64,000 bases of DNA, taken from Robiginitalea sp. GTDB lineage: Bacteria > Bacteroidota > Bacteroidia > Flavobacteriales > Flavobacteriaceae. The notes beneath the pieces are model-generated. The model saw only the letters and a program-made list of their open reading frames with translations, did not search any database and was not told where the DNA came from. Location of the stretch: positions 62,001 through 126,000 of the forward strand of contig JAHEJJ010000001.1 in the NCBI GenBank assembly GCA_024638915.1, given 5' to 3'. Position numbers and translations under genes: made by a program. Position 1 is the stretch's first letter. Each line of letters begins with the position of its first letter. Below, piece after piece: positions 1 to 64,000 of the stretch.

Positions 1-812
1 GGCAGACCTGAGGTTTCAGAAATCCGGAATTCGTGGGCATAGACAATGATCCTTCGTGTAGTGTCTGCATAGGATTTCAGCACATTGATGGGAATGAGAT
101 TAGCTTCACCAAAGAGCGAGGCAATATACAGTTCCTTTGGGTTTTTATAGAGTGAAAGGATAGGTTCATCGGCGATAAGCTGCCTGTTTTTTAAAACGAT
201 AACCCTGTCGGCAAACGGCAAAACATCGTGGTGGTCGTGAGTAGCGGTTAACCAGGTGATCCCCTCGTTCTTAAGATAGTCGAATAGATTTCTGCGTAAA
301 CTGTTCTTCCTAAAATTATCGATATGACTAAATGGCTCGTCCAGCAAGAGCAATTCGGGTTTTTGCGCAAGGACCCTGCACAGGGCTACACGTTGTTGCT
401 GTCCTCCACTGAGGTGTTTGACCTTAACATCGGCAAATGCATTCATTTCGGTCATATCTAACAATTCTTTCGTCCTTTTTTTCTGTTCGGCAGGATAAAA
501 AACCGATAGATATTGGGCCATATTCTCCTTTACGGTGGTGAAGGGCATCAGATCAAAGTCTTGTGACAGATACTTCATAAATGGTTCTCCGGGAACCAGA
601 TTGTAGAGAGGACCTTTGGCTTCATTCCCCTTCCAGAAGATCTTTCCGGATTTGAGCGGTAGAAGGCCATAGATGATTTTCAGCAGGGTACTCTTTCCGC
701 ATCCGCTTTCACCCATAATGGCCACATGTTCTCCGGGGCGGATCTCAAAATCGATAGAATCCAGAACATTAGCTTCATCGTATGAAAATGAAATATTCTT
801 GACTTGTAACAT
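1..812 (-). CDS. ABC transporter ATP-binding protein (3' end off the window)
   Basis: The gene reads leftward from an ATG at 812 and is cut by the window edge after about 270 codons. The start of the protein reads MLQVKNISFSY. Walker A is GESGCGKST near residue 40, the signature is LSGGQQQR, and Walker B with the catalytic Glu is LLLLDEP, followed by the H-loop in TATHDHHD. The core is complete, so this is an active-type ABC ATPase that would energise an inner-membrane transporter. The extra C-terminal part after the H-loop (around FGEAN) resembles the longer PotA/FbpC-like importers, but no permease or binding protein is visible and the substrate is unknown. The family is certain; the transport direction is not. 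Confidence 0.88.
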   Translation of the reverse strand, partial: MLQVKNISFSYDEANVLDSIDFEIRPGEHVAIMGESGCGKSTLLKIIYGLLPLKSGKIFWKGNEAKGPLYNLVPGEPFMKYLSQDFDLMPFTTVKENMAQYLSVFYPAEQKKRTKELLDMTEMNAFADVKVKHLSGGQQQRVALCRVLAQKPELLLLDEPFSHIDNFRKNSLRRNLFDYLKNEGITWLTATHDHHDVLPFADRVIVLKNRQLIADEPILSLYKNPKELYIASLFGEANLIPINVLKSYADTTRRIIVYAHEFRISETSGL

Positions 813-917
813 GGATTGCCTTCTTAGAAAGCGCTTTTAGCATTATCAAACGGAAAGATATACAAATTATTGGAGCACGATCTTTGGTGAATACCGATTG
901 AAAAAATGACAAAGGCT

Positions 918-1907
918 CTAGATCAGTCGTTCTGCCAATAGGTATTCGGCGATCTGCACGGCGTTGGTGGCAGCTCCTTTGCGAAGATTATCAGCAACAA
1001 TCCATAAATTCAGGCTATTGGGTTGGGTCTCATCGCGTCGTATACGGCCTACGAATACCTCGTCTTTTTCATGCGCAAAGACCGGCATCGGGTACGTGTT
1101 GGTATCCGGATTATCCTGAACAACAACGCCAGGGGAATTGTGCAATAACTTTCGCAACTCATTAAGGTCAAAATCGTTTTCAAACTCAATATTAACCGAT
1201 TCTGAATGCCCTCCAGAAGTTGGAATTCTAACCGCAGTTGCCGTTATTGAAAATGTTCTGTCATCCAGGATCTTCTGGGGTTCCCGGGCAAGCTTCATTT
1301 CTTCTTTGGTGTATCCGTTCTCCATAAATACATCGCAATGAGGCAGTGCATTTCTGTTGATCGGATAAGGATATGCCATCTCACCTTCTATGCCGGCCAT
1401 TTCATTTTCCAGCTGTTTCACCGCTTTGACCCCAGTACCCGAAACAGATTGATAGGTAGAAATAACCACCCTTTTCATCTTGTATTTATGGTGGAGTGGC
1501 GCCAGGACCATAACTAGCTGGATGGTCGAACAGTTCGGATTGGCAATGATCTTGTCTGCTTTAGTCAGTACCCGGGCATTGATCTCAGGTACCACCAACT
1601 TTTTCGACGGGTCCATTCGCCATGCTGAACTGTTGTCGATTACAGTGGTGCCCACCGCTGCAAATTCAGGAGCCCATTTGAGAGAAGTATCACCGCCGGC
1701 AGAAAATATAGCCAGATCCGGACGCTGCTTAACCGCCTGCTCCATACCTATAACCATATGTTCCCTACCGCCAACTTGTATATTTCGGCCTATTGACCGC
1801 TCTGATGCCACCAATAGTAGTTCGTCTATTGGGAAGTTTCGCTCCAAAAGAATACGTAACATCACCTCACCAACCATGCCGGTGGCTCCAACCACAGCTA
1901 CTTTCAT
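918..1907 (-). CDS. asd: Aspartate-semialdehyde dehydrogenase
   Basis: This enzyme reduces aspartyl phosphate to aspartate semialdehyde with NADPH, the branch point to lysine/diaminopimelate, threonine and methionine. The N-terminus MKVAVVGATGMVGE is the dinucleotide-binding glycine motif. The catalytic cysteine is C126 in NPNCSTIQ, and the C-terminal part carries the substrate-binding HSES and GRIRRD segments. The 329-aa length is normal. I chose the ATG at 1907: an in-frame ATG at 1928 adds seven residues but lies inside the -7 box of a good promoter, so transcripts would begin downstream of it. It is a stand-alone gene, separated by about 100 bases from the ABC gene. Confidence 0.95.
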   Translation of the reverse strand: MKVAVVGATGMVGEVMLRILLERNFPIDELLLVASERSIGRNIQVGGREHMVIGMEQAVKQRPDLAIFSAGGDTSLKWAPEFAAVGTTVIDNSSAWRMDPSKKLVVPEINARVLTKADKIIANPNCSTIQLVMVLAPLHHKYKMKRVVISTYQSVSGTGVKAVKQLENEMAGIEGEMAYPYPINRNALPHCDVFMENGYTKEEMKLAREPQKILDDRTFSITATAVRIPTSGGHSESVNIEFENDFDLNELRKLLHNSPGVVVQDNPDTNTYPMPVFAHEKDEVFVGRIRRDETQPNSLNLWIVADNLRKGAATNAVQIAEYLLAERLI

Positions 1908-1925
1908 AATCCAGAATTGATTTAG

Positions 1926-1956
1926 CAAAGGTACCCCCTAACCCACTACGGGACAA
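1926..1956 (-). promoter_or_regulatory. Promoter of asd
   Basis: On the minus strand there is TTG (1956-1954), 20 bases, then TACCTTTG (1933-1926), matching the Bacteroidota sigma-A form TTG-N19/20-TAnnTTTG. Transcription would start near 1921, about 14 bases before the asd ATG. Confidence 0.65.
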
Positions 1957-1980
1957 GCATTTTCTAGAATTAAAAATTAA

Positions 1981-1997
1981 TATAACAAATTGTTATA
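1981..1997. repeat. Short inverted repeat upstream of asd
   Basis: TATAACAA and TTGTTATA are separated by one base, a perfect 8-bp dyad about 45 bases upstream of the asd promoter start point and in the mscL-asd gap. It could be an operator or part of an AT-rich upstream element. No regulator gene is adjacent, so its role is open. Confidence 0.35.
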
Positions 1998-2103
1998 TAT
2001 AAAACGATTTTAAAAAGAACCGCCAAATGCCTCGAGGGCTGTTCAGCGGTTTTAATTGTTTATTCGTGTAGCGGTGCCTCCCGTGAGAGCGGGATGAAGC
2101 TTC

Positions 2104-2508
2104 CTATTGCTTTTTCAACAAGTCTCTTATCTCAGCAAGCAAATCTTCCTGACTGGGTCCTGCAGGAGCTGCCGGTTCAGCCGGTTTCTTTGTTTTGTTA
2201 TAAGCTTTTACGAGAAGAAACATCACAAAGCCTACAATAATAAGGTTTACAATGGTGTTGATCCACGCGCCGTAACGCACTGCATTTTCGGCTACAAAAC
2301 CGGCTTCTCCTTCTACCCCCTGGGTCGCGGTGAGTACGTATTTTAAGTTCGCAAAATCGATTCCACCGGCAAATTCCCCTACTACTGGCATTATAATGTC
2401 ATTGACAAATCCATTGATCACAAGGCCAATGGCGCCTGCCATGATCACGGCAACTGCAAAATCGATTACGTTGCCGGTCATAATAAAATTTTTGAATTCT
2501 TTTAGCAT
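2104..2508 (-). CDS. mscL: Large-conductance mechanosensitive channel MscL
   Basis: A 134-residue inner-membrane channel that opens under high membrane tension and releases solutes after osmotic downshock. The N-terminal segment MLKEFKNFIMTGNVIDFAVAV is the amphipathic helix plus the start of TM1, with the family's GNVIDFAVAVIMA pore motif. A periplasmic loop follows, then TM2 (INTIVNLIIVGFVMFLLVKA), and a charged C-terminal helical bundle (EDLLAEIRDLLKKQ). Length and order are typical. It appears monocistronic, and a small TCCCG/CGGGA hairpin lies just downstream (2079-2094). Confidence 0.96.
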   Translation of the reverse strand: MLKEFKNFIMTGNVIDFAVAVIMAGAIGLVINGFVNDIIMPVVGEFAGGIDFANLKYVLTATQGVEGEAGFVAENAVRYGAWINTIVNLIIVGFVMFLLVKAYNKTKKPAEPAAPAGPSQEDLLAEIRDLLKKQ

Positions 2509-2590
2509 AATGTTAGTGTTTAATTAGTGTTTATCTAAAATTCGACAAGGAAGATAGTAAAAATTGCAAATCTTAACAAAACGTTAAACA

Positions 2591-3694
2591 CTAGAGAATA
2601 TGCCTTTTAACCCTTTGTGAGATGCCCGTGATGAGCTCGTAGGAAATCGTGCCTGCCCTGTGGGCCTGTTTCTCGGCCGAGAGATGCTTTCCGAAAATAA
2701 CAACTTCATCTCCTTCATTACAAGCGATTCCGGTTATGTCGATCATCATCATATCCATGCAAACATTTCCTATAATTGGGGCTTTCTTTCCATGGACCAA
2801 GACCCATCCGGTCTCTTTTCCGTAGTGCCTGCCAATGCCATCCGCATGCCCGACAGGCAATGTGGCCGTCATCCGGGGGCCTTCTGAAGTATACGCCCGA
2901 TTATAACCAACGCTCTCATTTGGTTCTACCCTATGAATCTGTGAGATTACCGATTTTAGTGTTGCCACCGGCATTAGCAGGGCATCGATCCGGGGATCAT
3001 TGGCATAGCCATACAGACCGATGCCGCAGCGGACCATTTCGAATTGGGCTTCGGGGTAGTTAAGAATCCCGGATGTATTCAGCATATGCCTAAATGGGGT
3101 TCCTGGCAGTTTAGCCTTCACAGTATTGATGATCTTTTTAAAAGATCTGATCTGCTTTTCACTAAAAGACCGTTCTGCGGGATCCTCTGAAGCCGCCAGG
3201 TGCGAGAATACCGACACAATTTTCAGTTCATCCCTCCCACTTAGCTCCTTGGCTATATAATCCACATCGTTTTCCAAAAAGCCTAGCCGATTTAAACCGG
3301 TATTAAATTTAAGGTGGATGGGATAGTTTTTTTGCTTCTGCTCTGAAGTAACCTCTAAAAACTTTCTCAGGACTCTTGCTGTGTAAATACTGGGTTCCAG
3401 GCATTTTTCAATGATCTGCTTGAAATTTACCGGCTGGGGGTGTAATACCAATATCGGTGTTTGTATTCCTGCCTCCCGTAACAGAGCCCCTTCCTTTGTA
3501 TAGGCCACAGCAAAATAATCCACGCCAAGTTCCGCTAATTTCCGGGCGATGATCACGGCATCGCTTCCATAGGCATAGGCCTTCACAACCGCCAAAAATT
3601 TGGTGTTCGCTTTTATTTTGGATTTCAAGAAGTTATAGTTATGCTCGAGCGCCTGCAGATCTATTTCGAGCACTGTTTCGTTGGCCTTAGGCAT
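2591..3694 (-). CDS. alr: Alanine racemase
   Basis: A PLP enzyme that interconverts L- and D-alanine for peptidoglycan synthesis. The cofactor lysine is K38 in AVVKAYAYG, the classic N-terminal motif. The second catalytic residue, the tyrosine from the other subunit, lies in [12 protein letters not shown], and [11 protein letters not shown] is the conserved C-terminal beta-domain motif. The length of 367 residues is standard. Its start overlaps the end of tdk by eight bases, so the two are probably cotranscribed and translationally coupled, an arrangement familiar in flavobacteria. Confidence 0.96.
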
Positions 3695-4331
3695 TGGAAT
3701 CCTTTTTTGAATTCACAACCTCTGCCGCCTCTACCTTCATTTTATATACTTTTTCCTTTAGCATGGCTTTATAATACGCCGCGCGGCTGAGGGGTTCATA
3801 TTCTTCCGTCTCCCCCAAAAATACGAGATTGTCATTGTTTGATTTCCTAAAACTGTAATTGGCGAGATTACCGGTTCTGGTACAGATAGCATGGACTTTG
3901 GTAACATATTCCGCTGTAGCCATTAATGCAGGCATAGGTCCGAAAGGATTGCCTTTAAAGTCCATATCCAGACCTGCAACCACCACCCTGATGCCACTGT
4001 TGGCCAGATCGTTACAAACGGTAACAATCTCATCGTCAAAGAACTGAGCCTCATCAATTCCTACAACATCACAATTATCGGCCAATAAACGTATATGTGC
4101 TGCAGAAGGTACCGGAGTAGAACGAATAGTATTCTCGTCGTGGGAAACCACGTGCTCATGGTCGTAACGGGTATCGACAATCGGTTTGAAGATCTCAACA
4201 TTTTGCCTGGCAAACTGGGCCCTTTTTAACCTTCTTATCAATTCTTCCGTTTTACCCGAAAACATCGATCCGCAAATGACTTCAATCCATCCGAATTGCT
4301 CCTTATGATTAACAGTGTTTTCGAGAAACAT
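3687..4331 (-). CDS. tdk: Thymidine kinase (TK1 type)
   Basis: This kinase phosphorylates thymidine to dTMP in the salvage pathway. Walker A is [10 protein letters not shown] (residues 21-30), and the catalytic and metal-binding segment is DEAQFF (93-98). The lasso region that normally carries two CxxC zinc pairs has only C150 (AICTRTG), and the second pair reads S-R-A-A in PLSRAAYY, so the structural zinc appears to be absent. Otherwise the protein is full length (214 aa). It is the first gene of a tdk-alr pair, and a likely -7 box (TATATTTC) lies at 4352-4345. Confidence 0.94.
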
Positions 4332-4437
4332 TTTGTAATTTTAAACGAAATATAGGCTTTCGGTCGTTTAAGACAAAAGGACCTGATAAAATTATCAATA
4401 AAGATACACCTTTACCTAATAGGCTAAATAAAAAGAG

Positions 4438-5127
4438 ATGAAGCGAAAATTGAAGGAGGAGCTGGTAAAACTGTGCACGGAAATAATAACTTCGAATGAG
4501 ACTACTGAGATTTCCCAATTATACAATTCAGCAAGGGAGTTATACGAGAAGCTTGCTGTATTGAAGTATATAGAGGAAAAATTAACCGATATTGAAATCG
4601 ATGTTTCGAAAAATGTGCTTGCGGCCAAATTTGAAATGATGGCCAATGCGGTGATCAATGAGAACAAAACCGTCCCGGAAAACAATCCGCATAAAGAAGA
4701 TATAATCATACCGGGCATCGATACGATCAAGCATATGGTGTCTGAGATGCCTACGAGTGAGGAAGTAGAGAAAATATTTGCCGAATTTGTAGCGAAAAAG
4801 GATCTTGTCAAGAGCGACAAAGACTGGCTGGAGACCGACAAGGAACAAGAGAATACTAAGAGTGTCAGGACCAAATCGTTAAATGATATTCTTACCGAAA
4901 AGGAACTTAGCTTCGGGCTAAACGACAGGCTAGCGTTTGTGAAACATCTTTTCAAAGGCAACACGGCACATTTTGAGAAGGCCATTAAGCAGTTAAACAC
5001 CATAGACTCAGAGGAGCGCTCTATGGCATTTATCGAAAATATGGTTAAACCAGAGTTTGATAATTGGACCGGACAGGAGGAATATGAAAAGCGGTTTACA
5101 GACCTTATCCGGAGACGATTTGCCTGA
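4438..5127 (+). CDS. Conserved flavobacterial protein of unknown function
   Basis: A 229-residue, strongly charged and mostly helical protein with no signal peptide, membrane segment or catalytic motif that I recognise. Residues 1-65 look like paired helices. The middle (about 75-150) is acidic/lysine-rich and probably flexible. The C-terminal 80 residues hold the pattern GLNDRLAFVKHLF...NWTGQEEYEKRF, which I recall as a recurrent tail in hypothetical proteins of Bacteroidota. It is divergent from tdk and 44 bases before a DoxX-like gene. The start at 4438 is the only Met before the conserved part. Function unknown. Confidence 0.85.
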   Translation: MKRKLKEELVKLCTEIITSNETTEISQLYNSARELYEKLAVLKYIEEKLTDIEIDVSKNVLAAKFEMMANAVINENKTVPENNPHKEDIIIPGIDTIKHMVSEMPTSEEVEKIFAEFVAKKDLVKSDKDWLETDKEQENTKSVRTKSLNDILTEKELSFGLNDRLAFVKHLFKGNTAHFEKAIKQLNTIDSEERSMAFIENMVKPEFDNWTGQEEYEKRFTDLIRRRFA

Positions 5128-5171
5128 AAACCTCTGTTGATGTACCAAACCACATCTAAGCAAAACCGACC

Positions 5172-5528
5172 ATGGACATAAAAAAATTGTTGTACTGGTT
5201 GTGCACAGGGGTGCTGACGGCTATCATGCTCTTTTCAATTTATAATTACTTCTTTCATCACGAGGCCGTTGCAGTTTTTTTTGAAAGCTACCAATACCCG
5301 ACCTATCTGGTCTACCCGTTGGCTATTGCCAAATTGCTGGGACTTATTGCCATTTGGTTCAACTTTTCCTCATTCTTAAAAGAGTGGGCCTATGCGGGCT
5401 TCTTTTTTAACACCTTGCTGGCTTTGGTGGCCCATCTCCAGGCACAGGACGGGGGTTACCACTTTGCAATGGTAGCGCTGGTTTGTGTAATTATTTCATA
5501 TTTTACAGGGAAACAAATCAGGCCATAG
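5172..5528 (+). CDS. DoxX-like small membrane protein
   Basis: A 118-residue protein with four hydrophobic segments at about residues 7-25, 43-60, 68-88 and 95-113. The order, and conserved features such as YPTYLVYPLAIAKLLG, fit the DoxX_2 branch of the DoxX family, whose members sit in the inner membrane. Some family members link to quinone or thiol redox, but no specific function can be given here. It lies nine bases upstream of rsmI, so it may be cotranscribed. Confidence 0.8.
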   Translation: MDIKKLLYWLCTGVLTAIMLFSIYNYFFHHEAVAVFFESYQYPTYLVYPLAIAKLLGLIAIWFNFSSFLKEWAYAGFFFNTLLALVAHLQAQDGGYHFAMVALVCVIISYFTGKQIRP

Positions 5529-5537
5529 CCTAATAGC

Positions 5538-6212
5538 ATGGGAAAACTTACTATTGTTCCTACACCAATAGGGAATTTACAGGATATCACCTTAAGGGCG
5601 ATCAGCGTTTTAAAAGAGGTAGACCTGATTCTCGCCGAAGACACCAGGAACAGCGCAAAGCTTTTACGACACTTTGAGATAACGACTCCTTTGATGTCCC
5701 ATCATATGCACAATGAGCATAAGACCCTGGCCTCGCTTTTAAAGAGACTGCTTTCGGGTGAAACCCTGGCGCTCATCAGCGATGCTGGAACACCGGCTAT
5801 ATCGGACCCAGGTTTCCTTCTCTGTCGAGCCTGCATCGAAAAAGGGATAGAATTGGAATGCCTCCCGGGAGCTACGGCACTCATCCCGGCCCTGGTTTGT
5901 AGTGGCCTTCCCTCAGACCGATTTGTATTCGAAGGATTCTTGCCTCCTAAAAAAGGGAGGCAAACACGATTGAAACTGTTGGCAGAAGAAACCAGGACCA
6001 TTGTACTCTACGAATCTCCACATAAGCTGATGAAAACCCTCTCACAACTCGAAGCGTTTATGGGCCCTGAGAGAATGGTCTCAGTTTCACGGGAACTTAC
6101 CAAAATACACGAGGAAACCCTGAGAGGGAGTATCAAAGAACTTATGGAACATTTTACTTACCAAACCCCAAAAGGAGAGTTTGTGTTGGTAATTTCAGGA
6201 AAGAAGTCATGA
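5538..6212 (+). CDS. rsmI: 16S rRNA (cytidine(1402)-2'-O)-methyltransferase
   Basis: RsmI uses S-adenosylmethionine to 2'-O-methylate C1402 in the ribosomal P site, helping decoding fidelity. The tetrapyrrole-methylase fold is evident: VPTPIGNLQDIT at the N-terminus, LAEDTRNS, SDAGTPAISDPG, and the SAM-binding ECLPGATALIPALV. The 224-aa length is at the short end, as in Bacteroidota, and it lacks the longer C-terminal extension of proteobacterial RsmI. Its stop overlaps the next ORF by four bases (ATGA), implying translational coupling to the uracil-DNA glycosylase gene. Confidence 0.95.
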   Translation: MGKLTIVPTPIGNLQDITLRAISVLKEVDLILAEDTRNSAKLLRHFEITTPLMSHHMHNEHKTLASLLKRLLSGETLALISDAGTPAISDPGFLLCRACIEKGIELECLPGATALIPALVCSGLPSDRFVFEGFLPPKKGRQTRLKLLAEETRTIVLYESPHKLMKTLSQLEAFMGPERMVSVSRELTKIHEETLRGSIKELMEHFTYQTPKGEFVLVISGKKS

Positions 6213-6784
6213 AAACCCTGCTTTCTGAAATCAAAAATTGCAGGTACTGTGAGCAGTATTTGTCCGATGGGCCAAGGCCGGTAGTTACGGCTCACCCTAA
6301 ATCCATGATTGCCATTATCGGTCAGGCGCCTGGCATGAAAGTACATCAGTCAGGGATCCCCTGGGACGATGCCAGCGGTAATAAGCTGAGGGAATGGCTG
6401 GGGGTTAGTGCTGAACAATTCTACGATGATCGGTTGATCGCCTTAGTTCCTATGGGATTCTGTTATCCCGGAAAAGGTAGGAGCGGGGATCTTCCACCCA
6501 GACCGGAATGTGCACCATTATGGCATGGTCCCCTGCTGAAAGAAATGCCCGAGCTGAAATTGGTGCTGCTTATCGGGACATATGCGCAGAGATATTATCT
6601 GGGAGATGCTTCCGGAAAAAATTTAACCGCTACCGTCCGGGCATATAAAGAATATTTGCCGCGATACTTTCCCCTGCCTCACCCCTCACCGAGAAACAGG
6701 TTCTGGTTGAGCAAAAATCCCTGGTTTGAGACCGAAGTACTTCCTGAATTAAAGCGACAATTAGAAGATCTTCTGGGCCGATAA
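6209..6784 (+). CDS. Uracil-DNA glycosylase family protein (Fe-S type)
   Basis: A 191-residue member of the UDG superfamily, which removes uracil from DNA at the start of base-excision repair. The first active-site motif is GQAPG (about residue 38) and the second is LPHPSPRN near residue 155. Four cysteines are spaced as in [4Fe-4S] glycosylases of families 4 and 5: C11 and C14 (CRYC), then C84-X15-C100. The catalytic residue in the first motif differs from Ung (GQDPYH), so activity and specificity are inferred. It is coupled to rsmI by a 4-base overlap. Confidence 0.85.
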   Translation: MKTLLSEIKNCRYCEQYLSDGPRPVVTAHPKSMIAIIGQAPGMKVHQSGIPWDDASGNKLREWLGVSAEQFYDDRLIALVPMGFCYPGKGRSGDLPPRPECAPLWHGPLLKEMPELKLVLLIGTYAQRYYLGDASGKNLTATVRAYKEYLPRYFPLPHPSPRNRFWLSKNPWFETEVLPELKRQLEDLLGR

Positions 6785-6801
6785 GGCTTCTGAATAACTG
6801 C

Positions 6802-7392
6802 CTAATGGTGCTTTCCTATTTCCCAGCCGTGCTTTCCCAGATATTTTTCACCGCTCTCCACTGCCCCGTCTTCGATAGTGGTCCCCATAGAGTCGTTCCA
6901 GCGGTTGAGGTATCCAAACAGGGAAATAACGCCTAACATCTCCACAATTTCACCTTCATCCCAATGGCTGTAGAGACGTTCTTTAATGGCGGCATTTACG
7001 GCATTAGGTATTTGGGAGGCCGCCAGAGAAAAATCGAGTGCAGCCCGTTCGGCTTCTGAAAATGCAGGATGGGTACGGTATTCCCATATATTGTCCAGTT
7101 GTTCCTGTTCCGCACCGTATCTTTCAGCAGCCCTGATAGCATGTGCCTGACAGTAGCGACAACCCGTGCTGTTACTGCTCACCCATGCGATCATTCTCTT
7201 CAAGGCAGAAGTAACTCTACCTTCATTGGCCATCACCGCCTTGTTGAGGTTGATAAAAGCTTTTGATATAGCCGGGCGATGCTGCATGGTGAGTACGGAA
7301 TTCGGACAAAATCCAAGAGTTTCATTAAAGAATTCTGCGAGTTTTTTTGTTTCGGAATCACGATTGGGGTCAAGGGGTGAAACTAGTGGCAT
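6802..7392 (-). CDS. Peroxidase-related / AhpD-like (carboxymuconolactone decarboxylase family) protein
   Basis: A 196-residue all-helical protein of the AhpD/CMD fold. The redox motif C78-R-Y-C81-Q-A-H84 matches the CxxC-x2-H active site of AhpD-like alkylhydroperoxidases, and the flanking helix (ALKRMIAWVSSNSTG) is typical. It most likely works as a thiol-dependent peroxidase or reductant carrier in the cytoplasm. It is divergent from an OsmC-family gene, another peroxide-linked thiol protein, with only about 50 bases between the starts, so a shared oxidative-stress control region is plausible but not shown. Confidence 0.85.
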   Translation of the reverse strand: MPLVSPLDPNRDSETKKLAEFFNETLGFCPNSVLTMQHRPAISKAFINLNKAVMANEGRVTSALKRMIAWVSSNSTGCRYCQAHAIRAAERYGAEQEQLDNIWEYRTHPAFSEAERAALDFSLAASQIPNAVNAAIKERLYSHWDEGEIVEMLGVISLFGYLNRWNDSMGTTIEDGAVESGEKYLGKHGWEIGKHH

Positions 7393-7441
7393 GAGTGCTG
7401 TTTTTAATCGTATTTTTGAATTTTACAAGAAACAAAAAATA

Positions 7442-7870
7442 ATGGCGAATACAAATCATATAAGCACCAAATGGATGGGAGAAATGGCCTTTGAAAGCGA
7501 TAATCCTTCCGGAATCTCCCTTAGGATCGACGCCGGACCAGAGAGCGGAGGGGACGGAAATGGATACCGCCCCAAGGCCCTTATGTTGTCCTCCCTCGCG
7601 GGTTGTTCAGGGCTCGATGTAGCCTCAATGATCCGGAAAATGAAGCTGGATGTGGAGGATTTTAGCATCGAAATAATAGGCCATCTTACGGAAGAATATC
7701 CGCAGTATTACAATAAGGTTCTTCTTGAATACCACTTCCATGGCAAAGCCCTGAATGAATCCAGATTACAGCGAGCTGTTGACCTTTCCATCGAAAAATA
7801 CTGCGGCGTTACCGAAATGTTCAGAAGATTCGCCGAATTGAAGATCACTACTATTTTTCACCATGACTAG
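7442..7870 (+). CDS. OsmC family protein
   Basis: A 142-residue protein of the OsmC/Ohr fold, small homodimeric thiol peroxidases and related proteins. The conserved cysteine segments are seen in LSSLAGCSGLDVASMIRKM (first Cys, helix) and EKYCGVTEMFRR (second Cys), both at family positions. The family substrate is organic hydroperoxide or a similar electrophile; which applies here is unknown. I set the start at the ATG in IMANTNHIS: the frame is open for 92 codons further upstream, but that stretch is antisense to the AhpD-like gene and carries no family features. Confidence 0.88.
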   Translation: MANTNHISTKWMGEMAFESDNPSGISLRIDAGPESGGDGNGYRPKALMLSSLAGCSGLDVASMIRKMKLDVEDFSIEIIGHLTEEYPQYYNKVLLEYHFHGKALNESRLQRAVDLSIEKYCGVTEMFRRFAELKITTIFHHD

Positions 7871-7956
7871 GCCTGAGATCGGGTTAGGGAGACAGGACTC
7901 ACTGCGTGTTATTTGCAGTCTCATTCCTTATTTTGGACCGCATTATACTTTAACTC

Positions 7957-9645
7957 ATGCGATGGACGCTTAAAGCTCAACCCGAACAGGAAAATGTCGA
8001 TTACCTGGCGAACACGCTGAAGGTTAGACCTTTGATCGCCCGTATTTTACTACAAAGAGATATCAGTTCTTTTGAGGAGGCGAAGACTTTTTTCAGACCC
8101 CGGCTCAGCGACCTCCATGATCCCTTTTTAATGAACGGTATGTCTGAAGCTGTTGAAAGGATCTTTAAGGCCATTGAGGAGAAGGAAAATATACTGGTTT
8201 ACGGTGACTATGATGTTGATGGTACCACGGCGGTTTCATTGCTATCCTCCTATCTGCTGGAGAAATATCCTAATGTAGCCACATATATTCCAGACCGATA
8301 TGAGGAAGGATATGGAATTTCATTTCAGGGGATCGATTTTGCAAAGGATAACGATATCAGCCTGATCATCGCGCTGGATTGCGGGATAAAGGCCATTGAG
8401 CAAGTGGCTTATGCCAAAGAGAAGGAAATCGACTTTGTAATCTGTGACCATCATCTACCGGGACCGGAACTCCCTGATGCGGTTGCTATCCTCGATCCGA
8501 AAATCGAAGGTGATCTATACCCGTTTAAGGAATTGTGTGGTTGTGGCATAGGGTTTAAGCTTATTCAGGCTTTAGGGACTAACTTGGGCGAACGCACAGA
8601 AGACCTGCTTCCTTACCTCGATCTGGTTGCTGTGGCGATTGGAGCGGATATTGTACCTATAACTGGGGAAAATAGAGTATTGGCCTTTTTTGGATTACAG
8701 GTGATCAATACAGAACCAAGACCCGGGATCCAAGCGATTATCCAGGCCACCGATAGAAAGGAATTGAGCATTACAGATGTGGTATTTATCATTGCCCCGC
8801 GAATCAATGCGGCCGGCAGGATGAAGCATGGCTTGCATGCTGTTGAGTTGCTTACAGAGCCCGATTTCCACAAGGCAAAAGAGTATGCCTCTGCCATTGA
8901 AGAATTCAACACCGAAAGGAAAGGTTTGGATCAGCAAATTACTGAAGAAGCGCTTAACCAGATTGTGGAGAACCAGGAAGAAAACAGGCATACCTCTGTG
9001 GTATATCAGGAAAACTGGCATAAGGGAGTTATCGGCATTGTCGCTTCCCGGCTGATTGAAACCTATTACCGCCCTACTTTGGTCTTTACAAAGAACGGGG
9101 ACAAATTAACGGCATCGGCCAGGTCTGTTAAAGGATTTGATGTCTATACCGCCCTGGAAAACTGCGCAGATAACCTAGTCCAGTTTGGCGGCCATAAATA
9201 TGCAGCAGGGCTTACCATGCTGGAGGCACAGTACGAGCAGTTTAAGCAAAAATTCGAGGAAGTAGTTCAGAAAACCATTAAGCCAGAGGCCCTGACGCCT
9301 GAGATCGAGGTTGATTCAAAAATCAATCTTTCCGAGATCAGTCCGAAATTAATCAGGATCTTAAAACAATTTGCTCCCTTTGGTCCGGGAAATCGCGCGC
9401 CTGTTTTTATGGCTTCCAGATTATTTGACACCGGTTTTGCCCGGAGAGTTGGTGCCGATGGAAAACACTTAAAATTACAAATTACCCAAGACGGCAGAAA
9501 AGCTTTTGGGGCTATCGGCTTTAACCTGGGAGAGAAGCTCGAAAAGGTTGTTGGGAAGAAAAGTTTCGAAGCCCTATTCACCATAGAGGAAAATCATTGG
9601 AATGGGAATACAAGCATACAGATGAAAATCAAAGACCTTCGCTAG
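7957..9645 (+). CDS. recJ: Single-stranded-DNA-specific exonuclease RecJ
   Basis: RecJ degrades single-stranded DNA 5' to 3' in recombination and repair. The DHH phosphoesterase motifs are present in order: YGDYDVDG (residues about 86-93), ALDCG, CDHHLPGP (the DHH motif), and LDPK. The DHHA1 part carries GRMKHG, SARSVKGFDV and QFGGHKYAAG, and a C-terminal OB-like domain follows. The 562-aa length matches the Bacteroidota form. The convergent lpxH gene overlaps its last four bases, so neither gene has room for a separate terminator. Confidence 0.96.
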   Translation: MRWTLKAQPEQENVDYLANTLKVRPLIARILLQRDISSFEEAKTFFRPRLSDLHDPFLMNGMSEAVERIFKAIEEKENILVYGDYDVDGTTAVSLLSSYLLEKYPNVATYIPDRYEEGYGISFQGIDFAKDNDISLIIALDCGIKAIEQVAYAKEKEIDFVICDHHLPGPELPDAVAILDPKIEGDLYPFKELCGCGIGFKLIQALGTNLGERTEDLLPYLDLVAVAIGADIVPITGENRVLAFFGLQVINTEPRPGIQAIIQATDRKELSITDVVFIIAPRINAAGRMKHGLHAVELLTEPDFHKAKEYASAIEEFNTERKGLDQQITEEALNQIVENQEENRHTSVVYQENWHKGVIGIVASRLIETYYRPTLVFTKNGDKLTASARSVKGFDVYTALENCADNLVQFGGHKYAAGLTMLEAQYEQFKQKFEEVVQKTIKPEALTPEIEVDSKINLSEISPKLIRILKQFAPFGPGNRAPVFMASRLFDTGFARRVGADGKHLKLQITQDGRKAFGAIGFNLGEKLEKVVGKKSFEALFTIEENHWNGNTSIQMKIKDLR

Positions 9646-10409
9646 GGCGCAAATTTTTCTATCTTCAAGGACTGTCCGTCAAAAACCGCATAGGTGTAGT
9701 AGGAGATCCAATCCCCGAGATTCACATATTTAGTGTTTTTGCCCAAATCGATCTCGAGTGGCAGGTGTCGATGCCCGAATACGAAATAATCAAAATGCTG
9801 CTGCTCCAGTTTTCGCTTTGCATATTGCACCAGCCATTCTTTGTCTTCCCCCAGAAATTTGATATCCTCCTCTCCGGAAATCAGACGGTTTTTTACTGAA
9901 AAATATTTGGCGATGCGCACACCCCAATCCGGGTGCAGCCAGCGGAAGCACCATTGGGCAAATCGATTGGTGAAGAGTTTTTTCATACGTTTGTAGCCCT
10001 TATCCCCCGGCCCAAGTCCGTCTCCGTGCCCGATAAAAAACAAGTTAGAATTGATATTGAATTGCTGAGGGCGATGAAATACGGGTATTTGCAGTTCTTC
10101 CTCAAAATAGCCGTTCATCCAAAGATCATGATTGCCCACAAAATAATATACAGGTATCCCGGCATCTCTAATCTCAGCCAGTTTGCCAAGGGTTCTGGTA
10201 AAACCTTTGGGAACCACGGTGCGGTATTCGAACCAAAAATCGAACAGGTCGCCCAAAAGAAATATAGCTTCGGCATCATCTTTAACCTTATCGAGCCAGG
10301 CTACAAATTTCTTTTCACGAGGCAGGCTTTCTTTCCGTGTAGGTGCCCCTAAGTGATTGTCGCTGGCAAAATAAATTTTCCTGCCTTCTGCTATGGTGAT
10401 CTCTCGCAT
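9642..10409 (-). CDS. lpxH: UDP-2,3-diacylglucosamine diphosphatase
   Basis: LpxH hydrolyses UDP-2,3-diacylglucosamine to lipid X and UMP in lipid A synthesis. It is a calcineurin-like metallophosphoesterase with its metal ligands in order: D17 and H19 in SDNHLG, D54 in LLGDLFDF, N93-H94 in GNHDLW, a GHGD segment, and GHRH near residue 205. It is a cytoplasmic-face peripheral membrane enzyme in the family. The gene lies 27 bases downstream of the queD-like gene and is probably in its transcript. Confidence 0.92.
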   Translation of the reverse strand: MREITIAEGRKIYFASDNHLGAPTRKESLPREKKFVAWLDKVKDDAEAIFLLGDLFDFWFEYRTVVPKGFTRTLGKLAEIRDAGIPVYYFVGNHDLWMNGYFEEELQIPVFHRPQQFNINSNLFFIGHGDGLGPGDKGYKRMKKLFTNRFAQWCFRWLHPDWGVRIAKYFSVKNRLISGEEDIKFLGEDKEWLVQYAKRKLEQQHFDYFVFGHRHLPLEIDLGKNTKYVNLGDWISYYTYAVFDGQSLKIEKFAP

Positions 10410-10436
10410 GCCGATGTAAATATAAGGAAAGCCCGA

Positions 10437-10886
10437 CTAGTTATCGGAAGAGAACCACTCTGCATAGGCGGTCTCCGTCTCCCTTAGTTTCAAAGAATGA
10501 AGTTTTATATAGTCGGGGAGCTTTGCTGATATCTTTTGTGCAAAATCGGTGACCATATTCTCACTTGTAGGCTGATAATCTGCCAGTATGACCTTATGAC
10601 CCCGCGTCTCCAATTCCCTCGCGAGTTCGAGATGAGGCGTATTTTTATTGAAAACCGTAGCATGGTCAAAAGGATCTACAACCTCTTCCTTTACTATTTT
10701 TTTCAGGTCACCGAAATCGATCACCATACCCAGCTTTACCGCATCTGGTTGCTCTACTGGTTTCCCTACCACAGTGACGGACAGTTTATAGCTGTGACCA
10801 TGCACATTCCTGCATTTGCCATCGTATCCATAAAGGGCATGACCGGTTTCGAATGAAAATTCCTTGGTGATCCTGATGGTATTCAT
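10437..10886 (-). CDS. queD: 6-pyruvoyl-tetrahydropterin synthase / QueD family (6-carboxytetrahydropterin synthase)
   Basis: A 149-residue T-fold enzyme. In the QueD role it converts dihydroneopterin triphosphate to 6-carboxytetrahydropterin for queuosine synthesis. Zinc ligands H16 (ETGHALYG), H29 and H31 (VHGH) and the catalytic Cys25 are visible, plus an acidic/His C-terminal active-site part (DHATVFN, ETETAYAEW). I chose the ATG at 10886; a further in-frame ATG at 10907 falls inside the -7 promoter box. It leads a two-gene unit with lpxH. QueD and PTPS cannot be separated with certainty by eye. Confidence 0.85.
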   Translation of the reverse strand: MNTIRITKEFSFETGHALYGYDGKCRNVHGHSYKLSVTVVGKPVEQPDAVKLGMVIDFGDLKKIVKEEVVDPFDHATVFNKNTPHLELARELETRGHKVILADYQPTSENMVTDFAQKISAKLPDYIKLHSLKLRETETAYAEWFSSDN

Positions 10887-10904
10887 GAAGCTGAATTTAT
10901 TAGG

Positions 10905-10912
10905 CAAAGGTA
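10905..10912 (-). promoter_or_regulatory. -7 promoter element of queD-lpxH
   Basis: TACCTTTG on the minus strand, a perfect TAnnTTTG box about 20 bases upstream of the chosen queD start. No TTG lies at the optimal 19-20 base distance upstream, so the -33 element is weak. Confidence 0.5.
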
Positions 10913-10953
10913 GGAATTCTCTAAAATGCCACTATCGCCTTTTCAGCTTCTTT

Positions 10954-11190
10954 TTAAGAAACCGGCAAGGATTTTCTATTTAAGGGCAAATGTAGTTTAA
11001 GGCCGAATAATTTTCCATCTGCGAATACCAAATTCATAGATCGCCCAGCTCCCAAGAAATGTTCCTATGGTCAATAGCGTAAATTTTGAAAACAAATTCC
11101 AGGGCACGTCCATGGAATAATAGGAGCAGGAAGCTGATCTGGTTCGAGATTTCCCCTGTAATAATATGGATAAGGCTGTTTTAAGAATGG
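10954..11190 (-). pseudogene. Remnant of an acyltransferase-3 family membrane protein (C-terminal end)
   Basis: There is no intact gene in this gap. On the minus strand, 11113-10997 reads MDVPWNLFSKFTLL, then GTFLGSWAIYEFGIRRW, then KIIRP and stop. That is the last TM and RRW..RPLFGLK tail of acyltransferase-3 membrane proteins as I know the family. Directly after the premature stop another frame continues as LKLHLPLNRKSLPVS and stops at 10954, as expected if about 11 bases were lost between two CGGCC copies in a RPLFGLK coding stretch. Further upstream, PYPYYY in another frame (near 11185) resembles the conserved YPxYxLHQ. The rest of the gene is absent. Family assignment is from memory. Confidence 0.5.
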
Positions 11191-11223
11191 AGTTTTATTT
11201 AACGATCCGCCCATTTCGCTAAT

Positions 11224-11991
11224 TCAACTTTTTATTCTGGCAAGAATCTCTTTGGTTTCTGGCAGAAGAGATAACCTTCCGGACATTTCTGCACGTGCGA
11301 GAAGTAGTTCATTCCAGTGTTCCGTACCTTCCCATAACACTTTTTTCATCGCCTGTAAAGCCTGAGGGCTTAGCTTATGGAAGCTGGCCAGGTATAGATC
11401 TAATTCCTTGTCCATTTCTTTTATTGAACCGTAAACTTTTGAAAACAATCCTCTTTCTTTCGACCAATAGGCATTTTTCCATTCCGAAGGGGCAAAGGCG
11501 AGTTCTGCAAGGCTGGCTTTTCCTATTTTACGTTCTACCGCCGGAGCTATAACCAATGGTGCGATCCCGATGCTGATTTCGGATAATCTTATCGACGCGG
11601 CTTCAGTAGCGAAAACATAATCACATGCAGCGATCAAACCTACCCCACCGCCGACGGCTTTGCCCTGTACCCTGCCGATGATCGGCTTTTTGCATTTTCG
11701 CATTGAGTTGATGACATTGGCAAAACCACTGAAAAAAGCCTTGCCTTCTTCCAGGTCCGATATCGCGATCAATTCATCAAATGATGCTCCGGCACAAAAT
11801 GTCCTTTCCCCTTCCGATTTCAGCACGATGGCACAAATGCTGTCATCGTCAGATAGCTTATCGATTTCTTCAAAGAGTCTTTCCAGCAGTTCTGACACAA
11901 ATGAATTACTAGCCGGGTGGCCGAATTCTACAAAGGCGATACCTTGCTCCTTTCGGGTATAGAGGCTTCCATTTGTTCTAGAGGTTCCCAT
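11224..11991 (-). CDS. Enoyl-CoA hydratase/isomerase family protein
   Basis: A 255-residue crotonase-fold enzyme acting on acyl-CoA thioesters. The first oxyanion-hole segment is CAGASFDEL (about residue 68) and the second is GKAVGGGVGLIAACD. The residue equal to the first catalytic Glu of classical crotonase (GGGxEL) is Gly here, while the second is kept in RLSEISIGI. This pattern occurs in methylglutaconyl-CoA-type hydratases and some isomerases, so the exact reaction is open. The start at 11991 (MGTSRTNG) leaves 20 bases to the upstream MATE gene; the frame also opens further upstream, inside the MATE gene. Confidence 0.82.
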   Translation of the reverse strand: MGTSRTNGSLYTRKEQGIAFVEFGHPASNSFVSELLERLFEEIDKLSDDDSICAIVLKSEGERTFCAGASFDELIAISDLEEGKAFFSGFANVINSMRKCKKPIIGRVQGKAVGGGVGLIAACDYVFATEAASIRLSEISIGIAPLVIAPAVERKIGKASLAELAFAPSEWKNAYWSKERGLFSKVYGSIKEMDKELDLYLASFHKLSPQALQAMKKVLWEGTEHWNELLLARAEMSGRLSLLPETKEILARIKS

Positions 11992-12011
11992 ATTGAAGAG
12001 TTTGATCAAAT

Positions 12012-13346
12012 TTAAACCTTTTGCAAAAGGGGGCGAAATTTTCGTCTGAACTTCCATACCGGGGCGGCACTGCGTATCGCCATCCATACTGTCAGGGCAA
12101 TCCAGATGCCATGGAGGCCAAGCTCGAAATACAGGGTTAAATAAAGTACTGGAACAAACCCCAAAAATGTCGCCACCAGTAAAACGTTTCGAAGGTATTT
12201 CATTTCACCAAGACCTTTGAATATGCCATCAAATACAAAGGCTATTGTATTCATGGGCTGTGCCAGAATAACGATAAAGAAAATGCTGTAGAATGTTTGC
12301 AAGACGAGGGCTTCGTTAGAGAAGAGGGTTCCCAAAGGGCGATAAAGCAGCAGGCCCGCTATCATTAGCAAGAGACTTACCAGAAGGCCATAACGCACGA
12401 TCTGCTTTGCCAGTGACCAAAGGCCATTATAGTCCTTGGCACCGATAAGCTTTCCTGCCATACTATTCCCTGCAGCGCTATATCCGTCTATAAAGAAAGC
12501 TGCAAATAGCCAGAGATTGATCGCAATGGTATGAGCGCCGATGTAATGATCACCCAGCGCAGTGGATTCCCGTACCGCCAGGATCAGTGCTACATTGAGG
12601 GCTACAGTACGTACAAAAAGGTCGAGACTCATCCGAATTAATCTACCCATTTCAGGATGTATTGGAAATCGGAGCTTAAGAGGAATATTCGTCTTGCGAA
12701 TAAGAAGAACAAAGGCCATAATGGCCATGACCGCCTGAGAAATAAGACTGGCCCAGGCCGCGCCTTCAAGATACATGGCAGGAATAAAATCGTCAATTCC
12801 ATAGACCAGGGCAAAATCGAGCAGGATATTGAGGAGCGCTCCGGTTGTTGCAATGACCATGGGCCAAAATGTATTTTGCAGTCCTCTAAAAATACCCATA
12901 ACCGCAAATGTAAAAAGGGTAAGAGGGAAGCCCCAAACCCTTATGGCGTAATAGTCAACACAGTATTCGAGGATTTTACCAGAGGCATTCAAAAGCATAA
13001 AAATATCATCCATTACAAAGATGGTCCCGAACAATACTATAAGACTCAATAGAATATTGAAATAGATAGCCTGTGCAGGCAATGTCGTCACCGCTTTTAG
13101 TCGTCCTGCACCCAAATACTGAGATATGATGGTCGATATCGCACTACGGGTCTGTCCCAAAATCCATATAAGCATCGATAAAAAGGAGCCTACAATACCA
13201 ACAGCTGCCAGAGATTCCAATCCATCAACCGGGATGTTTCCAACAACAGCTGTATCGGTGATCGATAAGACAGGTTCGGCTATTCCGGCTATTGTAGCTG
13301 GTAAGGCCAGCTTGTTGATAGTTTTAAGGTTTACCTCGGTCTTCAC
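12012..13346 (-). CDS. MATE family efflux transporter
   Basis: A 444-residue inner-membrane protein with 12 predicted hydrophobic segments in two six-helix halves. The N-terminal LALPATIAGIAEPVLSITDTAVVG is the typical MATE helix 1 with the substrate/cation path, and the second half starts near SLDLFVRTVALNVALILA. Such proteins exchange Na+ or H+ for cationic drugs and metabolites. It is followed after 20 bases by the crotonase gene and preceded after 15 bases by a GNAT gene, so the three may share one transcript. The substrate is unknown. Confidence 0.9.
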   Translation of the reverse strand: MKTEVNLKTINKLALPATIAGIAEPVLSITDTAVVGNIPVDGLESLAAVGIVGSFLSMLIWILGQTRSAISTIISQYLGAGRLKAVTTLPAQAIYFNILLSLIVLFGTIFVMDDIFMLLNASGKILEYCVDYYAIRVWGFPLTLFTFAVMGIFRGLQNTFWPMVIATTGALLNILLDFALVYGIDDFIPAMYLEGAAWASLISQAVMAIMAFVLLIRKTNIPLKLRFPIHPEMGRLIRMSLDLFVRTVALNVALILAVRESTALGDHYIGAHTIAINLWLFAAFFIDGYSAAGNSMAGKLIGAKDYNGLWSLAKQIVRYGLLVSLLLMIAGLLLYRPLGTLFSNEALVLQTFYSIFFIVILAQPMNTIAFVFDGIFKGLGEMKYLRNVLLVATFLGFVPVLYLTLYFELGLHGIWIALTVWMAIRSAAPVWKFRRKFRPLLQKV

Positions 13347-13361
13347 AAAGGAGTAGGGGGA

Positions 13362-13862
13362 TTAAAGGATTAATTCATAACAATGGAAAGGATATTCACT
13401 TTGTTGGGGAAAGTAAATGTCCCCGAGCTTCTTATAACTCCTCTGTTCATAGAACCTCTGATTTCTTTGATTCTTGCTAAACGTGTCGAGTCTTATGGAA
13501 TCATATTGCTTTTCTTTGGCCATTTTCTCAGCGAATGACATCAATTTTTGCGCATAGCCCCGGCCCTGGAATCCCGGATGTACAGCCAGGCGGTGAACAT
13601 AGAGATTATTGCCATTCTGGGTTAACCATTGCACAGGAACATATTCCTTATCGATTGAGGTTGTTATTGCGATAACCCCGATAATGCTTCCTTCAACTTC
13701 AATCACATATAATTCATCTCTGGCTATGTCTTTTATAAAAGCCTGCTCCGAGGGGTAATGTTCATTCCATTGAAAGATTCCACCTTCGATCATATGTTGT
13801 GCACAGGCATCGGTAAGCTCCAATATTTCAGTGATTTCCTCTATCTTTGCACGTCTGATCAT
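13362..13862 (-). CDS. GNAT family N-acetyltransferase
   Basis: A 166-residue single-domain GNAT protein that would transfer an acetyl group from acetyl-CoA to an amine. The acetyl-CoA pyrophosphate-binding motif A is LAVHPGFQGRGYAQKLM (about residues 91-107, core QGRGYA), followed by the motif B stretch RLDTFSKNQRNQRFYEQRSY, which is usual in this family. The acceptor cannot be predicted. It sits 15 bases upstream of the MATE gene and is divergent from a universal stress protein gene. Confidence 0.88.
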   Translation of the reverse strand: MIRRAKIEEITEILELTDACAQHMIEGGIFQWNEHYPSEQAFIKDIARDELYVIEVEGSIIGVIAITTSIDKEYVPVQWLTQNGNNLYVHRLAVHPGFQGRGYAQKLMSFAEKMAKEKQYDSIRLDTFSKNQRNQRFYEQRSYKKLGDIYFPQQSEYPFHCYELIL

Positions 13863-13914
13863 GGGTAATCATCGATTTAATCTGTAAATTTAGACTAATT
13901 AACTTGTAAACCTT

Positions 13915-14721
13915 ATGAAGAATATTTTAGTACCTATTGGAAGTTCTCCCGACTCACATGAAACTTTGCAATATGCTGTCAATTTTGCTGCTGAATTCTC
14001 AGCTAAGGTTTACGCTATGGAGGTATTTAGCACGCCTACTGTTGCCGAAAGCCTTACCAATATATCGGAGAAGGTGCAACAGATCAGCAAAGAACGCCTT
14101 AAAGAAGTTATCGGTAAGGTCGAATTGAAAGGGGTGGAAACAAATATTACGACCTATAAGGGAGAATTGATCGATGGATTAAAAGAAATCAACCAGGCCC
14201 TTGGAATAGATCTGATTATAATTGCTGCACGCTGTAATGACGCCCAAGAAGAATTATACCTCGGGAAGACCACCGGGAAGATTATAAAGCAAACCGAAAT
14301 TCCCACTCTTGTGCTTCCCAGGGGAACCCGTTTCGCGCCTTTTAAAAATATTCTGACTGCCTTTAAATCGGGGAAACTCGATAAGGATGAAATTCTCAAT
14401 CCACTAATATCTATCAAGGATAGATTTGCTGCGAATGTTAATTTGCTTCTGGTAAAAACACCCGGTCATACAGAAGAAGATCTAAAGATAAATCCAGCAT
14501 TGAAAGCCTTGAGTTCAGGGATAGTGACTACCGAGCATGCCAATACATATCTTGGAGTACTCGAACAGTTTCAATCTCACCATCCCGACTTGCTATGTGT
14601 TTTTAGAAGGAAAAGAGGATTTTTCAAAGCCCTTTGGGAAAAGAACACCATCCCGAAAACAGAGTTTTCTTCTAAAGTGCCAGTTCTGATTCTCAGTGCA
14701 AAATTACGGGAGGCAGTCTAA
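13915..14721 (+). CDS. Universal stress protein family protein (tandem Usp domains)
   Basis: A 268-residue protein whose first half is a clear UspA domain: MKNILVPIGSSPDSHETLQYAV at the N-terminus and IIIAARCN near residue 103. The second half is a diverged repeat (from FKNILTAFKSG, about residue 144). The usual ATP loop GxxGxG-(9)-GS is degenerate (YLGKTTGKIIKQTEIPTLVLP), so nucleotide binding is doubtful. Family members act in stress survival. A -7-like TAAATTTA lies about 28 bases upstream, in the short divergent gap with the GNAT gene. Confidence 0.85.
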   Translation: MKNILVPIGSSPDSHETLQYAVNFAAEFSAKVYAMEVFSTPTVAESLTNISEKVQQISKERLKEVIGKVELKGVETNITTYKGELIDGLKEINQALGIDLIIIAARCNDAQEELYLGKTTGKIIKQTEIPTLVLPRGTRFAPFKNILTAFKSGKLDKDEILNPLISIKDRFAANVNLLLVKTPGHTEEDLKINPALKALSSGIVTTEHANTYLGVLEQFQSHHPDLLCVFRRKRGFFKALWEKNTIPKTEFSSKVPVLILSAKLREAV

Positions 14722-14739
14722 AATATTTTGATGGGGATT

Positions 14740-14769
14740 TTGTTCCTATTCTAAAAAGTTTTTTCTTTG
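14740..14769 (+). promoter_or_regulatory. Promoter of tRNA-Ala
   Basis: TTG (14740-14742), 19 bases, then TTTCTTTG (14762-14769), a one-mismatch match to TAnnTTTG. It ends 16 bases before the mature tRNA. Confidence 0.45.
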
Positions 14770-14784
14770 CGGTCCTTGCAATAA

Positions 14785-14860
<76 letters not shown>

Positions 14861-14864
14861 CTAT

Positions 14865-14902
14865 GCCCTCCTTCGCTTTCAAATATGAAATCTAAGGAGG
14901 GC
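14865..14902 (+). terminator. Terminator after tRNA-Ala
   Basis: A perfect 9-bp stem, GCCCTCCTT and AAGGAGGGC, encloses a 20-base loop and is followed by TTATTTAT. It starts five bases after the tRNA. Confidence 0.7.
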
Positions 14903-14989
14903 TTATTTATACCCGGAGAAAAATTAAAATATCCAGGTCTGTAACTGCCATAAGCGATGATAGTTTTAATTTTATAAAAAAGAAGGAAT

Positions 14990-15700
14990 ATGTCTGATGT
15001 TAAAAACAAAGTTGCCTATATCACCGGCGGTTCAAAGGGAATCGGATTAGGGATCACCAGGGTTTTGTTGGGAGCGGGGATGAGAGTCGCTATCAGCGGT
15101 AGATCCAGGAAATCTTTAGATGAAGCCGAGGCTGTGTTGGAAAGTGAAAACCTTCTGGCCCTGCAATCGGATGTTACAAAACCCATGGATGAGAGGAAAG
15201 CCATTGAAAAAGTACTCGATAAATGGGGTCAGATCGATATAGTCATCGCCAACGCAGGGGTTGGCTATTTTGCTGCGGTAGATGAGTTGTCTCTGGAGGA
15301 TTGGGATAGAATGATCGACACCAACCTCAATGGAGTTTTCTATACTTTAAAGGCTTCCGTGGAAGCACTTAAAGAAGCGAAAGGATATTTTATGACTATT
15401 GCAAGTCTTGCCGGCACCAATTTTTTTGCCAATGGGGCCGGTTATAACGCCACCAAGTTCGGATTAGTTGGATTTACACAGGCGGCCATGCTCGATTTAC
15501 GAAAATATGATATCAAGGTTACCACTATTATGCCAGGCTCTGTCGCCACCTATTTTAACCAAAACACGCCTTCGGAAAAGGACGATTGGAAAATTCAACC
15601 GGAAGACATTGGGCAAATGGTATTGGATTTATTGGAAATGCCAGCACGATCGTTGCCCAGCAAGATAGAAGTCCGGCCCACCAGGCCCGATCTCAAATAG
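14990..15700 (+). CDS. SDR family oxidoreductase
   Basis: A 236-residue classical short-chain dehydrogenase/reductase. The cofactor motif is TGGSKGIG (residues about 11-18), with NAGVG near residue 88 and the catalytic Ser and Tyr-x3-Lys in YNATKFG (about 149-155). The basic SGRSRKS after beta-2 suggests NADP preference. The closing MPARSLPSKIEVRPTRP is typical of 3-ketoacyl-ACP-reductase-like SDRs in Bacteroidota. The substrate is unknown. The last eight bases overlap the convergent AddB-like gene. Confidence 0.88.
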   Translation: MSDVKNKVAYITGGSKGIGLGITRVLLGAGMRVAISGRSRKSLDEAEAVLESENLLALQSDVTKPMDERKAIEKVLDKWGQIDIVIANAGVGYFAAVDELSLEDWDRMIDTNLNGVFYTLKASVEALKEAKGYFMTIASLAGTNFFANGAGYNATKFGLVGFTQAAMLDLRKYDIKVTTIMPGSVATYFNQNTPSEKDDWKIQPEDIGQMVLDLLEMPARSLPSKIEVRPTRPDLK

Positions 15701-18449
15701 TCTGCTCTACTTTTTCGATAAAAGGCTTAGAGGGATCGCAGATTTCCCGTATTAAACGGAAAAGTTGTTTTTCAAAGGACTGAAGCCGATCCTTACCGAT
15801 TCCGGGATATCTTTTACGGGAGCCCTTTTTTTCGAGTAGAGCGAAATCCAGATAACCCTGACTGAGGTTCTTTAATGAAATCACCCCTCCATCTAATACG
15901 GTATTTTTTTGTGCTTTTGTATACATATAGGCATAGGACAGGACCTGGAAAACCTTCATATAGCGGGTATCATCTAATAGATCTTCCCATGTCCCAAGAC
16001 TCATGTCCGTTAATTTAACCCTGCCGGTCTTGTAGTCTATAATTCTCAACTGCCCGTCTACTTCATCGATCCGGTCCAGGGTGCCTTTTAAAAAAACAGT
16101 GAATGGAATACCAGGGATTTCCAGAGGTATTTTCAATCTTTTTTCCACTTCAAGAAGTTTGATTTTCTTCCTGGCACAAAAGTCCATTTCGTATCTAATA
16201 AAATTTTCAATGGTTCTGACCAGTACCTGAAAAACTATTAAATTTTTACCGTGGTTGATGGAAGACTCGGAATAGAATTCTGTGAAATGAGAAAGCACCA
16301 CACTTCTGATATCCGGCAGTGTTGATCGAAGCCTCATCGGATCAAGAATATGTCCGACATAAGGCTTCATAAGCGTTTCCAAAGAGTTGTGTATTATTGT
16401 ACCGAATGTGTTCGGGGCAATAGTTTCGTCTACTGCGGTAGGCTCTTTTATCTTGAGCAAAGCTCTTTTGTAAAACTCGTGTGGGTTCCTGATATATCGG
16501 GTCAAGGATGTTGGTGAAAATCCTCGCCCTGCCAGTTCCTCAATAGCACGCATCAGTTCTTCATCTTTAGGAAACTCATTGGAAGAGGGTAAGGATACAG
16601 GCAGTTCCATAGTAGCTAGCCGATCTTTTACAAACGGCGCAGTGTTCCCATCGGTAAGCAATTGATGAATTAAACGGCTCTTTTCCCCTCCGAGCAACAC
16701 ATCGGGTTCGGTGTTATAAAGAATATAAATTTTCTTTGCCCTTTGTAACAAGCGATAAAAGTGATAGGTATAGACAGCATCTTTTTCTTTGTATGTTGGC
16801 AGACCAAATTCTTTTTTTACATCATAAGGAATAATAGAATTTCCTTGCTTCCCGGCGGGTAGAATTCCCTCATTTACCGAACTGATGATAACCGTTTCAA
16901 AATCGAGAACACGGCTTTCCAGCATTCCCATAATTTGTAATCCTTCGAGCGGTTCTCCTTCAAAATCGATGGTCTGCTGGGCGATCAACTCATAATACAG
17001 TCCTTGTAATGCACGAATATCATCGATATAGGGAAACTCCTGGTGCATTTCATCCAATTGTTTGAAAATGGAATAAAATCCGAACAGTTGTTCTACTTCC
17101 AACCCACGGGGATTTTGTTTTTCGAGTTCTCTTTTCAAGCCTTCAATGATATAAAAACATCCTTTTAAGAACTCACCTACTTGCAGGTTCGCGGACTTAA
17201 AAAGAATTTGATACATTTCCGGTAAATATGCCTCCAGGAACTGATCTGATATATAGATCACATTCATTTTTCTTACCTCTGCTCGCATCCTGGAAAATCC
17301 CTCTCTCTCCGAATCTCTAAACAACATTCTTATATACGGTAAAGATAGAAAGCCGATAATATTTTTATAGTACCATCCTCGCTTGTTAGGCTGCAGGAAT
17401 AGATCAAAAAAACGATCAAATACGGCAGCCATAGCTGAATTTTTTAAGGGATATCCCATGGTTATATTGGCACGGTCCAGCTGAGTAGGAAGGGAGTTTA
17501 ACAATGGGTTTAATAAGGATTCATCGGCAAGCACCAATGCGGTTTTATCAAGGGGTTCCACGGATTTCTTCAATATTCCGCCCAGTATTTGTCCGATATA
17601 TTTCACTTGGGAAACATTTTTGGGCACACCGATGATCTCGATATTTTTTGGAGAAAGAAAAGAGTTGCTTAATCCCCTGATATTATTGTTCTGAAAGTAT
17701 TTCCAGTTCTTTTGGTGATTTCGGATAAAGAAACCGGCATCGTGATAGGGTTCGTCGAGAAAGTAATGGTCGAGATCCCAGAAGATACTGGCGCTGGTCT
17801 GCTGTAGAATTTTTTGTATTATTCTTGATTCTGCTTCGTTCAGTGCATTAAAGCCAAGAAATACATGTCTTATTAGGCTGGAAGAATCAAGATAATGATC
17901 AAGGCGTTCATAGGCTTTGCGGTAAACCAAGCCCTGATGGCCGCGATTTTTTTCTAACAGCAAGCCTGCATATGTTTGGTACAAGGGTTCTAGCCGCTCC
18001 CAAAATTTGATATAATCCGTTATGAGTGGCGTCTTGTCTTTTCGTACATACCAATGATTAACCTCGGTGATTGCTGCGAGATAGGAAAAGATCTTACTAT
18101 GAGGGATGAGATAGCGATCAATTTCATCAAAATCGGCCAACAATACCCTTGCCCATTTATTGAATTCGTAGAACGACTCTTTATCGGCTTTGGATATTTT
18201 CAGATGTGCCTTATACAAAGAGAAAAGCTGTTCCGGAAGTGTTGCATAAGACAAGCCGGACATTTGTTCAATAAACTGTTCAATACTATAGATCCTGGGA
18301 GCAAAAATATTACCTCTTGCCTTACGTGATATGCTATTTCTGAGATAGGTCCCTGCTCGTCTGCTGGGGAGCACAAATATGGTGTTTTCGAGATTCTGTT
18401 CACCATCCCAAACTTCTGATAATACCTGGTCAATAAACGATTGCTGCAT
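15693..18449 (-). CDS. AddB/RecB-like PD-(D/E)XK nuclease family protein
   Basis: A 918-residue protein that I read as the AddB-like partner of the helicase-nuclease at 21.2-24.3 kb. The N-terminus has VLPSRRAGTYLR where AddB proteins carry a Walker-like motif, so ATP binding is probably lost. The middle resembles an inactivated UvrD-like helicase. The C-terminal nuclease domain holds RIIDYKTGRVK (D-x-K active site) at about residue 810. I see no four-Cys iron-sulphur cluster as in Bacillus AddB. The expected role is double-strand-break end processing before RecA loading. A terminator separates it from the upstream ompA gene. Confidence 0.82.
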   Translation of the reverse strand: MQQSFIDQVLSEVWDGEQNLENTIFVLPSRRAGTYLRNSISRKARGNIFAPRIYSIEQFIEQMSGLSYATLPEQLFSLYKAHLKISKADKESFYEFNKWARVLLADFDEIDRYLIPHSKIFSYLAAITEVNHWYVRKDKTPLITDYIKFWERLEPLYQTYAGLLLEKNRGHQGLVYRKAYERLDHYLDSSSLIRHVFLGFNALNEAESRIIQKILQQTSASIFWDLDHYFLDEPYHDAGFFIRNHQKNWKYFQNNNIRGLSNSFLSPKNIEIIGVPKNVSQVKYIGQILGGILKKSVEPLDKTALVLADESLLNPLLNSLPTQLDRANITMGYPLKNSAMAAVFDRFFDLFLQPNKRGWYYKNIIGFLSLPYIRMLFRDSEREGFSRMRAEVRKMNVIYISDQFLEAYLPEMYQILFKSANLQVGEFLKGCFYIIEGLKRELEKQNPRGLEVEQLFGFYSIFKQLDEMHQEFPYIDDIRALQGLYYELIAQQTIDFEGEPLEGLQIMGMLESRVLDFETVIISSVNEGILPAGKQGNSIIPYDVKKEFGLPTYKEKDAVYTYHFYRLLQRAKKIYILYNTEPDVLLGGEKSRLIHQLLTDGNTAPFVKDRLATMELPVSLPSSNEFPKDEELMRAIEELAGRGFSPTSLTRYIRNPHEFYKRALLKIKEPTAVDETIAPNTFGTIIHNSLETLMKPYVGHILDPMRLRSTLPDIRSVVLSHFTEFYSESSINHGKNLIVFQVLVRTIENFIRYEMDFCARKKIKLLEVEKRLKIPLEIPGIPFTVFLKGTLDRIDEVDGQLRIIDYKTGRVKLTDMSLGTWEDLLDDTRYMKVFQVLSYAYMYTKAQKNTVLDGGVISLKNLSQGYLDFALLEKKGSRKRYPGIGKDRLQSFEKQLFRLIREICDPSKPFIEKVEQTI

Positions 18450-18463
18450 TTTTAAAAATAAAA

Positions 18464-18487
18464 AAAGCTCCGCATTTGCGGAGCTTT
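18464..18487 (-). terminator. Terminator of the OmpA/TSP3 gene
   Basis: The 10-bp stem AAAGCTCCGC/GCGGAGCTTT has a four-base loop. Read on the minus strand, it is followed by a T-rich tract. It lies between the OmpA stop (18514) and the AddB-like start (18449). Confidence 0.85.
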
Positions 18488-18513
18488 CTTATCAGTTATC
18501 TGAAAGTTGGAAG

Positions 18514-19881
18514 TTATTCTTGAATTAAGTTGATTTCCACCCTTCTATTAGTTCTTCTACCTTCTCTGGTATTGTTAGAGGCAATTGGTCTGTCTTCTCC
18601 AAATCCTCTGGATTCAAGTCTGTCTGATGCAACACCGTTTTCGATGAGGTAGTTTCGAACAGCTCCTGCTCTTTCCTCAGAAAGCGACTGGTTCAATTTT
18701 GCACTACCTACACTGTCGGTATGACCTTCAATATTAAATCTTGCATAGGCATACTCATTCAGAATCTCTATGATGTTGTTAAGTACATCAGCAGATTGTT
18801 CTTTGATACTTGATTTACCAGTATCGAACAAGATGGTCTTAGCATATTCGTTCAGAGACTTTCTAACACCTTCAGTGATCTCAGGACAACCTTGGTTAGC
18901 TTGTGTTCCTGCTACATCTGGACAAAGATCGTCTTTGTCTGGCACACCGTCACCGTCTCTATCTGGCCATGGGCATCCGTTATTTTCAGCAGGACCTGCT
19001 ACGTCTGGACACTCATCGTCAGGATCTGCCACACCGTCACCATCCGTATCAGGACATCCGTTGAATTCAGCTAAGCCAGGAACATCTGGACATTTATCGT
19101 CAATATCTGGAATTCCATCACCGTCTGAATCAGGACATCCATTGAATTCTTTTGGTCCGGCTTCGTTAGGACATCTGTCTTCTCTGTCTTCAATACCATC
19201 ACCGTCTGAATCAGGACAACCGTTGAAGACTTCGAGACCTGGAACTTCAGGACATGCATCGTCTTTGTCGTAGATACCGTCACCGTCTGTGTCTGTACCA
19301 CCGAAGCGGATATTCAGACCAAAAAGATGCTGGAAGTGGCGTACGCCGTAATCTTCAAAGGCATGCTTATATCCAAACTGGGTATTGAAACCTACATTTT
19401 CGGAAAACCACCAGGTAGCTCCAACAGCTGCGTTTACGGTACCTGCTCCAATCTCATCTACCCAAGTATAACCACCACCTGCTTCTATGTAAGGCTCAAT
19501 TTTGGTGCTCTTCAGGATATTATATTTTATGACACCGTCAACAGCATAGTGAGAAATATTGTCCACACGTACGTCTCCTAACTTTGTTATACGGTTTAAA
19601 GAACCTCTCACGCCAAATGTGAAGTTATCTCCAATATATCGCGAAGCATGCACATATGAAATCGAGGGAACGACATTCCAGTGATCGTTAACATTGAAGA
19701 ACTCTGAAAATAAGGTTCCGGTTGGATAAGAAGCGCTGGCGTCGTTTGTAGGATAGACGTCAATCGCGTTTATACCGAACCCAATCAACCAGGGATTGTC
19801 TTCGTCCTGCGCTTGTACGTTGTTAAACCCTAAAACAAGTAGGCCAACAACTAATAATCTACTAAGCTGTTTCATGTTCAA
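18514..19881 (-). CDS. OmpA family protein with thrombospondin type-3 repeats
   Basis: A 455-residue outer-membrane protein. A signal peptide (about residues 1-24, ending NVQAQ) is followed by an eight-strand beta-barrel-like domain of about 175 residues. Then come five calcium-binding thrombospondin type-3 repeats of the form DxDGDGxxDxxDxCP (about 200-330) and a C-terminal OmpA peptidoglycan-binding domain ([11 protein letters not shown], then [12 protein letters not shown] and NRRVEINL). It likely ties the outer membrane to peptidoglycan. It has its own consensus promoter and terminator, so it is expressed independently of kbl and the nuclease genes. Confidence 0.93.
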
Positions 19882-19909
19882 AATTTTAAGTTTAAGTGTT
19901 TATCAGTCG

Positions 19910-19939
19910 CAAATGTAAGTTGTTAAATATTATTAACAA
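19910..19939 (-). promoter_or_regulatory. Promoter of the OmpA/TSP3 gene
   Basis: On the minus strand TTG (19939-19937), exactly 19 bases, then TACATTTG (19917-19910): a perfect Bacteroidota sigma-A promoter, giving a leader of about 25 bases. Confidence 0.75.
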
Positions 19940-19988
19940 AATCAATTTCCTATTTTTTTAAGGCATTTTAAGACTTTAAAAAAGGGCT

Positions 19989-21182
19989 TCAAATAATATT
20001 TAAGTCCTTGCCGACCTCAATAAATGCTTCGATAGCACGGTCGAGATGTTCTTTTGTATGCGCAGCGGATAATTGAACCCTAATCCGTGCTTTACCTTTG
20101 GGGACTACCGGATAAAAGAAACCGATCACATAAATTCCTTTTCTGAGCAAAGCGTCTGCCATATTCTGCGAAAGTTTGGCATCGTAAAGCATTACCGGTA
20201 CGATAGCCGATTCTCCATCTATAATATCGAAGCCGGCTTCTTTCATTCCTTTTTTAAAGTACCGGGTATTTTCCATTAATCTATCTCTGAGACTATAGTC
20301 GTGGGCCAAGAGCTCGAATACCTTAATAGAGGCCCCTACGATGGCCGGGGCAAGGGAGTTAGAAAACAAATACGGTCTTGATCGCTGCCTGAGCATTTCT
20401 ATAATTTCTTTTTTGCCGGTGGTATATCCGCCCATCGCACCACCCAGAGCTTTGCCAAGTGTACCGGTTATAATGTCGATCCGCCCCAGGACGCCTTTTT
20501 CTTCCGGGGTTCCAATTCCGGAAGTACCGATAAATCCTGTCGCATGGCATTCATCTACCATCACCAAAGCATCATAGCGGTCTGCCAGATCACATATCTT
20601 GTCAAGAGGTGCCATCAAGCCGTCCATTGAAAATACCCCATCGGTTACAATGATCTTAAATCTTGAACCATCCATATCCGCCTGCTTTAATTGGCGCTCC
20701 AGGTCTTCCATATCGGCATTGGCATAACGGTATCGCTTGGCTTTGCATAGTCTTACCCCATCTATGATAGACGCATGGTTTAAAGCATCGGATATGATGG
20801 CGTCTTCAGCTGTAAATAAAGGTTCGAAAACACCTCCGTTGGCATCAAAAGCAGCAGCATATAAAATGGTATCTTCCGTTCCATAGAATCCTGCTATCTT
20901 TTGTTCAAGTTCCTTATGGATATCTTGGGTACCACAAATGAATCGGACCGAGGACATACCAAAGCCCCTATGGTCAAGAGTAGATTTAGCGGCTTCGATC
21001 ACTTCGGGATGCGAAGAAAGCCCCAGATAATTATTGGCACAGAAGTTTATCACTTCCTCCCCCGTCGATATCTTTATCTCGGCGTCTTGGGGCGAAGTGA
21101 TGATCCTTTCTTCCTTGAAGAGTCCGGCTTCCTTGATGGCATTCAATTCACCTTCTAGATGGTCCTTAATTTTTCCGTACAT
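19989..21182 (-). CDS. kbl: Glycine C-acetyltransferase (2-amino-3-ketobutyrate CoA ligase)
   Basis: A PLP enzyme of the alpha-oxoamine synthase family that cleaves 2-amino-3-ketobutyrate with CoA to glycine and acetyl-CoA in threonine breakdown. The PLP lysine is in [13 protein letters not shown] (about residue 244). [11 protein letters not shown] carries the Asp and His that bind the cofactor ring, and [11 protein letters not shown] is a signature of the family. The 397-aa length is exact for Kbl. No threonine dehydrogenase is nearby. It begins two bases after the AddA-like stop, so it is probably translated from the same message. Confidence 0.95.
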
Positions 21183-21184
21183 AA

Positions 21185-24100
21185 TTATTGAATGTATTCT
21201 ATATTTATCGCATCGTTAATATAAACAATTATGCTCTGAGCCACCTCATATTCCATGGCTTTAAGCGCATTTCCATAGGTCAGCAACTGCTCCCTGTGTT
21301 CTCTAGACCGGGCACCGGTCTTATAGTCGATGATCGTAACCTGCGGGCCATCAAAAACCAATCGGTCGGGCCGCAAAAATAATCCATTTTCTGTAATGAT
21401 TTCCTGTTCGTTCTTTACGGTCAAACCTTCTTTAAATGTGTGCCTTAATTCCGGATGACGTACCAGTCTGAATACAAGATCATTAAACTCGTCGATTTCA
21501 TCGCCTGTAATCGTTTCACTCTCCCGAAGATAGGCCAAGGCAGCAACTAGATCGTTCTCATACTCTATTAAGCTCATGATATAATGTATCAGCGTACCTC
21601 TCTTTCGGGGGTCTGCGTCCGTTTCATCCCAATTTGAACTCTTTATCACCATTTTTGGAGCACTGGCTTCCTTGGTTGAATTCAAATAGGGAATGATCTC
21701 CTCTAACATCATTTCCTGATCTGGTTTCTTAGGTTCAAGTCGCCCGAAGCTATATCGCATTTTAGTGTCGGACCAACGACCGGTTTCCATCAGGAAATAC
21801 TTGAAAATGGTTGAATAAAGATTTTTTTTATGTTCCCCCTTGCTATTCATCTCCCTCTCGGAGAGGATAAAGAGAGCATCAGCGGCCCGGGTCAGCGCAA
21901 CATAGAGCACATTAAAAGCGTCGAATTCCAGCTTTTGTTGATCTTCGGTATATAATTCCGCTGACCTTGTTCCATATTCTTGCAACTCTTTCTTTTTACT
22001 CAACAAGACCTGCTGAAAACCATTGTATTGATCAGGATCGACCGGGAACCACAACTTCGGATCCCGTTCCTCATAAATATTCGTATTGGCATACGGATAG
22101 ATCACAATGGGGAACTCAAGGCCTTTAGCCTTGTGTATGGTCATGATCTTGATAGCATTGATATTTTCGGGTGCTGTGATACTCAGTTTATCCTTTTTCT
22201 TTTCCCAGTGATCTAAAAAGGCCTTAATCCCAGTACCCTGCATGTATTCCGCGAACAAGACCTCATCTAACAGGTAGGTTATAAAGGCATCTGAATGCTT
22301 TGCCAAGCCGAATCGGGTTATGGCTTCTTCCAGCCCGTCGTAGACCGATAAGTAATTCATACGCTTTAAGTCGAATTCCCAGTTTTCCAAGAGCCACTTA
22401 TCGAGATTTGCCAACGCCTTTAGAATATTCCTGTGATAATTCGGCCCTTTCGAAACCAGATAGTCCGCGACAAGATATTTTGATTCCTGATCATCCGGTT
22501 GGTCGATGCATTGTAAAAGCCCGATCAGAAATATCACTTCAGGACTGTTTTTTAGAAGCAAAGTCTCCGACGACACAATGGGTATCCCTGCGTTGATCAG
22601 GCCTTGCGAAACAACTATACCGTGTTTCTTTTTCCGGATCAGGATACAAATGTCCTGGTAAGAATACCCATTTTCGACCACCTTTTTTATGGCTTCAAGG
22701 ATACGATTCAGATAAGTTAAATCTCGTGTTTCCTTATCACAGTCTATAAATTCTATCTCTACCAGTCCTCCCTTACGCGAATTGATCTCCTGATGGGATT
22801 CCTTTGAAAACAGATGTTGATAGGCGGAACTTCCCACAAAGGAACTGGTGATTTTAAAAAATTCGTTGTTGAAGTTGATAATCTGTTCTGTACTCCTGAA
22901 ATTCCTTTCCAATGAGTGAACTGAAGGCTCTATTGAAAAGGGATTCTCTGAGCCCTTTATCAGATCTAGAAATTGTTCGGGCTTCCCTCCTCTCCATCGA
23001 TAAATGGCTTGTTTGGCATCACCGACTATAAGCAGGGAACCTGGATTCCCGTTCGTATCAAGACTCTCCAATGCGTTGCCCACAAGTGGCACAAGATTGC
23101 GCCATTGCATCTGTGAAGTGTCCTGGAATTCATCGATAAAGTAATGCCTGTATTTTTCACCGAGCCGTTCATATATGAAAGGCGCAGGCTGATCGGCGAT
23201 GATATCGGAAATCAGTGTATTGAATGAGGTTATGGGCAGGAGTTCTTTTTGACTTTCGATCGCTTTTAATTCTGACTGAATTGATTGCAGAAGGGTAAGT
23301 GGAACGAGATTTTGAAGTATGTTGATCAAAAATGCCCTGTTGAGAAGTAATCGCTTGATCTCTAAATAGCGATCCAAAATAGCTTTGGTGGTCTGATCGG
23401 GTAAAGGGGAGATATTCGCCTTAACGATTTTACCATCTCTCAATTGACTTTCCAATGTATTGCCATAGAGTGCAGTGATATCAAAAATCCCCCCAGCGAT
23501 CTTTTTAAAATGAGCAGGCAGGGTTTTGCGCGGGAAATCTTCTTCTTTTTTTCCTGATTCAGTGATCAGCCTGGAAACTTCATCTGCCTGATCTTTTGCT
23601 CTTGTTTCATACGCCAGGCTCTCTTTTTTGATATATTTCTGAAAAGAAGTAAAATCCTGAATCCCCTTATTTTCCAGCGTTTTCAGATGGATAAGGTCGT
23701 TTTCGCTAAAGAGTATCTTGCCCATTTTCTGCAGATCGGCCGCGATATTCCAGTGTTTGTCCTCATCGGTTTTAGCGAGAGCAAAATCGACGAGTACGGC
23801 GGTCAATTCAGGATCTTCTCCTGATCCGGAAAGCAGATTGTCTATGGCCTCCTCCAGCAGGGCATCTGTGTCAAGAACTACCTCAAAGGACTGAGAAAGA
23901 TTAAGGTCTTTTGCAAAACTACGGATGACTCTATGGGTAAATTTATCGATAGTGGAGACATCAAAATAGGCATAATTATGCAGAAGTTTTTTTAGGATTT
24001 GATCGGATCTTCTTTGAAGTATGTCCCATTCCAGGCCGAGTTCTTTCTGAAGGATAAGGGCCATTTCCCCGGCGCTAGTACCATCGTTCATCCTGCTCAT

Positions 24101-24292
24101 TTCAAAGAGGCTTCTCAATATCCTCTCCTTCATTTCGTTGACGGCCTTATTGGTAAATGTAACAGCCAGTATCTGGCGGAAACCCGGGGCGTACTCCGAT
24201 GCAAGAACGATTTTTAAATACTCCTTTACGAGGGTGAATGTTTTGCCGGAACCGGCCGAGGCATTATATATTTTAAAACGGCTTCCCGCCAC
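21185..24292 (-). CDS. UvrD/AddA-like helicase with C-terminal PD-(D/E)XK nuclease
   Basis: A 1035-residue superfamily 1 helicase-nuclease. Walker A is [13 protein letters not shown] (residues 10-22), motif II is [13 protein letters not shown], motif [16 protein letters not shown], motif [14 protein letters not shown] and motif [13 protein letters not shown]. The C-terminal nuclease has RPDRLVF...IIDYKTG (about 985-1005). This set and order is that of AddA/RecB, and I infer it pairs with the AddB-like protein in break resection. The start is GTG at 24292, just before the family motif. No upstream alternative looks better. It is divergent from the superoxide dismutase gene. Confidence 0.9.
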
Positions 24293-24369
24293 GAATATTT
24301 TTTTAGCAAAATAAGCATTAGTTAATGGTTCTTAACAATTTATAAGGACAATATTTATGTTAAAAACGC

Positions 24370-24377
24370 TACTTTTG
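24370..24377 (+). promoter_or_regulatory. -7 promoter element of the superoxide dismutase gene
   Basis: TACTTTTG, a perfect TAnnTTTG box, lies 36 bases before the start codon. The -33 region has no exact TTG. Confidence 0.5.
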
Positions 24378-24413
24378 AGAATCTTAATAATCAATAACTA
24401 AAACTTCGAAATA

Positions 24414-25022
24414 ATGGCTTTTGAATTACCTGATCTTCCATATGCATACGACGCATTGGAACCCCATATCGATGCTAGAACTATGGAGATTCACCATACA
24501 AAGCATCATAATGGATACACTACAAAACTCAATGGAGCGATTGAAGGAACATCACTCGCAAACTTGTCTATAGAAGATATTCTAAAGAATCTTGACATGA
24601 GCAATACCGCTGTTAGAAATAATGGTGGCGGTTATTATAACCATTGTCTTTTCTGGGAAGTGATGTCTCCCGATGGAGGAGGAGAACCCGGTGGCGAAAT
24701 AGGGGCTGCGATATCCGAATCATTTGGCACTTTCGGTTCCTTCCGCGAAAAGTTCAGTAGCGCAGCAGCAACCAGATTCGGTTCTGGATGGGCCTGGCTA
24801 TGTGTTCAACCTGGGGGTAAATTGGAGATTTGCTCCACGGCTAATCAGGACAATCCGATTATGCCCGATACAGGATGTGGGGGATTTCCTATACTGGGAC
24901 TCGATGTTTGGGAACACGCCTATTATCTGAATTATCAAAATAGACGGCCTGATTATATCAGTTCCTTTTTCAATATCCTCAATTGGCAAAAAGTTGGAGA
25001 TTTATACCTGGCGAATCAATAA
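24414..25022 (+). CDS. Superoxide dismutase (Fe/Mn family)
   Basis: This enzyme dismutates superoxide to peroxide and oxygen. The four metal ligands are in place: His in MEIHHTKHH (about residue 27-31), His in YYNHCLFW (about 79), and Asp and His in [10 protein letters not shown] (about 162-166). GSGWAWL is the conserved second-shell stretch. The 202-residue length and NNGGGYYNH pattern fit cytoplasmic dimeric Mn- or cambialistic enzymes; metal choice cannot be read safely. It is followed directly by a strong terminator. Confidence 0.95.
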
Positions 25023-25050
25023 GGTTTGTCAGACATCATAAACCATCGAT

Positions 25051-25082
25051 AAAAAAACCGCATTTTAAATGCGGTTTTTTTT
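25051..25082 (+). terminator. Terminator after superoxide dismutase (bidirectional)
   Basis: The stem AAAAACCGCATT/AATGCGGTTTTT with an eight-T tail lies 28 bases after the stop codon. The A-tract on its left makes it able to stop leftward transcripts from the sRNA array as well. Confidence 0.85.
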
Positions 25083-25090
25083 ATGAATAG

Positions 25091-25160
25091 AAAAGGGCGG
25101 AGAAGACTCCACCCTTTTCGTCCCAAATCTTACCATAAACTTAACCTACTTATGCTATGG
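25091..25160 (-). ncRNA. Tandem sRNA candidate, copy 1
   Basis: A 70-base unit read leftward. The 5' 38 bases begin CCATAGCATAAGTAGG and are shared with the other two copies except for one base (T where they have C, at RNA position 24). This T allows a CCATA/TATGG pairing that would close a hairpin with the loop AGTAGGTTAAG. The 3' half is a terminator-type stem, AAAAGGGTGGAG/CTCCGCCCTTTT, with one mismatch. A TTG-N19-TAATTTAG promoter ends five bases before the first conserved base. No coding potential is kept among the copies, so I infer a small RNA. Confidence 0.7.
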
Positions 25161-25165
25161 CAGTA

Positions 25166-25195
25166 CTAAATTACTGGTATTGTGAGAAATAACAA
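25166..25195 (-). promoter_or_regulatory. Promoter of sRNA copy 1
   Basis: TTG (25195-25193), exactly 19 bases, TAATTTAG (25173-25166) on the minus strand. It is five bases from the conserved CCATAG start. Confidence 0.6.
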
Positions 25196-25294
25196 AGAAT
25201 TTTCAGGAATTTTTAGGCTTTACGAAAGCCCTGGATTTTAGGAATTGAGGATAATTTCCGGGAAGTACAGCATAATCAATTGATAGTCAGCAAT

Positions 25295-25364
25295 AAAAAA
25301 GGCAGAGAGTTCTCTGCCTTTTTTCCCCAAATCTTACCATGAACTTAACCTACTTATGCTATGG
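25295..25364 (-). ncRNA. Tandem sRNA candidate, copy 2
   Basis: A 70-base unit with the same conserved 5' half as copies 1 and 3 (identical to copy 3 over RNA positions 1-40), then a perfect terminator stem, AAAAAAGGCAGAG/CTCTGCCTTTTTT. The stem sequence differs from copy 3 (GGTGGAG/CTCCACC) by two paired changes, C-G to T-A and A-T to G-C, which is covariation in favour of a conserved RNA helix. The -7 box TATTTTTG again lies five bases before CCATAG. It is about 135 bases from copy 1. Confidence 0.75.
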
Positions 25365-25369
25365 TCCTC

Positions 25370-25399
25370 CAAAAATATAGGAATGCCTTCAGGTATTAA
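25370..25399 (-). promoter_or_regulatory. Promoter of sRNA copy 2
   Basis: TATTTTTG (25377-25370) matches TAnnTTTG exactly. TTA replaces TTG 19 bases upstream (25399-25397). Confidence 0.55.
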
Positions 25400-25615
25400 A
25401 AGGTTTTGGATAAAAGTCCTTTTATTCGGATGAAATGCTAGGTTCGAAGGAAAATACTGTATTTCATAAACGAATTTGCGCTTAGATCACAAGATAAATC
25501 ACATAAAAGGGGTTGAACACTTCGAGTCGGTGATCTGAAAAATGATGGACGTATGAGATGAGGATTTCAGACTAAGACGATTTGAGTAAGGAGGGAATCG
25601 GACCTATATAAAAAT

Positions 25616-25686
25616 AAAAAAGGTGGAGAAGCCTCCACCTTTTTTGCCCCAAATCTTACCATGAACTTAACCTACTTATGCTATGG
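25616..25686 (-). ncRNA. Tandem sRNA candidate, copy 3
   Basis: A 71-base unit. The 5' half is the conserved block from CCATAGC to TTTGGGG, followed by a perfect terminator, AAAAAAGGTGGAG/CTCCACCTTTTTT, with loop GCTT. The -7 box TACTTTAG (25699-25692) lies five bases from the conserved start; no good -33 box is seen. An ATG in the conserved block opens short reading frames (MVRFG...), but these diverge in sequence and length and run through the terminator, so a peptide product is unlikely. Confidence 0.72.
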
Positions 25687-25747
25687 CAAGTCTAAAGTAA
25701 ATGGGTTTAAAAGGACCCTATCATAAACCCGATCAAATACACATATT

Positions 25748-25783
25748 ATCGATGAAATGCATAAATTTATGCATTTCATCGAT
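25748..25783. repeat. 36-bp perfect palindrome downstream of purF
   Basis: Bases 25748-25765 and 25766-25783 are exact reverse complements (left arm starts ATCGATGAAATGC). The element lies seven bases beyond the purF stop. As RNA it would form an 18-bp stem with the innermost bases as loop. Neither side has a long T tract, so it is not a textbook terminator. It may still end purF transcripts, protect the 3' end, or bind a dimeric protein. Confidence 0.8.
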
Positions 25784-25790
25784 GTTTTGC

Positions 25791-27689
25791 TTAATAAGCT
25801 CTTTGGTTTTTTCCTTCGAAAAAGTTGATAAAAGCCCTGTTTACCACCTTGTTTCCACCATTGGTGGGATATTCTCCTGTAAAGTACCAATCACCCAGGT
25901 TGCCCGGACAGGCTTTGTGCAGATTTTCGATGGTTTGATATATAATCTTGACTTCAGCCCGGATATCGGCAGGGCTGAGTAATTCGGAAATTTTATCCGA
26001 TATTTCCTGAGGACCGAAAGGGGCATAGAACTCCTTCACTTGGTTCTCAACCTCTTTGTCCTTGTTTTTGAGCTCCGCAACACATTTCTTATATATTTTT
26101 TCGACCAGGTCCAGGCTGCCTCTTTCACGGTGTAATTCGAGGGCAGCTTTGAAGGCAACGAAATCTTCCAATTTGGCCATATCTATCCCGTAACAGTCGG
26201 GATATCTGATTTGAGGGGCCGAGGAGACCACGATGATCTTCTTCGGGGATAACCGATCGAGAATCCTGAGAATACTTTTCCGGAGAGTAGTGCCTCTTAC
26301 AATACTATCGTCGATAATCACCAGATTATCTTCCGGATTTACCGAGCCATAGGATATATCATATACATGGGCCACAAGATCATCTCTGCTGCTGTCCTGG
26401 GTGATGAAAGTTCTCAGTTTGGCGTCTTTGATAGCTACTTTTTCGATCCTTGGCCTGACTTCAAGTATGTTATGAACCTGATCCTGGTTGAGGTCTGTCC
26501 CTAGTGAGAGGATTTGTTCTTCTTTTTGTTTGTTGAGGAAATTTTGAGCTTCCCTTACCATACCTAGAAAAGAAATTTCTGCAGTATTGGGAATATAGGA
26601 GAACACGGTATACTTTATATCATATTTAATCGCCTCGAGGATCTGCGGAAATAACAACCGACCAAGTTTTTTTCGTTCCTGATAGATTTCTTTGTCGCTT
26701 CCTCTTGAAAAATAGATACGCTCAAAAGAACAGGCCTTTCTCTCGGTTGGTTCGAGAATTTCGGACACATCTACCCGACCATTTTTCTTCACAATAATAG
26801 CATGTCCCGGGCTGAGTTCTGTAATATCCTCATATTCTACATTAAAGACGGTTTGTATCGCGGGACGCTCCGAAGCTACCACTACTACTTCTTCGTCCTG
26901 GTAAAAGTATGCGGGCCTGATCCCCGCAGGATCTCTGAGTACAAAGGCATCGCCATGTCCTAAAAGTCCGGCCATGGCATAACCTCCATCCCAATTTTTT
27001 GCCGCTTTTTTCAATATTTTGTTCACCTTTAATCGATCGGCAATAAGCGGGGAGGCATCCATTTTGGAATAGCCTTCTTTTTTGATTTGTTTATACAATT
27101 TTGCCACAGCATCGTCTAAGAAGTGACCAATTTTTTCCATGACCGTAATCGTATCGGCCATTTCCTTTGGATGTTGTCCTAATTGTACCAAATTATCGAA
27201 AAGTTCGGGTGTATTGGTCATGTTAAAATTACCGGCAACGATCAAGTTTCGATGCATCCAATTGTTTTGGCGTAGAAAAGGATGCACATTTTCGATGCTG
27301 TTTTTCCCGAACGTCCCATAGCGCACATGACCAAGCAAGACTTCGGCTACATATGGTATTCTTTTTTTTTGTTGCTGAAGATCATCAGCGATCTCCGGAT
27401 TCTTGTCAAACTCGGTATTGATACGGGTATTTATCTTGTCAAAAATATCCTGAATAGGTTGAGGTTCCACGGATCGAACACGACTCATATAACGCTCGCC
27501 AGCTTGCATGTCTAATTTAATACTGGCAAAACCAGCCCCATCCTGTCCACGATTGTGTTGCTTTTCCATCATCAGGTACATCTTATTTATCCCGTAAAAA
27601 GCTGTACCGTATTTTTCAACATAATACTCCAGGGGTTTAAGCAACCGAATCAGAGAGATTCCACATTCGTGTTTAATGCTATCGCTCAT
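25791..27689 (-). CDS. purF: Amidophosphoribosyltransferase (long Bacteroidota form)
   Basis: The first committed step of purine synthesis: PRPP plus glutamine gives phosphoribosylamine. The glutaminase nucleophile is Cys9 in HECGISLIRLLKP, so a short N-terminal stretch must be removed. RGQDGAGFAS and GHVRYGTFG belong to the Ntn-hydrolase domain. The PRPP loop VIIDDSIVRGTTLR (about residue 445) marks the phosphoribosyltransferase domain. At 632 residues it is about 125 longer than E. coli PurF; the extra length lies in the interdomain region and the C-terminal tail, as in the long Bacteroidota type. It is probably expressed on its own. Confidence 0.92.
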   Translation of the reverse strand: MSDSIKHECGISLIRLLKPLEYYVEKYGTAFYGINKMYLMMEKQHNRGQDGAGFASIKLDMQAGERYMSRVRSVEPQPIQDIFDKINTRINTEFDKNPEIADDLQQQKKRIPYVAEVLLGHVRYGTFGKNSIENVHPFLRQNNWMHRNLIVAGNFNMTNTPELFDNLVQLGQHPKEMADTITVMEKIGHFLDDAVAKLYKQIKKEGYSKMDASPLIADRLKVNKILKKAAKNWDGGYAMAGLLGHGDAFVLRDPAGIRPAYFYQDEEVVVVASERPAIQTVFNVEYEDITELSPGHAIIVKKNGRVDVSEILEPTERKACSFERIYFSRGSDKEIYQERKKLGRLLFPQILEAIKYDIKYTVFSYIPNTAEISFLGMVREAQNFLNKQKEEQILSLGTDLNQDQVHNILEVRPRIEKVAIKDAKLRTFITQDSSRDDLVAHVYDISYGSVNPEDNLVIIDDSIVRGTTLRKSILRILDRLSPKKIIVVSSAPQIRYPDCYGIDMAKLEDFVAFKAALELHRERGSLDLVEKIYKKCVAELKNKDKEVENQVKEFYAPFGPQEISDKISELLSPADIRAEVKIIYQTIENLHKACPGNLGDWYFTGEYPTNGGNKVVNRAFINFFEGKNQRAY

Positions 27690-27705
27690 GCTTCATATAA
27701 TTAAA

Positions 27706-27725
27706 AAAGCCCCGAATAACCAGGG
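27706..27725 (-). terminator. Probable terminator of the PfkB kinase gene
   Basis: Read leftward, GCCC...GGGC with a short loop is followed by TTTTTTAATT. The stem is short, so efficiency is uncertain. It lies between the kinase stop and the purF start. Confidence 0.5.
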
Positions 27726-27727
27726 CA

Positions 27728-28654
27728 TTATTGTAATTCTATATCAAATTGTGTCAATTCCCTGAATTGTCGAAGTCTCTTGTCCACTTCGCTTTTTTTC
27801 AGACTTTCGATCCTGGCAGTTCCAAATTTTTCAACCGCAAAAGAGGCCAAATTGGAACCATGGATAACAGCATTGCGAAGATTATTAAAAGAAACATTCT
27901 TGGTTTCTGTCAGATATCCAACAAATCCTCCGGCGAAGGTATCTCCGGCACCCGTAGGATCAAAAACTTCTTCCAGTGGTAAGGCCGGAGCAAAGAAGAT
28001 ATGTTCTTCATGGAAAAGCAAGGCTCCGTGTTCTCCCTTCTTAATGACCACATATTTGGGCCCCATCTTTATGATTTTGGCAGCTGCCCTAACCAGAGAG
28101 TATTCCTTGGTAAGCTGCCGCGCCTCTTCATCATTTATGGTCAGCACATCTATTTGGGCTATTACCTCCAAGAGTTCATCCCAGCTGTTGTTCATCCAAT
28201 AGTTCATGGTATCCAGAACGATAAGCTTGGGCCGCCTTTCCATCTGCTCAATTACTGATCTTTGAATGTTAGGATGGAGATTCCCCAACATAACCACATC
28301 GGCGTCCTTGAATTCGTCAGGAACAATCGGGTTAAAATCAGCCAGAACATTGAGTTCGGTACTCAGGGTATCCCTGCTGTTGAGATCGTTGTGATATTTG
28401 CCACTCCAGAAAAAGGTTTTCCCACCCTTTACAACCTCAATACCAGAAATATCTATATTTTTTGCTGTAAGAAGGTCAAGGTATTTCTGCGGGAAATCAT
28501 CTCCTACCACAGAGACCACTGCGGATTTGGCATCAAACTGCGCTGCGGCAAGTGCGATGAAGGTTGCAGCACCACCTAAAATCTTGTCTGTTTTGCCAAA
28601 AGGTGTTTCAATAGCGTCGAAGGCAACCGTGCCTACGATAAGAAGTTTACCCAT
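27728..28654 (-). CDS. PfkB family carbohydrate/nucleoside kinase
   Basis: A 308-residue ribokinase-fold kinase. The N-terminal GTVAFDAIETPFG and GGAATFIALAAAQFDA segments form the substrate-binding part. The catalytic base and anion hole are in DPTGAGDTFAGGFVGYL (about residues 240-256). The family phosphorylates sugars or nucleosides such as adenosine; the substrate here is unknown, though a place among purF, purN and RNase H genes makes a nucleoside worth considering. The start is the ATG at 28654. A TATATTTG promoter box lies 18 bases upstream, which rules out the longer reading frame that begins at 28759. Confidence 0.88.
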   Translation of the reverse strand: MGKLLIVGTVAFDAIETPFGKTDKILGGAATFIALAAAQFDAKSAVVSVVGDDFPQKYLDLLTAKNIDISGIEVVKGGKTFFWSGKYHNDLNSRDTLSTELNVLADFNPIVPDEFKDADVVMLGNLHPNIQRSVIEQMERRPKLIVLDTMNYWMNNSWDELLEVIAQIDVLTINDEEARQLTKEYSLVRAAAKIIKMGPKYVVIKKGEHGALLFHEEHIFFAPALPLEEVFDPTGAGDTFAGGFVGYLTETKNVSFNNLRNAVIHGSNLASFAVEKFGTARIESLKKSEVDKRLRQFRELTQFDIELQ

Positions 28655-28672
28655 GTGGTTATAAATTTGCTG

Positions 28673-28706
28673 CAAATATACGTTTTTGAACCACCTAAAT
28701 TTCCAA
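28673..28706 (-). promoter_or_regulatory. Promoter of the PfkB kinase gene
   Basis: TATATTTG (28680-28673) fits TAnnTTTG exactly. The nearest TTG (28706-28704) lies 23 bases upstream, at the long end of the accepted spacing. Confidence 0.5.
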
Positions 28707-28727
28707 TTGAGAGATAATTTCCTAATG

Positions 28728-29363
28728 CTATTTCCTTCCGAAATCAGCAGGGATTTCACCCCATGCCTTGGTTTCCCATTTGACGATAGGAGTATGGTAA
28801 GAATTTTTTTTCAACCAATCGGTTGCCCGTTCCACTAAAGTAAAAAGCGCTTTGTTCTTTTCGTTCTTTTGCAATTTCGTATTGCACGATTTTTTACGCA
28901 CCCAACTTATCGCGGTTCTGGAATCGGTGTAAATGATCCGGTCGCTACCACGCTTTTTCAGGTAAGCCAGGGCGTGTACTATGGCAAGGAATTCACCTAT
29001 ATTATTTGTGCCTTCGCGAAATGGGCCTTGTTTAAAAAGTGTTTTTGCCGTCTTGGTATCGACCCCACGATACTCCATAATACCTGGGTTACCGCTCGAG
29101 GCAGCATCTACGGCGATGGAATGAAAGTTTGGCTCGCCAATACGCAACAAATCGTCTGCCGAGAGTTCATTTTGTCCTTTCTTTTTACCCTTGTATTCGG
29201 CATAATTGGAGTTAAAAGCGGTAAGCGCATCTTCGCGCGCTTCGAAGGATTTATACTGGGCTTGCTTATATCCCTCTATTTGCTCCTTACATGCTTCCCA
29301 GCTCTCATAGATCCCCGGGCGTTTGCCTTTCCAGACAACATAGTATTTATATTTCTTAGCCAT
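28728..29363 (-). CDS. Ribonuclease H family protein with viroplasmin N-terminal domain
   Basis: A 211-residue protein in two parts. Residues 1-60 (KYYVVWKGKRPGIYESWEAC) form the caulimovirus-viroplasmin/RNase H N-terminal domain that binds RNA-DNA hybrid. The rest is an RNase HI domain with its acidic active site: D in VDAASSGNPG, E in NIGEFLAIVHAL and D in YTDSRTAISW. It should cut the RNA of RNA-DNA hybrids. Its start overlaps the end of purN by eight bases, so they are coupled. Confidence 0.92.
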   Translation of the reverse strand: MAKKYKYYVVWKGKRPGIYESWEACKEQIEGYKQAQYKSFEAREDALTAFNSNYAEYKGKKKGQNELSADDLLRIGEPNFHSIAVDAASSGNPGIMEYRGVDTKTAKTLFKQGPFREGTNNIGEFLAIVHALAYLKKRGSDRIIYTDSRTAISWVRKKSCNTKLQKNEKNKALFTLVERATDWLKKNSYHTPIVKWETKAWGEIPADFGRK

Positions 29364-29931
29364 TTGAATCTTTGAGCAGCTTCTCTATGATCTTCGGATA
29401 GTGTTTATACTCTAATCGGTGAACTTTTTGCGCTATTTCATCTACAGTGTCAGAATCTTCGAGTGCTACACTTTCCTGGAAAATGATATTACCTTCATCG
29501 TAATTCTCATTAACATAATGAATGGTGATACCGGATTTCGAATCTCCATTCTCCTTTACCTTTTCATGAACATGCCTCCCGAACATGCCTTTACCGCCGT
29601 ATTTTGGTAGTAATGCCGGATGAATATTGATGATCTTTCCTTCAAAAGCATGAACAATTTTATCGGGGATTTTCCATAGGAATCCGGCCAGGACTATAAG
29701 ATGCGGATCGATTTCTTTAAGAAGGTTCAAAACGAGGTCCGATTGACTATAGGCATTTCGATTAAAATATAAAGCACTGATATCCAATTTATTACATCGA
29801 TCAATTACATAGGCATCTCGTTTATTGGTCAGCACAGCTGCAATAGCAATGGTCCCCTCTTTCTGAAAATACCTGGCGATATTCTCCACATTACTACCTG
29901 AACCCGATGCCATTAAAACGATGCGTTTCAT
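29356..29931 (-). CDS. purN: Phosphoribosylglycinamide formyltransferase
   Basis: PurN transfers a formyl group from 10-formyl-THF to GAR, step three of purine synthesis. The phosphate-binding loop GSGSNVENI (about residues 10-18) and the catalytic NIHPALLPKYGGKGMFG (Asn and His, about 102-118) are clear. The third catalytic residue, Asp, sits in YDEGNIIFQ (about 140). The 191-aa length is normal. It is separated from purF by two unrelated genes rather than lying in a pur operon. Confidence 0.95.
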   Translation of the reverse strand: MKRIVLMASGSGSNVENIARYFQKEGTIAIAAVLTNKRDAYVIDRCNKLDISALYFNRNAYSQSDLVLNLLKEIDPHLIVLAGFLWKIPDKIVHAFEGKIINIHPALLPKYGGKGMFGRHVHEKVKENGDSKSGITIHYVNENYDEGNIIFQESVALEDSDTVDEIAQKVHRLEYKHYPKIIEKLLKDSNG

Positions 29932-30123
29932 ATTTATGAAATGAGATGATGCTTTAGGATATTCAAACCGTATCCTTCGTTGTAATTATGTATATGTCAG
30001 AAAATGAGATAATTAATTGACTGATATGTATTATAAGACAGCCTTGTTAAAAAATATGGGACTAATGTAGCATACTTGACCCTAAAATTCTTAAATTAAG
30101 CCACATTTTAAAGCCAAAAGCTG

Positions 30124-30151
30124 TTAGAAATCCAATAGTTTTATATTTTTG
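30124..30151 (+). promoter_or_regulatory. Promoter of acpP
   Basis: TATTTTTG (30144-30151) is a perfect -7 box 31 bases before the start codon. TTAG at 30124-30127 may be a slightly close -33 element. The rest of the 250-base purN-acpP gap holds nothing I can support. Confidence 0.5.
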
Positions 30152-30182
30152 CCATCGATTTAAATTTAAAACCAAAATAATT

Positions 30183-30416
30183 ATGTCAGACATTGCATCA
30201 AGAGTTAAGGCTATCATCGTTGATAAATTGGGTGTAGATGAGAACGAAGTAGTTGCAGATGCCAGCTTTACTAACGACCTCGGCGCAGATTCTTTGGATA
30301 CCGTTGAACTAATCATGGAATTTGAGAAAGAATTTGATATTCAGATCCCGGACGATCAAGCGGAAAACATTGCAACAGTAGGCCAGGCTATAAGTTATAT
30401 AGAAGAGGCTAAGTAA
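30183..30416 (+). CDS. acpP: Acyl carrier protein
   Basis: A 77-residue acidic four-helix protein that carries fatty-acid intermediates on a 4'-phosphopantetheine arm. The modification site is Ser37 in [11 protein letters not shown]. It is followed by a strong hairpin and then by fabF, the usual order in Bacteroidota. The hairpin between them, plus a separate fabF promoter, would let the very abundant ACP be made in excess over the synthase. Confidence 0.98.
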
Positions 30417-30443
30417 TTTTATGCTTCTTAATAAAGAATTGAT

Positions 30444-30490
30444 AATTATCCATGGGGCGGTCACGTCACATGGATAATTTTTTTTATTTT
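30444..30490 (+). terminator. Terminator between acpP and fabF
   Basis: The perfect 11-bp stem AATTATCCATG/CATGGATAATT has a 14-base loop and a following eight-T run. It starts 28 bases after the acpP stop. Confidence 0.85.
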
Positions 30491-30497
30491 ACTTTTG
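30490..30497 (+). promoter_or_regulatory. -7 promoter element of fabF
   Basis: TACTTTTG fits TAnnTTTG exactly, begins where the acpP terminator T-run ends, and lies 29 bases before the fabF start. No TTG lies at the standard distance, which falls in the terminator stem. Confidence 0.5.
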
Positions 30498-30526
30498 GGT
30501 AAGGCGGTAATCAAAAAAGTGATTCC

Positions 30527-31777
30527 ATGCAATTAAAGCGAGTAGTGGTTACGGGACTGGGAGCCCTTACACCTATAGGAAATACTGTTAAAGAATACTG
30601 GGAAGGTCTTAAAAATGGGAAGAGCGGCTCTGCACCTATTACCTATTATGATACCGAAAAGTTCAAGACGAAATTTGCATGCGAATTAAAGAATTACGAT
30701 TCTCAGAATTTTTTCGACAGAAAAGAAGCGCGGAAACTCGATAAGTTTTCTCAGTATGCCTTGGTATCTTCCGATGAGGCCATTTTAGATTCAGGCCTTG
30801 ATCTCGACACCATAAACAAGTTCAGAGTTGGTGTTATCTGGGGGGCTGGCATAGGCGGATTAGAGACCTTTCAGAATGAGATGATGAACTTTGCCGCAGG
30901 AGATGGAACACCCAGATTCAATCCCTTTTTCATCCCGAAGATGATCGCAGATATAGCCCCTGGAAATATTTCTATCAAATATGGATTCATGGGCCCCAAT
31001 TATACTACGGTAAGCGCTTGTGCTTCTTCTGCTAATTCCATGATCGATGCTTTGAATTATATCCGTCTCGGATATTGCGATGTTATCGTTACCGGTGGAA
31101 GTGAAGCGGCAGTGACTATAGCAGGAATGGGTGGATTTAACGCCATGCATGCCCTCTCGACCCGGAATGATAGTCCGGAAACCGCTTCCAGACCCTTCGA
31201 CGCTACCAGAGATGGGTTTGTCCTGGGCGAAGGAGCTGGATCCTTGATCCTTGAAGAATATGAGCATGCGAAAGCGCGAGGCGCTAAAATCTATGCCGAG
31301 GTATTGGGAGGAGGCCTTTCAAGCGATGCCTATCATATGACAGCACCTCATCCGGAAGGAATAGGAGTGGTCCAGGTTATGAAGAATTGCCTACGGGATG
31401 CCGGCCTCGGACCTGAAGATGTGGATGCGATCAATACCCATGGTACATCTACACCGCTGGGAGATGTCGCAGAACTAAAGGCCATACGCGAGGTATTCGG
31501 TGAGCATGCGCATAAGATCAATATTAATTCTACCAAATCTATGACCGGGCATCTGTTGGGGGCCGCAGGAGCGATTGAAGCCATCGCTTCTATTCTGGCG
31601 ATGGAGCACAATTTGGTTCCCCCAACCATCAATCACTCTACCGTGGATGAAAATATCGACCCTAGGCTTAACCTGACCTTAAACAAGGCCCAGGAACGAG
31701 AGGTCAATGTAGCGATGAGCAATACCTTTGGCTTTGGAGGGCATAATGCCTGTGTGCTGTTAAGGAAAATAAGTTAA
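30527..31777 (+). CDS. fabF: 3-oxoacyl-[acyl-carrier-protein] synthase II
   Basis: The elongating condensing enzyme of fatty-acid synthesis. The catalytic Cys is in TVSACASSANS (about residue 164). The two active-site histidines are in NTHGTSTPLGD (about 305) and STKSMTGHLLGAAG (about 341), giving the Cys-His-His set of decarboxylating synthases. The GFGGHNACVL end is typical, and the 416-aa length is standard. It is followed after eight bases by rnc, so fabF and rnc are probably cotranscribed. Confidence 0.97.
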   Translation: MQLKRVVVTGLGALTPIGNTVKEYWEGLKNGKSGSAPITYYDTEKFKTKFACELKNYDSQNFFDRKEARKLDKFSQYALVSSDEAILDSGLDLDTINKFRVGVIWGAGIGGLETFQNEMMNFAAGDGTPRFNPFFIPKMIADIAPGNISIKYGFMGPNYTTVSACASSANSMIDALNYIRLGYCDVIVTGGSEAAVTIAGMGGFNAMHALSTRNDSPETASRPFDATRDGFVLGEGAGSLILEEYEHAKARGAKIYAEVLGGGLSSDAYHMTAPHPEGIGVVQVMKNCLRDAGLGPEDVDAINTHGTSTPLGDVAELKAIREVFGEHAHKININSTKSMTGHLLGAAGAIEAIASILAMEHNLVPPTINHSTVDENIDPRLNLTLNKAQEREVNVAMSNTFGFGGHNACVLLRKIS

Positions 31778-31785
31778 ACACCGAG

Positions 31786-32523
31786 ATGAATTTCCCCACC
31801 AATATATTCAATTCCCATTCCAAAAAGGATGGGGATTTTTTTTTGGCAATCACCAGAATTCTCGGGTTTAAACCTAAAAAGCTAAGCATATACAAGAAAG
31901 CTTTTCTCCATCGTTCACTCAATAAAAAAGACAGGCACGGTAACCCTATGAATTATGAACGGCTAGAATTTTTAGGCGATGCCATGCTTGGCACTATTAT
32001 CTCAAAGCATCTTTACAATGAGGTCCCCGCAGGAGATGAAGGTTATCTCACAAAGATGCGGTCCAAGATTGTAAGCCGGAAGCATCTCAATGAACTTGGA
32101 AAAGACCTGGACCTCATCAGGTATGTGGAAAGCCGTATCCCAAAGACCCATTTTGGGGATAATATCCACGGCAATGTCTTTGAAGCTCTTATTGGTGCCA
32201 TCTATCTGGATCGGGGATATAAGTACTGTGAGAAGTTTATCGCTGAGAGAGTAATTGGACCGTACGTCGATATTGAACAATTGGAGGGAAAAGTAATCAG
32301 CTACAAAAGTCTGGTGATCGAGTGGTGCCAGAAACAGAAGAAGGAATTTAATTATAAGGTGTACGAAGATACCGGTAATGACCCTCTTAAACATTTTGCC
32401 GTAAAACTTTCGATCGGGGACAGGGTGATGGCCAAGGCAAGGGCCACCTCCAAGAAGAAAGCCGAGGAAAAGGCATCAAAAAGGGCATTCTTCGCCTTGC
32501 AGACCAAAATGGAGAATACTTAA
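31786..32523 (+). CDS. rnc: Ribonuclease III
   Basis: RNase III cuts double-stranded RNA in rRNA maturation and antisense control. The signature NYERLEFLGDAMLG (about residues 45-58) and the second acidic cluster NVFEALIGAIYLD (about 127-139) hold the metal-binding Glu and Asp. The double-stranded-RNA-binding domain fills residues 170-240, ending ATSKKKAEEKASKRAF. The 245-aa length is typical. It is downstream of fabF in the same direction, an order common in bacteria. Confidence 0.96.
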   Translation: MNFPTNIFNSHSKKDGDFFLAITRILGFKPKKLSIYKKAFLHRSLNKKDRHGNPMNYERLEFLGDAMLGTIISKHLYNEVPAGDEGYLTKMRSKIVSRKHLNELGKDLDLIRYVESRIPKTHFGDNIHGNVFEALIGAIYLDRGYKYCEKFIAERVIGPYVDIEQLEGKVISYKSLVIEWCQKQKKEFNYKVYEDTGNDPLKHFAVKLSIGDRVMAKARATSKKKAEEKASKRAFFALQTKMENT

Positions 32524-32616
32524 CCACTACTCTAACGTTTTCGTTAAGCTTCCCCGGCATCGCGCAGCTCATTTATAGGCTTATTTCCTATTTAGTCCTA
32601 TCTTTATGCGCGAACT

Positions 32617-33087
32617 ATGAGTTCGGCGAATACATATAGAATCAGCGAGGATCTTTTTGTGGAAGAATTTGTGTTGATAGCACTTCATTCGAGCCTAGAA
32701 GATAATGCCTTGGTCTATTCGCTGAATCATCGATTGAAATTATTGTTGAGAAGAACAGAGGAAGATCTGGAGATTGAAGGCCAAGGATGTTTTCCGGTCT
32801 TCGAGTGGAAGGACAAGATCAACGACCGGTACTGGACATTGTTGACCAACAACAGTATAAAGGTTGAAGAACTCAATCGCATGGATCTTTTTCAGTACGA
32901 ACTTTCTCAAACTGTACACCATTTGGTGCCTGAATACAGGGATGTGGATTATTTCCTAAAGATAGAACAGGGAGATGAGCACCTGGAGAATGAAGTGATC
33001 CGGAATATACTGTCTGTTCCGAATATCATTACGGCCTATACGGTCGAAACCGAACGACTAAAATCTAAACACAACCTAATTTTTTAA
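32617..33087 (+). CDS. IPExxxVDY family protein
   Basis: A 156-residue protein of a Bacteroidota-specific family named after its motif. Here the motif reads VPEYRDVDYFLKI (about residues 107-119), with Val in place of the first Ile. The protein is acidic, cytoplasmic by sequence and without a known function. Its gene ends five bases before pyk, an adjacency I recall as recurrent in flavobacteria, which hints at a link with glycolysis or at least shared expression. Confidence 0.85.
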   Translation: MSSANTYRISEDLFVEEFVLIALHSSLEDNALVYSLNHRLKLLLRRTEEDLEIEGQGCFPVFEWKDKINDRYWTLLTNNSIKVEELNRMDLFQYELSQTVHHLVPEYRDVDYFLKIEQGDEHLENEVIRNILSVPNIITAYTVETERLKSKHNLIF

Positions 33088-33091
33088 GTGA

Positions 33092-34534
33092 ATGCAGGGC
33101 ATTAAAAAGACGAAGATAGTGGCTACCCTGGGACCAGCAACCAATAAGAAGGAAGTCCTTGAGGAGATGATCAACGCAGGGGTCGATGTGTTTCGCATCA
33201 ATTTTTCTCATGCCGACTATCAAGATGTCAGTGAGCGAGTCGCTATGATTCGTCAATTAGATAAAGAATTAGGCACCTACACAGCGATCCTGGCCGATCT
33301 TCAAGGACCTAAACTTCGAGTAGGTGTGATGTCTGGAGAAGTGATTGTCGCACCTGGAGATGAGATCACTTTTGAAACAGGCGAACCATTCGAGGGCAAT
33401 TCGGAGAGGGTATATATGAATTACAGTGAATTTCCCAGAGATGTGAATCCGGGTGAAAAAATATTGCTAGACGATGGGAAACTGATTTTCGAAGTAATTT
33501 CCTCAAATAAAGAGAACCAGGTAATAGCCAAGGTACTGCAGGGAGGTCCTCTCAGATCCAAAAAAGGCGTCAATCTACCCAACACCAGTATCTCCCTGCC
33601 AGCACTTACTGAAAAGGATATCGAAGACGCCATATTTGCAATCTCACAGGATGTCGACTGGATCGCTCTTTCTTTTGTCCGCTATAGTCAGGATTTGATC
33701 GATCTTCAGAATATTATACGTGAGCACTCAAAACACAAAATCCCTGTCGTTGCTAAAATAGAGAAACCGGAAGCGGTGAAGAATATCGATAAGATCGTTT
33801 CCTACTGCGATGGGATAATGGTGGCCAGAGGTGATCTCGGTGTTGAGGTTCCGGCCCAGGAGGTTCCCTTGATTCAAAAAAGGCTGGTGCTCAGGGCCAA
33901 AAGAGCGCGAATCCCCGTCATTATTGCTACACAGATGATGGAGACCATGATCACAAGCCTTACTCCAACAAGGGCCGAGGTGAATGATGTGGCAAATTCC
34001 GTAATGGACGGTGCTGACGCCGTGATGCTGTCTGGCGAGACCTCTGTGGGAAATTATCCGGTGGAGGTAATCGAAAAGATGGCAAGTATCCTCCACAGCG
34101 TGGAGAGTTCCGAACTGATTAACGTTCCACAGAAGCCACCACATATTCGCACGAAGAGGTACATCACAAAATCTGTTTGTTACCACGCTGCGATTATGGC
34201 CAATGAAATTAAAGCAAAGGCGATTTCCACGCTCACCAACAGTGGTTATACAGCCTTCCAGATCTCGGCCTGGAGGCCAAGAGCCCATATCCTTGTTTTT
34301 ACCTCGAACAAAAGAATTTTGACCCAACTGAATTTACTCTGGGGGGTAAAAACCTTTTATTATGATAAGTTTGTTTCCACCGATGAAACTATAGAAGATG
34401 TAAATGCCATTGCCTGTAAGAAAGGCTTTCTCGATGTGGGCGATATGCTGATAAGCCTCGCCGCCATGCCAATTAAATCAAAGGGAATGGTAAATACGCT
34501 GAGGGTTACGGAAATCGAAACATGTAGTTTTTAG
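33092..34534 (+). CDS. pyk: Pyruvate kinase
   Basis: It makes pyruvate and ATP from phosphoenolpyruvate and ADP. TKIVATLGPATNKKE opens the barrel, INFSHADY carries the substrate-binding Arg/Asn region (residues about 31-38), and VVAKIEKPEAVKNID holds the catalytic Lys. MVARGDLGVEVP is the metal-binding loop, and the C-terminal domain (from about 350) is present. The 480-aa length is standard. It is probably cotranscribed with the IPExxxVDY gene. Confidence 0.97.
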   Translation: MQGIKKTKIVATLGPATNKKEVLEEMINAGVDVFRINFSHADYQDVSERVAMIRQLDKELGTYTAILADLQGPKLRVGVMSGEVIVAPGDEITFETGEPFEGNSERVYMNYSEFPRDVNPGEKILLDDGKLIFEVISSNKENQVIAKVLQGGPLRSKKGVNLPNTSISLPALTEKDIEDAIFAISQDVDWIALSFVRYSQDLIDLQNIIREHSKHKIPVVAKIEKPEAVKNIDKIVSYCDGIMVARGDLGVEVPAQEVPLIQKRLVLRAKRARIPVIIATQMMETMITSLTPTRAEVNDVANSVMDGADAVMLSGETSVGNYPVEVIEKMASILHSVESSELINVPQKPPHIRTKRYITKSVCYHAAIMANEIKAKAISTLTNSGYTAFQISAWRPRAHILVFTSNKRILTQLNLLWGVKTFYYDKFVSTDETIEDVNAIACKKGFLDVGDMLISLAAMPIKSKGMVNTLRVTEIETCSF

Positions 34535-34638
34535 AAAATTCTTGCCTAGAAAAATATACTGCCTTCAAAAATTTTGAAATCGAACTCCTCCGGATATTAT
34601 TCTTCAAAGGTTTCAGTTTAAGCGCTACACTTAAAAAG

Positions 34639-34667
34639 TTGTCAGGTAAAAGATTTATGGTATCTTG
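34639..34667 (+). promoter_or_regulatory. Possible promoter of the binding-protein gene
   Basis: TTG (34639-34641), 19 bases, then TATCTTG (34661-34667), which is one base short of the TAnnTTTG form. It lies 37 bases before the start codon. Confidence 0.35.
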
Positions 34668-34704
34668 ACCATCCACTGAAAAAATCAAATCAACGAGAAA
34701 AATT

Positions 34705-35502
34705 ATGAAACTAAAATATACTCTGTTTGCGGTAATTTTCGGACTACTGTTCATATTGCCTGCCCACTCACAAGAAACCATCAAATCGATTATCAAGAAA
34801 GGCGAATTCCGAGTCGGACTGACAGGGAATCAACCCCCCTATAATATGAAGAACCGCACAGGGGAGCTCATGGGCTATGAGGTCGATATTGCCAAGGCGC
34901 TCGCCAATGGAATGGGAGTGAAGCTCAACCTTATGGAGATGCCTTTTCCTGAACTCCTTCCAGCTTTGAAGGCAGGTAAGATCGATGCTATAATGTCTGG
35001 AATGACAGTCACGGCCATGAGAAGTACAGAAGTTTTGTTTGCTGGCCCGTATACGGTTTCCGGCAAATCGATTCTCGCTAAATCTTCGAGGATCGATAAA
35101 TTAAAAAGCAGCGATGCGGCTAATAACGAGAACTATCGCATAAGTTGCCTAAAAGGTTCTACCAGCGAAGTTTTTGCCAAGGCCAACATGCCTAAAGCAC
35201 AGATTAAAGCGGTAAACAGTTACGATGAGGGCATAGCTATGGTGGTCAATGACGAAGTCGATGCTATGGTGGCCGATTTTCCAATCTGCGTAATCACCGT
35301 CATGAGGAACCAGGAAAAGGATCTGGTGACTCTGGAAAGCCCAATGAATATAGAGCCCATCGGGATGGCCCTTCCTGCCGGTGATATTCATTTCCATAAC
35401 CTTATAGAGAGTTATATAGGAGCCCTGGAACTGTCGGGAGTCCTGGAGGCCTTGAGTAAGAAATGGATCGAAGATGGCTCCTGGCTGATCAACCTAAAAT
35501 GA
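34705..35502 (+). CDS. Periplasmic substrate-binding protein (SBP_bac_3 family)
   Basis: A 265-residue secreted solute-binding protein. A signal peptide runs to about residue 22 (LLFILPAHSQ). The mature part opens with IIKKGEFRVGLTGNQPPYN, the classic start of polar-amino-acid-binding proteins, and carries LMGYEVDIAKALA and DAIMSGMTVTAMRS. No permease or ATPase gene adjoins it, so it may serve a distant transporter or have a signalling or enzyme-like role. The ligand is unknown. Confidence 0.88.
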   Translation: MKLKYTLFAVIFGLLFILPAHSQETIKSIIKKGEFRVGLTGNQPPYNMKNRTGELMGYEVDIAKALANGMGVKLNLMEMPFPELLPALKAGKIDAIMSGMTVTAMRSTEVLFAGPYTVSGKSILAKSSRIDKLKSSDAANNENYRISCLKGSTSEVFAKANMPKAQIKAVNSYDEGIAMVVNDEVDAMVADFPICVITVMRNQEKDLVTLESPMNIEPIGMALPAGDIHFHNLIESYIGALELSGVLEALSKKWIEDGSWLINLK

Positions 35503-35525
35503 TCTGGAACCTGATCACTATAGTT

Positions 35526-36623
35526 TTAGAAGTCAAATTTTAATTGGATGGTGATCTCTTCCTGTTCATCTTTTTCCACTTTTTCAATGTTCAGATTGGA
35601 TAGCGTAATGCCCAGCAGGCGTACAGAATTTTCCAGTGATTCCTGCAATAGTAATTCCTTAGCACCCTCTAATATCAAATCCTTATCTGATATATAATCG
35701 GGTAGCGTTTTGCTTCGGGTATGTAAACTAAAATCGCTGTATTTGATTTTTAAAGTAATTGTTTTCCCTTCGATCCCAGACTTGTTCATGCGGGATTCAA
35801 GCTCATTGGCAATATACCGAAGCTTGTCGATCATAAAGATCTCACTGCTCAGATTTTCGCTAAAGGTACGTTCGGCCCCAACGGACTTAGGTGTCCGATG
35901 CGGCTTAACTTCGCTGTTATGGAATCCCCGTACCACATGGTAATAATACTGTCCGCTTTTGCCAAATTGTGAATTCAGATAATCTAGTGATCGCGATTTG
36001 AGGTCTTTCCCTGTAAAAATTCCAAGCTTGTACATTTTTTCAGCTGTAACCTTGCCAATGCCGTGAAATTGTCTAATATCCAGGTCTTCCAGAAAATCGA
36101 TAACCTCTTCAGGGTTTATGGTCTTTTGACCGTTTGGCTTGTTGATGTCACTGGCCACTTTAGCGACAAATTTATTGACCGAGATTCCTGCTGATGCAGT
36201 TAGGCTTAGATGATCAAAAATGCGCTGCCTTATCTCCTTTGCAATTAGGGTAGCCGATGGATTACCCTTCTTGTTCTCCGTAACATCGAGATAGGCTTCA
36301 TCCAATGAAAGAGGTTCTACCAGATCCGTAAACTCAAAAAATATTTCCCGTATCTGTTTTGAAATTTCCTTATATCGATCAAAACGCGGTTTTACAAAAA
36401 TGAGTTCCGGGCATTGCATCCTGGCCAGAACTCCGCTCATGGCACTGCGAACCCCATATTTCCTTGCCTCATAACTGGCTGCAGAGACCACCCCCCTTTT
36501 AGATCCACCACCCACCGCCACGGGTTTACCCCTAAGGTCAGGGTTGTCCAGTTGCTCTACTGAGGCATAGAACGCATCCATATCGACATGGATGATCTTT
36601 CGGATAGGGAATTGCGGAGTCAT
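35526..36623 (-). CDS. dinB: DNA polymerase IV (Y family)
   Basis: A translesion DNA polymerase. Its palm motifs are HVDMDAFYASVEQLD (metal-binding Asp, about residue 14) and PLSLDEAYLDVT (Asp-Glu, about 107). A thumb helix-hairpin-helix (FHGIGKVTAEKMY) and a little-finger domain follow. The C-terminal EEITIQLKFDF may be a sliding-clamp-binding end (QLKFDF resembles QLxLF). I start at the ATG at 36623 (MTPQFPIRK); the longer frame to 36665 has no family support. It is divergent from the CYTH gene. Confidence 0.95.
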   Translation of the reverse strand: MTPQFPIRKIIHVDMDAFYASVEQLDNPDLRGKPVAVGGGSKRGVVSAASYEARKYGVRSAMSGVLARMQCPELIFVKPRFDRYKEISKQIREIFFEFTDLVEPLSLDEAYLDVTENKKGNPSATLIAKEIRQRIFDHLSLTASAGISVNKFVAKVASDINKPNGQKTINPEEVIDFLEDLDIRQFHGIGKVTAEKMYKLGIFTGKDLKSRSLDYLNSQFGKSGQYYYHVVRGFHNSEVKPHRTPKSVGAERTFSENLSSEIFMIDKLRYIANELESRMNKSGIEGKTITLKIKYSDFSLHTRSKTLPDYISDKDLILEGAKELLLQESLENSVRLLGITLSNLNIEKVEKDEQEEITIQLKFDF

Positions 36624-36680
36624 AATCAAAATTAAGGTATATTTAAAATTCCTCATAAACATCAAGGCATGATATCGGGA

Positions 36681-37151
36681 ATGGAAATTGAACGAAAGTT
36701 CTTAGTGGTGTCCGAAGATTATCGGGAAGCGGCATATGACCAAAATCGAATAGTACAGGGGTTCTTAAATACAGATCCCGACAGGACAGTTCGTGTCCGA
36801 ATAAAAGAAGAAAAAGGATATATCACCATTAAAGGCAGAACCGATCAGGGGGGTACCAGCAGAATGGAATGGGAATATCTGATCGATATAAACGATGCCC
36901 GTGGTTTATTGCAGTTGTGTGGCGATACTTTAGTTGACAAAACCAGATACCTGGTAAAATCGGGAAAACATGTCTTTGAGGTCGATGAATTCCTGGACCT
37001 GAACAATGGGCTCGTTGTCGCAGAAGTCGAATTGAAATCCCCAGAGGAGAAAATAATCCGACCGCCCTGGCTTGGGAAAGAGGTTACCGGAGATCCAAAA
37101 TACTACAATGCCCAGTTGAGCAAAATACCTTATTTACAATGGAATTTATAA
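36681..37151 (+). CDS. CYTH domain protein (inorganic triphosphatase-like)
   Basis: A protein of 156 residues from the chosen start, or 160 from the alternative ATG at 36669. The N-terminal MEIERKFLV holds the ExExK signature of the triphosphate-tunnel fold. Arg and Lys pairs that bind polyphosphate follow (DRTVRVRIK, GYITIKGR), then EWEYLI, DKTRYLV and VDEFLDLNNGLVVAEVEL. Bacterial single-domain members usually hydrolyse inorganic triphosphate, but the substrate here is not proven. The next gene overlaps its end by 13 bases. Confidence 0.88.
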   Translation: MEIERKFLVVSEDYREAAYDQNRIVQGFLNTDPDRTVRVRIKEEKGYITIKGRTDQGGTSRMEWEYLIDINDARGLLQLCGDTLVDKTRYLVKSGKHVFEVDEFLDLNNGLVVAEVELKSPEEKIIRPPWLGKEVTGDPKYYNAQLSKIPYLQWNL

Positions 37152-37630
37152 AACGACCTGTCATTGGTTTGCTATGCCTCGTCATCATGTCCTGCGGTCA
37201 GGAGCCGAAGCCAACAATTAGCCCCGACACATATTCCAAGCCCAGCACCGCTGAAATAAAACAGGAATTGGAACGCAAGGGCTATAAGATATTTGATTAT
37301 ATAGATGAAAGATCCGGCGATACCCTGATCATGCAACAATACTTTATGGCCTTTCTAAAAAGCGGCCCAAACAAGTCACGATCAAAAGAAGAGGCCGATA
37401 GTCTTCAGCGGCTGCATCTGGCGCATTTATCGAGGATGTATGAATTGGGATTTGCAGATATCTCCGGACCCTTCGGCGATGATGGAGAGATAAGAGGGAT
37501 CACCATTTATAACACCCCAACCCGCGAAATGGCAGATTCATTGGCCCATCTCGACCCACTTGTACAGCTCGGAATATTAAATATTGAGATACACCCCTGG
37601 TGGGCAGCAAAGGGGTTCCCCCTTAGGTAA
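37139..37630 (+). CDS. Lipoprotein with YCII-like domain
   Basis: A 163-residue predicted lipoprotein. The N-terminal hydrophobic segment ends in a lipobox-like VIMSCGQ, with Cys near residue 19, so it should be lipid-anchored. The body (about 70-160) matches the size and pattern of YCII-related domains: QQYFMAFLKSGPN, LGFADISGPFGDDGEIRGI and LDPLVQLGILNIEIHPWW. The function of such domains in the envelope is unknown. It overlaps the CYTH gene and converges on pheS. Confidence 0.7.
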   Translation: MEFIKRPVIGLLCLVIMSCGQEPKPTISPDTYSKPSTAEIKQELERKGYKIFDYIDERSGDTLIMQQYFMAFLKSGPNKSRSKEEADSLQRLHLAHLSRMYELGFADISGPFGDDGEIRGITIYNTPTREMADSLAHLDPLVQLGILNIEIHPWWAAKGFPLR

Positions 37631-37659
37631 GCTGACTATTTAGGTGAAACTTTGGAGAA

Positions 37660-38679
37660 TTAAAACGCGCTTTTGAATTGCTCCAAAAATCGAAGATCGT
37701 TTTCACTGAACATTCTGATATCTGATATCTGGTAGAGCAATAATGCAATCCTGTCGATACCAAGACCAAACGCAAATCCGGAATACTCTTTGGAATCAAT
37801 ACCACAATTGTCCAGGACATTAGGATCGACCATACCACATCCCATGATTTCCAACCAGCCTGTTCCTTTGGTCATCCGGTAATCCGTTTCCGTTTCCAGA
37901 CCCCAGTAGACATCTACTTCTGCACTGGGTTCCGTAAATGGAAAATAAGAGGGCCTCAACCTGATTTTTGATTTGCCAAAGAGCTCAGTGGTAAAAAATT
38001 GCAGGGTTTGCTTTAAATCAGCAAAGGATACATCCTTATCCACATATAGTCCTTCTACCTGGTGGAAAAAGCAGTGCGACCTTGCAGAAATGGCCTCATT
38101 GCGGTATACCCGCCCGGGAGAAATAGTACGGATAGGGGGTTTGTTATTCTCCATGTACCGAACTTGGACGGATGAAGTATGAGTACGCAGCAGTATATCC
38201 GGATGGGTCTGTACAAAAAACGTATCCTGCATATCCCTTGCAGGATGGTATTCAGGCAGGTTAAGGGCTGTAAAATTATGCCAGTCGTCCTCTATTTCCG
38301 GACCTTCCGATACATTAAAACCGATACGGGAAAAGATATCGATAATCCTGTTTTTTACGATGGATATCGGATGACGGGCACCCAGTGGCATCGGTTCTGC
38401 AGGCCTGGTCAGATCGCCGAAACGCAAATCACCACCCTTAGTATCCTCTAAGGAAGAAATAAGGCTGTTTACCTTTTCGGTGGCTTTGGTTTTAAGGAGA
38501 TTGATGGTTTGCCCGAATTCTTTTTTCTGTTCTTTCGGAACACTTTTGAATTCTGCAAAAAATTTGTTCAGCAATCCTTTTTTGCCCAGATATTTTATTC
38601 GAAAAGCTTCCACCTCTTTCGGATCATGAGTGTTAAACCCTTCTACTTCGGCGATATGCTTTTTGAGCTGATCGATCAT
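37660..38679 (-). CDS. pheS: Phenylalanine-tRNA ligase alpha subunit
   Basis: The catalytic subunit of the (alpha-beta)2 enzyme that charges tRNA-Phe. The class II motifs are [15 protein letters not shown] and [10 protein letters not shown] (motif 1 region), [12 protein letters not shown] and [21 protein letters not shown] (motif 2), and [14 protein letters not shown] (motif 3). An N-terminal coiled-coil arm (residues 1-85) contacts the tRNA. The 339-aa length is normal. The beta subunit gene is not in this window, so pheS and pheT are unlinked here. Confidence 0.97.
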
Positions 38680-38737
38680 TGGAGATTCTGTTATTGCCTT
38701 AATGACCAGATATTTTACATAAAGGTCATTTCAGGGG

Positions 38738-38745
38738 CAAATTTA
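38738..38745 (-). promoter_or_regulatory. -7 promoter element of pheS
   Basis: TAAATTTG on the minus strand, an exact TAnnTTTG box, about 60 bases before the start. The leader it would make holds an inverted repeat (AATGACC 38701-38707, GGTCATT 38724-38730) that could be regulatory. Confidence 0.45.
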
Positions 38746-38778
38746 AAATTTTTACCTAAGGATGACATTAAAATCATC

Positions 38779-40662
38779 TTATTTGCCTTCGAGCATTTTA
38801 TCTTCTTCATAATGATTGCTGAGAAGCCATTTGACACAGTCTTTGAAATTCTTAAAGATATGTTCTCTTGGGATAAGATCCGGGATAATGTCGATACGCT
38901 CCATCATATACTTTGGCTGATCCAGGATACCGGTGAATAAAACAATAATCTTCTTTTTTTGCAAGGCCAGTAATACATCTTCCATAGCATATAATCCGCT
39001 TTGATCCATGTATTGCATCCTGCCCAGTCGAATTATGACCGCTTTCGCATTATCGGGAATTTGCTGGGCTAGTATTTGGAAATCGCTGGTGGTGCCAAAA
39101 AAAAGGGGGCCTTTAAGATGCTTTATAAATACTTCGTTCTTCAAAGGTTCCGGGAAATCTTTTTCATCGGCCCAGGCCTTTTCTTTCATGAGCGATTTTA
39201 CATCGGATCTTTGGGCGGTAAGATCCCCGATCTTTTTCATAAACATCAGGGAGGCAATGACCAAACCTATACCTACGGCATATACCAGGTTCCAGAAGGT
39301 AGAAAGGACTAACACTACGATCATCACCAATACCTCGGAGCTGAGTTTAAGAGGTCCGATTGTAATATCCTTGGGTAAGCTGGGGATGGCCCGTAGTCCT
39401 TTATAGTCCATTACGGCAACCCCGACGGTAATGAGTATCCCAGCCAGTACGGCCGCAGGGATCTGAGAGGCTATCGGACCCATGGCCAGCAGAATGATCA
39501 AGAGCAGTACCCCGGATATCATACCCGATAACTTGGTTTTACCACCGGAATTGATATTTACAACAGTCCGTATCGTAGCCCCTGCACCAGGTAAACCCCC
39601 GAAAATAGCGGCTATACTATTGCCTATACCCTGTCCTACTAACTCCTTATTAGGCTTGTGTTTGGTCTTCGTCATATTATCGGCCACCACGGAGGTCAGC
39701 AAGGAATCAATGGCTCCCAACATAGCCAATGTTAATGCGGTAAAAATATAGGGCGTGATTCTGGCCGGGTTAAAAGTGCTGAAAATCTCCCAATTGGGTA
39801 TGGGAAAACCTTCCGGGATCTTTGCTATTGTCCTGTATTCCAATCCCAGGCCATACGCAAAGCCAGAAACTAAAATCAGCGCTACCAGTGTGCTTGGGAC
39901 AGCAGTAGTGATCCGTTTGAAGCCGTAGATGATCACAATGGTCGTCAGGGCCAAAATAAGTTCCAGCCAACTGATATTCTTTATAGCCCGAGGCAGAACT
40001 TTAAGCGCTCCGATAACTCCGGAGGCCTCTTTTGCTGCGAGAGTCCTAGCCTCTTGTAGGATGGTCTGATCCGTTACTTCCTCTGCCCTTTTAATTGTTT
40101 CTTCGAAATCTTCCAGCACCAATATACCTTCACCGGCTTCTTCTTTCAGAATATTCTCCAGAATGAGTTCTTCTGCTTCTGGCTTGAAGGGCAGTACCCA
40201 ATTCTGATCCTCTTTGGGGTAATAGCCGATAGCTGGAAGAATCTGTGTGATAATTATTATTACTCCAATGGCCGTCATGAAACCTGAAACTACCGGATAG
40301 GGGATATATCGAATATAACGTCCAATACCTAATAGTCCTATACCAATCTGCATCAGACCGGCCAGGAAGAAAACCGTCAGAATAGCGGGCAAAGCTTTTT
40401 CAATACTGCCGTCGAATTGGGCAATTATCCCAGCTATGATCACCATACTCACAGCGGTCATAGGTGCTGTTGGCCCTGAGATTTGCGTATTGGTCCCCCC
40501 GAAGATGGCCGCAAAGAAACTGATAAAGATTGCCCCGTATAGTCCTGCACTTGGTCCGAGACCCGAACTAACCCCAAATGCCAAAGCCAGGGGAAGCGCT
40601 ACAATCCCGGCTGTAATCCCACCAAATAGATCACCTTTAAGATGGGCAAAGAATTTAGACAT
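38779..40662 (-). CDS. SulP family anion transporter with STAS domain
   Basis: A 627-residue inner-membrane transporter. The N-terminal GDLFGGITAGIVALPLALAFGVSSGLGP is the SulP signature, and TQISGPTAPMTAVSM follows. There are about 11-14 hydrophobic segments and a cytoplasmic STAS domain from about residue 500 (AVIIRLGRMQYMDQSGLYAMEDVLL). A charged insertion of about 70 residues (about 150-220) lies between membrane segments and is absent from the second SulP in the cluster. Known substrates of the family are sulfate, bicarbonate and dicarboxylates. A neighbouring carbonic anhydrase favours bicarbonate, by inference. Confidence 0.88.
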   Translation of the reverse strand: MSKFFAHLKGDLFGGITAGIVALPLALAFGVSSGLGPSAGLYGAIFISFFAAIFGGTNTQISGPTAPMTAVSMVIIAGIIAQFDGSIEKALPAILTVFFLAGLMQIGIGLLGIGRYIRYIPYPVVSGFMTAIGVIIIITQILPAIGYYPKEDQNWVLPFKPEAEELILENILKEEAGEGILVLEDFEETIKRAEEVTDQTILQEARTLAAKEASGVIGALKVLPRAIKNISWLELILALTTIVIIYGFKRITTAVPSTLVALILVSGFAYGLGLEYRTIAKIPEGFPIPNWEIFSTFNPARITPYIFTALTLAMLGAIDSLLTSVVADNMTKTKHKPNKELVGQGIGNSIAAIFGGLPGAGATIRTVVNINSGGKTKLSGMISGVLLLIILLAMGPIASQIPAAVLAGILITVGVAVMDYKGLRAIPSLPKDITIGPLKLSSEVLVMIVVLVLSTFWNLVYAVGIGLVIASLMFMKKIGDLTAQRSDVKSLMKEKAWADEKDFPEPLKNEVFIKHLKGPLFFGTTSDFQILAQQIPDNAKAVIIRLGRMQYMDQSGLYAMEDVLLALQKKKIIVLFTGILDQPKYMMERIDIIPDLIPREHIFKNFKDCVKWLLSNHYEEDKMLEGK

Positions 40663-40710
40663 AAGCGTTAGGTTGTTTAACTGAAAAATATAGTGTTTTT
40701 TTAATAAATA

Positions 40711-40738
40711 AAGCCGGGAGTTGTCAATTTCCCGGCTT
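40711..40738 (-). terminator. Terminator of the carbonic anhydrase gene
   Basis: A perfect 9-bp stem, AAGCCGGGA/TCCCGGCTT, has a 10-base loop. Read leftward it is followed by a T-rich stretch (TTTATTTATT). It separates the anhydrase from the downstream SulP gene. Confidence 0.75.
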
Positions 40739-40760
40739 AAAAATTTCAGGAGGTACTAAC

Positions 40761-41390
40761 CTAATCAAAAAAACGAACCTCACCATTGTGAATATCATAC
40801 ATTCCTCCAATGATCTTGATCTCATCTGAATCTTCCATTTCTTTGAGTACCGGACTCATATGCCTGATGTTTTCGATTGTCATAGCAACATTCTTCACGG
40901 CGACGTCATCCACAAATTCAGCGTTTTTTGAATTTCTCAACCCTGGATCTGCAGGTTCCATAATTGCCTCTACGGCCGGTTGAATCTTGTTGAGGAGTAT
41001 GGTAAGATTGCCCAGCTGTGCCCCGTCACAGGCTCCTTTTACAGCTCCGCAACTGGTATGCCCCAGGACAACGATAAGCTTTGTTCCAGCCAGTTTACAG
41101 GCAAATTCCATACTGCCCAAGAGATCTTCATTGACTATGTTACCAGCGACACGTGCACTAAAAATATCTCCAACACCCTGATCAAAAATCAGTTCTGCTG
41201 AAACCCTCGAGTCGATACAACTAAGAATAGTGGCAAAGGGATACTGTCCGGTAGCGGTATCCGCTACCTGCTCTAAAAGATCTCTGTCGGCATGCTGACT
41301 TTTTACGAATCGTCTATTGCCATCTTTCAAAATTTCAATGGCAATTAGGGGAGTGATGGCGGCTTGAGTTTCTTTTGTATGTGCTTTCAT
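40761..41390 (-). CDS. Beta-class carbonic anhydrase
   Basis: A 209-residue zinc enzyme that interconverts CO2 and bicarbonate. The zinc ligands are Cys in SCIDSRVSAE with the catalytic Asp-Arg dyad (C-x-D-x-R), and His and Cys in GHTSCGAVKGA. GNRRFVKSQ at the N-terminus and the RVAGNIVNEDLLGSMEFA stretch are typical. No signal peptide is seen, so it is cytoplasmic. It lies between two SulP transporters and a universal stress protein gene. Confidence 0.95.
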   Translation of the reverse strand: MKAHTKETQAAITPLIAIEILKDGNRRFVKSQHADRDLLEQVADTATGQYPFATILSCIDSRVSAELIFDQGVGDIFSARVAGNIVNEDLLGSMEFACKLAGTKLIVVLGHTSCGAVKGACDGAQLGNLTILLNKIQPAVEAIMEPADPGLRNSKNAEFVDDVAVKNVAMTIENIRHMSPVLKEMEDSDEIKIIGGMYDIHNGEVRFFD

Positions 41391-41454
41391 AATGATGTGG
41401 TTTTAAAAATTGTGCTTTTGTTATTTATTAAGCTCAATTGTTATGATAAGGTTT

Positions 41455-42273
41455 TTACTCACCCGTAATTAAAAGTGAAACATTCAACTTTCCCATTACC
41501 TCTTTAACATCGGATGCCGTTAAAATTGTTGTTGCATTGGAACTTTTCTTCACCCTATCCAAACATAATAGATCAATATTGATTTTGGATATATAAGTGT
41601 TAAAGTTTTTAATGATATTATCACTGTATTCAAAATCGTATTCTATTGTCTTCCGGTCATTGGGTAAAGGCTGTTTTGGGGATGAAGATTTATTCTTTAC
41701 AATTTTAAACGATTTTAAAGGTTTATGGACGTGCTCCATTAATTCTTCCGCAAACTTCAGATTAATAGATGGTTTCGGGTTGTTTAACATCCCCAAGCTA
41801 ACTTCTGTATTAGGCTCTAGGGCTTTGTTGTAAGGGGTAATCATTATTGGCCCACCATGGCAATTTAAGACGAAATCCGTAATGCCATCGCCCATAAGCT
41901 TAAATGTTTTCGATTTTCTTTTGCCCAATATAACCAAATCTGGCTTTTGATCTGTAAGATATTCTTCGATCTCGTTTTTTACATTCCCGAACTCAAACGA
42001 ATAGGAAATGCCCATATCGTATTTTTCAGAAGTAGAAGACGCCAGATCTCGCATTTTCCTATTGATAGACTTATGTTCAATAGTGATGGCCCGCATGGCC
42101 GATAACTGGTTGTCCATCTTTACGACATCGACAGCTTTTTTTACATAAAACATCTCTATTCGGCCATTGATTATTTTAGCAATGCTAACGGCACTCTTTA
42201 GAACGGATTCCGAAGATTTGGTCAAATCTGAGAGAACGACAATTTTATATGGGTTTTTTTTCATGACTTTCAA
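41455..42273 (-). CDS. Universal stress protein family protein
   Basis: A 272-residue protein. The first 145 residues form a Usp domain (NPYKIVVLSDLTKSSESVL at the start, PDLVILGKRKSK, GPIMITPYN). The second half is diverged. The ATP-binding glycine loop is not conserved, so nucleotide binding is unlikely. Its ATG overlaps the end of the upstream SulP gene by four bases, so the two are translated together. That suggests a regulatory or partner role for this transporter. Confidence 0.8.
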   Translation of the reverse strand: MKVMKKNPYKIVVLSDLTKSSESVLKSAVSIAKIINGRIEMFYVKKAVDVVKMDNQLSAMRAITIEHKSINRKMRDLASSTSEKYDMGISYSFEFGNVKNEIEEYLTDQKPDLVILGKRKSKTFKLMGDGITDFVLNCHGGPIMITPYNKALEPNTEVSLGMLNNPKPSINLKFAEELMEHVHKPLKSFKIVKNKSSSPKQPLPNDRKTIEYDFEYSDNIIKNFNTYISKINIDLLCLDRVKKSSNATTILTASDVKEVMGKLNVSLLITGE

Positions 42274-43883
42274 CTTAAACTTAAGTTTGATTTTGGTCTA
42301 TTTTCAAAGAATTTGATAAAACTGGACGGGTTTTCTACTGTGCCTCGTTTTGAGACTAACTTTATGTCAATATTGCGCTCCATTGCCTTGAAGGCAAAAT
42401 CCTCCAAAATTTCAATAATGTCGTTGTCCAAGTATCTGGTATTAAGAACATTTATTTCTAAATAGGTATCCCTAGGCAGACTTTCCAATTCTTTTAGGAT
42501 AGCCCCTTTGTTAAAGAATGTAACTTCCTCGGCAAGGGTCATTTTGATCTTATGCTTTCCGTTACTCTTATCCTCAATATGCAGGAAGTGAGAGTTTTGG
42601 TAGCTTTTTAATAAAATAACAACGATACCCACTCCGAGCCCAAGTCCAATTCCTACGAGCAGGTCTGTAAATATGATTCCTAAGACGGTTACAAAAAATG
42701 GAATCGATTGTTTCCACCCAAGGTTGTACATTTTCTTAAAAAGTGCAGGTTTAGCCAATTTATATCCTACCAGGAATAAGATAGCTGCGAGCACCGATAG
42801 CGGTATCATGTTGAGTAGTTTGGGAATAAGGATCACGGAGAACAGCAAGAAGAAGCCATGAATAATCGCTGACAATTTCGTCTTTCCACCAGATTGAACG
42901 TTGGCAGAACTTCTCACGATAACCTGTGTGATGGGCAAGCCTCCAATGAGTCCAGACAACATATTACCAATACCCTGTGAAAGGAGTTCCCTGTTGGTTG
43001 GCGTAACCCTTTTCATAGGGTCCAGCCGATCTGTCGCTTCCACACAAAGCAGCGTTTCAAGACTGGCTACCAATGCGATAGTGAAAGCGGTAACCCAAAT
43101 ATCGGTCCTGGTAATGGCTCCAAAATTAGGAGTGCTGAACTGTGCCAAAAACGAGGCTGTGTCTCCGGGAATGGGAACCGTAACGAGGTGGTCCTGAGAT
43201 ATACCCCAGTAGGCGTTATCGGCGGTTAGGTTGTAAAAGATAATACCTACCACCACAGCCACCAGAGGGCCCTGGATCAGTTTAAAAATTTTGGCTTTTT
43301 TGGTGAGTACTTTGTCCCAAAGGACGAGTATTGCCATCCCTAATACCGCCGCCATAGTTGCACCGGGACTTATGTATTTAAATGCATTAAAGATTTCTGA
43401 AATGGTATTTTCTCCATCTACCTGGATAAAGGAGAAATCACCTTCGGGGTCGGCATCGTAACCAAAAAAATGTGGAATTTGCTTTAGAATAATAATGATC
43501 CCTATTCCGGTAAGCATCCCTTTAATTACAGAAGATGGAAAATAGTAACCAATGACACCCGCTTTGAGAAGACCAAAAGCGATCTGAATAAGACCTCCAA
43601 GCACTACGGCGAGAAGGAAATTCTGAAAACCACCAAGTGTGCCAATGGCGACTAAAACAATAGCTGCAAGTCCGGCTGCCGGTCCGCTGACACCGATATG
43701 CGAACCGCTTAAACTACCCACTACAATACCGCCTACGATACCGGCAATTAGACCGGAGAAAAGCGGGGCCCCGCTGGCCAGGGCAATACCAAGACATAAG
43801 GGGAGTGCAACAAAAAAGACGACGATACTAGAAGGAAGATCACTTCTTAAATTCTTAAACATAACAAAAGGTTTGTCCCTCAT
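42270..43883 (-). CDS. SulP family anion transporter (BicA-like)
   Basis: A 537-residue inner-membrane protein with the SulP start DLPSSIVVFFVALPLCLGIALASGAP and SGSHIGVSGPAAGLAAIVL. A central ETLLCVEATDRLDPMKRVTPTNRELLSQGIGN follows, and a short C-terminal STAS domain (NVLNTRYLDNDIIEILEDF, about residue 480). Size and order resemble BicA-type bicarbonate transporters. Substrate preference is inferred from the nearby carbonic anhydrase only. A Usp gene overlaps its 3' end. Confidence 0.86.
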   Translation of the reverse strand: MRDKPFVMFKNLRSDLPSSIVVFFVALPLCLGIALASGAPLFSGLIAGIVGGIVVGSLSGSHIGVSGPAAGLAAIVLVAIGTLGGFQNFLLAVVLGGLIQIAFGLLKAGVIGYYFPSSVIKGMLTGIGIIIILKQIPHFFGYDADPEGDFSFIQVDGENTISEIFNAFKYISPGATMAAVLGMAILVLWDKVLTKKAKIFKLIQGPLVAVVVGIIFYNLTADNAYWGISQDHLVTVPIPGDTASFLAQFSTPNFGAITRTDIWVTAFTIALVASLETLLCVEATDRLDPMKRVTPTNRELLSQGIGNMLSGLIGGLPITQVIVRSSANVQSGGKTKLSAIIHGFFLLFSVILIPKLLNMIPLSVLAAILFLVGYKLAKPALFKKMYNLGWKQSIPFFVTVLGIIFTDLLVGIGLGLGVGIVVILLKSYQNSHFLHIEDKSNGKHKIKMTLAEEVTFFNKGAILKELESLPRDTYLEINVLNTRYLDNDIIEILEDFAFKAMERNIDIKLVSKRGTVENPSSFIKFFENRPKSNLSLS

Positions 43884-43933
43884 CTGAAATAAGGGGATGA
43901 ATAATAATTAAAATGATAAAAGATGATTGGCTA

Positions 43934-44233
43934 CTAAAGCGTTAACTCCGGTGGCGGCAGGGGAATATCCTGAATATGGCAAGGGATAAGATTTAACGTA
44001 AAATCGACGATTGAAGTAACTTCAGAGTAGGGTAGCAATGATTCGTGGAAGCTTTCTTCGCCAGTGATCTTTTCCTCAGAAGCATCTTTCTTCTCGCCTT
44101 CCTTTTGCTCCTCCTCATTATGACCAAACACGATCACCGTCTTTTCACCTTCGGTAATGACTGTAATTATAGAGGGAACTAAAATGGCCGAGAGCCAAAT
44201 AATCATAAAGCCTGTCAGGATGGTAAACTTCAT
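43934..44233 (-). CDS. Small predicted membrane-anchored protein, unknown function
   Basis: A 99-residue ORF upstream of the BicA-like gene in the same direction. One hydrophobic segment spans about residues 5-27 (ILTGFMIIWLSAILVPSIITV). It is followed by a very acidic/lysine-rich stretch (about 45-60) and a Pro-rich end (DIPLPPPELTL). It could be a signal-anchored periplasmic peptide. I recognise no family. Coding status is supported only by composition, position and a sensible start. Confidence 0.5.
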   Translation of the reverse strand: MKFTILTGFMIIWLSAILVPSIITVITEGEKTVIVFGHNEEEQKEGEKKDASEEKITGEESFHESLLPYSEVTSIVDFTLNLIPCHIQDIPLPPPELTL

Positions 44234-44292
44234 GTTTTATAAGTCTGATTGTAAATTAACTATGAATTTTTGTCAACTGTGTTAAGATAGTC

Positions 44293-45051
44293 TTAAAAAT
44301 CCTTGAGCAAGCGAATTTCATCCTGATGGACCCAACCAATCTTGCCGTCGGCAAGCTCTATCTTTTTGTAGTCCTCAAGGCCATCGAGCACCTTTACCTT
44401 TGTTCCTTCATGAAGTAAGAATACTTCTGAACTCCTATTATTTGGTTCAGACTTAACAAGGCACTCATCGGCAAAGACAATGGCAGGTTGGTTCGAGTTA
44501 TAGTTATTCTTCTGGATAAAGGCGAAGCCTAAACAAATAAAGGCCACAATTATCGAGGTCATACTACTCACAAAGGCGATTCGTTTCTGTGAGGAGAGCC
44601 TCAGAAAGAAATAGGCCAGGTAACATAAGACAAAAAGTACCACGAAAGCAACTGCCGCATAAGCCCATTGGTCGAAGGAAAATTGGCCGATGATACTGTT
44701 ATAGATTTTGGTTAGTCCGGATTCAGGTAAGGGCTCAATAGCATCTATGGTCATCTGCCGGGCATAGGCCAGATTGTTTTTTATTTCCTTGTCACCCGGA
44801 GAGAGCAATAGTGCTTTTTCATAGTAATAAATGCTCGGTGCAATCTGGTTAGATTTATAGTAACAGTTTCCCAGATTATAATACAGGGCCGCGGAATGCT
44901 CACCATTTTCCAGTATTTGGAGGTAATGTTCGATTGCATTTGCATATTTACCGTCATTATAGGCGGTGGTGGCCTCTTCGAACAACTCGGGATTCTGAGC
45001 GGTAACGGTGAGACAGCTAAAGATCAAGAGAAGAACCAAACAATTTTTCAT
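44293..45051 (-). CDS. batE: BatE: TPR and SH3-like domain protein
   Basis: A 252-residue envelope protein, last in the bat operon. A signal peptide (about 1-18) is followed by tetratricopeptide repeats (ATTAYNDGKYANAIEHYLQI, AALYYNLGNCYYK). Two membrane segments (about 128-150 and 160-178) and a C-terminal bacterial SH3 fold (VFLLHEGTKVKVLDGLEDYKKIEL, then IGWVHQDEIRLL) complete it. It is thought to work with the other Bat proteins in envelope stress and oxygen tolerance; the mechanism is unknown. It begins two bases after batD. Confidence 0.88.
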   Translation of the reverse strand: MKNCLVLLLIFSCLTVTAQNPELFEEATTAYNDGKYANAIEHYLQILENGEHSAALYYNLGNCYYKSNQIAPSIYYYEKALLLSPGDKEIKNNLAYARQMTIDAIEPLPESGLTKIYNSIIGQFSFDQWAYAAVAFVVLFVLCYLAYFFLRLSSQKRIAFVSSMTSIIVAFICLGFAFIQKNNYNSNQPAIVFADECLVKSEPNNRSSEVFLLHEGTKVKVLDGLEDYKKIELADGKIGWVHQDEIRLLKDF

Positions 45052-45053
45052 CC

Positions 45054-46844
45054 TTATAATCTTTTATCTATGGCCGAGATTACTTCGCTAGCCTTTTTAT
45101 AGTCCTGTTGCATCTGCACCTCAGAAAATGGGCTGTACCGGGCCATCTCACAATTTTTCAGGAGTGCGATAAAATCCTGTATCGTATTCTCATTGATCTC
45201 TCGCTCGCTCAACAACGCTGATATTTTTTCCTTGCTAAACTCCGAAGTCTCGATCTTTAACTTTGCTTTAAGGTAGTTGTGTAAGGCCTTTTCCAGAGCG
45301 ATATAAAAATCTTCTTTGTTGCCGAGCTCCCGCTTGGCGGTAGACAGGTATTTTCTGGCGAGTCTGTTGGCGCGTTTGATCTTGTTTCCAATCTCATCAC
45401 TGGCGATCGCCTCTCTTTTCTTTCCAAGGAGAATCAGTAGCGGGATCAATAATAGCGGCGAGATCAGCAAGGCATAAAAACGTGGACTGGCGAAAAAATA
45501 TTGTGAACCGATCGCTGTCAGATTGTGTTCCAGTTTGATGAAATTGAATTGCATACCGGATCCTACCACCGCCCGCTTGCTGGTAGTAATACCCGGAGCA
45601 GAAGTAATGCCACTGGCCGTAGGGCCATCCAAAACATTGATCATGATCTCCTCGGAGATAAGTGTTTGGTAGGTTTCTGTTCTGGGATTGAAATAACTGA
45701 ACGAAATGCTTGGGATAGGATATTTTCCCCGGAAGGAAGGAACTACAGTATAGTTGTTGCTTACCTTACCCTGCATGCCCGACAAGGCCGTGCGGACATC
45801 TACATTAAATTCAGGTTCGTAAACCTCAAGCGATGCCGGTAAGGTTGGTTCGGGCAATTGAAACAGTTTTAAATTCCCCTTCCCTTTAACTTCAACGATG
45901 GCCTGAAGGGATTCAGAGGCTTTCAGCTCGGTTTTGCTGGCACTGACATAGAAATCAAATTCTCCTACAGCACCGCTGAAGTCGGCCGGCCGCCCATTGC
46001 TAGGCAACGGTTTTACATTGATGGTCCGTTTACCGGCGGATACTGTTTTATTCGTTTGAGTATAGATCGTACCACCAAAAAAGTCTCTTCTGTTTGTAGG
46101 GACATCGAGGGTGACATCGAGCGATAGGGGTTCGATTTCTAATTGTCCGGCTTTTTGCGGGTACAGTACCACCTTTTTAAGGATCACATATCGGTAGGCC
46201 TGGCCTTTGTAGGTGCCGTTCTGAACATTGTATTTGCTAAACTGAATATCCTGACTCCAAAAATTATTGTATTTAGGATTATCAAGTGGCCTGAAATTGG
46301 AAACATTGATGGTCGGACTTACATAGAGTTTGTATACCACACTGATAGCTTCATTCAGATAGGGGGTGGTTTTTGACACTTCTGCAACAAGATGCAGGTT
46401 TTCATCGGCTATATCATCTACAGTCATCTGGTCGCTGGGTTTATCGACCGCTGCGGTGACCTCAACTTCTTTCGAAAGCGACTTGTAGGTTTTGCCGTCG
46501 ATGACAATAGTAGACTGTTTAATGCGGAATTTACCCCTCGACACTGGCGCCAGTGTATAAGAATAAGTTTTTGAATAGCTTCTCACCCCATTGATCCAGG
46601 AAGAACTAATAGACTGAGAGGGGCCCATGACCACACGAAAACCTTCAAAATCCGGAGGGGTAAAATTATCACCGTCTTTATTCATGGTAAAGTCTACCCT
46701 GAGCCTCTCGTTAATTCCCAGCTTGGATTTGCTGAGCTTCGCCTCAAAAGTTACACCTTCCTTTTCCTGTGCATTCACTTGGGTACCGCAAAGGAAAAAG
46801 CCGCTAAACACCATCAGGCAATATGTGATCCAAGTCTTTCTCAC
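45054..46844 (-). CDS. batD: BatD family protein
   Basis: A 596-residue protein. A signal peptide (about 1-25) is followed by three immunoglobulin-like beta domains of the BatD family (VTFEAKLSKSKLGINERLRVDF, then DENLHLVAEVSKTTPYLNEAISV). A single TM lies at about residue 470 (RFYALLISPLLLIPLLILLG), and a cytoplasmic helical tail ends the protein. It overlaps batC by four bases. The large periplasmic part probably scaffolds the VWA proteins of the operon. Confidence 0.92.
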   Translation of the reverse strand: MRKTWITYCLMVFSGFFLCGTQVNAQEKEGVTFEAKLSKSKLGINERLRVDFTMNKDGDNFTPPDFEGFRVVMGPSQSISSSWINGVRSYSKTYSYTLAPVSRGKFRIKQSTIVIDGKTYKSLSKEVEVTAAVDKPSDQMTVDDIADENLHLVAEVSKTTPYLNEAISVVYKLYVSPTINVSNFRPLDNPKYNNFWSQDIQFSKYNVQNGTYKGQAYRYVILKKVVLYPQKAGQLEIEPLSLDVTLDVPTNRRDFFGGTIYTQTNKTVSAGKRTINVKPLPSNGRPADFSGAVGEFDFYVSASKTELKASESLQAIVEVKGKGNLKLFQLPEPTLPASLEVYEPEFNVDVRTALSGMQGKVSNNYTVVPSFRGKYPIPSISFSYFNPRTETYQTLISEEIMINVLDGPTASGITSAPGITTSKRAVVGSGMQFNFIKLEHNLTAIGSQYFFASPRFYALLISPLLLIPLLILLGKKREAIASDEIGNKIKRANRLARKYLSTAKRELGNKEDFYIALEKALHNYLKAKLKIETSEFSKEKISALLSEREINENTIQDFIALLKNCEMARYSPFSEVQMQQDYKKASEVISAIDKRL

Positions 46845-47683
46845 CAGTCTTTCTCCGTCTTTTTCTTAACGCCTTTTACTTTTCTGGCTTCCATTTTTTC
46901 CTGCACTTTTTTCTCCTCGTTCTCCATAGCCTCCAAAAGGTTTTCTATCTGTTGAGGTGAAAGCTGATTAGGGCGTGGTTTTTTATCCTGGGGTTCGTCT
47001 CCCTCGCTGGGCTGGCGGTCCTTTTGTTTTTCTTCCTCTCCGTCACCCTTCTTGTTTTGGTCTTTCTGCTGATCTTCATCTTCACCTTCTTCACCTTTGT
47101 CCTCGGGCTTATCCTCCTCCTGATTCCCCTGGTTCTGATCTTCTTTCTGATCCTGGTCTTGTTTATCGTCTTTGTCGTTCTCGTCGTTTTGTTGCTGATT
47201 TTGCTGTTTTTTCAGCATTTCTTTGGCCAACGCCAGGTTGTAGCGCGTTTCTTCATCTGCAGGATTGTTTCTAAGCGCTTCTTTATAGGCTTCAACCGCC
47301 TTGGCATATTCTTTATTCTTCATGAACACATTGCCCATGTTGTGATAGGCTCTGTGTTTCGACGGTTTTTCCGATGCAATTTCACCAGCTTCCTTAAATC
47401 TGCCAAACGCTTCGCTGTAGCTTTCATTGGTATAATAGGCATTGCCCAGGTTGTAAGGTGCCGCGGGATTGGCTCTGCTCTTAGAAATAGCCCTTCTATA
47501 ATCAACCTCGGCATCTACAAATTTATTGTCGCTAAGCTCTTGATTCGCTTCCCAGGTAAGGTTTTGTGAGGCCAACAAGGCCTCTTTATCCACTTCGGGG
47601 TCCTCCTGAGCCAATAACAAAACAGGGCAAATCCCTAGTGAGAGTATAAAAACCAACGATATTATTCTAGACTTCATCTTCAT
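46841..47683 (-). CDS. batC: BatC: TPR protein with acidic/Gln-rich tail
   Basis: A 280-residue protein with a signal peptide (about 1-25) and three TPR units (AAPYNLGNAYY, KHRAYHNMGNVFMK, EETRYNLALAKEM). A long low-complexity region rich in Asp, Glu, Gln and Lys follows (about 170-250), ending in a helical segment (LSPQQIENLLEAMENEEKKV). Such tails are typical of BatC. The start at 47683 lies 17 bases inside batB; a second Met two codons later is equally possible. Confidence 0.9.
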   Translation of the reverse strand: MKMKSRIISLVFILSLGICPVLLLAQEDPEVDKEALLASQNLTWEANQELSDNKFVDAEVDYRRAISKSRANPAAPYNLGNAYYTNESYSEAFGRFKEAGEIASEKPSKHRAYHNMGNVFMKNKEYAKAVEAYKEALRNNPADEETRYNLALAKEMLKKQQNQQQNDENDKDDKQDQDQKEDQNQGNQEEDKPEDKGEEGEDEDQQKDQNKKGDGEEEKQKDRQPSEGDEPQDKKPRPNQLSPQQIENLLEAMENEEKKVQEKMEARKVKGVKKKTEKDW

Positions 47684-48710
47684 TAAACAGGTTTAACTTT
47701 CTCAACCATCTGGTTTTACGGTCCAAAATAAAAACATCCAAAAATAGGAAGAATAAGCCTGCCCCCAAAAACCATTGGAACTGGTCTTTGAATTCAGCGA
47801 ATTGTTTGGCCTCGAATTCCTTCTTATCCATTTGATCCAATTCTTCCTTGATAGCCTCCACAGCTTCATCTGTGTTTTCTCCATTGATGTAAATGCCATT
47901 GCCTTCATCGGCTATGTCTACTAGTATTTCTTCATTGAGTTTGGTTATGACCACTTCGCCTTTGCTATCCTTTTTCAATCGTTCTACTACCCCTTTCCTC
48001 TTGATGGGGATCGGACCGCCTTTGGCTTTGCCCACTCCGATTGTAAAAACCCTTACACCTTCTTCAACAGCGATTTCTACAGCCTCGGTTGCCCTACCCC
48101 CCGAATGATCTTCTCCATCAGAAACGATAAAGAGGACGCGGTTGGTTTGTTCTTCATCATCAAAATAGGTCGCGGCAAGCTCAATTGCGGCATCGATAGC
48201 CGTTCCCTGTGAAGAAAGCATGTCGGTATTCATGCTCTGGAGGAACATTTTGGCCGCACCGTAATCTGTTGTTATTGGCAACTGTGGATATGCCTGGCCG
48301 GCATAGGCGATAATGCCAATACGGTCGCTTGCCAATTGATTGATAACTTCCGATACCAGACGCTTGGCCTTTTCCAAACGATTAGGGGCGATATCTTCTG
48401 CCAGCATACTCTTTGAAACATCGACGGCGAAGACGATATCGACTCCCTGTCTTTTAACCGTCTCCATTTTGGTCCCGATTTTTGGATTCACAAGACCAAC
48501 TACCAGGCAACTAAGGCCAAGGATCAATACAAAAAGCTTCAATGTCGCCTTAAATGAAGATCTGTTGGGTGTCAGACGCTTTAGCAATCCAGCCTCGGCA
48601 AACCTTTTCTGGGTACTTTTCTTCCAAACCTGCAATAACAGAAATAGCAAAGTCATTACCGGAATAATGAAAAGCAGATAGAAATATATTTTTTCGTCGA
48701 GTTGAATCAT
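47667..48710 (-). CDS. batB: BatB: VWA domain membrane protein
   Basis: A 347-residue protein with two N-terminal TM segments (about 8-26 and 56-74) and a von Willebrand factor A domain carrying the MIDAS motif DVSKS (about residue 93). A C-terminal TM (WFLGAGLFFLFLDVFIL) follows. VWA domains bind partners through a metal ion, so it is likely the adhesive core of the Bat complex together with BatA. It starts four bases after batA. Confidence 0.93.
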   Translation of the reverse strand: MIQLDEKIYFYLLFIIPVMTLLFLLLQVWKKSTQKRFAEAGLLKRLTPNRSSFKATLKLFVLILGLSCLVVGLVNPKIGTKMETVKRQGVDIVFAVDVSKSMLAEDIAPNRLEKAKRLVSEVINQLASDRIGIIAYAGQAYPQLPITTDYGAAKMFLQSMNTDMLSSQGTAIDAAIELAATYFDDEEQTNRVLFIVSDGEDHSGGRATEAVEIAVEEGVRVFTIGVGKAKGGPIPIKRKGVVERLKKDSKGEVVITKLNEEILVDIADEGNGIYINGENTDEAVEAIKEELDQMDKKEFEAKQFAEFKDQFQWFLGAGLFFLFLDVFILDRKTRWLRKLNLFNEDEV

Positions 48711-48714
48711 CGTT

Positions 48715-49713
48715 TTAAATAAAACTTCTAAATATAGTGTGTCTTAAGAACCATTCTAACAGTATAAGAAACCCGGCCAATAGGACCCATGGTCGGAATC
48801 TCTCATCATATTTATAATACTTGAATTCTTCGATCTCGGTTTTTTCGAATTGGTTGATCTCGGAATAGATCTCCTCTAATTTTTCATTGTCGGTTGCCCT
48901 GAAATATTCTCCTCCTGTGAGCCTGGAGATCTCTTTGAGCAAGTCTTCATCGATCTCCACCTGGCGCATGCCATATCTGAAGGAACCATCTGCATTATAC
49001 GCGATCGGGGACAGGGCATTCCCGTTGGTTCCCAGTCCTATGGTGTAGGTTTTAATGTCGTATTCGAGTGCGAGATCGGCTGCGGTCAGGGGTTCTATGA
49101 ATCCGGAATTATTTACCCCATCGGTTAGCAGTATAATAACCTTGCTTTTTGCCTTACTTTCCTTAAGCCGGTTAACGGAGGTGGCCAAACCCATTCCGAT
49201 GGCAGTTCCATCTTCAAGGTCGCCATAGGTGATTTCCCTTAAAGCCCCAAGAACAATACTCTTGTCGCTGGTAATAGGTGTTTTGGTATAACTTTCCCCG
49301 GCATAAGCCACCAACCCTATTCTGTCATTCGGCCGTTGTTTGATAAAATCAGCAGCGACACTCTTTAGTGCAGACAGCCGATTGGGTTTCAGGTCTCTGG
49401 CAAGCATACTCGAAGAAACATCTATAGCCATAACAATGTCGATACCTCTTGTGGTTTTGGTCCGGGAGGAAACGTCTTCTGTTTGTGGTCTGGCCATTGC
49501 GGTTATAATCGCGGTAAGAGCGATCAACCGCAGTACAAAAAGCATCGGTTTAAGTTTTGGCAGAAGGTCCCCAGAGCTGAAACCGGAAGTATTCGATATT
49601 CTTAATGAGGCTGTTTCTTCGTTTCGTTTAAAAATATACCAAAGCACGGCTACCGGAAGCAGCAAAAGCAACCAAAAAAACTGCGGATTTGCAAATTCTA
49701 CACCTGTAAACAT
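48715..49713 (-). CDS. batA: BatA: VWA domain membrane protein
   Basis: A 332-residue paralogue of BatB. It has the same layout: N-terminal membrane segments (FFWLLLLLPVAVLWYIF and LFVLRLIALTAIITAMA), a VWA domain with MIDAS DVSSS (about residue 96) and TDGVNNSG, and a C-terminal TM (WVLLAGFLILLEWFL). It sits directly between the unknown 536-aa gene and batB with almost no spacer, so it belongs to one long transcript. Confidence 0.93.
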   Translation of the reverse strand: MFTGVEFANPQFFWLLLLLPVAVLWYIFKRNEETASLRISNTSGFSSGDLLPKLKPMLFVLRLIALTAIITAMARPQTEDVSSRTKTTRGIDIVMAIDVSSSMLARDLKPNRLSALKSVAADFIKQRPNDRIGLVAYAGESYTKTPITSDKSIVLGALREITYGDLEDGTAIGMGLATSVNRLKESKAKSKVIILLTDGVNNSGFIEPLTAADLALEYDIKTYTIGLGTNGNALSPIAYNADGSFRYGMRQVEIDEDLLKEISRLTGGEYFRATDNEKLEEIYSEINQFEKTEIEEFKYYKYDERFRPWVLLAGFLILLEWFLRHTIFRSFI

Positions 49714-51324
49714 CTATGCTTGTGTTTTTACATCAAACGAACTCAAAATACGGTCAATGATTTCTTCAGCGTACTCATCTTCATCGGCCCAGGATAACAA
49801 TAGTTGCTGTTGAAAGCCGTTGCCCCCGAACATTAAAAGCATATATTGTCCTTTTATCCTATCGTCAGTACCTGGTTCTTTAAAAGTTCCGCTGCCATAG
49901 ACCTTAACCCCCTTAACCCCGCTAACGGTGGTAAATTCTTCCTGTTTGGTAATAATATTTCGCGCCCCTTTTTTCTCTAAATCTATCAGTACTTGTTCCA
50001 GACTCTGTTCGTAATTGGGTTCAGTTTCTTCCAATAAGGTCTTTGAGGTGGCCTCGACCATAAAAAGGCCATCCTCATTATTATACTCAAATTGATATAG
50101 ATCTTTAAGTTTTTCGGTGGACTGCAGATGGGAGGGAGAACTTTTCCTGACCAGCACTTCGGGAGTTTCTAAAATGATGGGTGGGTAGCCGTAGGTACTG
50201 CTGATCCATTCTCCCTCCAACAATTTTTTGGAAGGATCACGCGTTACGGTATCCCAAACATATTTCGGACCATAGTAGGCCGTAAATCCGGCTGTAGTCG
50301 CCAGGAGAACAAGCAATACAGCGGCGGCCAGTTTTATCATATTCTTTTTTCTGCGCTTACGCGCGATTTCCTCCTGGTATTCTTTTTGCTGCATCAGTTC
50401 CTCTTCGCTGGGTTCGGGAAGGGCTTCCTTGGTCTTCATAACGATCTCTTCCACCGCTTTACGATCGTTTTCAGCCTTATTAGTGGGAGGTTTGGATTTG
50501 GCGAATTTCACAAGGTCTGCTGTTTGTAAGATCATCTGGAACTGCCTGATCGTGTCCTTAGTAAGTTTTAATTCACCAGCGTCTTTAAGCATTTCCAATT
50601 TTTCGATCAACTGATTGGTAGTGCTTTCCAGAGCGGAAATATTGGCATCCTCCTCCAGATATGATCTCACGATATCGGTGAGTTCGGAATAATATTTTTT
50701 ATATTCGTCCTGGATCAGATATTTCGAGTTCTCAAGCCGACTTAATTCTAACAAAGCCCGGTCGTACGCAGGTAGCAAGGCCTCCTTTTCTTCCTCGCTC
50801 AGTTTCTCTTTCTTTATAAAAAGAAAATAAACCAGAATTCCTATAACTGCGACCAGCAACAATATCCAGAGCAGTATTTTCCAGACTCCGGCGTAATTTC
50901 GCTCTACTTCGATCAGGGGTTTGATATCGTACATGGGTTGTGTGAGGGTATCGACCGGAACGTTGCCGACATCGATGCGGACAGAGTCCGTTAAATAACC
51001 CTTGCCATCTATTTCAATTCGTTGCCCCGGAATCATATACTGTCCCGAGTCGAACTGGGTAAGGGCATAGGTTTTTTGAAGCAGCAAACGGTTTTCACTC
51101 CGGGTAGTGTCGGTCAAGAACGCCTCTACCGTTTCCATCGGCGAAAACGTCTGGCCTTCTGGAAAGAAAACCACGGAAGAGGAATCGGTTTCAACACTGA
51201 TCTTATACCTGATCTGCTCTCCAATTCGAATCCGGGAGGTATCGATTTCCGAATTCACGGTCGTTTGAGCATGAACCCATACCAATGAAAGCGAGAAAAC
51301 GATTAAAGACAATACCTTCTTCAT
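49714..51324 (-). CDS. Bat operon membrane protein of unknown function
   Basis: A 536-residue protein between the DUF58 gene and batA. A signal peptide (MKKVLSLIVFSLSLVWVHAQ) precedes a BatD-like beta domain (about 20-135). A TM at about 148-168 (WKILLWILLLVAVIGILVYFL) is followed by a cytoplasmic helical stretch. A second TM lies near residue 330 (IKLAAAVLLVLLATTAGFTA), and then a domain of about 180 residues (EGEWISSTYGYPPIILETPEV) that I do not recognise. The start at 51324 is chosen for the signal peptide; the frame opens 17 codons earlier. Confidence 0.8.
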   Translation of the reverse strand: MKKVLSLIVFSLSLVWVHAQTTVNSEIDTSRIRIGEQIRYKISVETDSSSVVFFPEGQTFSPMETVEAFLTDTTRSENRLLLQKTYALTQFDSGQYMIPGQRIEIDGKGYLTDSVRIDVGNVPVDTLTQPMYDIKPLIEVERNYAGVWKILLWILLLVAVIGILVYFLFIKKEKLSEEEKEALLPAYDRALLELSRLENSKYLIQDEYKKYYSELTDIVRSYLEEDANISALESTTNQLIEKLEMLKDAGELKLTKDTIRQFQMILQTADLVKFAKSKPPTNKAENDRKAVEEIVMKTKEALPEPSEEELMQQKEYQEEIARKRRKKNMIKLAAAVLLVLLATTAGFTAYYGPKYVWDTVTRDPSKKLLEGEWISSTYGYPPIILETPEVLVRKSSPSHLQSTEKLKDLYQFEYNNEDGLFMVEATSKTLLEETEPNYEQSLEQVLIDLEKKGARNIITKQEEFTTVSGVKGVKVYGSGTFKEPGTDDRIKGQYMLLMFGGNGFQQQLLLSWADEDEYAEEIIDRILSSFDVKTQA

Positions 51325-51371
51325 TCCGAAAATCGGAAGGAAGCGTCTATCGTGTATGGAAAACTGCCTTA

Positions 51372-52238
51372 TCATCCCCTTCTCTTAAAATAACCCAATA
51401 GCTTCTTTACGTAACTTTCGTCGACCCGGCAATCGAGTGTGCCACAACCTGATTTAGCAAAAATATCTTTGAAAAAATCGACTCTTTCCCTATAGAATGT
51501 TTCGTAAGATTGCCGTACTTTTTTAGACTGTGTATTGACCAGCTGCAGTCGTCCTGTTTCAGAATCCAACATCTGAACCATTCCCAGGTTTGGGATGCTC
51601 TCCTCCCGTCGGTCGTAAACACGAATTCCCGTTAGGTCGTGCTTATTCCCAGTGATCTTCAAGGTCCGCTCGTAATCCTCTGCAACAAAATCAGACAGTA
51701 CAAAGACAATGGCTCGTTTCTTGATCACATTGGAAAGGAATTTCAGGGCCTTACCTATATCCGTCTTTTTGCTAGAGGGAGTAAATTCGAGCAATTCCCG
51801 TATAATTCGTAAAACATGACTTTTCCCCTTCTTTGGGGGAATAAAGAGCTCTACCTCATCGGAAAAAAGTACCAGGCCAGCTTTATCATTATTCTGAAGT
51901 GCTGAAAAAGCCAATGTAGCCGAGATTTCCGTGATGATTTCCTTCTTAAAACTGTTGATCGTACCGAAATGTTCCGAGCCACTGACATCTACCAGCAGCA
52001 TCATGGTAAGTTCTCTTTCCTCCTCAAATACCTTTACAAATGGCTCATTGTAACGAGCGGTAACATTCCAGTCGATAGAACGGACATCGTCCCCGAACTG
52101 ATACTGGCGTACCTCGCTGAAGGTCATACCCCTTCCCTTAAAAGTAGAGTGATATTCCCCACCGAAAATATGATCGGAGAGACGGCGGGTCTTGATCTCA
52201 ATCTTGCGTACTTTCTTTAATAATTCCTTGGTATCCAT
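51372..52238 (-). CDS. DUF58 domain protein
   Basis: A 288-residue cytoplasmic protein of the DUF58 family, always found with MoxR ATPases. The family motif GRGMTFSEVRQYQFGDDVRSIDWNVTAR (about residues 36-63) is intact, and a VWA-like fold follows with the metal-site-like DVSGS (about 85). It may act as the adaptor or substrate of MoxR. The ATG at 52238 (MDTKELLKK) is preferred to one three codons earlier. Confidence 0.93.
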   Translation of the reverse strand: MDTKELLKKVRKIEIKTRRLSDHIFGGEYHSTFKGRGMTFSEVRQYQFGDDVRSIDWNVTARYNEPFVKVFEEERELTMMLLVDVSGSEHFGTINSFKKEIITEISATLAFSALQNNDKAGLVLFSDEVELFIPPKKGKSHVLRIIRELLEFTPSSKKTDIGKALKFLSNVIKKRAIVFVLSDFVAEDYERTLKITGNKHDLTGIRVYDRREESIPNLGMVQMLDSETGRLQLVNTQSKKVRQSYETFYRERVDFFKDIFAKSGCGTLDCRVDESYVKKLLGYFKRRG

Positions 52239-52304
52239 CGGGTTCAAGGTTTCGGGTTTAAGGTATTCACATGGCCGGTAACCTAGAGCAGAACCATCAA
52301 ACGG

Positions 52305-53306
52305 TTAAGGTACTTCAATCTGGTTGACGATTCGATTGATAATTTCTTCTGAGGTCACATTTTCTGCCTCTGCTTCATAGGTGATTCCAATACGATGCCT
52401 GAGGACATCGTGCACCACTGCCCTTACATCTTCCGGCACAACGTATCCTCTTCTCTTGATGAAAGCATAGCATTTAGCTGCGATAGCCAGGTTGATACTT
52501 CCCCTGGGGGAAGCCCCAAAGCTGATAAGGGGCTTAAGGTCTGCCAATTCGTATTTTTCAGGATATCGGGTAGCAAAGACGATATCGAGAATGTAGCTTT
52601 CAATTTTTTCGTCCATATAGACCTCCCGAACGGTTTGCTGGGCACTTAAGATCTGTTTCAGGGAAACCACAGGCTTAACAGCCTCGTGAGCTCCTTTTAA
52701 ATTTTGTCGCATGATCAGTTGCTCTTCGTTCATTTTCGGGTAATCTATTACCGTTTTGAGCATAAACCGGTCTACCTGAGCTTCTGGTAAGGGATAGGTG
52801 CCCTCCTGTTCAACCGGGTTCTGGGTTGCCATTACCAGGAAGGGTGCATCGAGAATAAATGTCTCGTCGCCTATGGTGACCTGGCGCTCCTGCATAGCTT
52901 CCAACAATGCTGACTGTACTTTTGCCGGAGCCCTGTTGATCTCATCGGCCAGCACAAAATTGGCAAATATAGGGCCGCGTTTAATGGAGAAGTCATTCTC
53001 CTTCATATTGTAGATCAGCGTACCAATAACATCGGCGGGTAAGAGATCAGGAGTAAACTGAATTCGGCTGAAACTGCCTTTAACCGCACTGGAAAGCGTA
53101 TTGATTGCCAGTGTTTTCGCAAGTCCCGGCACCCCTTCGAGTAGAATATGGCCCTGGCCAAGCAGGCCGATCAACAGGCGTTCTACCATGTGCTTCTGCC
53201 CAACGATCGCTTTGTTCATTTCCATTAAGAGCAAATCGATAAAAGCGCTTTCCTGGGCAATTTTCTCATTCATAGCGCTGATATCCACAGTAGTATTTTC
53301 CTCCAT
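52305..53306 (-). CDS. MoxR family AAA+ ATPase
   Basis: A 333-residue AAA+ ATPase, first gene of the bat operon. Walker A is LEGVPGLAKTL (about residues 56-66). Walker B with its helix insert is LADEINRAPAKVQSALLEAMQERQV (about 117-141), and sensor 1 is ATQNPVEQEGTYPLPEAQ. It probably acts as a chaperone for maturation of VWA-domain partners, here DUF58, BatA and BatB. No convincing promoter box is seen upstream, in a gap of about 250 bases. Confidence 0.95.
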   Translation of the reverse strand: MEENTTVDISAMNEKIAQESAFIDLLLMEMNKAIVGQKHMVERLLIGLLGQGHILLEGVPGLAKTLAINTLSSAVKGSFSRIQFTPDLLPADVIGTLIYNMKENDFSIKRGPIFANFVLADEINRAPAKVQSALLEAMQERQVTIGDETFILDAPFLVMATQNPVEQEGTYPLPEAQVDRFMLKTVIDYPKMNEEQLIMRQNLKGAHEAVKPVVSLKQILSAQQTVREVYMDEKIESYILDIVFATRYPEKYELADLKPLISFGASPRGSINLAIAAKCYAFIKRRGYVVPEDVRAVVHDVLRHRIGITYEAEAENVTSEEIINRIVNQIEVP

Positions 53307-53449
53307 AAAGTCTATATTTCAGTGTATATCAAATAGTTGGTTTTAAGTAAGGCGCAAATTGAAAATTTATTTAGTCATGTGCTGTTAACGATTGGTTAAA
53401 AAATGCGGCGAAGCCCAAGTTTTATGAAGTATTTAAGGGATTTGTCGTA

Positions 53450-53457
53450 TATTTTTG
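53450..53457 (+). promoter_or_regulatory. -7 promoter element of the aldo/keto reductase gene
   Basis: TATTTTTG fits TAnnTTTG exactly. It lies about 107 bases before the start codon, which would make an unusually long leader. Confidence 0.4.
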
Positions 53458-53564
53458 CCCAAGGGTAATTCCGAATTCCATCTCAAGAAAAAGTCTGTAA
53501 TTATTTCTTTATTTGAAGGGTAGAACCAGAGGCTTCGATTCGGAACTGATGCAACAATAAAATC

Positions 53565-54440
53565 ATGAAAAACAGCAATGCTTATTCTCGGATAATTGCG
53601 GGAGCCATGACCTGGGGCAACTGGGGCAAAAAGATGTCGACAACTGAAATGGCAGATTTTATCAACCATTGCAAAGACCATGGGATAACAACCTTTGACC
53701 ATGCTGATATTTATGGAGGCTACGGCACCGAAGCAGAATTCGGAAAGGCGTTGGCCCATTCGGGTATAAATCGCGAAGCCATACAATTGATCAGTAAATG
53801 CGGGATACAATATATCTGTGAGGCACGTGAAAACAGGGTAAAGCACTATGACTATTCAAAAAAATATATTGTCTGGTCGGCGGAACAATCCCTTAAAAAT
53901 CTTCAAACAGACTACCTTGATCTTTTCTTGCTTCACCGCCCCAGTCCACTTATTCAGCCCGATGAAGTCGCAGAAGCGATATCACAGCTCACCCAATCAG
54001 GAAAGATCAGAGAATTTGGGGTGTCGAATTTTACACCGTCCCAGATTGCCTTAATTGAAACAGCTGTACCTGTAATGGCAAATCAGGTTGAATTCTCCCT
54101 GGCAAGCGATGGTGTGATGTTCGACGGCACCCTCGACGATTGCATTATACATAACCGCAAAGCCATGGCCTGGAGTCCGCTGGGAGGATATTTTAGAGGC
54201 GAAAATGAGCAAAAAAGCCGTATCCAAGAGATCATTGAAGAACTTCAACCGAAATATAATGCCAATGCCAGTCAGTTATTATTGGCCTGGATCTTAAAAC
54301 ATCCCGCACAGGTACATCCGGTTGTAGGCACTACAGACCCGAACCGGCTGGTAGATTCTATACAGGCCACAGAAATAGAACTGGGACTGGAGGACTGGTT
54401 TTTGTTGCACACGGCATCGATGGGTGAAAAGGTGCCCTGA
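53565..54440 (+). CDS. Aldo/keto reductase
   Basis: A 291-residue NADPH-dependent (alpha/beta)8 oxidoreductase. The catalytic set is visible: Asp and Tyr in TFDHADIYGGYG (about residues 44-55), Lys in QLISKCG and His in LFLLHRPSP. The fold continues through WSPLGGYF and VVGTTDPNRLVDSI to the NADP-binding end. It resembles the YdhF-like group by pattern. The substrate is unknown. An SDR gene follows 17 bases later, so two reductases probably share a message. Confidence 0.92.
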   Translation: MKNSNAYSRIIAGAMTWGNWGKKMSTTEMADFINHCKDHGITTFDHADIYGGYGTEAEFGKALAHSGINREAIQLISKCGIQYICEARENRVKHYDYSKKYIVWSAEQSLKNLQTDYLDLFLLHRPSPLIQPDEVAEAISQLTQSGKIREFGVSNFTPSQIALIETAVPVMANQVEFSLASDGVMFDGTLDDCIIHNRKAMAWSPLGGYFRGENEQKSRIQEIIEELQPKYNANASQLLLAWILKHPAQVHPVVGTTDPNRLVDSIQATEIELGLEDWFLLHTASMGEKVP

Positions 54441-54457
54441 TAAAATAAATTAAGAGG

Positions 54458-55213
54458 ATGAACGAAATTGCATTGATTACCGGAGCTACTAGCGGTATCG
54501 GCCGTGAAATAGCCCGACGTTTCGCAGAGGAAGGAATTTCATTAATTCTTTGCGGACGCCGACAGAAACGTTTGGATGAACTGAAGGGCGAATTATCACC
54601 CAAAACTAAAATACATACGCTTACTTTTGATGTGAGGAAACGGGATGATGTTAATCGGGCTATAGATTCTTTACCTGCGGCGTTTTCTCAAATTTCGATA
54701 CTGATCAATAACGCCGGTAATGCACATGGATTGGACCCGATAGACAAGGGTAACCCGGACGACTGGGATGCTATGCTCGATATCAATGTTAAGGGACTAC
54801 TCTATGTTTCCCGGGCAGTGTTATCTGGTATGGTGGAAAGAGCACAAGGGCATATCATCAATATTGGCTCTACAGCAGGGAAAGAGGTATATCCAATGGG
54901 TAATGTGTATTGTGCAAGCAAGCATGCTGTTGATGCCCTGAATCAGGCGATGCGAATCGATTTGAATAAACACGGAATAAGGGTTGGATCTGTAAATCCT
55001 GGCCTGGTAGAAACGGAGTTCAGCGATGTTCGTTTTAAGGGAGACAAATCCAGGGCCAAGTCGGTTTACGCCGGTTATCAGCCTTTAAAACCCGAGGATA
55101 TTGCAGATATTGTCTATTTCGTGGTTTCCTGTCCAGCTCATGTGAATATAGCCGACCTGGTGGTAATGCCTACCGCCCAGGCTAGTAGTACGATTGTGAA
55201 GAAAGACCGATGA
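54458..55213 (+). CDS. SDR family oxidoreductase (YdfG-like)
   Basis: A 251-residue classical SDR. The cofactor loop is TGATSGIG (about residues 9-16), CGRRQKR after beta-2 suggests NADP, and NNAGNAHG follows. The catalytic Ser and Tyr-x3-Lys are in INIGSTAGKEVYPMGNVYCASKHAVD. PGLVETEFSDVRFKGD is typical of the 3-hydroxy acid dehydrogenase YdfG group, which acts on serine or 3-hydroxy acids. Substrate identity is inferred only. Its last four bases overlap the next gene. Confidence 0.92.
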   Translation: MNEIALITGATSGIGREIARRFAEEGISLILCGRRQKRLDELKGELSPKTKIHTLTFDVRKRDDVNRAIDSLPAAFSQISILINNAGNAHGLDPIDKGNPDDWDAMLDINVKGLLYVSRAVLSGMVERAQGHIINIGSTAGKEVYPMGNVYCASKHAVDALNQAMRIDLNKHGIRVGSVNPGLVETEFSDVRFKGDKSRAKSVYAGYQPLKPEDIADIVYFVVSCPAHVNIADLVVMPTAQASSTIVKKDR

Positions 55214-56346
55214 TCAACAAGCGACTCCTTGTCAAAAATCTTCTGGCCCATAATGATGAGAACAGCTTCTACGATAAGAAGCGGTCTATTAACATCGGCC
55301 ACAAGGAGGGAAAAGCTAAGTTTCTGAAACATGTCTGCGCCCTGGCCAACAGCAATCCAAATAACAACGGGTATATTGTGATCGGAGTAGAGGACGAAGA
55401 CAATAAGATCACCGGGGTCGACTTCTTTGACGACAGCAAGATTCAAAATCTTGTCAATGCCTATCTGAACCACCCGCCCTTGATTTCCTATGAAAACATC
55501 CCTTTTCCACATCTGCCGGAGGGAAAGGTAGTTGGGCTGGTAACCATAACTTCCAGCTCAAAGGTTTGCTCCCTGAGAAAAAATATCTGGAAATATTATG
55601 GGGGCATGGTTTTCTTCAGAGAAGGAAGCATCAGCTTACCCAAGGCCTATGACATCGATTTAAAAGATACAAATTCAGGGGCTGTCAGCAACATAGAACA
55701 ACACGCGAGAAATAATATAGAACTCACTCTGGATGGTGTTATCGATTTTTTGAACTACCGTCACAAAGATCTCAGCAGCGATTATAAGGTGTTTAAAGAG
55801 CAATTTGTGGTCTGCTGGGCAGGGAAGAAAAAGAAAGTAAAGAATAAAACGTACTACTCCCGGGTAGATATCGAATTGATCAATGAACAGGTAAAACTTT
55901 TTTATTCGGCTCTCGATGAGATATCGGTGGAGATCGATGAGCACTCTTTTTCCATTATGGAATACGTGCAACTGGGCCTTGGAACCGATCAGAATTACAT
56001 CCCGCTGGAAAAACTGGTCATCACATTTACAGATAATGGGACATATCAGATTCAAACCAAACTGGTTTTTGAACCTCCAAAATATGACAGGAAAACGCTC
56101 TATCATATCTTTAATGCCAACAATAGCCTGTTGCATAAGCTCGAAAAGAACATTCCACTGAAACCGAGGGAGCAAAGTGATCTTGTCCATTTGCCTGCTA
56201 CCTATCTGATCTGTTACCTCAATGGCTTTGAAGAAGCCAAAGATCAATTAGATCTGGGAAGATCAATACTTAAGAAATACGATAATGCCGTTTATGAATC
56301 TTTGAAGGAATCCTTGCGAATTCTAAGGAAGGTAAGGTATAACTAA
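55210..56346 (+). CDS. AlbA_2 (Schlafen-like) DNA-binding domain protein
   Basis: A 378-residue protein. The N-terminal 150 residues form an AlbA_2 domain (FLKHVCALANSNPNNNGYIVIGVED, then KITGVDFFDDSKIQNL and GLVTITSSSKVCSL), a nucleic-acid-binding fold shared with Schlafen proteins. The rest (about 160-378) is mostly helical, soluble and unrecognised. In other settings AlbA_2 proteins act as regulators or in defence; here the setting is metabolic and points to neither. It overlaps the SDR gene by four bases and converges with the GH13 gene, again by four bases. Confidence 0.8.
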   Translation: MINKRLLVKNLLAHNDENSFYDKKRSINIGHKEGKAKFLKHVCALANSNPNNNGYIVIGVEDEDNKITGVDFFDDSKIQNLVNAYLNHPPLISYENIPFPHLPEGKVVGLVTITSSSKVCSLRKNIWKYYGGMVFFREGSISLPKAYDIDLKDTNSGAVSNIEQHARNNIELTLDGVIDFLNYRHKDLSSDYKVFKEQFVVCWAGKKKKVKNKTYYSRVDIELINEQVKLFYSALDEISVEIDEHSFSIMEYVQLGLGTDQNYIPLEKLVITFTDNGTYQIQTKLVFEPPKYDRKTLYHIFNANNSLLHKLEKNIPLKPREQSDLVHLPATYLICYLNGFEEAKDQLDLGRSILKKYDNAVYESLKESLRILRKVRYN

Positions 56347-58283
56347 AGAAATTCCAGCCAAAATATTTCATAAGGTTTGATACTGAATAAACCGCTGTTG
56401 AGCTTCCGCTTTTCCCCGCTGATCAGATCGCTGTACATGGCATTTTTTATATAGCCCAGCGCGGTGATCCAACCGGCATCTAACACCTGGTCATTTTCAT
56501 GAAAATTACACAATACCAGGATACCGCTGTTTTTCCCGTCGGTGCGTTCGAACACCAAGACATGGTTATTATTAGGCTCATGGAGAACCGGTAGATTGCG
56601 ATCAGCGAACACCTCATGTTCTCTGCGAATATCGATGAGATGTTTGATCTGCTGGAAGACCCTGGAAGGGATACTACCCTGCTGATATCTCGCCTTACTG
56701 GCCTCCCAATCGTGGATTGGCCTGTTCAACCACCTACTATCGTCTCTTTTATCCTTCTCGTTTAGATAGGAGTAGTCGTTAAGTGTTCCTATTTCGTCTC
56801 CGGCGTAGAGCATCGGGATGCCGCCAAAGGACAGGATAATCCCATGCAACATCACTATTTTATCGATGGCCTGATCAACAAATTTTTCGTTTTTTGTTTT
56901 CAATCCCTTTTCCAAACCCAAGAGTGAGGCAGCGCTACCGGTAATCCTTCCATCTCCGGTCCTGGGGTTATACATAAACAATTGTCCGAATGAAGGCGAC
57001 CATTCCAGCTTTTGTGTATAGTAATCTAGTAGGAATTTCCTATGTTCTGTGGCATCCCAACCCACTTCATAGATATACCGATCGTCGAATCCCAGACCGA
57101 TATCATCGTGGCATCGGATATAATTGAGCCAGGCTCCTTCAGGCGGCTTGGAAGGTAAATCCTTGAGATTCTTGTATAGCAGAAGGGTCTTTTTGGTGGC
57201 GATAGAATTCCACAACAAGGCCATTAAGGTGGCGTTATAGGCCAACTCACATTCATTTCCTTTAAAAATACCCTGGCCGAAGTATTTTATGATATTGTTC
57301 GGGGCGACAATAGCCTCCGCAAGAAGTATTACCCCCGGAGCTATTACCTGAAGACACAATCTGAAAAGGCTGATCACCATATGTGCTTCAGGCAGGTTTT
57401 GGGAAATGGTCCCGATCTTTTTCCAGAGAAAGGCAAGCGCGTCGAAACGTACCACATCGACCCCGATATTTGCCAGGGCGACAAGGTTTCTGAGCATTTC
57501 CATAAATACCTCGGGATTGGAATAGTTAAGATCCCACTGGTAATTATTGAAAACGGTCATGACCCATTTCTTCATCTCCTCGTTATAGGTAAAATTCCCT
57601 GGAGCGGATTCCGGAAAAACCTCTGGAAGCGATTTTTCGAAGGCATCCGGGATCTCCCGATCGGGATAGGTATAATAATATCGCTGGTATTTTTTGTTTC
57701 CAGCTGCGGCTTTTTTGGCCCAGGGAAACTCATCGGAAGTATGGTTCACCACAAAGTCGAGCATGATATGCATCTGCTTCTTATGCATGGCCTTGATAAG
57801 ATGAATCAGGTCTGCCCTGGTCCCGTAACGCGGATCTACTTCGGTATAACTGTTCACCGCATAGCCGCCGTCGTTCTCTCCTTCGGGCCTTGTGGTTACC
57901 GGCATCAGGTGTATCAGGTTTATACCCAAATCCTCTAAATAAGAAAGCTTCGCTTTAAGACCCTTGAGGTCTTTGTTAAAGCGATCGACGTAGAGCTGCA
58001 TCCCAACCAGACGTTGGTCCTGATACCAGTTGCCCTCTGCCATTCTTTGGAGATCGATCAGACGAAGATGATCTGGCCTTTTATCAAAAAGGTCAGAGAG
58101 TAACTGCTGTAATTTCCCAAATTCTTTCAGGTGCTTTTCTTCCGGATAGAGTTCGAAAAAAAGATGTTGAATCAGCGTGATATTGCTGTTAAAGCGTAGA
58201 TCGAACAGCTGTTGCGGGTCCGCTTTCTCCGGAAATTTAAGAACCCCGGAGGCCAGGTAACTATGAAAAGCTGCCTGATTCAT
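56343..58283 (-). CDS. Amylosucrase-like alpha-amylase family protein (GH13)
   Basis: A 646-residue enzyme of the GH13_4 type by pattern. The barrel residues are in order: DFVVNHTSDEFPWA (region I), GVDVVRFDALAFLW (nucleophile Asp, about residue 280), ILLAEAIVAPN (acid/base Glu, about 320) and NYIRCHDDIGLGF (third Asp, about 395). The helical N-terminal domain and the length match amylosucrases, which split sucrose and transfer glucose to a glucan while freeing fructose. A sucrose hydrolase is the main alternative. No signal peptide is seen. A fructokinase gene lies one base upstream, supporting sucrose use. Confidence 0.85.
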   Translation of the reverse strand: MNQAAFHSYLASGVLKFPEKADPQQLFDLRFNSNITLIQHLFFELYPEEKHLKEFGKLQQLLSDLFDKRPDHLRLIDLQRMAEGNWYQDQRLVGMQLYVDRFNKDLKGLKAKLSYLEDLGINLIHLMPVTTRPEGENDGGYAVNSYTEVDPRYGTRADLIHLIKAMHKKQMHIMLDFVVNHTSDEFPWAKKAAAGNKKYQRYYYTYPDREIPDAFEKSLPEVFPESAPGNFTYNEEMKKWVMTVFNNYQWDLNYSNPEVFMEMLRNLVALANIGVDVVRFDALAFLWKKIGTISQNLPEAHMVISLFRLCLQVIAPGVILLAEAIVAPNNIIKYFGQGIFKGNECELAYNATLMALLWNSIATKKTLLLYKNLKDLPSKPPEGAWLNYIRCHDDIGLGFDDRYIYEVGWDATEHRKFLLDYYTQKLEWSPSFGQLFMYNPRTGDGRITGSAASLLGLEKGLKTKNEKFVDQAIDKIVMLHGIILSFGGIPMLYAGDEIGTLNDYSYLNEKDKRDDSRWLNRPIHDWEASKARYQQGSIPSRVFQQIKHLIDIRREHEVFADRNLPVLHEPNNNHVLVFERTDGKNSGILVLCNFHENDQVLDAGWITALGYIKNAMYSDLISGEKRKLNSGLFSIKPYEIFWLEFL

Positions 58284-58284
58284 A

Positions 58285-59229
58285 TCAGAGGTTCAGTTGA
58301 TGTTGATTGGGGAGTGATTCAATAGCCCCATAGTTGGTGGTGGTCCAGGCTCCGGCCCGATTGGCTATGGCGACCATCGCCATCAATTTATCATCGTTCT
58401 TTAAAATATCTTCGGCATGGTCCAGCGTTGAGATCTGCTGTAGCAAACAACCGATAAAAGCATCGCCAGCACCTGTGGTATCTACCGCTTTAACTTTTAT
58501 ACTTCCCACTGTTTTTTGAGTACGGGAAGTACTCACGAAGGTGCCTTCTTTCCCAAGGGTCACGGCTACTATATGAACACCCATGGCGTGCAGATCACTG
58601 CAAGCGGTCCGGATATCATCCCGTGAGGTGAGTAATTGTGCTTCTTCCTGGCTGAATTTGCACAAATGGGCTTTTTCGATAAAAGGGCGGCATTTTTTGA
58701 TAAATACTTCAGCCTTGCCTTTCCATAGATCGCTGCGGTAATTCGGATCGAAACTGATGAATGATTCCTGTGTGAGTGTATCGAAATAATAATGGCTGTA
58801 GGCATTCTCTAGATTACCTCCCAACAGGGCCGTAGCAGCACCAAAATGTACAATGCTGTCTTTGAAATGATGTTTAATAGAAGACTGGTACTCTAGTTCC
58901 TTATCTGCACCCCGACTAAAGACAAAATCGCGTTCACCGTCCTCGGCCAATGAGACGAAAGCAAGTGTTGTAAAAATATCGGATCGCTGGGCCAGTGAGA
59001 TGTCCACACTGTGGTCACTGAGTATATCGAGCAAATAACTGCCGAAAGGGTCTTTGCCTACACATCCGATAAAGGCGCTATTGCCACCAAGTTTCGAAAT
59101 AGCGCAGGCCACATTGGCGGGGGCTCCGCCAGCTTTTTTTGTAAATTCTACAGCTTTAGACAGATCGCTGCCTTGATTTTCCGCTACAAAATCGATCAGG
59201 AGTTCGCCTATACAATAGACTTTTTTCAT
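58285..59229 (-). CDS. Fructokinase-like PfkB carbohydrate kinase
   Basis: A 314-residue PfkB kinase. MKKVYCIGELLIDFVAEN opens the substrate domain, GGAPANVACAISKLGG is the first PfkB signature, and DTTGAGDAFIGCLLQQI (about 250-266) is the second, with the catalytic Asp. The sequence pattern matches fructokinases. The start at 59229 follows a -7-like TACTTTG box; the frame continues to 59364 but there overlaps the divergent phosphoesterase gene. It is the first gene of a unit with the amylosucrase-like gene, so the joint substrate is probably the fructose released from sucrose. Confidence 0.9.
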   Translation of the reverse strand: MKKVYCIGELLIDFVAENQGSDLSKAVEFTKKAGGAPANVACAISKLGGNSAFIGCVGKDPFGSYLLDILSDHSVDISLAQRSDIFTTLAFVSLAEDGERDFVFSRGADKELEYQSSIKHHFKDSIVHFGAATALLGGNLENAYSHYYFDTLTQESFISFDPNYRSDLWKGKAEVFIKKCRPFIEKAHLCKFSQEEAQLLTSRDDIRTACSDLHAMGVHIVAVTLGKEGTFVSTSRTQKTVGSIKVKAVDTTGAGDAFIGCLLQQISTLDHAEDILKNDDKLMAMVAIANRAGAWTTTNYGAIESLPNQHQLNL

Positions 59230-59249
59230 ATTTAAGGCACTAGAATTTC

Positions 59250-59280
59250 CAAAGTAAACAGAAATCTGGTACCAGTCCAA
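59250..59280 (-). promoter_or_regulatory. Promoter of fructokinase-amylosucrase genes
   Basis: TTG (59280-59278), 21 bases, then TACTTTG (59256-59250), one base shorter than TAnnTTTG. It lies about 20 bases upstream of the kinase start. Confidence 0.4.
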
Positions 59281-59334
59281 AATTTTTATCTCCTTTGTTG
59301 TGATGTTACAGGCTATTATTTCGAATTTTGCTTT

Positions 59335-60060
59335 ATGAGGAAATTGGTCGTAGGGGATATTCACGCCGGGCTTCGTGCTCTGTTGCAGGTTATGGAACGA
59401 GCTGGAGTGAATGAAGAGGATGAACTCATCTTTTTAGGCGACTATGTAGATGGATGGAGTGAGGCTGTCGAGACAGTAAATTTTCTCATAGAGTTGAACA
59501 GCAGCCATAAATGCCGATTCCTTCGCGGGAACCATGACGAGTTGTGCGAGGCATGGCTGCGTACAGAAAAGAGCAACCCCCTTTGGCTGAAACACGGGGG
59601 CCAGAGCAGTATCGATTCCTATACTCGAAATAGAGATCAGATCAGAGCGATCCACCTTGATTTTTTCGGCCGATTGGAAAATTATTATTTGGATAACCAG
59701 CAGCGGCTTTTTCTCCATGCAGGATTTACCAATTTACACGGGGTAGAATTTGAATATACTGCCAAACCATTTTATTGGGATCGTACGCTTTGGGAACTCG
59801 CCCTTGCCCTTGATACACAGCTAACCCCTGCCGATGTGAGATACCCCAAAAGACTCGGGCATTATCAGGAAATATATATCGGGCATACCCCGGTTACCAG
59901 AATAGGTAAAACTATTCCCCATCGGGCAGCGAATGTCTGGAATATAGATACAGGTGCGGCCTTCGAGGGACCTTTGTCTATCATCGATATCGATAGCAAG
60001 GAAATCTGGCAGAGTGATCCGGTCTATACACTATACCCTGGGGAAAAAGGGAGAAACTGA
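59335..60060 (+). CDS. Calcineurin-like metallophosphoesterase (protein-phosphatase-like)
   Basis: A 241-residue enzyme with the PPP phosphoesterase motifs in order: VGDIHAGLRAL (GDxHG-like with Ala, about residues 7-12), LGDYVDGWSEAVE (GDxxDxG with Trp), RGNHDELCEAW and LHAGFTN. These are the metal ligands of the family. The pattern resembles bacterial serine/threonine phosphatase or bis(5'-nucleosyl)-tetraphosphatase types, and the substrate is unknown. It is divergent from the fructokinase gene. Confidence 0.88.
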   Translation: MRKLVVGDIHAGLRALLQVMERAGVNEEDELIFLGDYVDGWSEAVETVNFLIELNSSHKCRFLRGNHDELCEAWLRTEKSNPLWLKHGGQSSIDSYTRNRDQIRAIHLDFFGRLENYYLDNQQRLFLHAGFTNLHGVEFEYTAKPFYWDRTLWELALALDTQLTPADVRYPKRLGHYQEIYIGHTPVTRIGKTIPHRAANVWNIDTGAAFEGPLSIIDIDSKEIWQSDPVYTLYPGEKGRN

Positions 60061-60112
60061 ATTTTAAGAAGGTATTAAGGGGCGAAGAGGGATTAAATGT
60101 CGTTATTTGTAA

Positions 60113-61111
60113 ATGATGACTACACCTCTCAAGAATATTCGCCTGGAAGTTATGAAAGCTATAGAACCCAAGGTACAGGGATTTATGGAATCGTTTTTAG
60201 TTCCTATAGAACAGCTATGGCAGCCTTCCGATTTTCTGCCGGACTCCCGTGCAGATGGGTTTATGGACGAATTGGAAAAAATCAGGGAAGAAGCCAAGGA
60301 ATTGAGCTATGATTTTTGGGTTACCCTGGTTGCTGATACCATTACGGAAGAAGCCTTGCCGACTTACGAATCATGGTTGATGGATGTGGAAGGGGTCAAT
60401 CAGCAGGAAAACGGACCGTGGTCCAGGTGGGTGCGGGCCTGGACCGCAGAAGAAAACCGTCATGGTGATGTCTTGAATAAATACCTCTATCTCTCCGGAC
60501 GTGTTAATATGAGAGAGGTTGAAATATCTACCCAGTATCTTATAAATGACGGGTTTGATATTGGTACAGACAGGGATCCATATAAGAATTTTGTCTACAC
60601 CACTTTCCAGGAATTGGCTACCAATGTGTCACACAAAAGGGTGGGCCAACTAGCGAAAAAACAAGGCAATAACTTGATCAGTAAAATGTGTCAGATCATT
60701 GCCGGAGATGAGATGCGCCATCATCTGGCCTACCGGGAATTCGTTAAAACCATATTCGGGCAGGATCCAAGCGGTATGATCCTTGCTTTTGCCGATATGA
60801 TGAAACGAAAAATCGTGATGCCCGCACATTTACTTAGGGAATCGGGTGAAATGGCTGGCCTGGCCTTCGAAAATTTTGCCAATTGTGCCCAGCGGCTGGG
60901 GGTATATACCTCTCAGGACTATATCGATATTCTGGGAAAACTCAATACCTACTGGGATATTGCCTCCTTAAGGAGTCTTACCGACGAAGCTGAAAAAGCA
61001 AGGGATTATTTGATGAAGCTGCCAGAGAGGTTGCATCGCATTGCGGACCGAATGCGGATTCCGGAAGATCAGTACCGCTTCAGATGGGTGGAAGCTAACG
61101 GGATGTTATAA
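60113..61111 (+). CDS. Acyl-ACP desaturase
   Basis: A 332-residue soluble di-iron desaturase that puts a double bond into acyl-ACP. The iron ligands are in TAEENRHGDVLNKYL (ExxH, about residues 125-132) and AGDEMRHHLAY (second ExxH, about 211), plus Glu in ADTITEEALPTYESW and in TTFQELATNVSHKR. Helix order and length fit plant-type stearoyl-ACP desaturases and their bacterial relatives. It likely sets membrane unsaturation. A short open frame also overlaps its 5' end in another reading frame, but has no family features. Confidence 0.93.
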   Translation: MMTTPLKNIRLEVMKAIEPKVQGFMESFLVPIEQLWQPSDFLPDSRADGFMDELEKIREEAKELSYDFWVTLVADTITEEALPTYESWLMDVEGVNQQENGPWSRWVRAWTAEENRHGDVLNKYLYLSGRVNMREVEISTQYLINDGFDIGTDRDPYKNFVYTTFQELATNVSHKRVGQLAKKQGNNLISKMCQIIAGDEMRHHLAYREFVKTIFGQDPSGMILAFADMMKRKIVMPAHLLRESGEMAGLAFENFANCAQRLGVYTSQDYIDILGKLNTYWDIASLRSLTDEAEKARDYLMKLPERLHRIADRMRIPEDQYRFRWVEANGML

Positions 61112-61119
61112 TAATATCT

Positions 61120-61644
61120 TTACAATTTTCCGTGTTTGTGCTCTTCCTGCCATCTGTGTAACTCCTTCCACTTATTTTCATAACACATCCTCGCCTGCAT
61201 AGGCCATGAAGCAGGATCATGTACCCTATACTTTTCGCCACCGGCATCAAGGACCTCATGACATTTCGCTACTGAAGTCTGGGAAAGAGCTTTCCAGGTT
61301 TTGATATTGTAATTGTGAAAAAGCCCTTCGATTTTTGGACCGATTCCTTCAACAACTTTCAGATCATCTTGTTTTACAAATCTCCCCAGAACCGCTTTGG
61401 CCATCTTGGCATCGAATTTCACCTGTTGCCTGCGCGGTCGGGAATGCTCGCTGTTAAGGCTTTTACGACAAAGATCTAAATCGGATTGTAACCGGGTATT
61501 GGTCGCTTTCAGTTCTTCAAAGGAGGTTTCCATATGGGCCGACCTACCCGCAGATCGACCTATAAAAAATCCCACGATTCCGCAGATCAGTCCCATAATA
61601 ATAATAAGCAACCAATAACCCAATCCGATATTTGCTAAGTCCAT
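61120..61644 (-). CDS. Helix-hairpin-helix membrane-anchored protein
   Basis: A 174-residue protein. It has an N-terminal TM (GYWLLIIIMGLICGIVGFFIG, about residues 9-29), a helical coiled-coil-like stretch (about 35-65), and then a compact helix-hairpin-helix motif, DDLKVVEGIGPKIEGLF (about 92-108). The following WKALSQTSVAKCHEVLDAGG is the usual continuation of this fold, seen in many Bacteroidota. Such motifs bind DNA without sequence specificity or mediate protein contacts; function is unknown. Confidence 0.8.
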   Translation of the reverse strand: MDLANIGLGYWLLIIIMGLICGIVGFFIGRSAGRSAHMETSFEELKATNTRLQSDLDLCRKSLNSEHSRPRRQQVKFDAKMAKAVLGRFVKQDDLKVVEGIGPKIEGLFHNYNIKTWKALSQTSVAKCHEVLDAGGEKYRVHDPASWPMQARMCYENKWKELHRWQEEHKHGKL

Positions 61645-61928
61645 CCTATGTTATATTTTATTCTATTGCAACGGTTTTCTTCAGGAGTCTGATCCTATAA
61701 CCTCAAAGAATGCCAAAAACTCTCTATCACAATGTATTAAAAATTCTGAAACTAGCTTTATAAAATCGTCAGCTAATGGTTTTTGAGTGAATATATGGAG
61801 GGTTCAGGACAAAGGCATAAGACATAAGTGAAGATTTTGTTACCAATTATACAAGAATTAATACCATCTATAACTTTTCATGATAGCGGAATGCACTTTA
61901 TACTGATATTTGTTTCAAAGAGTGGGAT

Positions 61929-61975
61929 AAAACCCTATTTCTCCCGACGACGTTTCGGCATTGAAATAGGGTTTT
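61929..61975. repeat. Strong hairpin with 13-bp stem
   Basis: AAAACCCTATTTC (61929-61941) and GAAATAGGGTTTT (61963-61975) are exact reverse complements. The 21-base loop can form an inner stem CCGA/TCGG. It is flanked by A/T-rich sequence and may act as a bidirectional terminator or as part of a small RNA. Confidence 0.65.
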
Positions 61976-62033
61976 CAAAATCCCTTAAGCTAGAGCAGTG
62001 TTTGAATTAGTTTAGTTTGGTTAGTTTGGAAGG

Positions 62034-62073
62034 ATCCGCCATTGTTTCATGTTCTATGATGGCGGATTTTTTA
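62034..62073 (+). terminator. Plus-strand terminator without an assigned gene
   Basis: The perfect 9-bp stem ATCCGCCAT (62034-62042) / ATGGCGGAT (62059-62067) ends in a run of six T. In the other direction it has no T tract. The nearest known plus-strand gene ends 920 bases upstream, beyond a minus-strand gene. Confidence 0.7.
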
Positions 62074-62135
62074 TATTATCCTCTATAAAACTAAACCGCA
62101 CTGATCACCCCAAAAAAGATCTCGATTAGCGAGTT

Positions 62136-63689
62136 CTAAAGATCAAATTTGATCCCCTGGGCCAACGGAAGATCTTCGGTATAATTTATGGTATTGGTTT
62201 GCCTCCGCATATAGATCTTCCAGGCGTCAGAACCCGATTCTCTTCCGCCTCCGGTTTCTTTTTCACCACCGAAAGCACCTCCTATTTCAGCACCGGATGT
62301 TCCGATATTGACATTCGCTATGCCACAGTCACTTCCCGATGCTGAAAGGAATTTTTCAGCTTCACGCAAATTGCTGGTCATAATAGCTGAGGAAAGTCCT
62401 TGTACAACATCGTTTTGAATAGCGATAGCGTTGGTCACACCCCCTTTGTACTTTAAAAGGTATAAAACAGGCGCGAAGGTTTCGTGCTGAACAATTTCCA
62501 TACTGTTCACCGCTTCAACTATCGCTGGTTTTACGTAACAACCACTTTCATAACCCTCTCCATGGAGTGTACCTCCTTCCACAAGTATAGTACCGCCCTG
62601 TTCTACAACAGCATTGAGTGCCTTCTGGTAGTTGACCACGGCATCCTTGTCGATTAGTGGGCCAATATGATTGTTCTCATCGAGTGGATTTCCAATCCTC
62701 AACTGTTGATAAGCATCCACAAGGGCTGCCTTTACCTGGTCGTATACAGACTCATGAATAATAAGCCTTCTGGTAGATGTACAACGCTGACCGGCAGTTC
62801 CGACAGCACCGAAAACGGCGCCGATCACAGTCATTTTGATATCGGCTTCCGGGGTTACTATGATGGCATTATTCCCGCCTAATTCGAGAAGTGATTTTCC
62901 CAAGCGGGCTGCCACAGCCTGTGCGACAATTTTACCCATTCTTATGGATCCTGTAGCTGAGATCAGTGGGATCCGCTTGTCGTGAGACATGAATTCACCT
63001 ACACGGTAATCGCCGTTGATAAGACATGATATTCCTTCAGGCATATTATTTGCCGCAAATACTTCGGCAGCTATATTCTGGCAGGCAATTCCGCATAAAG
63101 GTGTCTTTTCTGAAGGTTTCCAAACACAGACATCGCCACATACCCAAGCCAGTGCGGTATTCCACGCCCAAACAGCGACCGGAAAATTAAAGGCTGAAAT
63201 AATACCTACCACACCAAGAGGGTGGTACTGCTCATACATGCGGTGCCCGGGTCGCTCAGAGTGCATGGTAAGGCCATGCAACTGACGTGAAAGGCCAACA
63301 GCAAAATCACAGATATCTATCATTTCCTGAACTTCCCCTAGACCCTCCTGATAAGATTTTCCCATTTCATATGACACCAGCTTACCCAGAGGTTCTTTCA
63401 ATTCTCTCAGTTTTTCTCCGAATTGCCTCACTACTTCACCTCTTTGAGGTGCTGTAACGGCTCTCCAGACCTCAAAGGCCTCAGTCGCAGTGGCCATCAC
63501 TTTTTCATAATCATCCTGCGAACTGCTTTTCACCTTGGCGATTAAGGCGCCGTCTACGGGAGAATATGAACTGATAATTTCTCCTGAAGAGAAGAAATTT
63601 TTACCCGTCGAAGAACCTTCATTTATCTGCTGAATCCCTAATTTCTCAAGGGCCCTCTGAATACCAAAATCCAATGCAACTTCTGCCAT
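62136..63689 (-). CDS. amaB: ALDH7-type aldehyde dehydrogenase (aminoadipate semialdehyde dehydrogenase-like)
   Basis: A 517-residue NAD-dependent aldehyde dehydrogenase. The catalytic Cys is in GTAGQRCTSTRRLI (about residue 305) and the general base Glu in LLELGGNNAIIV (about 270). SAFNFPVAVWAWN is the cofactor entry segment. The TSTRRL and GQRCTST features match ALDH7A1/AmaB, which oxidise alpha-aminoadipate semialdehyde in lysine breakdown. No other lysine-degradation genes are nearby, so the pathway is inferred. A TAACTTTG promoter box lies upstream. Confidence 0.9.
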   Translation of the reverse strand: MAEVALDFGIQRALEKLGIQQINEGSSTGKNFFSSGEIISSYSPVDGALIAKVKSSSQDDYEKVMATATEAFEVWRAVTAPQRGEVVRQFGEKLRELKEPLGKLVSYEMGKSYQEGLGEVQEMIDICDFAVGLSRQLHGLTMHSERPGHRMYEQYHPLGVVGIISAFNFPVAVWAWNTALAWVCGDVCVWKPSEKTPLCGIACQNIAAEVFAANNMPEGISCLINGDYRVGEFMSHDKRIPLISATGSIRMGKIVAQAVAARLGKSLLELGGNNAIIVTPEADIKMTVIGAVFGAVGTAGQRCTSTRRLIIHESVYDQVKAALVDAYQQLRIGNPLDENNHIGPLIDKDAVVNYQKALNAVVEQGGTILVEGGTLHGEGYESGCYVKPAIVEAVNSMEIVQHETFAPVLYLLKYKGGVTNAIAIQNDVVQGLSSAIMTSNLREAEKFLSASGSDCGIANVNIGTSGAEIGGAFGGEKETGGGRESGSDAWKIYMRRQTNTINYTEDLPLAQGIKFDL

Positions 63690-63723
63690 TTTATTACTTT
63701 TTATTCCGATAGATTAGACGGCG

Positions 63724-63731
63724 CAAAGTTA
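63724..63731 (-). promoter_or_regulatory. -7 promoter element of the ALDH7 gene
   Basis: TAACTTTG on the minus strand fits TAnnTTTG exactly and lies 35 bases before the start codon. The -33 region lacks a clear TTG. Confidence 0.5.
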
Positions 63732-63768
63732 CGAATAATAGTCCGCTTAAGTCCAGCCGAATTACGCT

Positions 63769-64000
63769 TTATTGTAGATGTATAAGGAGCAAGAGCAAAA
63801 GCGCAAGAAGGGCAGGAAATCCCTGAACGAAGAATATCTTTATATGAGCCGTCAGGGCACCAAATACCCCGGCTATAAAAACGCAGCTGAGAAAGAAAAC
63901 CGAAACATATGTTTGCCATTCCGGATCACTAATAAAAAAACTCCAAATCAAGCCTGCTGCGAGAAAGCCATTATATAACCCCTGGTTGGCGGCTAATGTT
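63769..64000 (-). CDS. DUF1304 family membrane protein (5' end off the window)
   Basis: A partial gene of 76 visible codons entering from the right edge, without a start in the window. The frame reads TLAANQGLYNGFLAAGLIWS, then a second membrane helix (YVSVFFLSCVFIAGVFGAL), then VQGFPALLALLLLLLIHLQ and stop. NQGLYNGFLAAGL and VFGALT...VQGFPALLALL are the conserved marks of the small four-helix DUF1304 family. The function is unknown. Most of the approximately 120-residue family length should lie here, with the first 45 residues missing. Confidence 0.85.
   Translation of the reverse strand, partial: TLAANQGLYNGFLAAGLIWSFFISDPEWQTYVSVFFLSCVFIAGVFGALTAHIKIFFVQGFPALLALLLLLLIHLQ

Follow-up and report, generated by a model that had tools for sequence, protein, structure and literature searches.

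The Qrr sRNAs of Vibrio are encoded in several copies whose effector regions are almost the same, and the copies supply one pool of these RNAs from different promoters. Their genes are mostly dispersed, and the RNAs are dependent on Hfq and sigma-54. In the Bacteroidota, FopS/GibS of Bacteroides (RF04319; PMC11697453) are multicopy sRNAs of ~70 nt, each copy having a conserved 5' part, a variable terminator, and its own sigma-A promoter. Flavo-1 (RF01705) and 6S-flavo (RF01685) are further noncoding RNAs of Bacteroidota, described by Weinberg et al. 2010 (PMC2864571). In F. psychrophilum, 85 new RNAs named Rfp were mapped in the transcriptome; according to that study, Rfp11, 13, 15, and 18 are conserved in other species, and Rfp18, with at least three stem-loops, pairs via the third (PMC9723704). 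Here, we describe an array of sRNA-like units in Robiginitalea sp. that, like FopS, combines multiple short copies with a conserved 5' part, a variable terminator, and a sigma-A type promoter for each copy.

The window analyzed is the whole stretch of 64,000 nt. Three tandem units of ~75 nt each are located on the minus strand at 25087-25687, bounded by the stops of a purF-like gene and a sod gene. Unit A (25611-25687, predicted start G25687) is the first after the purF-like gene, unit B (25291-25365, predicted start A25365) is in the middle, and unit C (25087-25161, predicted start G25161) is the last and nearest to sod; their covariance model scores are 98.4, 92.9, and 93.6 bits, respectively. 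A 5' block, with C1 at 25686 (unit A), 25364 (unit B), and 25160 (unit C), is followed by a terminator stem. The block and stem are at 25686-25648 and 25645-25616 in unit A, 25364-25326 and 25324-25295 in unit B, and 25160-25122 and 25119-25090 in unit C. Alignment of the three units showed that bases 1-39 are the same apart from C/T at position 24, which is T in unit C, and base 40 is G, G, and A in units A, B, and C. The terminator arms are GGTGGAG/CTCCACC in unit A, GGCAGAG/CTCTGCC in unit B, and GGGTGGAG/CTCCGCCC in unit C. An earlier note on this DNA had reported three same-strand units with a near-identical 5' block and with terminator arms that change together between copies, and both observations are reproduced here. 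In the 3.04-Mb genome of this organism, exactly three copies of the pattern were detected, all in the array, compared with none in the reversed control.

Both neighboring genes are conserved. The gene upstream of the array (25791-27689, minus strand) encodes a 632-aa protein that scored 126 bits against the purF equivalog cut-off of 350; it is a divergent amidophosphoribosyltransferase-like protein that neighbors the array throughout the Flavobacteriaceae. Directly after this gene, at 25747-25784 of the window, there is a terminator-like 17-bp inverted repeat (TATCGATGAAATGCATAAA...). On the other side, the gene for an Fe/Mn superoxide dismutase (24414-25022, plus strand) is convergent to the array.

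The distribution of the family was examined with a covariance model (R1) built from 47 units. Of 149 Flavobacteriaceae genomes, almost every one representing a different genus, 138 had an R1 match (E < 1e-9 in 133 genomes; five weak matches with E of 4e-5 to 5e-4), and the number of matching copies per genome was 1-7, with a mean of 2.6. The conservation across Flavobacteriaceae, which the earlier note had left to such a model, was thus confirmed. Among 197 genomes spread over the class, R1 matches were found in Flavobacteriaceae only, with none outside the family. By blastn with unit A, matches were detected in 27 of 60 relatives. Hosts among the matches listed included Pricia, Zobellia, Maribacter, Muricauda, Eudoraea, Arenibacter, Winogradskyella, Aquimarina, Lacinutrix, Aequorivita, Flavobacterium, and others, and all named hosts among them were Flavobacteriaceae or unplaced Bacteroidota MAGs. 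A few genomes had additional copies outside the array locus by blastn. The purF-like gene flanked the array in nearly all loci fetched, as did sod where the 3-kb stretch reached it, and wherever both flanks were readable the array was always between these two genes. The recurrence of these flanks across the fetched loci indicates a single ancestral locus.

A TAnnTTTG-type box ends exactly five bases before CCAT in all three units, in agreement with the earlier note. These are the -7 boxes TACTTTAG of unit A (25692-25699, minus strand) and TATTTTTG of unit B (25370-25377, minus strand), and TAATTTAG of unit C (25173-25166). The full promoter noted previously in the copy with the lowest coordinates was present in unit C only (25166-25196, minus strand; TTTG at 25196-25193, 19 nt, and the box), and it is strongly conserved between genera. 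Unit A has an upstream element, TTTGATC (25731-25737, minus strand), which is of the TTYRTC type and lies at about -50; that of unit B, TTTTATCCAAAACC (25402-25415, minus strand), is kept in the middle copies of other genera. The sigma-A box (TAnnTTTG) of F. psychrophilum spans -12 to -5, as given in PMC9723704, and the purine immediately preceding CCAT is therefore the probable start of the RNA. The base at this position was G or A in almost every copy.

Homologous units retain a TAnnTTTG-type box, the block, and the terminator. Two block types, one base apart in the linker, were distinguished (ATGGTAAGATTTGGGG and ATGGTAGATTTGGGG). The last copy in type-1 genomes, the one closest to sod, has the strongly conserved promoter TTTGTTATTTCnCACAATACCAGTAATTTAG with a canonical TTTG-N19-box arrangement; the first and middle copies are without this arrangement and have, near -50, an element resembling TTYRTC(T/C/G)AAA. 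Over the 45 nt upstream, last copies differed by 0.19 between genera, compared with 0.60-0.63 between last and other copies within one genome. Across these promoter classes, the blocks were identical save for position 24. Because the promoters diverge while the blocks stay identical, the paralogues are old, differently controlled, and held to one effector. Several inputs for one output would be the clearest mechanistic clue. Elsewhere in the 1.17-Mb sample, the combination of the -50 element and box gave one other match, the same number as in the control.

Compared with the congener, no substitutions were found in the blocks (0/117), compared with 6/101 in the terminators, 22/180 in the 60 nt upstream, and 111/350 in the spacers. 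GTAGG, ATGGTA, and GATTTGGG were practically invariant over 131 units from named genomes, the loci having been picked by an exact 21-nt pattern, with only their further copies unbiased; divergent copies beside the pattern-picked ones retained the same core. At one Flavobacterium-type locus (L138), copies with TAGGTTAGTT for TAGGTTAAGTT in the block lie beside normal copies and are possibly diverged paralogues. In the terminator helix, pairing was 99.7% and 11 of the 12 pairs showed double changes; shuffled and slid controls scored far below the whole structure. The alignment used for covariation was fitted to the structure, and the first MAFFT alignment gave the same covariation. In the terminator, pairing is conserved and nothing else. 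A CCAT/ATGG hairpin, which the earlier note had thought could present the conserved loop, was present in the MFE fold. However, double changes were observed in only 1 of 10 pairs of this helix, in two sequences, and the 45-nt 5' part folded no better than shuffles (z = 0.27). With almost no covariation and shuffle-level folding, this hairpin is not established. These results indicate that selection acts on the start site, the 5' sequence, and the terminator helix, as the earlier note had proposed.

At the gathering score, Rfam 15 detected only a tRNA in the 64-kb window. The 86 sub-threshold matches rested mainly on terminators, and Flavo-1 and 6S-flavo were absent even at E up to 10. The Rfam search suggested in the earlier note thus brought the array to no family's gathering score, the best relevant match, and the nearest known analogue, being FopS. 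The FopS model scored 20.8-21.3 bits on the units, compared with a gathering score of 56, and at E <= 0.01 it detected nothing in the own genome. The array and FopS share the word UUCAUGGUA-(N0-2)-(A)GAUUU, and with 1500 shuffles per type, their local alignment score was reached 4 times for type 1 and 31 times for type 2. By contrast, the first ~20 bases differ, and of the FopS 5' sequence GTGTTTTTCATRGTATTAGATTTAAGGTTA only TTCATGGTA and (A)GATTT are common to both, in order. FopS copies are dispersed in Bacteroides, whereas the array is tandem at one locus. The FopS host has the RRM-1 protein RbpB, and none was found in the own genome; the FopS seed pairs at SusC translation starts, and SusC targeting is not supported for the array. 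On this evidence, the array RNA is not a member of FopS, although it may be a very distant relative. Unlike Qrr, the array has a host in which Hfq was not found, and its boxes are of the sigma-A type. Qrr and the array RNA are not known to be related in sequence.

Pairing of the conserved 5' segment with targets, as envisaged in the earlier note, was sought at gene starts, in leaders, and in the whole sample, and was not found. At 337 own gene starts, contiguous complementarity of at least 8 nt gave 13 cases, compared with 13.8 expected. At 927 gene starts, stable duplexes (<= -10 kcal/mol) were only in weak excess (614 vs 550 ± 32), and no clear enrichment over shuffles was seen. Long complements in the whole 1.17-Mb sample gave 12 matches, compared with 22 in the reversed control. 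Two candidates were rejected: the 12-nt pairing in the rpoD leader was not conserved beyond the genus, and the 13-nt pairing at a lipoprotein start was kept in the congener only, codon conservation explaining it elsewhere. The gene concerned, a putative lipoprotein gene (L305, G000:C17:8106-9149) whose product we take to be DUF6340-like, is complementary to the block at two places close to its start, over 13 nt at +7 and over 12 nt at +69; the congener alone retains these stretches in part, and codons may be the reason.

SusC leaders, taken as the 45 nt ahead of each SusC start codon in relative genomes (L395-L454), were also compared. AACTHAA was detected in 27 of 60 of these leaders, compared with 5-9% of other leaders (four genomes), and AACTTAA was enriched in this first set of 60 (motif AACTTAA/AACTAAC). 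However, AACTTAA was found in 1 of 20 new SusC leaders and in 4 of 20 leaders of genomes in which no sRNA was detected; 6 of these latter 20 had an AACT(A/T/C)AA-type motif. The duplex bias of SusC leaders was likewise present in genomes with and without a detected sRNA. Since the motif also occurs where the sRNA was not detected, it is not counted as evidence of targeting and is probably related to some other aspect of SusC expression.

As to the product of the array, the units are not leaders of sod or purF, because they have their own promoters and terminators, as the earlier note had argued. Own promoter, intrinsic terminator, and conserved noncoding body are all present in the DNA of each unit, as in autonomous sRNA genes. 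A small protein of ~20 codons, beginning at the ATG within the block, is hardly conceivable. In type 1, ATGGTAAGATTTGGG is an open start, but type 2 is short of one block base, which shifts the frame (ATG GTA GAT TTG), and the reading frame runs on into the variable terminator, where pairing rather than codons is selected. Because of this 1-nt indel between block types there is no conserved peptide, and such a product is ruled out. The earlier note had named a freely varying block with a conserved peptide as the case against an sRNA; the opposite was observed, with frames broken and the RNA block retained. The tandem, terminator-bearing units between the convergent purF-like and sod genes could also be repeated insulator or terminator elements or a small mobile repeat. 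This is very improbable, given that the 5' block is better conserved than the terminators and that the promoter box is retained in each unit. A mobile element was rejected, there being no family match in viral contigs, plasmids, or phages, and the copies are mainly at one orthologous locus. We also consider it unlikely that the RNA is already known, as an Rfp RNA of F. psychrophilum or another catalogued RNA outside Rfam. Rfp and array RNAs both come from one bacterial family and are noncoding, some of the 85 Rfp RNAs are conserved across species, and Flavobacterium species carry the array family. However, as described in PMC9723704, Rfp18 has a third stem-loop, whereas the array units have the terminator and at most one weak hairpin; purF and sod are absent from the main text of that paper, and the block string was not found in the literature searched. 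The earlier claim that the system is undescribed stands for Rfam 15 and the searched literature, although one of the 85 Rfp RNAs could be the same RNA.

The main rival to trans-pairing is a protein-binding role. The RNAs would then be decoys or cofactors, the copies raising the dose of a fixed segment that titrates or modulates an RNA-binding protein or polymerase, with a logic resembling that of CsrB or 6S. The conserved stretch is long, near-invariant, and without detectable complementary targets; at ~38 nt it exceeds the usual seed length, and protein binding fits it as well. Multiple identical copies would also suit titration. On the other hand, neither a covarying 5' structure nor a motif repeated within the RNA marks a protein site, and there is no candidate protein. 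Searches of the own genome (98% complete) gave no match to PF17209 (Hfq) or to PF00076 (an RbpB-like RRM-1 protein). We regard this role as possible but rather doubtful. Taken together, we think it probable that the array consists of three autonomous genes of an undescribed Flavobacteriaceae sRNA family, most likely trans-acting by 5' pairing.

For these RNAs we infer transcription, action in trans, and base pairing. Each unit would make an RNA of ~75 nt, with a 5' effector segment followed by a Rho-independent terminator. The predicted effector, GUAGGUUAAGUUYAUGGUA(A)GAUUUGGGG, would be nearly invariant and mostly single-stranded. The last copy would be transcribed from a sigma-A type promoter and the other copies with an extra element near -50. 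Since the promoters of the copies differ, distinct signals can converge on a single supply of one effector. Pairing of the 5' segment would regulate mRNAs in trans, as by the multicopy sRNAs FopS or Qrr. On balance, we lean toward an ancient, near-universal regulator of Flavobacteriaceae, with position-specific promoters in a fixed purF-sod array, that works without Hfq or RRM-1.

Flavobacteriaceae are major marine and freshwater degraders of polysaccharides, and knowledge of how they exert post-transcriptional control is very limited. The array family would clearly add to Rfam. An RNA retained near letter for letter in ~90% of the sampled genera strongly signals a central role and offers a ready handle for finding it.
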